Shown: positions 1 to 22,786 of the stretch, piece after piece
How the letters are laid out: the number at the start of each line of letters is the position of its first letter
How positions within the stretch are numbered: the first letter of the stretch is position 1
Source of the DNA: a virus
Virus record (IMG/VR): IMGVR_UViG_3300046532_004276
Location: 1 to 22,786 of that record
Reading direction: 5' to 3' (one strand)
DNA length: 22,786 nt
Notes under the pieces: model-generated
What the model saw: the letters and a program-made list of their open reading frames with translations, nothing else
Told to the model about the DNA's origin: nothing
Database searches by the model: none
Position numbers and translations under genes: made by a program

Positions 1-808
1 GAAGCTTAAGCTACGAAAGTAGCGAAGATAAGTGGGAGGTTACGGGGAGTGGTGGTGACTGGGATGACCTCATAGCTAACGCAAACGGTACGGCGGTAAT
101 TTGCCACGATGATGTCATTGGTGAGATAGGGCCAGTAGGACCAACAGGTCCAATAGGTCCAATAGGTCCAATAGGTCCAATAGGTCCAATAGGTCCAATA
201 GGTCCAACGGGATGCCCTACATGCGAAACGGTGTCGATTACCGTTAACGGGAGTACTATAGAGATAGCTACCCTTGACTTAAGTACCGCTTGCTGGGGGT
301 CCGCGACAGTTTACTTACGTTCTAACGGATATAAAGCTAGCGGAAGCTTAAGCTACGAAAGTAGCGAAGATAAGTGGGAGGTTACGGGGAGTGGTGGTGA
401 CTGGGATGACCTCATAGCTAACGCAAACGGTACGGCGGTAATTTGCCACGATGATGTCATTGGTGAGATGGGTCCAATAGGCCCAACAGGTCCAATAGGC
501 CCAACAGGTCCAATAGGTCCAACAGGCCCAATAGGCCCAACAGGCCCGACGGGATGCCCTACGTGCGAAACGGTGTCGATTACCGTTAACGGGAGTACTA
601 TAGAAATACCGGGAATTGACTTAAGTACCGCTTGCTGGGGGTCCGAGACAGTTTACTTACGTTCTTCTAACGGGTACAAAACTAGCGGAAGCTTAAGCTA
701 CGAAAGTAGCGAAGATAAGTGGGAGGTGGCAGGGGCTAGTTCTGATTTCTTAGATAACGCGAGCGGTTCGGCAGTAATTTGCCACGATGATATCTTTGGT
801 CTCCTAGG
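1..808 (+). repeat. Tandem repeat of 342/345 bp encoding a fibre module plus collagen arm
   Basis: Bases 1-127 match 343-469 exactly by eye, a period of 342 bp (114 codons). The third copy starts at 688, a period of 345 bp because of one extra serine codon near 663-668. The CPTC-containing start of the module recurs at 213 and 555. Copies 1 and 2 are nearly identical, while copy 3 diverges, especially after 727. This suggests recent duplication or gene conversion between the first two copies. More copies may lie upstream of the window. Confidence 0.95.
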
Positions 809-1376
809 CCCGAAAGGAGCGAAGGGGGACATTGGCCCCACTGGCCCCGTTGGACCAATTGGCCCGCGAGGCGTACTTGGCCCAATGGGACCGCGAGGCG
901 TACTTGGCCCAATGGGACCGCGAGGTATACTTGGTCCACAAGGTAATAGTATACTTGGCCCACGAGGCCCGCAAGGCTCCCCCGGAGCGAAATACGCTAT
1001 GGTCAAGTCTTCTCTAACGAGAGATCACCTAGGCCTTTATTGTACTGAAATGCCAGAGGCGATATTTGAAGATATAATTTCCTTAGAAATAAGAGGGGAA
1101 GAAACTAAGGTGAAGATTGACCCGTTTTACTTAGATGTGTGCGAGCCAGCCTCATTGAGGGTGGTAAGTATGGTATGCGATACTCCGTGTGCGTTCGGTG
1201 CAGAAATAAAGAATAACGTACTAATAGTTAAAGTAGCTGCTTGGGCAGGTAAAATCCCAACGAATGCAAATATTAAGTTGGCTGGAACAAGAAAAGGGGT
1301 TGTCGAAAGATTCCCGAGGTATTCGCAAAAAGAAGCTTCGCAAAATACTAAATTTTGGGATTCTTGGAAAGAATAG
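3..1376 (+). CDS. Collagen-like repeat protein, probable phage fibre (5' partial)
   Basis: The frame is open from the window edge, so the true start lies upstream; 457 residues are visible. A GTG at 231 lies inside a repeat and is not the start. The protein alternates non-collagen modules with Gly-X-Y arms: a partial module plus about ten triplets, a full module plus about ten triplets (alternating GPI and GPT), then a third module and a longer collagen stretch (about 790-990) with [12 protein letters not shown] and GAK triplets and one interruption. Each complete module carries four cysteines (CPTC, ACWG, ICH). The last roughly 120 residues form a globular tail with five more cysteines ([19 protein letters not shown]). 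Such chains form trimeric stalks in phage fibres. That this is a virion fibre is inferred from family knowledge. It is followed without a gap by a glycosyltransferase. Confidence 0.85.
147..209 (+). repeat. 9-bp tandem repeat (GPI codons), six perfect units plus one variant
   Basis: Six perfect copies of ggtccaata occupy 147-200, followed by the variant ggtccaacg at 201-209. They encode (Gly-Pro-Ile)6 Gly-Pro-Thr in the collagen arm. The next arm (about 471-551) has the same length but alternates GPI and GPT with mixed synonymous codons. This perfect run therefore looks recently expanded or homogenised. Length change by whole 9-bp units would keep the frame. Confidence 0.95.
870..923 (+). repeat. 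27-bp direct repeat, two perfect units, in the third collagen arm
   Basis: Two identical 27-bp units (870-896 and 897-923) encode Gly-Val-Leu-Gly-Pro-Met-Gly-Pro-Arg twice. A third, partly degenerate unit starts at 924. It keeps the collagen register and shows a second scale of duplication within the fibre gene. Confidence 0.9.
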
Positions 1377-2492
1377 ATGAAGTTCGACTTTCTTTTAAGG
1401 CTGAAAGGAGGTGGTTTTCTAGGACTGGTCGCTTCAGGGCGTAAGCGTAATTCGTCACAAATCTTAGAAATTCCTAACTTGGATATGGTAGAGGGACTGC
1501 CTTCTCTCTTGAATGAATTCCAATCACAAGACCTCACAAAGCTCCAAAATATTTTAGCGGGAAAAAATAAAGAAAAGATTGATAAGTTGGGAAAGGAACG
1601 TGAGAGGTTATACCATTTGACTCAATCCTTAATAAACTCATCTGGAGACTGCTCTCCTAAGGAGGAAAAAAATATTGAGTCTTTTTGTTTAGTGGTTAGT
1701 GGGGAGGTTAAGAGGGAGGGGCTTGTTACTTTAAGGACTATTAGGTTACTTCACGAACAGCCTATTTATGTTATAGCCGACCAAGAGACTAAGGACTTCC
1801 TCCTGCCTTCGGGCATACCAGACTTACATATAAAGGTGGATATAAATGAAAAATCTAAAAAAAGGATAATGAAAAGATTTTTCAAGGAAAGGTTTAAGAA
1901 TTTAAATACTTTTCATAGGCAGGAATATATCTTCAAGAAGATGGACGCTATGTCCTTAGCTTTAAAAAAGCATGATAATACTTTCTTCTTAGACGCGGAT
2001 ATCGTGCTGTGTGAAAAATTAAGAGTTAATTCCAATGCGGATATCGTCCTTTCCCCTCATTACTCTCCTCCGTCTAGGTTTTTCCAGAGTTTTGGAAATG
2101 GATTTTTTAATGCTGGTTATGTTTTTTGTTCCGATAAAACATTTCCTAGACATTGGCGTAGAATATACCTTACAGACTCAAGGTTTTACGAACAGCAGGG
2201 AATGGACTACATAGCGGAGAAGTATAGTGTCGATATATTTAACCAAACTCATAACGTGGGCTGGTGGAGACACGAAAGTGACGACTTCAATCTTCCCCTA
2301 AAAATAAGCTTGCCGAAAAATGTCGTGTCTTTCCACTTGCATCTTGAGGACAAATACAACTTTGGGGGTAACTCAATTGTCAAGGGTAAGAATCAGGAAA
2401 TTTTTAGAATTATGGAAGACTACTTAAAATGTAACGAAAAAAGGGAGGTCATCGACGCGATAACCTCCGTGTTTCCCAGTAAGATGGCTTAG
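1377..2492 (+). CDS. GT-A fold glycosyltransferase adjoining the collagen-like gene
   Basis: This 371-residue protein starts with the ATG directly after the fibre gene stop (TAG then ATG), with a weak purine-rich ribosome site (GGAAAG) upstream. Residues 201-211 contain a DAD motif in an FFLDAD context, the metal and nucleotide-sugar binding DXD motif of GT-A enzymes. FFNAGY (243-248), EQQGMDYI (272-279) and the histidines at 320/322 follow the usual layout of nucleotide-diphospho-sugar transferases of the GT8/GT77 kind. Residues 45-90 look coiled and have no clear role. The likely reaction is transfer of a sugar from a nucleotide donor. The acceptor is unknown, but position suggests the neighbouring Gly-Pro-Thr-rich fibre, as in bacterial BclA-type collagens whose GPT threonines are O-glycosylated. 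The gene end overlaps the convergent neighbour by four bases (TTAG). Confidence 0.75.
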   Translation: MKFDFLLRLKGGGFLGLVASGRKRNSSQILEIPNLDMVEGLPSLLNEFQSQDLTKLQNILAGKNKEKIDKLGKERERLYHLTQSLINSSGDCSPKEEKNIESFCLVVSGEVKREGLVTLRTIRLLHEQPIYVIADQETKDFLLPSGIPDLHIKVDINEKSKKRIMKRFFKERFKNLNTFHRQEYIFKKMDAMSLALKKHDNTFFLDADIVLCEKLRVNSNADIVLSPHYSPPSRFFQSFGNGFFNAGYVFCSDKTFPRHWRRIYLTDSRFYEQQGMDYIAEKYSVDIFNQTHNVGWWRHESDDFNLPLKISLPKNVVSFHLHLEDKYNFGGNSIVKGKNQEIFRIMEDYLKCNEKREVIDAITSVFPSKMA

Positions 2493-3229
2493 TTGATAGC
2501 TTGAATTCGGCTGATTAAATTAAATACTTTTGGCTTGGGAATGTCTTTTAGTTCCCCAATGTCTTCAGCCCCTTCGTACCCATCTTTGAGCAAGGCCTTC
2601 TTAATCTTGTCTAAGTCAACCCCCTTTTCGGACATTACTTTCTCGAGAAGAAAGTGGGGGTCGCTTTCGCTTAGGTTGCTTGAGAAAGCTTTCGAAGAAG
2701 ATTGGTGAGTCGCGACCTCTTGAGCCTTAGCAGCTAGTTCGTCTTGCGCTACGATGTTAATTCTCAAAAAGTTCCTTACGCACCTCACGAATGCACGGTT
2801 TTCTGCTATGGCTCCTAGGAAGTTTCTGGCGAAATCTGAAGTGTTAGAAATGGAAGCGTCTCCGATGGCGGAGAAGGTGACGGGCGTACCTTCTGTTTCA
2901 TAATTTGGAAGCCAAGTTATTTTACAAGTAGCTATAACGTAATCTATACTGGGGGACGTTACCTCGTAAGTTAGGTCAGTGTATCCCCTTATTTGAGCTA
3001 GCTCCTTTATCCCCCCAAGGAGGATTATTAACTGGCTATCACTCAGCTTTGATACATTCGTCTCCGAGGTTCTGTCTCTGTTTGGAACGAGCCACTTCTT
3101 GTCAATCATTCCTCGCCAATCCACTAATCCGTTATCGTCAAATTTGTAGCTTATATCACTTGACACAAGTAACCCAGAGGCATTTCGTGAGAAAGACGGA
3201 GGCTTGGTCCCTTCAGTTTGTTTAGGCAT
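2489..3229 (-). CDS. Putative single-strand annealing / Rad52-DdrA-like protein
   Basis: This 246-residue protein is the last gene of the leftward train, 9 bp after the GT9-containing gene. The core at residues 90-165 has alternating beta-type segments, then GIGDAS-like AIGDAS (121-126), then AENRAFVRCVRNFL (142-155). The pattern of a G-x-G/A-D-A-S turn followed by an AE(T/N)RA-x-x-R helix is typical of Rad52/DdrA-like phage annealing proteins. The C-terminal 80 residues are low in complexity and then helical (about 191-244, possibly a small helical binding domain). Annealing of single strands during phage recombination would suit a gene train with RecA and nucleases. This assignment rests on motif resemblance only. 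A different nucleic-acid-binding role is possible. Confidence 0.4.
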   Translation of the reverse strand: MPKQTEGTKPPSFSRNASGLLVSSDISYKFDDNGLVDWRGMIDKKWLVPNRDRTSETNVSKLSDSQLIILLGGIKELAQIRGYTDLTYEVTSPSIDYVIATCKITWLPNYETEGTPVTFSAIGDASISNTSDFARNFLGAIAENRAFVRCVRNFLRINIVAQDELAAKAQEVATHQSSSKAFSSNLSESDPHFLLEKVMSEKGVDLDKIKKALLKDGYEGAEDIGELKDIPKPKVFNLISRIQAIN

Positions 3230-3238
3230 AAGTCGACA

Positions 3239-4399
3239 TTAAGGCTTTTCTGGCTTTTGGTCAAGCATCTTAAGTATGTATAGATTATCCAAGCTTCTCC
3301 ATATGAGGGGATCGTCTTTGAATTTTACGACCTCTCCTTTGCCTCCTATCTCCTGATTATTTTTCCATGCTGATTCGCTTGGGAATGTTTTTCCGTTAGA
3401 AAGCGTAAATTTATTTGACTTATAATAAAGGTTTTCAATTCCGTGGGAAAGGATTTTTTCTTTATCTTTATCTTTGATTGATTCGGAGAATATAAGGTCG
3501 ATGTCCAAGTAATTTATTTTCTTTTTATTTAATTGCTTAGGCGAGAGTCTAGAGAATAAGAACAGGTTTAATCCTAAATTTTTTACGTTTTCAGCGAACT
3601 TAAAGTCGTCCTTTTCCTCTACGACGTAAACCAATTGGGGAATATTTTTTTTGTATTGTTTTAAGATTTTCAAGTCAATTGGCTTGTTCGTGACTATATT
3701 AACTGGTCCTATCTCAAGTTGCTCGCGGAGTAGTTTTTCGTTGAAGATTAAATCCATCCTAAACATTATGGACTTTATATTCATGGATTCTATGCTGACT
3801 GCTTGGTCAGGAAGGGTTTCTACAAATTCTTGGCCATCGGTAAACTTTTTCCCTATATGAATTGTCTCGACGCTAGGGTCAAATTTTATATCTAATTTAC
3901 TTAAAACTTTTCTAGCTATTTGTTCAGGCTTAAGAAGTTCGTCTGGTTGTTCGGACTCAAATATAGTTTCGACCTCAGCGTTTCCTTGCCAGTACGGGGA
4001 ATGGCTCGCGTTTTTAGGGGAGTCTACCATGCATATTATCTGAGCGTTGTAAGCGTTAGCTATGTGAGCGGAAACCGCGTCTGTCGATAAGTGGAGAAGG
4101 CTATTCTTAAGTACGTAGGCTGCTTGGCCTAGGTTAATCCTCCCGTTCAGCCTGAGAGCCCCGTTGAGGTTGGGGGCAGCCTCATCTCCGAGCTGGATGA
4201 TTGAGATTCCTTTCTTCGCTAAGGGAGCGTCGAGAAAGTTTACTGTTTCTTGCCAGTTCTGGAACTTAGGAGGGCTATTCTCTCGAGTATTGTCTACGGT
4301 AATGTATTGATCGCAATCTAGTGGGAAATACTTTTCGTAGAAAAAGGGCTTAGACAACCTTAGTCCGGTCACGGCAGAAAATGATTCTAATACATGCAT
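3239..4399 (-). CDS. GT9-like glycosyltransferase C-terminal half, likely continuation of the preceding gene
   Basis: The 386-residue frame begins at an ATG one base after the stop of the upstream glycosyltransferase. Its first 150 residues look like the second half of a GT9 heptosyltransferase fold. A linker with a GL-x-L segment is followed by a beta strand (SIIQLGDE, 65-72), then the donor-site region LKNSLLHLSTDAVSAHIANA (97-116), equivalent to the GT9 'TNDSG-x-MH-x-A' region. No complete N-terminal Rossmann half is present. That half sits at the end of the upstream gene, so the two probably act as one protein, either by reinitiation or by +1 frameshifting. Residues 160-386 form an extra domain rich in Lys and Ile that I do not recognise. 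Confidence 0.55.
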   Translation of the reverse strand: MHVLESFSAVTGLRLSKPFFYEKYFPLDCDQYITVDNTRENSPPKFQNWQETVNFLDAPLAKKGISIIQLGDEAAPNLNGALRLNGRINLGQAAYVLKNSLLHLSTDAVSAHIANAYNAQIICMVDSPKNASHSPYWQGNAEVETIFESEQPDELLKPEQIARKVLSKLDIKFDPSVETIHIGKKFTDGQEFVETLPDQAVSIESMNIKSIMFRMDLIFNEKLLREQLEIGPVNIVTNKPIDLKILKQYKKNIPQLVYVVEEKDDFKFAENVKNLGLNLFLFSRLSPKQLNKKKINYLDIDLIFSESIKDKDKEKILSHGIENLYYKSNKFTLSNGKTFPSESAWKNNQEIGGKGEVVKFKDDPLIWRSLDNLYILKMLDQKPEKP

Positions 4400-4415
4400 G
4401 TTAAAGGCTTACCTC
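4400..4415 (-). other. Possible programmed +1 frameshift or stop-start reinitiation site
   Basis: Read on the minus strand, the upstream gene ends CTT TAA and the next gene starts at ATG one base later (CTTTAACATG). Reading CTT and skipping one base gives AAC ATG, which joins the two frames without another stop. This resembles the prfB (release factor 2) shift site CTT-TGA-C, with TAA in place of TGA. A GAGGT Shine-Dalgarno-like sequence (4411-4415) ends 4 bases before CTT; a stimulatory Shine-Dalgarno also precedes the prfB site. The same sequence lies 11 bases before the ATG, rather far for ordinary initiation. Shift or reinitiation cannot be decided from sequence alone. Confidence 0.4.
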
Positions 4416-6275
4416 GAGGGAAAGGCGGTCTTTTTGATTGTGTTCGTAATTTGCGGTATTTAAGTCGAAGACCACCTCGAAATCTTCTTCTTCGAGCCTC
4501 TCGATATACCCTTCTGTCCTTTCGTAGGGAGGGAGAATTTTGTGAATGAGTTCGTTAGGAGCAAAGAAATCGGCGAATGGCTTTTCGGTAGATATGTATA
4601 TATTGTGATCTGGGTAAGTATTCTTGGCGCTCTCGAGTAGGCTAGTAGCTAGGACGGCTTCTGATAGATTTATTGGAAATACGAAAAGTATTCTTTTGCC
4701 TTTATCGTCTTCGGATAAAAATTGGCTAAGACCCTGCTCTTTTATGTTTTCCTTCGCTGCAACTTGCCTAAAGTATTGCTCCACCGCTGGAGGAGTCATT
4801 CCTTCTTTGAGTTTCTTGAGCCAATGAATTAAGCCTTGGTCATCATCATCCACTTTAACCTTGAGGATATCACGGTATAAATTCTTAACCCATGTTGCTC
4901 CGTCTTGGTTAAACTCGACTTGAGCATTCGGGTCTTTCTTTTCTGGTGTTGGATATTTTTCTTCGTCTATGAGGGGGGAGTTATCTATGAAGGACTCTAG
5001 AGTTAGGCCTATGCGAGATATCGAAAAGTTCTCAATAGTCCACTCGCGGGCTTTTGCTCCAATTTCGGAGCGGGCCTCAGGAGACATTTTGTAAACTTTC
5101 TCTAGCTGCGTAGCTATGGACTCAGGTTTAGTGTTAGCTTTTCTGAAGTTCGTTCCAATTTCTCTGAACTCGTCCCATTCGAGAGCTAAGGAATGAGCTT
5201 CGGGCTCACACATTTCTTCTCCGCAGCTATAGTTGGTGACTAAGGTGATTAGCTCAGTGAGTTTAGCTTCTTGGATTGGAATTTCTTGCCCTCCCGAGGT
5301 GAAAGGATGGCAGTATGTGTCCATTAAGTTATATATTTCATTTAATTGACATTCAGTCACTCCCTTCCCTACGCTTACCGTATCTAGTGAGTTTTTCGCT
5401 CCGCAAGATTTGCACTCACAGTCTGCATTAATAAAGGACCTGACTTCGTAGCTTAGGCAATCCTCGCAAATGTAAGTAAATAATACATCTTTGGGGTTGA
5501 TGTTATTTTCTTCAATCAAATTCCTAATGTCCCACCCTTCTTTTAGGTGAGTGTGAAGTAAAAGTTTTGCTCTAGATGATGAGTTTTCGGATTTGAACTG
5601 CTTGAATCCTTTTATGAGATTAGGCACTGATTTACGTAATTGGTTCCTAAACACGAACCCAATAACGAAATCATCCTTGTCTATATTATTGTATAACCTT
5701 AGGGAATTCTTTTTGTCTTTTTCTAGTTTAAAAAAATCATCCTCCTCAAGAGCTCCGTGGAGAGTCTTGACGTTCTTGATTCCCATCTTGTGCATTTCTT
5801 TTTGCGCGAAATTGCTCCATACCCAAAAATTATCGCATTTTTTAGCTGTTTTAATTGCTGCTGGGAGGATTGGAAGCGAATCTAAGGTCGTCCATATTAC
5901 AGAAGTTATTTTATCAAACCAGCTACGCTGAGCAGCGAAATCTACTCCCCAGATATCTTGTGCAGCGATGTACACGTCGGGCTTTTCTTTCTCGATAACT
6001 TCGTCTAGCTTAAATGCGCCATAAGGAGTTATGTGTTTTAGTTTAGGGTCCCTTTCTATTAGTTGGGTTTTTTCTTTATCAGTAGGTATGCAGCCTATGG
6101 ATTTCCAAGGGGTTTTTTGGAGCTCATAGTAGTTTTCAACTATACCAGCGCAGTAGTTCACCAAATCATATTTACCAGTTTTGTACAGGTAAGTTAAAAT
6201 GGATTTAGCGTTGCGACCAAACCCAGATTTAACTAAAGAAAAATCAGTTTGGATTAAGACTTTCTTTTTCCTCAA
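4401..6275 (-). CDS. GT4-type glycosyltransferase with zinc ribbon, DUF4214-like and GT9 N-terminal segments
   Basis: This 624-residue multidomain protein starts at TTG (6273-6275), overlapping the upstream stop as TTGA, with AAGGA six bases upstream. Residues 1-430 form a GT-B glycosyltransferase. It has an N-terminal strand KVLIQTDFS, a mid-region strand VIGFVFR, and the donor motif GGQEIPIQEAK (328-338), close to the GT4 E-x7-E site. Inside the C-terminal Rossmann half is a zinc ribbon: CxxC at 270-273 and CxxC at 288-291. Residues about 458-510 match the DUF4214 pattern (NLYRDIL...GLIHWLKKL). Residues 526-624 resemble the first half of a GT9 heptosyltransferase (RILFVFPINLSEAVLATSLL). The GT9 fold stops mid-domain and continues in the next gene. 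The protein may glycosylate a surface or virion polymer; the substrate is unknown. Confidence 0.8.
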   Translation of the reverse strand: MRKKKVLIQTDFSLVKSGFGRNAKSILTYLYKTGKYDLVNYCAGIVENYYELQKTPWKSIGCIPTDKEKTQLIERDPKLKHITPYGAFKLDEVIEKEKPDVYIAAQDIWGVDFAAQRSWFDKITSVIWTTLDSLPILPAAIKTAKKCDNFWVWSNFAQKEMHKMGIKNVKTLHGALEEDDFFKLEKDKKNSLRLYNNIDKDDFVIGFVFRNQLRKSVPNLIKGFKQFKSENSSSRAKLLLHTHLKEGWDIRNLIEENNINPKDVLFTYICEDCLSYEVRSFINADCECKSCGAKNSLDTVSVGKGVTECQLNEIYNLMDTYCHPFTSGGQEIPIQEAKLTELITLVTNYSCGEEMCEPEAHSLALEWDEFREIGTNFRKANTKPESIATQLEKVYKMSPEARSEIGAKAREWTIENFSISRIGLTLESFIDNSPLIDEEKYPTPEKKDPNAQVEFNQDGATWVKNLYRDILKVKVDDDDQGLIHWLKKLKEGMTPPAVEQYFRQVAAKENIKEQGLSQFLSEDDKGKRILFVFPINLSEAVLATSLLESAKNTYPDHNIYISTEKPFADFFAPNELIHKILPPYERTEGYIERLEEEDFEVVFDLNTANYEHNQKDRLSLEVSL

Positions 6276-6757
6276 GATTTTTCCTTACGTTCTGCGGAGA
6301 AAGAATGTTTAAGTGCTGCCTCTAAGTATAGAGAAAGCAGTTTAGCTTCGTTGAAGTAAAACCCAATTATGTAGCTCTGCTTGTTGGTCGAGTCCTCTTT
6401 ATCTTCTTTCGCTACGGAAAGAGAAAAGCCGACTTGCTCGCCTCCCTTCATGTAGGGGCAAAACTTGAACTTCACTACTTGATTCTGGCTCCCGTGATAA
6501 CCTGAGAATTCGCTATTCCTTTCTATGGCGTCTATTATTCCAGCGTATTCACCGTCGCTAAATTTGATGATAACCCTTTTCTCAGGGTTTTTTTTATTCT
6601 CGACGAAGGAGCCTTGTCTTCGTTTCGCGTCGTAAGAATACTGTTTAATTAAGCTACACCAAAAACTAACTCCATCTTTTTCGTCGGACTTTATCCAAAA
6701 AGAACAGGCAGTTCCGGTTGACTTAGGGTTGGGCTTGTAGAATTGTAGCTGGTTCAT
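6272..6757 (-). CDS. Conserved-looking phage protein of unknown function
   Basis: I do not recognise this 161-residue protein. Its composition is soluble, with many Lys, Ser, Phe and Tyr and no signal or membrane segment. It reads as mostly beta strands: SFWIKS (19-24), VSFWCSLI (30-37), RVIIKF (61-66), QVVKFKFCPY (93-102), QVGFSLSVA (108-116), SYIIGFYF (128-135). A C-terminal helix (AKLLSLYLEAALKHSF, about 138-153) ends it. Strands plus one helix with aromatic and lysine content would suit a small single-stranded DNA binding protein of the PC4/Whirly kind, but this is a guess from composition and place. It starts two bases after the epimerase stop, and its own stop overlaps the next gene's TTG. 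Confidence 0.7.
   Translation of the reverse strand: MNQLQFYKPNPKSTGTACSFWIKSDEKDGVSFWCSLIKQYSYDAKRRQGSFVENKKNPEKRVIIKFSDGEYAGIIDAIERNSEFSGYHGSQNQVVKFKFCPYMKGGEQVGFSLSVAKEDKEDSTNKQSYIIGFYFNEAKLLSLYLEAALKHSFSAERKEKS
6282..6286 (-). promoter_or_regulatory. Ribosome binding site supporting the TTG start at 6275
   Basis: AAGGA on the minus strand lies six bases upstream of TTG. No ATG or GTG in the same frame nearby would keep the N-terminal strand of the glycosyltransferase, so this site supports the uncommon TTG start. Confidence 0.5.
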
Positions 6758-6759
6758 TG

Positions 6760-7704
6760 TTATATCGTACTATTTTTTAGCTTAAAGTCAACCAAGTACT
6801 GCTCTAGTTTGTGCTGGGGAGACCACTTAAGGATGGCTTTGGCTTTAGAGTTGTCGCAAAGCGTATCTTGAGCTTCCCCTTGCCTTGTGGGTATGTGAGT
6901 TATGTTGGTGCTGATTTTTTTAGCTATGTCTAGTATGGAAAAAGATGTGCCTGAACCTATATTAAAAACTTCTCCAAACGCATCACTATTTTCGCATGAT
7001 GCGCTGAGTAGGTTTGCTTCAACCACATCTTTTACGTGAGTAAAGTCGCGTGTCTGGAGACCACGCCCGACGACGGTGAGTGGCTCACCTTGTGAATGTT
7101 GGCGTTGGAATAAGCCTATCACCGGCGAATAGAGGCCCTTCGTTGGTTCCCTCTCGCCGTAAACATTAAAATACCTAAGAGTTATTGTCTTAAGGCCATA
7201 TATATCGTTGTACACCCTGCAAATCTCTTCCCCCGCTGTTTTAGAGACCGAGTATGGGTTTAGGCAGTCTTTTGGCATGTCTTCCGTTAACGGGGGTGTA
7301 TTTTTTCTTCCGTAAGCTGATGAGGTGGATGAGTAGATGACTTTTTCAACTTCGTTTTCTCTGCTTGCTTGAAGCACGTTGCATGTACCTACGAAATTCG
7401 TGGAGCAAGCTAGTTGGGGGGAATTTACCGTAGGTTGGATTCTGGCTTCAGCAGCTAGGTGGAATACAGTCTTTGGTTTTTCGTGAGAAAAAATCCAACT
7501 TAGAGACTGGGGGTCATTGATGTCTACTGGGTAATTTCTGGCATTGTTATTCCAGTAGAACTTTTCATTATGCTCCGCTGATTCATTGTCTACGCAAATT
7601 ACATTAACGCCGATTCTAACTAATTGGTCTACGAGGTTGCTGCCTATGAAGCCAGCTCCCCCTGTGACTAGGGCTGTTTTAGATTGTAATAGCTTTAGAT
7701 TCAT
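6760..7704 (-). CDS. NAD-dependent nucleotide-sugar epimerase/dehydratase (extended SDR)
   Basis: This 314-residue protein has full length for an extended short-chain dehydrogenase. The Rossmann motif GGAGFIG (15-21) binds NAD. VDNESAEHN (38-46) follows the second strand, SSTSSAYG (125-132) provides the catalytic Ser/Thr, and Y151-SVS-K155 is the catalytic YxxxK. LRYFNVYGE (about 176-184) is the substrate loop found in UDP-glucose and UDP-GlcNAc 4-epimerases. The most likely reaction is C4 epimerisation of a UDP-hexose or UDP-HexNAc. A 4,6-dehydratase or a GDP-sugar enzyme cannot be excluded by eye. The gene overlaps the polymerase stop (ATGA) and precedes glycosyltransferases, which fits supply of an activated sugar. 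Confidence 0.85.
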   Translation of the reverse strand: MNLKLLQSKTALVTGGAGFIGSNLVDQLVRIGVNVICVDNESAEHNEKFYWNNNARNYPVDINDPQSLSWIFSHEKPKTVFHLAAEARIQPTVNSPQLACSTNFVGTCNVLQASRENEVEKVIYSSTSSAYGRKNTPPLTEDMPKDCLNPYSVSKTAGEEICRVYNDIYGLKTITLRYFNVYGEREPTKGLYSPVIGLFQRQHSQGEPLTVVGRGLQTRDFTHVKDVVEANLLSASCENSDAFGEVFNIGSGTSFSILDIAKKISTNITHIPTRQGEAQDTLCDNSKAKAILKWSPQHKLEQYLVDFKLKNSTI

Positions 7705-10265
7705 TTTTTTAATTCAGATAGCTTGGAATATATTTTAGTGTTCTGGACGGCTATAGAGTCGGCGAAGACCACTTCGTCTTGCCTCGTGCCTGAGACTATT
7801 ACGATGTCGCCCTCTTTTGGCAGGGCTCCGTTTGACTCCCTGCAAGTCTCTAGCTTTTTTGAAAAAATCATAGTCTTAGTCGTCCCTGTTTCGTCGGAAC
7901 AAAATGCCATGAGGTATTTATTCCCGTTTCTGCTGCGACTCTGGACGACCTTATCCCCTATGTAAGATATAAATTTCACCCTTGTCCCCGCAGTCATTTC
8001 GTTTATCTGGCGAACGGTATCAAGATTTCGTGTCGTGTTGGAGAAGCAGTCCCTAAGTGTTCTGTTATACGTGTAGCCAAGTAAGTTCTTTTCGTAATAC
8101 CAATTAGCGAAGCTTTCAGATTTTCTGTTCTGAGAATAGATTTCCTTATACCCTTGAGCTTTCTTTTTTATGGTTCCCATTCTGCTTTCTTTTATAATGG
8201 GCTTGGGCTCTTTCCCCGTTTTGGAGGTTGTCATGGTTTCGGATAATCGGGTAATTATTTTCACTAGGTCAAAGTCGAGCTTTTCCCCCAGCCCAAGGAC
8301 TAAGGTCTTCTCTCTCTGAGTTAAGATGTTCCATACTTGAGCTTCGTAAGCGACCTTTGTCCTGCTTTGCTTGAATCCCTCTAGGGCTCCAGCTTGGATA
8401 AGTGCGCTTAATATCCCTATGGGTATTTCGCAATGATTAGCTGCTTCGAATATTTGAAATTTATTTGTATATTCCCCCTTGAAGTTCATAAGTTTTTCTA
8501 GAGATTTATCGGAAATGCCCTTGATGGATAGCAGTCCAAATCTGATATCATCGCCTTCGACACTGAAGTCTATTTTGGATTTAATTAAATGAGGGGGTAG
8601 CATTTTTATGCCGAAAAAGTCCATCTCTTTATGTATCTTTGAGATTTCAGAAATTGGGTCAGGTTCATGCCTCGACATTTTAAGTAAACCCAAAAAGAAC
8701 TCCTTTGGGTGCTTGAATTTTAAATATACCGTGGCAGCAGCCAGTGCTGCGTAAGAAATTGAGTGAGACTTATTGAATGAGTAGTTTGCGGAGTCTTCGA
8801 GGACTCTCCACAGCACTTCTCCGACCTCTTTATTGAGCTTGTTTTCAGAGACTTTATCTTTGATTTTCTTTTTCCACTTCCTGACCTCTGAAACTTTTTT
8901 CTTACCGACTATTCGTCTTAAAATTTCAGCTTCGTCGAGGGTGAATCCAACCTTATGAGCCATCTGCATCATTTGTTCTTGGTAGAGGCAAACTCCGCCC
9001 GTTGAGGACAAAATGTCATCGAAGAAGGGTTCTATGGATTCTTTTTCTCCGTTATTCGTATAGTTTGCGTATTGGTCTACAAAGGCTAGTGCTCCGGGTC
9101 GAGCCAGAGCTAGAACCGCGCTTAATTCGTCCAAGTTTTTGGGTCTGACTTTCTGGCAAACCCTAAAGTTGGTGTCTGCTTCAATCTGAAATAGTCCGTG
9201 AGGTGTACGCAAGTATTGTAGGTTTTCGTATATGATTTCATCATTGAAGTCTATTTCGTGAGCCTTTATATTCACTTGTTTGCATACATCATCAACCACA
9301 GAGACGGCCCTTAGTCCTAGGATGTCCAGCTTAACGTTGAAGATTGAAACCCAGTTCATATCGTAAGAGGACACGAATCCGTCTTTTTTTGACGTAAGTT
9401 CTGTGGGATAAGATTCTTCGATCTCCCCATAAGAAACAGATATAGCGGAAGGGTGAACGCCTTTATTTTTTATGAGCTTACTTATTTTAAGGGCCACTTT
9501 GTAGGCGTCTTGGTTTTCGTCACACCAAGTGCGGAAGTCAGCAACTTCTTCGTAAGCTTCTTCTAGACTCTTAACTTGCCCGAACACTTTTGGTATCATT
9601 GCGGACACCATGTTCATTTCGGCTTCAGTTTTGCCCCCCACTGTCTTGCCAGCCTCCTTTATGCAGAGCTTGCCAGTGAAGGTATTTAAGGTAAGAATCT
9701 TAGAGGTGCGACCGTGATATTTTTTTTCCAAGTATTTAATCACTTTATGGCGATTGTGGAAGCAGATGTCTATGTCTACGTCGCACATTAACGCTCCGTC
9801 TAAGTAAGTAATGCCATCTACCACCTTTTTCTTGGCGCGTATTTTAGAGACGAACCTCTCAAAGAAAAGCCCATGTTTTACTGGGTCTATTTTCGTGACT
9901 CCCAGCAAGAACAGAACTATGCTTCCAGCAGCACTTCCCCTCCCTAGCCCAACGGGAATATCTTCTTTATCGCAAAACTGAATTACGTCCCATACCATTA
10001 GTATGTAATCGACAAAGCCAAGCTCTTTAAGCGTACTGAGTTCGTGCTTTACTCTGTCGCGATATTTTTCGTAAGCTGGGCTTCCTTTTTCTAGGTCTAG
10101 CGAGGTAAATTTTTCCAGACAGGCGTACCGAAGAAAGTTGTAGTTGCTGAAGTCTCCTTTCAGTCGACTCTTCTCTACGTATTCCTGCGGAACCTCAAAG
10201 CGGGGAAGTCTTACGCCGTGAATTTCGAGGTCAATTGATTCAAATTGTTCTGAAAAATTTTTCAT
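7701..10265 (-). CDS. dnaE: DNA polymerase III alpha (family C) catalytic core lacking the PHP domain
   Basis: This 854-residue polymerase begins where an ordinary DnaE would already have passed its PHP domain. GLGRGSAAGS (106-115) is the conserved palm/finger motif. CDVDID (161-166) supplies the two metal-binding aspartates equivalent to E. coli D401 and D403 (here D164 and D166). KLDILGL (312-318) supplies the third, D314, equivalent to D555. About 15 extra residues (KKKVVDGITYLDGALM) precede the DVDID motif. Helix-hairpin-helix and OB-fold regions follow, the latter at about 735-840. The PHP domain is in a separate gene two places upstream, with the proofreading exonuclease between. Start and stop both overlap neighbours as ATGA, so the three subunits are probably made together. 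It would replicate the phage genome. Confidence 0.95.
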   Translation of the reverse strand: MKNFSEQFESIDLEIHGVRLPRFEVPQEYVEKSRLKGDFSNYNFLRYACLEKFTSLDLEKGSPAYEKYRDRVKHELSTLKELGFVDYILMVWDVIQFCDKEDIPVGLGRGSAAGSIVLFLLGVTKIDPVKHGLFFERFVSKIRAKKKVVDGITYLDGALMCDVDIDICFHNRHKVIKYLEKKYHGRTSKILTLNTFTGKLCIKEAGKTVGGKTEAEMNMVSAMIPKVFGQVKSLEEAYEEVADFRTWCDENQDAYKVALKISKLIKNKGVHPSAISVSYGEIEESYPTELTSKKDGFVSSYDMNWVSIFNVKLDILGLRAVSVVDDVCKQVNIKAHEIDFNDEIIYENLQYLRTPHGLFQIEADTNFRVCQKVRPKNLDELSAVLALARPGALAFVDQYANYTNNGEKESIEPFFDDILSSTGGVCLYQEQMMQMAHKVGFTLDEAEILRRIVGKKKVSEVRKWKKKIKDKVSENKLNKEVGEVLWRVLEDSANYSFNKSHSISYAALAAATVYLKFKHPKEFFLGLLKMSRHEPDPISEISKIHKEMDFFGIKMLPPHLIKSKIDFSVEGDDIRFGLLSIKGISDKSLEKLMNFKGEYTNKFQIFEAANHCEIPIGILSALIQAGALEGFKQSRTKVAYEAQVWNILTQREKTLVLGLGEKLDFDLVKIITRLSETMTTSKTGKEPKPIIKESRMGTIKKKAQGYKEIYSQNRKSESFANWYYEKNLLGYTYNRTLRDCFSNTTRNLDTVRQINEMTAGTRVKFISYIGDKVVQSRSRNGNKYLMAFCSDETGTTKTMIFSKKLETCRESNGALPKEGDIVIVSGTRQDEVVFADSIAVQNTKIYSKLSELKK

Positions 10266-10918
10266 ATATCTATCTGGTATTTAATCTTATCCCATACCTT
10301 AATGTTTAATTCTAAGTCAATCAGAGCGTTGTGGAGATTTTCGTAATCATGTTCGATTCCGAACTCTTGACCGAGAGCCTTTAGGTTAGTTCTTATCCCC
10401 TTGATTCTCCGGTTGTTCATGCAGTATTGATACTCCATTAAGTCCGAGTTTCTGTCATATTTAAAATTGCTTTTCACTCCGCGAGCTAACGCGTTTGTGT
10501 CGAGGACTTTACTTACTAGGTGCTTGTAGCAAAATCCGAAACGCTTATATAGGTCCTTTATCAGGTACAAATCAAATCCTAGCACGTTGTGTCCGACTAT
10601 GTAATCTGCGTCATCTAGCCATTCCTTAACGGTTGGGAAAATCTCTTCTGGAGACTTACCTTTTCTGTCTACTGTTTCTTGAGAGTATCGCGTGATGCGG
10701 GCTGCGTCGTCGCTAATTTTTAAGTTAGTGTCCCATTTTATCAAAAAATCTTTGCTATCGAGGGTTTCTGAGTCTGCTCCAGATTTTCCGCTGCGACATT
10801 TTATCATAGCTATTTGCCAAGGAAGGTTATGGCAAGAGTTTAACGCTAGGTTGAGCGTTTCACAATCCACAAAGACGTACGTGCTTTTCCTGTCGAATCT
10901 TATAAGCGGGGCTGTCAT
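10262..10918 (-). CDS. DEDDh 3'-5' proofreading exonuclease (DnaQ/epsilon-like)
   Basis: The chosen start is the ATG at 10916-10918, which overlaps the upstream stop as ATGA and gives 218 residues. A longer frame to 10984 would need a TTG and a 70-bp overlap. The four acidic residues and the histidine of the DEDDh family are visible. D18 and E20 lie in FVDCETLN, D116 in GHNVLGFD, and H196 and D201 in HNALID. The enzyme removes mispaired 3' ends. It sits between a PHP-domain gene and the polymerase core. In PolC the same exonuclease type is inserted inside the polymerase chain, so this looks like a split version of a proofreading replicase. Confidence 0.9.
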   Translation of the reverse strand: MTAPLIRFDRKSTYVFVDCETLNLALNSCHNLPWQIAMIKCRSGKSGADSETLDSKDFLIKWDTNLKISDDAARITRYSQETVDRKGKSPEEIFPTVKEWLDDADYIVGHNVLGFDLYLIKDLYKRFGFCYKHLVSKVLDTNALARGVKSNFKYDRNSDLMEYQYCMNNRRIKGIRTNLKALGQEFGIEHDYENLHNALIDLELNIKVWDKIKYQIDI

Positions 10919-11664
10919 CGTTGAAGTGCCTCCATGCAAAATTCGTTGCTGCTCATATGGTCTAAGTTCGGTTTGTCTAGGCAACTTCGGGAGTTAATAC
11001 ATCTGAACGCTAGGTAAGACTTAAAGTCATCTTTTTTCTTATAAAATATGCTCTTAACTTTTAATATGTTGTCTTTGGACTTGTTGTATTTTTGCATAGC
11101 CCTGTCTATTAGGTAGTTGAAGGGGAGGTCGTTATCTTCCGAGAGGAAAATCGGTTCACAAAAAGAGAGGTCTGGTGTGCAGGATTTACAGTTCAGGGTA
11201 TTCTGATGAATGAATGAATCATAGAATGGAATCGCCACTATTATGTCGTCAGGGGAATACTGCTCTCGAATAGACTTATAATCAGTTCTGGGGGCATAAT
11301 AAAAGCCGTCGAGACTGGCTTTGGTGTAAATTTTAATTAATTTTTTGTACCCATTTTTGTTCCTCGCGAATAAAACGACTTTCGAGGTCCCCTGAAGGGA
11401 TTCTTCGTCTTTCTGAAATAGGTCCGAGCATACATTCATGCGTAAACCAAAGATGAATTTTATTTTGTTTTCCAAACAGTTGTGGTAGGCCTGAAGGTAG
11501 CCACTCATATTGTCATCTACTAGATATAATTCTTTAAGACCGTTCTCTATACATATATCTATTATAGAGTCGGGCCCGTTACCTGAGCCTGTGGATGCTT
11601 CGTTTAGGGTTAATATGGACTTGCCTAGGCTGTAGTGAGATTTAAACAGAGGTATTGTGTCCAT
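10915..11664 (-). CDS. Stand-alone PHP domain of DNA polymerase III alpha (probably inactive)
   Basis: This 249-residue protein aligns by pattern with the N-terminal PHP region of DnaE. It has an N-terminal SHYSLGKSIL, a strand and turn ELYLVDDNMSGYLQAYHN (about 45-62), KFIFGLRMNV (69-78), then VVLFARNKNGYKKLIKIYT (about 96-114), a hallmark of DnaE. The C terminus (RCINSRSCLDKPNLDHMSS) resembles the DnaE linker just before the palm. In active PHP domains the first strand carries H-x-H and the second D-H; here they read F-K-S-H and D-D, so metal ligands seem lost, as in E. coli DnaE. It may be a structural partner of the polymerase core encoded two genes later. Confidence 0.75.
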   Translation of the reverse strand: MDTIPLFKSHYSLGKSILTLNEASTGSGNGPDSIIDICIENGLKELYLVDDNMSGYLQAYHNCLENKIKFIFGLRMNVCSDLFQKDEESLQGTSKVVLFARNKNGYKKLIKIYTKASLDGFYYAPRTDYKSIREQYSPDDIIVAIPFYDSFIHQNTLNCKSCTPDLSFCEPIFLSEDNDLPFNYLIDRAMQKYNKSKDNILKVKSIFYKKKDDFKSYLAFRCINSRSCLDKPNLDHMSSNEFCMEALQR

Positions 11665-11702
11665 ACAATAGGATTCTAATAATTTTCTGCTCTTCCTTCA
11701 AG

Positions 11703-12746
11703 TTAAAAATCGAAATCATCTCTAATTTTCGGGACCTTTGAGTCGGGTGGCGAGAAGTCTTGAGGGTGTGCTGGGCATCCTGAATATGATTTTTTTTCTA
11801 TTTTGCCATCAAGGCGAAGTAGTTCGGATTTGTCCTGAGAACTTCCTATCTGCTTCCCTTCTTCGTCCAAGCAGACGTAGTAGTCGAATGCGAATTTATG
11901 CTCGCAATGCCACATTAAGGTTCCGTCTTTTTTAAGCTGACCCGGATGTTTGGCAAATCCACAATTGAGTGGTCCCTTAAAACCTTCGCCTTTCTTGGGG
12001 AAGGGCTGACGAGCAGCGAAGTTAGACTTTGCTTTGTGTTCGTCATAATTATTAATTAATTTAAATACATGCTCGAGGAAGTGTTCGAAGCCTTGTAGTT
12101 CTTCGTCGGGGACCTTGATTGTTATGCTAGGGTCTTCTGGGAACCTCAAGAATTGAAATTCCACACTGCATTCTTTAACGTCCGGCCACACTTCTTTGGC
12201 TGCGAGCAAATAGACTAAGGCTTGTATGTTGTAGTCTACCTCAGGTTGGACAAACTTTACTTTGCTCGTTTTATAATCAATTATAATTAATTTTTTGCCC
12301 TTTTTGTAAGCTACCGGCTTATCCATGTAGCCCAAAACTTTATATTTAGGCTCGGAGCTGTTAAGCAAAAACTTTTTCTCAGGCTCCGTTATCTTTGCTC
12401 CTCTGCCCCCTAAGAAATCACAGTTAAGCGCGACTAGAATCATTTCATCGCACATTTCCGCGTTCTCTTCTGAGTAATAGCCTTCTTTCTTAAGGTTTTT
12501 TTCTACAAGCTTAAATACTGAGGGCACGCTGCGTATGCTGGGAGATTTAAGAAGTTTCTTGATATATTTTCTGTGGCGAGGGTTGAGAAGCATCTCTAGA
12601 ACGGTATGGCAAACAGTACCTCTTGAGCTTCCGGGGTTTTTAGACCTCGGTAGCCCTAGGTGATAGGTCCCCCAGTATTTCCAAGAGCAACTATCTAATG
12701 TTTTAATCCTCGACGCCGAGAGAATGCGTTCTGTTGGTTTTGGCAT
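11703..12746 (-). CDS. RecB/Cas4-like PD-(D/E)XK nuclease with possible iron-sulphur cluster
   Basis: This 347-residue protein starts with SASRIKTLDSC-x-x-KYWG (10-26), the N-terminal signature of RecB-family nucleases that include Cas4 and AddB ends. H47 in the helix CHTVLE, D142 (GYMDKP), D157 and K159 (IDYKT) and Q175 (NIQALVY) form the catalytic set of this fold. C20 plus four C-terminal cysteines (C262, C281, C292, C324) could hold a 4Fe-4S cluster as in Cas4/AddB; that is inference. No helicase domain is attached. Its place between the oxygenase and the polymerase genes fits a role in DNA end processing. It is not a CRISPR Cas4 in context, since no array or cas gene is nearby. Confidence 0.8.
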   Translation of the reverse strand: MPKPTERILSASRIKTLDSCSWKYWGTYHLGLPRSKNPGSSRGTVCHTVLEMLLNPRHRKYIKKLLKSPSIRSVPSVFKLVEKNLKKEGYYSEENAEMCDEMILVALNCDFLGGRGAKITEPEKKFLLNSSEPKYKVLGYMDKPVAYKKGKKLIIIDYKTSKVKFVQPEVDYNIQALVYLLAAKEVWPDVKECSVEFQFLRFPEDPSITIKVPDEELQGFEHFLEHVFKLINNYDEHKAKSNFAARQPFPKKGEGFKGPLNCGFAKHPGQLKKDGTLMWHCEHKFAFDYYVCLDEEGKQIGSSQDKSELLRLDGKIEKKSYSGCPAHPQDFSPPDSKVPKIRDDFDF

Positions 12747-12752
12747 AATTTT

Positions 12753-13334
12753 TTATCTGAAAGGGTGACCGGAGACCCATAAAACTAAAGAGTTTCTTTT
12801 TCCTTTCGTGACGGGAGTAACTTTATGGAGCAAGAAGGACGGAAATAAGACGCAGGAGCCCATCGTTTTATCTCCAACAAACGGTTTATCCCATGTGTAA
12901 ACCTCTAGTTCTCCGCCTTCGTAGTCTTCGGGGTCGGTTAGCTGAACTACTATGCTTATTTTCCTAGAGCAGTTCCCATCAAAATCAAGATGAGCACCGT
13001 AATGGTCGCCTTTCTCCTCCCCGTTTGCGTTATAAGTTGTATACTGTAAGTCCTCCAAGAATCCAGTTAGCTCAAAGTCCCACAATTCATCATTCGCAGC
13101 GTTAACCAAGGTTAGTATCTTGTCGTAAATCCATTTACTTTGTTCTGATTGGGGAATCCATGCGGTAGAACCCTGTCTTACGGGATTATCTCCGCCACCA
13201 AAAGTCACAGCGTTGTCTTGTGGGATGTTGTCTCCCATTTTTTTTATATCAATCACTTCCTCGGGGGTAAAGGCAATGCCTCCGTAGAAACGACAAAAGG
13301 ATAATTCCCTTTTCGGCTCAAATATGTATTTCAT
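12753..13334 (-). CDS. 2-oxoglutarate/Fe(II)-dependent oxygenase (PKHD-type)
   Basis: This 193-residue protein is close to the usual length for PKHD-type hydroxylases. The iron triad is H115-L-D117 (GDHYGAHLDFD) and H170 (FPSFLLHKV). R180 in GKRNSLVLWV would bind the 2-oxoglutarate carboxylate. The core strands RKISIVVQL and GGELEVYT match the double-stranded beta helix. The enzyme hydroxylates an unknown substrate. Phage members of this family are common, and targets may be proteins, nucleic acids or sugars. A GGAG ribosome site lies eight bases before the ATG, and the start lies inside the primase end (17-bp overlap). Any link to the collagen-like fibre 11 kb away is speculative. Confidence 0.88.
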   Translation of the reverse strand: MKYIFEPKRELSFCRFYGGIAFTPEEVIDIKKMGDNIPQDNAVTFGGGDNPVRQGSTAWIPQSEQSKWIYDKILTLVNAANDELWDFELTGFLEDLQYTTYNANGEEKGDHYGAHLDFDGNCSRKISIVVQLTDPEDYEGGELEVYTWDKPFVGDKTMGSCVLFPSFLLHKVTPVTKGKRNSLVLWVSGHPFR

Positions 13335-14283
13335 TGTTTTTTCTCCATTCCTCTATTTCCCCTTTTTCCATTTCGCCAAAGTCATTCGACGACAAGGGGA
13401 GGGCTACTTTAATTTTGTCAGGCCTAATAACTCTTTGCAGGGCCTCTCTCGCTTTATGCGCTGCGATGTTTCCTGCGTCGTTTTTATCACTATCGTTATT
13501 GAAGGATATAAATATATCATCCATCCCTGAGTTAATCAATAAGCTTCTGATTCTAGAGGAGATACTTAAACCAAAGGTGACTATCGTATTCATAACGCCA
13601 TTTTCCCATAAGGACAGCATATCGCCTATACTTTCCACTAAGATGATTTGATTTAATTTTTTAATGTGGTTTTTATTGCAAAAAAATGGGTAAAGCCAGT
13701 CGCTTTTTTTTCCAAGAATTTTCCATTTTAAGGGATGTCTGTTAGTTAAGTCTCGGCCAGTAAATCCAAGTATTCTCGAGGTGCTTGTGTCGAAAATAGG
13801 AAAAACATACCGATTGTAAAGCTTACCCCCTTCTACCCCGTCGTCAACGCCCCCCTTAAACTTGGCGAGGGTTTCCGAGCTTACTCCCCTGTCTTCCCAG
13901 TAAGAGTGGTCTTTAATTAAACCGCGAGCGTCAGACGGTCTGAACGTCTTCTTGAGCTCCAGAGTCTTTTCTATTTTATCAGGTTTCGAGTTGCTGAATT
14001 CCTTTATATCGAGCCACTCAAGAGCCTTTCGCCTACTGCAACCTAGATGCAGGGATACAAGCTTTGCTATGTCTCCTTTGTATCTTGGGTCTCCTGCTCG
14101 CGCCCAGTCATTAAAGGAGCCGTTGGCTTCATTTACGCTTAGAGCCCCTTTGGAGCTAGATTTTCTGTATTCGGGGTCCATCCTATAGTACCCACCAGAA
14201 GGAATTAGGTTTGCGTAGCCAAGTTTTACAAGGACGTCGTTAATGTCTAGGTCTTTCGTTGGACTTTTATAAGAGGTTTCCAT
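13318..14283 (-). CDS. Toprim DNA primase lacking canonical zinc-finger cysteines
   Basis: This 321-residue protein has a DnaG-like order. Residues 30-80 follow the shape of a CHC2 zinc domain (ALSVNEANGSFNDW, then GDIAKLVSLHLG) but contain none of its cysteine or histidine ligands. RYVFPIFD (158-165) and GFTGRD (173-178) belong to the primase catalytic core. The Toprim domain has E217 (LVESIGD) and the DxD-type pair D264/D266 (FNNDSD) for metal binding. It would make RNA primers for the phage replisome together with the helicase encoded just upstream (17-bp overlap). Loss of the zinc ligands suggests altered template recognition, or a fold kept without metal. Confidence 0.85.
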   Translation of the reverse strand: METSYKSPTKDLDINDVLVKLGYANLIPSGGYYRMDPEYRKSSSKGALSVNEANGSFNDWARAGDPRYKGDIAKLVSLHLGCSRRKALEWLDIKEFSNSKPDKIEKTLELKKTFRPSDARGLIKDHSYWEDRGVSSETLAKFKGGVDDGVEGGKLYNRYVFPIFDTSTSRILGFTGRDLTNRHPLKWKILGKKSDWLYPFFCNKNHIKKLNQIILVESIGDMLSLWENGVMNTIVTFGLSISSRIRSLLINSGMDDIFISFNNDSDKNDAGNIAAHKAREALQRVIRPDKIKVALPLSSNDFGEMEKGEIEEWRKNNEIHI

Positions 14284-15955
14284 CTTCTTGAGTGTCGTTG
14301 CGAGCGTTGTTGTTTTCGGGTCCAGCGTTAGGGCTGTTTTGGTCAGAGTTAGGATTGTTATTTCGTTGATATTCTATAACTTCCTCCAGAGTCCCTTTTT
14401 CTATTACTTTACCCCGCGCCAAGCAAATGTTTATATAGAATGGCGTCAACTCATATGTATCGTTATATTTCCTCTTGGAAGCTTGATACATTTGACTACG
14501 CCAGCGTTTTCCCGGCCATCTAACCTTATGAATAAGAAACTTGTGCGTTCCGAATTGAAACAATGAGTCGTCTCCTGTTTGGTGGAATTCAGCGATGAGT
14601 TGTTGCACGGCGTCGAGGGTTATGCATTCGTCTTCGGCAATTTCCTCTGGGCCTTTGGGCTCGAAAAACATAGAATGATTAGCGTCTTCACACGCCTTAA
14701 AAGACCCGCCAATAGAGGCTGAAGCACCGGAGTTGTTATTTCTGTTCCTGATGTCTCCAGAGCGATTCGTCTGCATCGCGGTTAGGACGATAATATTTAA
14801 CTCCTTGGCAACCGTCATGATTTTGGTTATTTGGTCGGACATGTCAAGGTGGGTTCCTTCGTTCCTGTTTCTTTCCGCGCCAATGTTTAAGTAATCGTAC
14901 ATAACCATAGCTGGTTGAGACATGTCGGTATGCTTCATCCTCCACATCCTCATGAAGTCTACCTTTTGGTTTATAGATAAAGGCTTACAGAGTTTATGGG
15001 CTAGCTTTTTTAGCTTAACGTCTTTTTTTACAGATTCTATGTGGGCGATTATTTTTTCTTTGTCTTCGTTAGTGCAGTATTTTCCAGACTGGATGTCTTC
15101 ATGGTGAATTCCCGTGGTAGCCATGGTGGTCCTAACTATTTGGTCGTGAAAGGATAATTCAGTGTCGAGATACAAGCACGAGAGTCCGGTGTTTCTCACA
15201 AACTCCATCGCTATCTGCATCATTAAGCTACTCTTACCTACTCCTTGGTTGGCATGAAAAATGTGCAAATCTTTTGGCCTGAAGCTGCCAAACATGGCGT
15301 GGTATATGGAAAGCGAGGAGCGGAAGCCTACGTCGTCAATTGGGTTATTTAGCCTGTGTTCGAGAAGGTCCGCGCTGTCTCCAAATGTGTCGAAGTCGTG
15401 TTCGTCCGAAGCGAAACTAGACGCTTTAATTAAGCTTCCGTTTAGTTTGCTTATTTGCTCGCTAAGGATTTTATGAGAAGCTCCTTTAGCTTTTCCGCTT
15501 AGCCAAGAGTACATCTTGTCTAGGATTCCTTTGGTGGAATGTACTTTATATTTCAGAAGCAAGGAAGATATCGAAGCTTGAAGTTCTGACGCTCCAATAG
15601 ACCACTCAACAGCGTCGTCGATAAAGCAAGAAGCCTCCACTCCGTGAACGAATTTTATGTTGTGATTCAATACCTTATCCTTAAAGGCTTGGATCGAAAA
15701 CGATGCGCCGTTTAAGTTTAAGAGTTCGTTCCTTAATATCCCAAAGACTTTGCTGTTCATCGGGTCGAAGAAGTGCCCCTCTTCTAGACTCGAGTACTTA
15801 AAGAATTCATTTGGATTCTTAATCAAGCATCCAATTATTTTATTTTCCAGTTCAAAATCGTGAGCTTCGTACTCTTCAGGAGTTCCCATATGCACATTAT
15901 CTACATTTTTGGAATTAACGCAAGCCTTCGTTTTCGTCGTCGTCGTCGTCGTCAT
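14267..15955 (-). CDS. dnaB: DnaB-type replicative DNA helicase
   Basis: This 562-residue protein has an N-terminal DnaB domain (DFELENKIIGCLI, 33-45, then helical) and a RecA-like ATPase. Walker A is ANQGVGKSS (235-243) and Walker B is MVMYDYLN (350-357) with D354. TAMQTNRSGD, 'GSFKACEDANHSMFF' and a basic C-terminal segment (WPGKRWRSQMYQASKRK) match the family. The C-terminal 40 residues are low-complexity Asn, Ser and Asp. It unwinds DNA ahead of the fork. The ATG at 15955 lies in a GTC repeat shared with the previous gene and would give a threonine-rich N terminus. An ATG at 15889 (MGTPEEYEAHDF) is an alternative start just before the domain. Neither has a strong ribosome site. Confidence 0.92.
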   Translation of the reverse strand: MTTTTTTKTKACVNSKNVDNVHMGTPEEYEAHDFELENKIIGCLIKNPNEFFKYSSLEEGHFFDPMNSKVFGILRNELLNLNGASFSIQAFKDKVLNHNIKFVHGVEASCFIDDAVEWSIGASELQASISSLLLKYKVHSTKGILDKMYSWLSGKAKGASHKILSEQISKLNGSLIKASSFASDEHDFDTFGDSADLLEHRLNNPIDDVGFRSSLSIYHAMFGSFRPKDLHIFHANQGVGKSSLMMQIAMEFVRNTGLSCLYLDTELSFHDQIVRTTMATTGIHHEDIQSGKYCTNEDKEKIIAHIESVKKDVKLKKLAHKLCKPLSINQKVDFMRMWRMKHTDMSQPAMVMYDYLNIGAERNRNEGTHLDMSDQITKIMTVAKELNIIVLTAMQTNRSGDIRNRNNNSGASASIGGSFKACEDANHSMFFEPKGPEEIAEDECITLDAVQQLIAEFHQTGDDSLFQFGTHKFLIHKVRWPGKRWRSQMYQASKRKYNDTYELTPFYINICLARGKVIEKGTLEEVIEYQRNNNPNSDQNSPNAGPENNNARNDTQEDGNLL

Positions 15956-16211
15956 CTAGGCCAACAGGGGGCTCCATTCCAGCAAGGGTCGCTTCTATGT
16001 TGTATGCCTCTATCGCCTTATTGTAGTTCTCGATGAAAAACTGAAGCCCCAGTTCGTGAGCGTGTGAGTCGGACCCGCAGTGTATGGCCGGTTTCCCTTC
16101 ACCGTCGTAGTTGAAGAGTATATATCCGCCGTTGCTGCACTCGGATATTTGATTTAAGAGCTGTTTAGGGAATTTGAAGTTCTTCTTTTTCATGCTCATA
16201 TATACACTCAC
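15915..16211 (-). CDS. Small protein with acidic tail, unknown function
   Basis: This protein has up to 98 residues. The GTG at 16209-16211 overlaps the endonuclease stop as GTGA; ATGs at 16199 and 16193 are alternatives. The N-terminal part is basic (MKKKNFKFPKQLL), the middle has short strands (GGYILFNYDGEGKPAIHCG) and a helix, and the end is a run of seven aspartates followed by ENEGLR. The Asp run is encoded by the trinucleotide repeat that forms the start of the helicase in another frame. I do not recognise a family. An acidic tail next to a helicase gene could mediate protein contact, as in acidic-tailed DNA-binding proteins, but this is inference. Confidence 0.7.
   Translation of the reverse strand: MSVYMSMKKKNFKFPKQLLNQISECSNGGYILFNYDGEGKPAIHCGSDSHAHELGLQFFIENYNKAIEAYNIEATLAGMEPPVGLDDDDDDDENEGLR
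15934..15953 (-). repeat. GAC/ACG trinucleotide microsatellite in a two-gene overlap
   Basis: About 6.7 units of gtc on the plus strand. Read on the minus strand it encodes most of the Asp run at the end of the small acidic protein and, in another frame, six Thr codons at the annotated start of the helicase. Slippage by whole units would change the length of both peptides without a frameshift. Confidence 0.9.
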
Positions 16212-16627
16212 AGGGTAATGTCGAAGTTTTTTTCTATAAATTCTTTACTCATAAAGGGCACGTCTTCGGGGTAAATTTCTATTAAAATAAATCCATTCCT
16301 ATCTAGCCATCTTTTTTTATCCACATCCCTTTTGATGGATTTGAGAAAATTTGCTCTGGATTTGCCGTGAAAAAAGGGATTATACTTTACGTGTTGCTCC
16401 CCGTTTACTTCTACGGCGATTTTTGTGGTAGCGTTAAGGATGTCCACCTTCATCCGAGTGCCGTAAACGGGAAACTCTTCATAGACCACATGATTAAGCC
16501 AGTACTTAGAGAAAAAATCTTTAATGTTTTTCTGAAATTTCGATCTGCACCCAGCTTCCCAGTTCACTAAGTATTTATTAACGTTTTTATAGATGGGAGT
16601 CTTACCGTTTAAGGTGTGCAGCCTCAT
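16208..16627 (-). CDS. VSR/PD-(D/E)XK-like endonuclease coupled to recA
   Basis: This 139-residue single-domain protein has MKVDIL (59-64), AVEVNGEQH (71-79) and a basic segment KRDVDKKRWLDRNGFILIEI (99-118). The spaced Asp62, Glu73, Glu77 and His79 followed by a K-x-x-W-L-x-x-N-G-(F/Y) helix-strand are typical of VSR-like and DUF559-type nucleases of the PD-(D/E)XK superfamily. The usual catalytic Lys is not obvious (E-V-N rather than E-x-K), as in the VSR branch. Start and stop overlap both neighbours by four bases, so it belongs to the operon. Options are a repair or recombination nuclease working with RecA, or a free-standing homing nuclease of the EDxHD type. Confidence 0.65.
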   Translation of the reverse strand: MRLHTLNGKTPIYKNVNKYLVNWEAGCRSKFQKNIKDFFSKYWLNHVVYEEFPVYGTRMKVDILNATTKIAVEVNGEQHVKYNPFFHGKSRANFLKSIKRDVDKKRWLDRNGFILIEIYPEDVPFMSKEFIEKNFDITL

Positions 16628-17712
16628 TTTGAGCCCTTAAGTATGTTCTTAAACTTTTCGTATAAGTATTTGGAGACCTCTTTATTCTCTTCGAAGTACT
16701 GATAGAACCTATCCACTCCGTGGTGCTGCTTGGGCATTTCTTTCTTCGTCTCTTTCTTCACCTCGTTTATTAGGTCGTCAGACACGGTAATCCATGCTCC
16801 CTTGGCGACAGCAAGAGTCCAAGACAAAAGCATATCCACTATCTCGTACTCTACCCATATACTCTTGCCGTCTTCCCTTCCGTACCTAATTGGGTACTTA
16901 ACCTCTACTCCTGTTTTTTCATTTGGACTTTTTCTGAACACAACCTTGCAGTGGTGACCTAGTTTTTCTTTCTTGTCGGTAGACATGATTGAGTCTTTCG
17001 TCCATCTGGGTTGAAATTCCAGAATCCAATCGCTGTAGTGAAGAATTGCGTTGCCTCCTGATGCGTTTGTCACCTTGGGGTCTCCCTTTTCGTACGGATT
17101 AATTCTTACCGAACTTCTAACTTGGGAGATCATATAGCAAATATGTCCTCTAGTTGCTAGCCCTAGAGCCATTTTTCTAAGGAAGTCGGAACTAAGGAGC
17201 GACCCCCCAGCCACCTTAAGCGCGTCGTCAGAACTCTTGTTTAAGTCTCCCTTCGGAACTAAGGCGTCCATTGAGTCTACAATAAACATGTATTTTTTCT
17301 CGTCTGGGTTGTTTTTTACGAGCTCTCTCATGAGGTCGATTGCGGTTTCGTACACATTACTTTTAAATATAAACCACTTGTCGTCCGTAGTCTGCACTCC
17401 TGATCTCTTGACCATGTCTTCGGAAAGCCTTCCTTCTGACTTTATGTATATCACCATAGCGTTGGGCATCTCTTGGAAGTTTCTAGCGAAAGCTAGACCG
17501 CAAGACGTCTTTCCTCCCTCAGTGACTCCAGTCGCCCTGACAACTCCCGGCTTTATGCCACCTCCCATCTCTACGTCTAGCAGAAGGCTTCCACTAGACA
17601 CTGTGTAGTCGTGCTCTTGCTCGAAGTTATAATGGTAATCTTTATTCTGCTTTAAGTAGTTCTGTACTTGATTCAGGGTGGAGCTAGAGTCGTTTTTTTC
17701 GTTTTTTTTCAT
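16624..17712 (-). CDS. recA: RecA-like recombinase
   Basis: This 362-residue protein shows the RecA ATPase core. Walker A is GVTEGGKT (62-69). An acidic residue E93 (YIKSEG) sits where RecA has its catalytic Glu, and Walker B is YMFIVDSMDAL (141-151) with D146. 'GLATRGHICYMISQVRSS' corresponds to the region before the DNA-binding loops, and GGNAILHYSDW matches the RecA 'GGNALKFY' segment. The first 35 residues are polar, and the C-terminal 70 residues are charged and helical and diverge from bacterial RecA. It would drive strand exchange in phage recombination and repair. It overlaps an unknown gene upstream and the endonuclease downstream, both as ATGA. Confidence 0.92.
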   Translation of the reverse strand: MKKNEKNDSSSTLNQVQNYLKQNKDYHYNFEQEHDYTVSSGSLLLDVEMGGGIKPGVVRATGVTEGGKTSCGLAFARNFQEMPNAMVIYIKSEGRLSEDMVKRSGVQTTDDKWFIFKSNVYETAIDLMRELVKNNPDEKKYMFIVDSMDALVPKGDLNKSSDDALKVAGGSLLSSDFLRKMALGLATRGHICYMISQVRSSVRINPYEKGDPKVTNASGGNAILHYSDWILEFQPRWTKDSIMSTDKKEKLGHHCKVVFRKSPNEKTGVEVKYPIRYGREDGKSIWVEYEIVDMLLSWTLAVAKGAWITVSDDLINEVKKETKKEMPKQHHGVDRFYQYFEENKEVSKYLYEKFKNILKGSK

Positions 17713-18143
17713 AGAAAGTCGAATTTATCCTTTGATTTATAGGCGTTTCCCAGTTCACTGGAAATTGATTTGGGGTAATCAAGTATATCAGTTTTGTTGG
17801 GTTTTTCAAGGGTATTAAACGATTTAAAAGAGGCGTATTTTTCTTTTAGGACTTCACTCCATTTTGATTCTTTTTTAATTATGAACTTAAGGCTCGGAAA
17901 GTAGTCTCCCATATCTACGCTGCGCCAGAAATCGAATTCTGGATACTTTTTAAGCAATTTTTTAGCTATCCCTAGCTCTATAATTATTTGGTCAGCAGGG
18001 AGCTTAAAGAGGGCGTAGGGGTCTTGTATTAGTAGCCACACCAAGAACTGAGCTTCTGTGTTTATGGCGGGTGGATTTTTGAATCTTTTAAGTATTTGTA
18101 AAGACGGCTTAATTTTTCCTTTGCATTTCCTCATTGATATCAT
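17709..18143 (-). CDS. Unknown protein preceding recA
   Basis: This 144-residue basic protein has no family I can name. After a Lys/Arg-rich start (RKCKGKIKPSLQILKRFKNPP) there is a helix (NTEAQFLVWLLIQDPYALF, about 28-46), then an amphipathic Lys-rich region and a WSEVLKEKY segment. The helix with 'QDPYALF' recalls the start of DnaB N-terminal domains, where a chunk such as 'LLLxDPxAL' occurs, so it might be a small helicase- or replisome-associated protein; this is weak. It overlaps the dehydratase end by 35 bp from the ATG at 18143; the ATG at 18134 is an alternative. Its stop overlaps recA as ATGA. Confidence 0.7.
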   Translation of the reverse strand: MISMRKCKGKIKPSLQILKRFKNPPAINTEAQFLVWLLIQDPYALFKLPADQIIIELGIAKKLLKKYPEFDFWRSVDMGDYFPSLKFIIKKESKWSEVLKEKYASFKSFNTLEKPNKTDILDYPKSISSELGNAYKSKDKFDFL

Positions 18144-19224
18144 GTTTTACCATCTTTTCTACAAGGTTGTCAAAGCTATTTTTCGGCTTCCATCCTAACT
18201 CTTTCCGTATTGGGCCGGAATCCCCCAATAATAAGTTAACTTCCGCCGGTCTATAGAATTTTTCGTTGATAGCCACGTACGCTTCCTTTGTATTCTTATC
18301 TATGTACTTAGTCTGTTGCGGTATCTTAATGTAGTGACCGTCAACTAACTCTTCAACGTGGGACCATTCGCCGTTTATGCCAGCTTTAGAAAAAGCCTTA
18401 ACCACAAACTGTTCTATGGAATAAGTTTCGTTGCTAGATAGAACGTAGTCTTTAGGTGATTCTTGGTTGAGCATCATCCACACTCCCTCTACGAAGTCTT
18501 CGCTATCACTCCAATCCCTCCTAGGGGAAAGGTTACCTAGCTCAATGGGGTCAAACTTTTCCTTATTCTTTAATGCTTTATAAATTCTAGCGACGCCTTT
18601 CGTTATCTTCCTAGTGACGAACTCCTCTCCTCTTTTAGTTCCTTCGTGGTTAAAGAGTATCCCATGAACGGCGTATAGTCCGTAAGATTCCCTGTAGACC
18701 TTAACTAGGTGTCTAGCTGCTGCCTTGGCTGCTCCGTATGGGCTGCGGGGCTTTACGGGGTGTTTTATGTCTTGGGGGACATAGTCTACGTCCCCAAACT
18801 CTTCGCTGCTTCCTGCGCTGTAGAATTTACACTTTGGGGCGTGCTCTTTGATGGCCTCCAAACATCTCAGAACTCCCATCGCGTTTGTATCGAAGACTTG
18901 CTCGGGCATTTTCCAACTTACGCCTACGAAGGAATTAGCAGCGAAATTTATGAAAAAATCTGGCTCGATTTGTTTAACTAGCCCAGTAATGCTAACTGAA
19001 TCAGTAAGGTCTCCTTCTACGAATTCAAAATTGGGATCGCGCTTGAAAAGCTCGCAATTCTTGAGGTTGGGATTCGCGGTCCTTCTGACCATTCCGAAGA
19101 TGGAGTAGGGCTCTTTTGGGGCCTCGTCGTGATACCCTATCCCTGCGTTAAGTCGGGTTAGGAACTCGCACATATTTGCGCCGTCTTGGCCCGTAACTCC
19201 TGTAATCAACACCTTTTTTCCCAT
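18109..19224 (-). CDS. gmd: GDP-mannose 4,6-dehydratase-like enzyme
   Basis: This 371-residue protein has the length and motifs of GMD. NAD(P) binding is by GVTGQDG (9-15), followed by a gap typical of GMD before GMVRR (44-48). The remaining signatures are NSFVGVSW (97-104), GSSEEFG (138-144, catalytic Ser and Glu), Y163-GAA-K167 and FNHEG-x-x-RGEEFVTRKIT (191-208). 'LGNLSPRRDW' is the usual GMD substrate segment. The reaction would convert GDP-mannose to GDP-4-keto-6-deoxymannose, precursor of GDP-fucose, GDP-rhamnose or amino sugars. No reductase for the second step is certain in this window; the SDR at 6760-7704 is a weak candidate. An insertion near residues 24-40 is longer than usual. 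Confidence 0.9.
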   Translation of the reverse strand: MGKKVLITGVTGQDGANMCEFLTRLNAGIGYHDEAPKEPYSIFGMVRRTANPNLKNCELFKRDPNFEFVEGDLTDSVSITGLVKQIEPDFFINFAANSFVGVSWKMPEQVFDTNAMGVLRCLEAIKEHAPKCKFYSAGSSEEFGDVDYVPQDIKHPVKPRSPYGAAKAAARHLVKVYRESYGLYAVHGILFNHEGTKRGEEFVTRKITKGVARIYKALKNKEKFDPIELGNLSPRRDWSDSEDFVEGVWMMLNQESPKDYVLSSNETYSIEQFVVKAFSKAGINGEWSHVEELVDGHYIKIPQQTKYIDKNTKEAYVAINEKFYRPAEVNLLLGDSGPIRKELGWKPKNSFDNLVEKMVKHDINEEMQRKN

Positions 19225-19245
19225 ACCGCAATGGGAAATGTACTC

Positions 19246-19530
19246 TTATTTCTTCAGTTCGTCAATTTTTTCCTCCAGCCTATCGAACCTGTGATGCACT
19301 GTTTTCACTAGTTGGTTGAAGTCGTTTTTACTCACGTATTTTTCAGGGACGCTCAAGGCGAGGTCGGTGATTTTTTCGTTTAACTTGCGGTAATCATCAG
19401 ATTGTCTACGAGAATTCATAGAGCAGTCGTCTTTAATCTTACTTAAGTAAGAGAAAAGTATCTTTAGAGCCCACCCCGCTCCGAAAGATATAATAGAAAA
19501 GGCGATATTGATTAAGCTTTGATTTTCCAT
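19246..19530 (-). CDS. Small membrane-anchored coiled-coil protein
   Basis: This 94-residue protein has one N-terminal transmembrane helix (about residues 6-29, INIAFSIISFGAGWALKILF) and a soluble helical tail. The tail carries the segment VSKNDFNQLVKTVHHRFDRLEEKIDELKK, which shows a heptad pattern. Small phage proteins with this layout, one membrane helix followed by a 'YVSK-DF' coiled coil, are common in my recollection; their role is not settled. A holin-like or membrane-tethering role is possible. It is the first gene of the leftward train and lies beside the divergent control region. No clear ribosome site precedes the ATG. Confidence 0.7.
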   Translation of the reverse strand: MENQSLINIAFSIISFGAGWALKILFSYLSKIKDDCSMNSRRQSDDYRKLNEKITDLALSVPEKYVSKNDFNQLVKTVHHRFDRLEEKIDELKK

Positions 19531-19534
19531 GTCT

Positions 19535-19550
19535 GTGTAGATATATACAC
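19535..19550. promoter_or_regulatory. Inverted repeat in the leader of the leftward gene train
   Basis: GTGTA-gatata-TACAC lies 4 bases before the ATG at 19530. The perfect 5-bp arms with an AT-rich centre could be an operator or a small leader hairpin. No known regulator can be assigned. Confidence 0.3.
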
Positions 19551-19588
19551 CTACTAAGCTTGTTCTGGGATTAAAAATACGAAAGCAC

Positions 19589-19617
19589 TTGTAGATTAAA
19601 CATATGTTAAATATAAC
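19589..19617 (+). promoter_or_regulatory. Candidate sigma70-type promoter for the small rightward genes
   Basis: TTGTAG (19589-19594) and TATAAC (19612-19617) are separated by 17 bases, the optimal spacing; the -10 box matches five of six consensus bases and the -35 box three of six. Transcription would start near 19624, about 24 bases before the ATG at 19648. A nearly perfect palindrome (19596-19611, ACATATGT at its centre) fills the spacer. Confidence 0.4.
19596..19611. promoter_or_regulatory. Near-palindrome in the divergent promoter spacer
   Basis: TTAAACATATGTTAAA is symmetric except for one base pair. It sits between the candidate -35 and -10 boxes and midway between divergent genes, a typical place for an operator. 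No cognate repressor is identifiable in the window. Confidence 0.3.
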
Positions 19618-19647
19618 TTTACTGGAATAAATAGTGTAGTTATATGT

Positions 19648-19920
19648 ATGAGAAAGAACAAGAAACTAGTGGAATTTACCAGCCACTCCGAGAAGTGGTG
19701 GGGAAAGGAGGACGTTGAGTGGGCTGTAAAGGATAAGGACGGCGGTTGGTGGCTAATCGCAGGATCAGAGTTTCCTGAAAAAAAAACACCAAGCCCTTCT
19801 GGTCGCACCCCTAAGAGAGGTCGAAATAACAGTTTGGTAATGGTCCTGAGCGCTTTGCTGGGGGCTAGCATGGGGCTTAATACCGCTTTCGTTTATTTTT
19901 TATTTAAAATAATACTCTAG
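19648..19920 (+). CDS. Small protein with C-terminal membrane helix, unknown function
   Basis: This 90-residue protein has a soluble Trp- and Lys-rich N-terminal part (KWWGKEDVEW, DGGWWLIAG, about residues 16-41), a basic Pro/Ser/Arg linker (PSPSGRTPKRGRNN), then one transmembrane helix ending the protein (about 62-88, LVMVLSALLGASMGLNTAFVYFLF). The basic linker before the helix suggests the N terminus stays in the cytoplasm. It is one of only two genes on this strand between two leftward operons, with its own candidate promoter. The family is unknown. There is no strong ribosome site before the ATG. A minus-strand frame over the same bases looks like a shadow. Confidence 0.65.
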   Translation: MRKNKKLVEFTSHSEKWWGKEDVEWAVKDKDGGWWLIAGSEFPEKKTPSPSGRTPKRGRNNSLVMVLSALLGASMGLNTAFVYFLFKIIL

Positions 19921-19935
19921 AGCTCCGTCGTTTTT

Positions 19936-19940
19936 AGGGA
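19936..19940 (+). promoter_or_regulatory. Ribosome binding site of the zinc-ribbon gene
   Basis: AGGGA lies four bases before the ATG at 19945. It supports the reality of this short gene. Confidence 0.45.
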
Positions 19941-19944
19941 ATTT

Positions 19945-20151
19945 ATGCACTCTAAGATATGTCCTTATTGTTGGGAAGAAGGCTCCAGAGAGAACCCCCT
20001 GAGAAAGAAGAGGGTGGACTATCTGTCGTGTAGCGGAATCTCTTCTCTGGAGAAAATATTCAAGAGAGCAAGGTCGTGTGACTGCGGTGATAACGGGGAT
20101 TGCGTTACGGTGTGGGCTTGCGACAGGTGTGGTGAACACTTTAGGGATTAG
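19945..20151 (+). CDS. Small zinc-ribbon protein, unknown function
   Basis: This 68-residue protein has CPYC at residues 6-9 and CDRCGEHF near the end, the paired CxxC knuckles of a zinc ribbon. Extra cysteines (SCSG, SCDCGDNGDC) in the middle may form a second metal site. The rest is basic (LRKKR, FKRAR). Such small ribbons in phages may bind nucleic acid or host transcription proteins. The target here is unknown. Its stop TAG overlaps the convergent nrdB stop in the tetramer TTAG. Confidence 0.65.
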   Translation: MHSKICPYCWEEGSRENPLRKKRVDYLSCSGISSLEKIFKRARSCDCGDNGDCVTVWACDRCGEHFRD

Positions 20152-21158
20152 AAGTCGTCTTCTAGTACTCCAGAACTCTGGTAATCCTTGACTTGTCTTT
20201 CGAAGAAGTTAGTCATTGCGCCTGTATCGACAACCTCAGAAAGCCAAGGAAATGGGTTGTTGTCGCTATCAAAGCGAAAATCTACTCCTATCCCTTCGAG
20301 TCTTCGATTACCTATGTATTTCATGTAGTCAACGAACATGTCCGCGTTTAATCCGAGTATTCCTCTGGGTAGGACGTCGTGGGCGTAAGAGATTTCAAGT
20401 TCGACAGCCTTCTTGACGTGTTCTACGGTTTCTTCCTCGAATTTTTTCGTCCATAAGTTCGGGTACTGTTCTTTTATGGTGTTTATCAAGTATGTTCCAA
20501 ACTTAATGTGTAGACTTTCGTCGCGTAGCGTATATCTAATTTGGTCAGACAGTCCCGGAAGTTTATTTTGCCTACCCAAGGCGAGTAGCATTGCAAAACC
20601 GCTAAAGAAGAATGTACCCTCGCAGATTATGTAGTAAGTTATAAGGCTTCTTAGGAATTCTTTTTTACCCTCTACGGTTTTGGTGGAGAAATCTTGTCGG
20701 TTTATGTTCGTGCTAATTTCCATCAAAAAATCATCTTTAGCTTTGATGGTGGGAATGTTCGAGTACGCTTCGTAAACCTCGGACACCTTGAGGGAGTAAG
20801 ACTCACAGCACGTAACAACAGTCCAGTTATGAAGGGACTCCTCGTAAGCTTGGCGCATTATGTATTGACCGCATTCAGCGTCAGTTATCCATTTTGCCAC
20901 ATTAAGCAGCAAGTTGTTACCAACTAGAGACTCGCTTCCGGCAAAAAAGCCAAGACACCTTTTGACTAGCAGCTTCTCATCATCCGTTAGCGCTCCCCCT
21001 TTCCATTGGTTTATGTCGTCTCCCATGTTGATTTCGGAGGGAGACCAGTTGTTAGCTACTCCTTTTAGAAATAGGCTCCATGCGTACTCGTGCTTATGGG
21101 GTAAGATTTGGTTAACTCCCGTCGTATTTTCTTCTAATAGTAGTCCTGTTTTACTCAT
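20148..21158 (-). CDS. nrdB: Class I ribonucleotide reductase beta subunit, radical Tyr replaced by Val
   Basis: The ATG at 21156-21158 gives 336 residues and leaves 23 bp after nrdA; a frame opening at 21221 would overlap nrdA by 40 bp. The six metal ligands are visible (numbering from 21158): E76 (GSESLVGNN), E107 and H110 (YEESLH), E180 (CEGTFFF), E214 and H217 (RDESLH). The position four residues after the first histidine, tyrosine in class Ia, reads V114 (codon 20817-20819). The first ligand is Glu as in the Chlamydia Mn/Fe enzyme. The C-terminal tail DYQSSGVLEDDF is the usual alpha-binding tail. With NrdA it makes deoxynucleotides. The missing Tyr suggests a class Ic or Id cofactor, which is inference. 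Confidence 0.95.
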   Translation of the reverse strand: MSKTGLLLEENTTGVNQILPHKHEYAWSLFLKGVANNWSPSEINMGDDINQWKGGALTDDEKLLVKRCLGFFAGSESLVGNNLLLNVAKWITDAECGQYIMRQAYEESLHNWTVVTCCESYSLKVSEVYEAYSNIPTIKAKDDFLMEISTNINRQDFSTKTVEGKKEFLRSLITYYIICEGTFFFSGFAMLLALGRQNKLPGLSDQIRYTLRDESLHIKFGTYLINTIKEQYPNLWTKKFEEETVEHVKKAVELEISYAHDVLPRGILGLNADMFVDYMKYIGNRRLEGIGVDFRFDSDNNPFPWLSEVVDTGAMTNFFERQVKDYQSSGVLEDDF

Positions 21159-21181
21159 TTTCAATGTCTTTGCTAGTTGTT

Positions 21182-22786
21182 TTATTGACAGCTTTCGCAT
21201 GTGGGGTCTATAACGGAACATGCCTTGGGGGTGGCTTCGGAATCATCGGGAGTTGCTGGGCTTGCGGACTTTTCTATTGTGCTGGCACTCTTGTTTCTTA
21301 GGTAGTAAGTACTTTTTAGACCTCTGTTCCTAGCGTGTATGTATAAGTCGTTCAAATATTTTAACGAAGTCTCCTTGTTGAAGAGGTTTAGGGATTGCCC
21401 CATGTCAATCCATTTTTGCCTAGCAGCAGCAGCGTCAATTAACTTAAATTGGTCTTGGTCGAAGGCCGTCTTAAACAATAACTGCATGTCGGGCGGTAGG
21501 TTCAAGGAGGAGACGTCTCCGTCCACCGCCTTTAGGGCTTCTATCAATTCAGGCTTCCACAAGCCTTTCTCTTTGCATCGCTTAACGAACCATTCGTTTA
21601 CAACGCTAAGGTTTCCGCTTTTATTTTCGTAAACAAAATACATAGAGAAATCTGGTTCGATGCATGGGGAGCAGCCTTGGATATAGGAGATAGTCGCCGT
21701 GGGGGCGATAGCCATTGTATTGCTGTTCCTCATTCCGTGTTCGGATATGTGATGGCGGACTTTTTTCCAGTCTACCTCTGGGCAGAACTTTTTCCCCCTG
21801 TGAATTATTGGCTTTTGGTCTAAGTAAGCCATTAGGCTTTTGTACGTGTCTATGGGTAGGGTATCTTGCTTCCATAGGGAACCTTCGTACGTTTTGTAAG
21901 AGCCTCTTTCTTCGGCAAGTTTACTTGAGTTAAGGATGCAGTGGTAAGATATGAATTCATAAAGTTCGTCCGAAAACTTAACTGCGTCTTCGGAAGAGAA
22001 GTCGACGCCGTAACAGTAAAATACGTCAGCCCACCCCATGCTCCCAGCGCCCACTGGGCGATGTTTTAAGTTCGATTTAGACGCTTCTTTGGTCGGGTAG
22101 TAGTTGATATCGATAACGTTATCAAGCATACGCATCTGAGTCGCTATGGTTTTCTCCAGTAGGTTGAAATCGAGCTTGCCTTTCTCGTCTAGGTGCTGCT
22201 TAAGGTTCAAGGAGCTTAGGTTACAGACCGCTGTCTCTCCTACTTCTGACTTTTCCCCGTCTTCGAACAGGGACGGTTTAGTGTGGAGGAAAATTTCCGT
22301 GCAGAGATTAGAGCTGTGAACTACCCCTTCGTGAGAATTAGAATATCGCATATTCGCGTTATCTTTAAAAGTTATCCAAGGGTGACCTGTTTCAAATAAG
22401 GTGCGAAGCATTTTTTTCCATAAATCCTTAGCTCTGACAATCTTGTGGTTGGTTAATTGCCCTTCGTCCGCAAGCTTGCAGTGCTTTTCATAAGCTTCGT
22501 CGAATAGTTTGCCGTGGAGTTCGTGTAAGTCTCTAGTATCGGAAGGAGAAAACAAGTACCAGCTTCCATCTTCTTGAATCCTGCGTATGAAAAGGTCAGG
22601 TATCCAGTTGGCGGTATTCATATCATGACACCTTCTTCGTTCATCGCCAGTGTTCTTTTTGAGTTCGAGGAAGTCCTCTATATCTAAGTGCCAAGGTTCT
22701 ATGTAGGCGCATCCCGCTCCCGGACGTTTCCCTCCTTGGTCTACGGCGATGAGAGTGTCGTTGTAAATTTTTAGCCAAGGAATTAG
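21182..22786 (-). CDS. nrdA: Class I ribonucleotide reductase alpha subunit (5' partial)
   Basis: The frame continues past the internal ATG at 22621 to the window edge, reading GGKRPGAGCAYIEPWHLDIEDF upstream in two parts, so the start lies outside the window. The visible 534 residues carry the active-site N160-L-C162-T-E164 (SSNLCTEI), the second redox cysteine C188 (AVCNLSSLN), the phosphate-binding PTATIS loop, the radical-transfer pair Y494-Y495 (STYYLR) and the C-terminal redox pair C530/C533 (CESCQ). It reduces ribonucleoside diphosphates using the radical relayed from NrdB. No intein or intron is seen in the visible part. The N-terminal regulatory cone cannot be judged. Confidence 0.97.
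   Translation of the reverse strand, partial: LIPWLKIYNDTLIAVDQGGKRPGAGCAYIEPWHLDIEDFLELKKNTGDERRRCHDMNTANWIPDLFIRRIQEDGSWYLFSPSDTRDLHELHGKLFDEAYEKHCKLADEGQLTNHKIVRAKDLWKKMLRTLFETGHPWITFKDNANMRYSNSHEGVVHSSNLCTEIFLHTKPSLFEDGEKSEVGETAVCNLSSLNLKQHLDEKGKLDFNLLEKTIATQMRMLDNVIDINYYPTKEASKSNLKHRPVGAGSMGWADVFYCYGVDFSSEDAVKFSDELYEFISYHCILNSSKLAEERGSYKTYEGSLWKQDTLPIDTYKSLMAYLDQKPIIHRGKKFCPEVDWKKVRHHISEHGMRNSNTMAIAPTATISYIQGCSPCIEPDFSMYFVYENKSGNLSVVNEWFVKRCKEKGLWKPELIEALKAVDGDVSSLNLPPDMQLLFKTAFDQDQFKLIDAAAARQKWIDMGQSLNLFNKETSLKYLNDLYIHARNRGLKSTYYLRNKSASTIEKSASPATPDDSEATPKACSVIDPTCESCQ

What the first reader, a model, noticed from the sequence alone, without database searches (positions are those of the whole stretch)
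3..2492. Gly-Pro-Thr fibre gene fused end to start with a glycosyltransferase gene
The collagen-like fibre stop is directly followed by the ATG of a DXD glycosyltransferase. The repeats are rich in Thr at the Y position (GPT), the residue glycosylated in BclA-type bacterial collagens. The same genome segment encodes a GDP-mannose dehydratase, a sugar epimerase, a GT4/GT9 protein and a PKHD-type oxygenase. Together they could form a phage system that modifies its own collagen-like fibre. The prolines sit in the X position, so classical Y-position prolyl hydroxylation is less likely than Thr or Lys modification.
Basis: inference. Interest (0 to 1): 0.6.

Follow-up and report, generated by a model that had tools for sequence, protein, structure and literature searches.

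The report
Phage collagen fibre with coupled sugar-transferase
An uncultured phage encodes a collagen-like fibre whose gene runs straight into a gene for a sugar-adding enzyme of an undescribed family, and in related phages other sugar-adding enzymes, some fused to a sulfate-adding domain, take that place, which suggests (but does not prove) that these phages decorate their own fibres.

Summary
In detail: a collagen-like ORF (3..1376, open at the contig edge) ends in TAG and the next base starts a 371-aa DxD transferase (1377..2492). The transferase matches no curated family. Its model is a GT-A fold closest to glycogenin and LgtC (family GT8), with DxD and SFHxH kept in 28 homologues. The link is instead to fibres with one C-terminal domain. 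Behind it sit this enzyme (4 loci), a fucosyltransferase plus this enzyme (1), a GT2 enzyme (1), or no transferase (4). The GMD, epimerase and GT4-like genes also occur in relatives that lack the enzyme. Homologues elsewhere are often fused to a sulfotransferase and lie in virion-gene clusters without collagen. Best reading: a fibre-coupled enzyme that glycosylates the fibre or another virion protein; the main rival is host-surface modification, published for similar pelagimyophage genes. New variant of a known kind.

The parts
3..1376 (+). collagen-like fibre ORF, 457 aa visible, open at 5' contig edge
   Evidence: Pfam Collagen E 2.7e-15; tail fibre PHROGs
1..727 (+). 342-bp near-identical tandem repeat units, each a collagen stretch plus a ~70-aa [18 protein letters not shown] domain
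126..207 (+). GXY repeat stretch 1 (mostly GPI)
471..547 (+). GXY repeat stretch 2 (GPI GPT alternating)
850..938 (+). tandem core of GXY stretch 3 (GPRGVLGPM type)
987..1373 (+). fibre C-terminal domain (KYAxV..CxEMPExxFxD..FWxSWK), shared by 10 non-redundant viral loci counting the window
1366..1371 (+). GGAAAG, possible Shine-Dalgarno of the transferase, inside the codons of the conserved fibre end SWK
   Evidence: sequence
1377..2492 (+). 371-aa GT8-like glycosyltransferase, undescribed family
1992..2000 (+). DxD (D206-A-D208), invariant
2334..2342 (+). H320-L-H322 of the SFHxH motif, invariant; probable third metal ligand as in GT8
   Evidence: ligand role inferred from GT8
2444..2468 (-). 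terminator-like hairpin for the convergent minus-strand genes, inside the 3' end of the transferase ORF
3239..4399 (-). weak GT9-like protein (not part of the proposed unit)
4401..6275 (-). GT4-like protein, conserved in 8 of 12 related records with or without the transferase (not part of the unit)
6760..7704 (-). nucleotide-sugar epimerase/dehydratase (not part of the unit)
12753..13334 (-). PKHD-type 2OG-Fe(II) oxygenase (not shown to be part of the unit)
18109..19224 (-). GDP-mannose 4,6-dehydratase-like protein (not part of the unit)

Best explanation
The gene pair is probably a late virion unit: the fibre (collagen stalk plus a conserved C-terminal domain) is translated and its downstream neighbour, a GT-A, GT8-like, probably retaining glycosyltransferase, is made with it by coupled translation. 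The enzyme most likely transfers a sugar from a UDP-sugar onto a virion protein during assembly, most simply the fibre itself (C-terminal domain or inter-repeat domains rather than GPT threonines). In relatives the sugar would be extended or capped by a fucosyltransferase or sulfated by a fused sulfotransferase domain. The effect would be to change adsorption or shield the fibre. Shown here: the adjacency, its recurrence, the fold, the conserved motifs, the exchange of transferase families behind the same fibre domain, the fused sulfotransferase fold. Inferred: catalytic activity, donor, acceptor, late expression, benefit.
For: Abutting junction TAG|ATG with GGAAAG upstream, repeated in L003. 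Five loci with this fibre domain have the next gene within -8 to +4 nt of the fibre stop although the genes differ: GT8-like (window, L025), GT10 (L055), GT2 (L057), a small ORF and then GT8-like-sulfotransferase (L024). Control: 49 genes directly behind GPT-collagen ORFs from unselected viral contigs hold no Pfam glycosyltransferase and none of this family, against 4 of 8 lineages with this fibre domain (Fisher p 1.8e-4; 2 of 6 loci not used to build the profile, p 0.01). Fold: glycogenin Z 16.5, LgtC 16.2, LARGE1 15.3, UGGT 15.2; DxD and SFHxH invariant in 28 sequences. Homologues lie in virion-gene clusters: near head-tail adaptor, head closure and major head protein (L007), three genes after a major head protein (L034), near an L-shaped tail fibre assembly homologue (L060). 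Purifying selection: codon-position differences 118/69/204 between window and L004. No transmembrane stretch (highest 19-aa Kyte-Doolittle mean 0.98).
Against: No acceptor is identified and nothing shows that the fibre is glycosylated. In L004 the genes are 66 nt apart. Four loci with the same fibre domain have no transferase behind it (L054, L056, L061, L062). Most of the enzyme family lies in operons without collagen and the collagen-linked members do not form one clade. The slot statistic rests on few lineages, and four of the loci seeded the profile. The window contig is a fragment.
Confidence: 0.47

Rival explanations
1. The transferase modifies the host envelope (O-chain of LPS or another surface glycan) during infection, to block superinfection or stop progeny from binding debris; its place beside the fibre reflects co-inheritance of host-recognition genes.
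For: Published reading for pelagimyophages, whose host-recognition cluster between VrlC and the neck gene holds tail fibres and many glycosyltransferases, GT8 most often (PMC7029224). LgtC, one of the closest folds, is an LPS galactosyltransferase (function from general knowledge). The lineage carries a sugar-nucleotide toolkit (GMD, epimerase; GDP-fucose synthase and UDP-galactopyranose mutase in relatives).
Against: Tight coupling to a structural gene predicts late expression, too late for superinfection exclusion (inference). No membrane segment. Transferases in the window's other cluster are in a different, convergent operon and are kept in relatives without this enzyme. The slot is specific to one fibre C-terminal domain rather than to collagen fibres at large.
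Confidence: 0.33
2. A mobile host-recognition cassette: transferases are swapped in and out of the position behind the fibre by recombination at the fibre end, with no biochemical link to the fibre.
For: Non-homologous occupants of the slot, including no gene (L056) and a tmRNA on the other strand (L054); the fibre carries long near-identical repeats that could promote recombination.
Against: Occupants behind this fibre domain are mostly glycosyltransferases from three unrelated families, whereas genes behind unselected GPT fibres include none in 49.
Confidence: 0.13
3. The transferase glycosylates phage DNA bases.
For: Glycosyltransferases in phages are often DNA-modifying (general knowledge; also discussed in PMC12619734).
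Against: The gene is coupled to a fibre gene and its relatives lie in virion clusters, often fused to sulfotransferases; its fold is nearest to GT-A transferases that act on proteins, lipids and oligosaccharides.
Confidence: 0.04
4. BclA-type system as proposed: the enzyme glycosylates Thr in the Y position of GPT repeats, with a dedicated sugar-nucleotide set.
For: 25 GPT in 100 triplets in the longer copy L003; BclA is glycosylated (PMC8968730).
Against: L004 has 2 GPT of 60 and L025 2 of 47 with the enzyme, L054 has 50 of 177 without it; none of 80 GPT-rich loci carries it; the sugar-nucleotide genes do not track the enzyme.
Confidence: 0.03

Closest known systems
Host-recognition clusters of pelagimyophages and cyanomyophages (PMC7029224)
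   Same: Tail fibres, collagen repeats and GT8-type transferases occur in the same variable structural region; L024, L025, L027 and L028 have fibre, transferase and then small conserved genes in one strand-consistent run.
   Different: Here the enzyme belongs to no Pfam/PHROGs/NCBIfam family, is coupled to the stop of one defined fibre type, is often fused to a sulfotransferase, and no isolate phage record searched has it.
Virion glycosylation in mycobacteriophages (Freeman et al. 2023, as described in PMC12619734)
   Same: Phage proteins of the particle carry glycans.
   Different: There the modified proteins are capsid and tail tube subunits and the glycans were observed; here the candidate is a collagen fibre and nothing has been measured.
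Mimivirus collagen modification (L230, R699; PMC9546862)
   Same: A virus encodes both collagen-like proteins and collagen-directed glycosyltransferases using UDP-glucose.
   Different: Those act on hydroxylysine and resemble LH/PLOD enzymes; here Lys is 7% of Y residues and no sequence match to such enzymes was found.
GT8 glycosyltransferases (glycogenin, LgtC, GlyE, LARGE1)
   Same: GT-A fold, DxD, C-terminal His motif; Z 14.5-16.5.
   Different: 10-13% identity over the fold; no Pfam Glyco_transf_8 match; extra N-terminal ~97 residues without a confident model.
BclA exosporium collagen
   Same: Collagen-like stalk with C-terminal domain.
   Different: Ile, Leu, Gln or Ala are common Y residues in this group; no relation between GPT content and presence of the enzyme.

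Membership tests
GT8 (glycogenin/LgtC family) | GT-A fold of the GT8 type | tested here: met
   AlphaFold2 core 98-368, glycogenin Z 16.5 (rmsd 4.0, 227 aligned), LgtC Z 16.2 (rmsd 3.6, 227 aligned); other GT-A families (UGGT, alpha-1,3-galactosyltransferase) also match, at somewhat lower Z
GT8 (glycogenin/LgtC family) | DxD plus C-terminal His metal ligand | tested here: inconclusive
   D206xD208 and SFH320xH invariant in 28 sequences; metal geometry was not examined
GT8 (glycogenin/LgtC family) | sequence match to the family profile | tested here: not met
   no Glyco_transf_8 match at E 0.1 in Pfam, none in NCBIfam at E 1; so 'works like GT8', not filed as a member
BclA-type glycosylated collagen system | Thr-rich Y positions as sugar acceptors, tracking with the transferase | tested here: not met
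BclA-type glycosylated collagen system | glycan on the collagen-like protein | not testable with these tools
   needs mass spectrometry
Phage virion glycosylation (mycobacteriophage type) | phage-encoded transferase beside virion genes | tested here: met
Phage virion glycosylation (mycobacteriophage type) | measured glycan on a virion protein | not testable with these tools
   no virions
Pelagimyophage host-recognition cluster | region between VrlC and the gp14 neck gene with fibres and transferases | tested here: inconclusive
   the window contig ends inside the fibre, so upstream neighbours are unknown; VrlC and gp14 were not identified in the relatives L024, L025, L027, L028 (PHROGs gave no match for the L024 and L060 genes behind the transferase); L007 has head-tail adaptor and head closure genes next to the enzyme
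Mimivirus-type collagen hydroxylysine glycosylation | LH/PLOD-like transferase sequence | tested here: inconclusive
   no relevant match among PDB sequences; fold libraries list other GT-A enzymes first
Sulfotransferase (fused domain of homologues, not in the window) | PAPS sulfotransferase fold | tested here: met
   L026 domain pLDDT 90; nearly all of the 50 best second-look entries are sulfotransferase-fold proteins, heparan sulfate 2-O-sulfotransferase Z 12.2 (rmsd 3.7, 195 aligned); no Pfam sulfotransferase match at its cut-off

The most novel reading that the evidence does not exclude
A set of uncultured phages builds sulfated glycans onto its own virion fibres: a GT8-like transferase, fused or adjacent to a sulfotransferase in many members and joined by a fucosyltransferase in one, is made together with a collagen-like fibre and decorates it.
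Probability: 0.13. Interest if true: 0.8.

Novelty: new variant of a known kind. Interest (0 to 1): 0.45.

Why it matters
Glycosyltransferases are common in phage host-recognition regions but their targets are mostly guessed, usually as host LPS or DNA. A transferase that abuts one fibre type, and that is exchanged for unrelated transferases behind the same fibre domain, makes a specific and cheap test possible (co-express two genes, weigh the fibre). If the fibre is the acceptor, phage collagen-like fibres become a bacterial-virus counterpart of the modified collagens of mimivirus, and the fused sulfotransferases would point to a chemistry not reported for phage particles in the papers searched.

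Tried and rejected
Thr-in-GPT as the target (rejected by L004, L025, L054 and the 80-locus control). The sugar-nucleotide and GT4/GT9 genes as part of the unit (rejected: kept in relatives without the enzyme). The oxygenase as partner of this fibre (only window/G001, G002, G012). A clade in which all members sit beside collagen (not found). Isolate phages with the enzyme or the fibre domain: none. Window DNA in isolate phages: none. Sequence matches to solved structures for the enzyme and for the sulfotransferase domain: nothing significant; only folds helped. A shared N-terminal peptide (MK[FY]..L..GGGF) between the window enzyme and the L055 fucosyltransferase: seen, too short to interpret. 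Sigma-70 promoter scan around the junction: no more than expected by chance. Full text of the mycobacteriophage glycosylation paper is not held.

Full report
Observation. The window is a whole IMG/VR-type virus contig of 22,786 bases, a fragment. Its first ORF (3..1376, open at the contig edge) holds three collagen stretches and two 342-bp near-identical repeat units. The stop is at 1374-1376 and an ATG at 1377 begins a 371-aa ORF. A second contig, L003 (39 kb, 99.9% identical), has the same junction and 217 more residues of fibre. The window, L003 and L004 contigs all break inside the repeats, so the fibre is longer than seen.

The enzyme. It matches nothing significant in Pfam, PHROGs, NCBIfam, PDB sequences or isolate phages. 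Viral-contig profile searches found about 30 homologues. In 28 aligned sequences D206, D208, S318, H320 and H322 are invariant. The AlphaFold2 model (mean pLDDT 78.7; core 98-368 best, the first ~97 residues poor) matches GT-A enzymes, best glycogenin (Z 16.5) and LgtC (Z 16.2), then LARGE1 and UGGT. I read it as a GT8-like, UDP-sugar-dependent transferase; the sugar is unknown and the donor class is inferred from the fold. Codon differences between window and L004 (118/69/204 by position) show purifying selection, although it changes faster than its neighbours.

The fibre. Its last 129 residues (KYAxV...CxEMPExxFxD...FWxSWK) form a domain found in 10 non-redundant viral loci counting the window. 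What follows it differs: the GT8-like enzyme in window and L004; the same enzyme fused to a sulfotransferase in L025, and in L024 after an 86-aa ORF; a GT10 fucosyltransferase and then the GT8-like enzyme in L055; a GT2 enzyme in L057/L058; a tmRNA on the other strand in L054; nothing comparable in L056, L061 and L062. Whole contigs of L054, L056 and L057 lack the GT8-like enzyme; L061's contig has one elsewhere. In five of six occupied cases the next gene starts within -8 to +4 nt of the fibre stop, and the codons of the conserved SWK end supply a GGAA-type ribosome site (sequence). L004 is the exception with 66 nt.

Controls. A scan for four consecutive GPT codons returned 120 stretches, of which the 80 listed loci were used (78 with a collagen ORF). 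None carries the enzyme, the sulfotransferase domain or the fibre C-terminal domain. The 49 genes directly behind those fibres include no Pfam glycosyltransferase. Against that, 4 of 8 lineages with the C-terminal domain have a transferase in the slot (p 1.8e-4; 2 of 6 among loci not used to build the profile, p 0.01). The numbers are small, and divergent transferases in the control would escape Pfam. Thr content does not track the enzyme: GPT is 19-25% in window/L003, 3% in L004, 21% in L024, 4% in L025, all with the enzyme, but 28% in L054 without it.

The rest of the window. The GT4-like protein is found in 8 of 12 related records, close GMD homologues in 6 and close epimerase homologues (44% identity or more) in 6, including records without the enzyme. 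They lie in a convergent run with replication genes. They are lineage genes and need not serve the fibre. Relatives add GDP-fucose synthase and UDP-galactopyranose mutase (scores just under the NCBIfam cut-offs).

The wider family. Homologues sit in three kinds of place: beside collagen-type fibres; in a virion operon with VWA and metallophosphoesterase proteins and no collagen (L039, L041-L052); and behind head genes (L034-L038, L053; L034 has a major head protein three genes upstream). Sulfotransferases recur: fused in nine loci (L007/L029, L024, L025, L027, L028, L030, L031, L032, L070), next door in L026 and L036, and within a few genes in L033 and L034 (L037, L038 and L053 by sequence similarity only). 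The fused type folds as a sulfotransferase. The tree does not make collagen-linked members one clade, so the collagen link is not a property of the whole family.

Mechanism. Fibre and enzyme appear to be one unit, probably late. The likeliest acceptor is the fibre or another virion protein; GPT threonines are not favoured. The published alternative for GT8-type transferases in pelagimyophage host-recognition clusters is host O-chain modification (PMC7029224). Phage virion glycosylation is described for mycobacteriophages (in PMC12619734), and viral collagen glycosylation for mimivirus (PMC9546862), so the proposed function has precedents of both kinds. I give the virion reading 0.47 and the host-surface reading 0.33.

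Noticed in passing
window 12753-13334; control loci L075, L077, L080, L092, L098, L109, L129, L143: Homologues of the window's PKHD-type 2OG-Fe(II) oxygenase are concentrated in the first two same-strand genes downstream of GPT-collagen fibres in unselected viral contigs: 8 of 98 downstream ORFs, 0 of 95 upstream, 2 of 403 elsewhere in the loci (Fisher p 1.4e-5). This hints at hydroxylation of phage collagen-like fibres; in the window the gene is 11 kb away on the other strand.
   Followed up: partly
L024, L025, L027, L028, L029, L030, L031, L032, L070: The transferase family is fused at its C-terminus to a sulfotransferase-fold domain that no Pfam model detects at its cut-off.
   Followed up: yes
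L054:6410-6814 (-): A phage tmRNA gene (tag ANNNVDMAPSLDEADAILAKFGWAEEAAVAA) lies in the gap behind the collagen fibre of a relative.
   Followed up: no
window 7701-11664 (-): The DNA polymerase III alpha subunit appears split into two ORFs (10915-11664 and 7701-10265) with a 240-aa exonuclease-like ORF (10262-10984) between them; the same order is seen in L003 and L004 contigs (roles of the two smaller ORFs are my reading).
   Followed up: no
window 2444-2468 (-): A terminator-like hairpin oriented for the minus-strand genes is inside the coding 3' end of the transferase and is kept in L004.
   Followed up: no
L053: One homologue lies on a contig of an uncultured Verrucomicrobia genome assembly (AG-908-P09), a possible host hint for that branch of the family.
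   Followed up: no
L071, L072, L073: Related phage contigs encode GMD with GDP-L-fucose synthase (L071, L072), and UDP-galactopyranose mutase near a sulfotransferase-like ORF (L073).
   Followed up: partly
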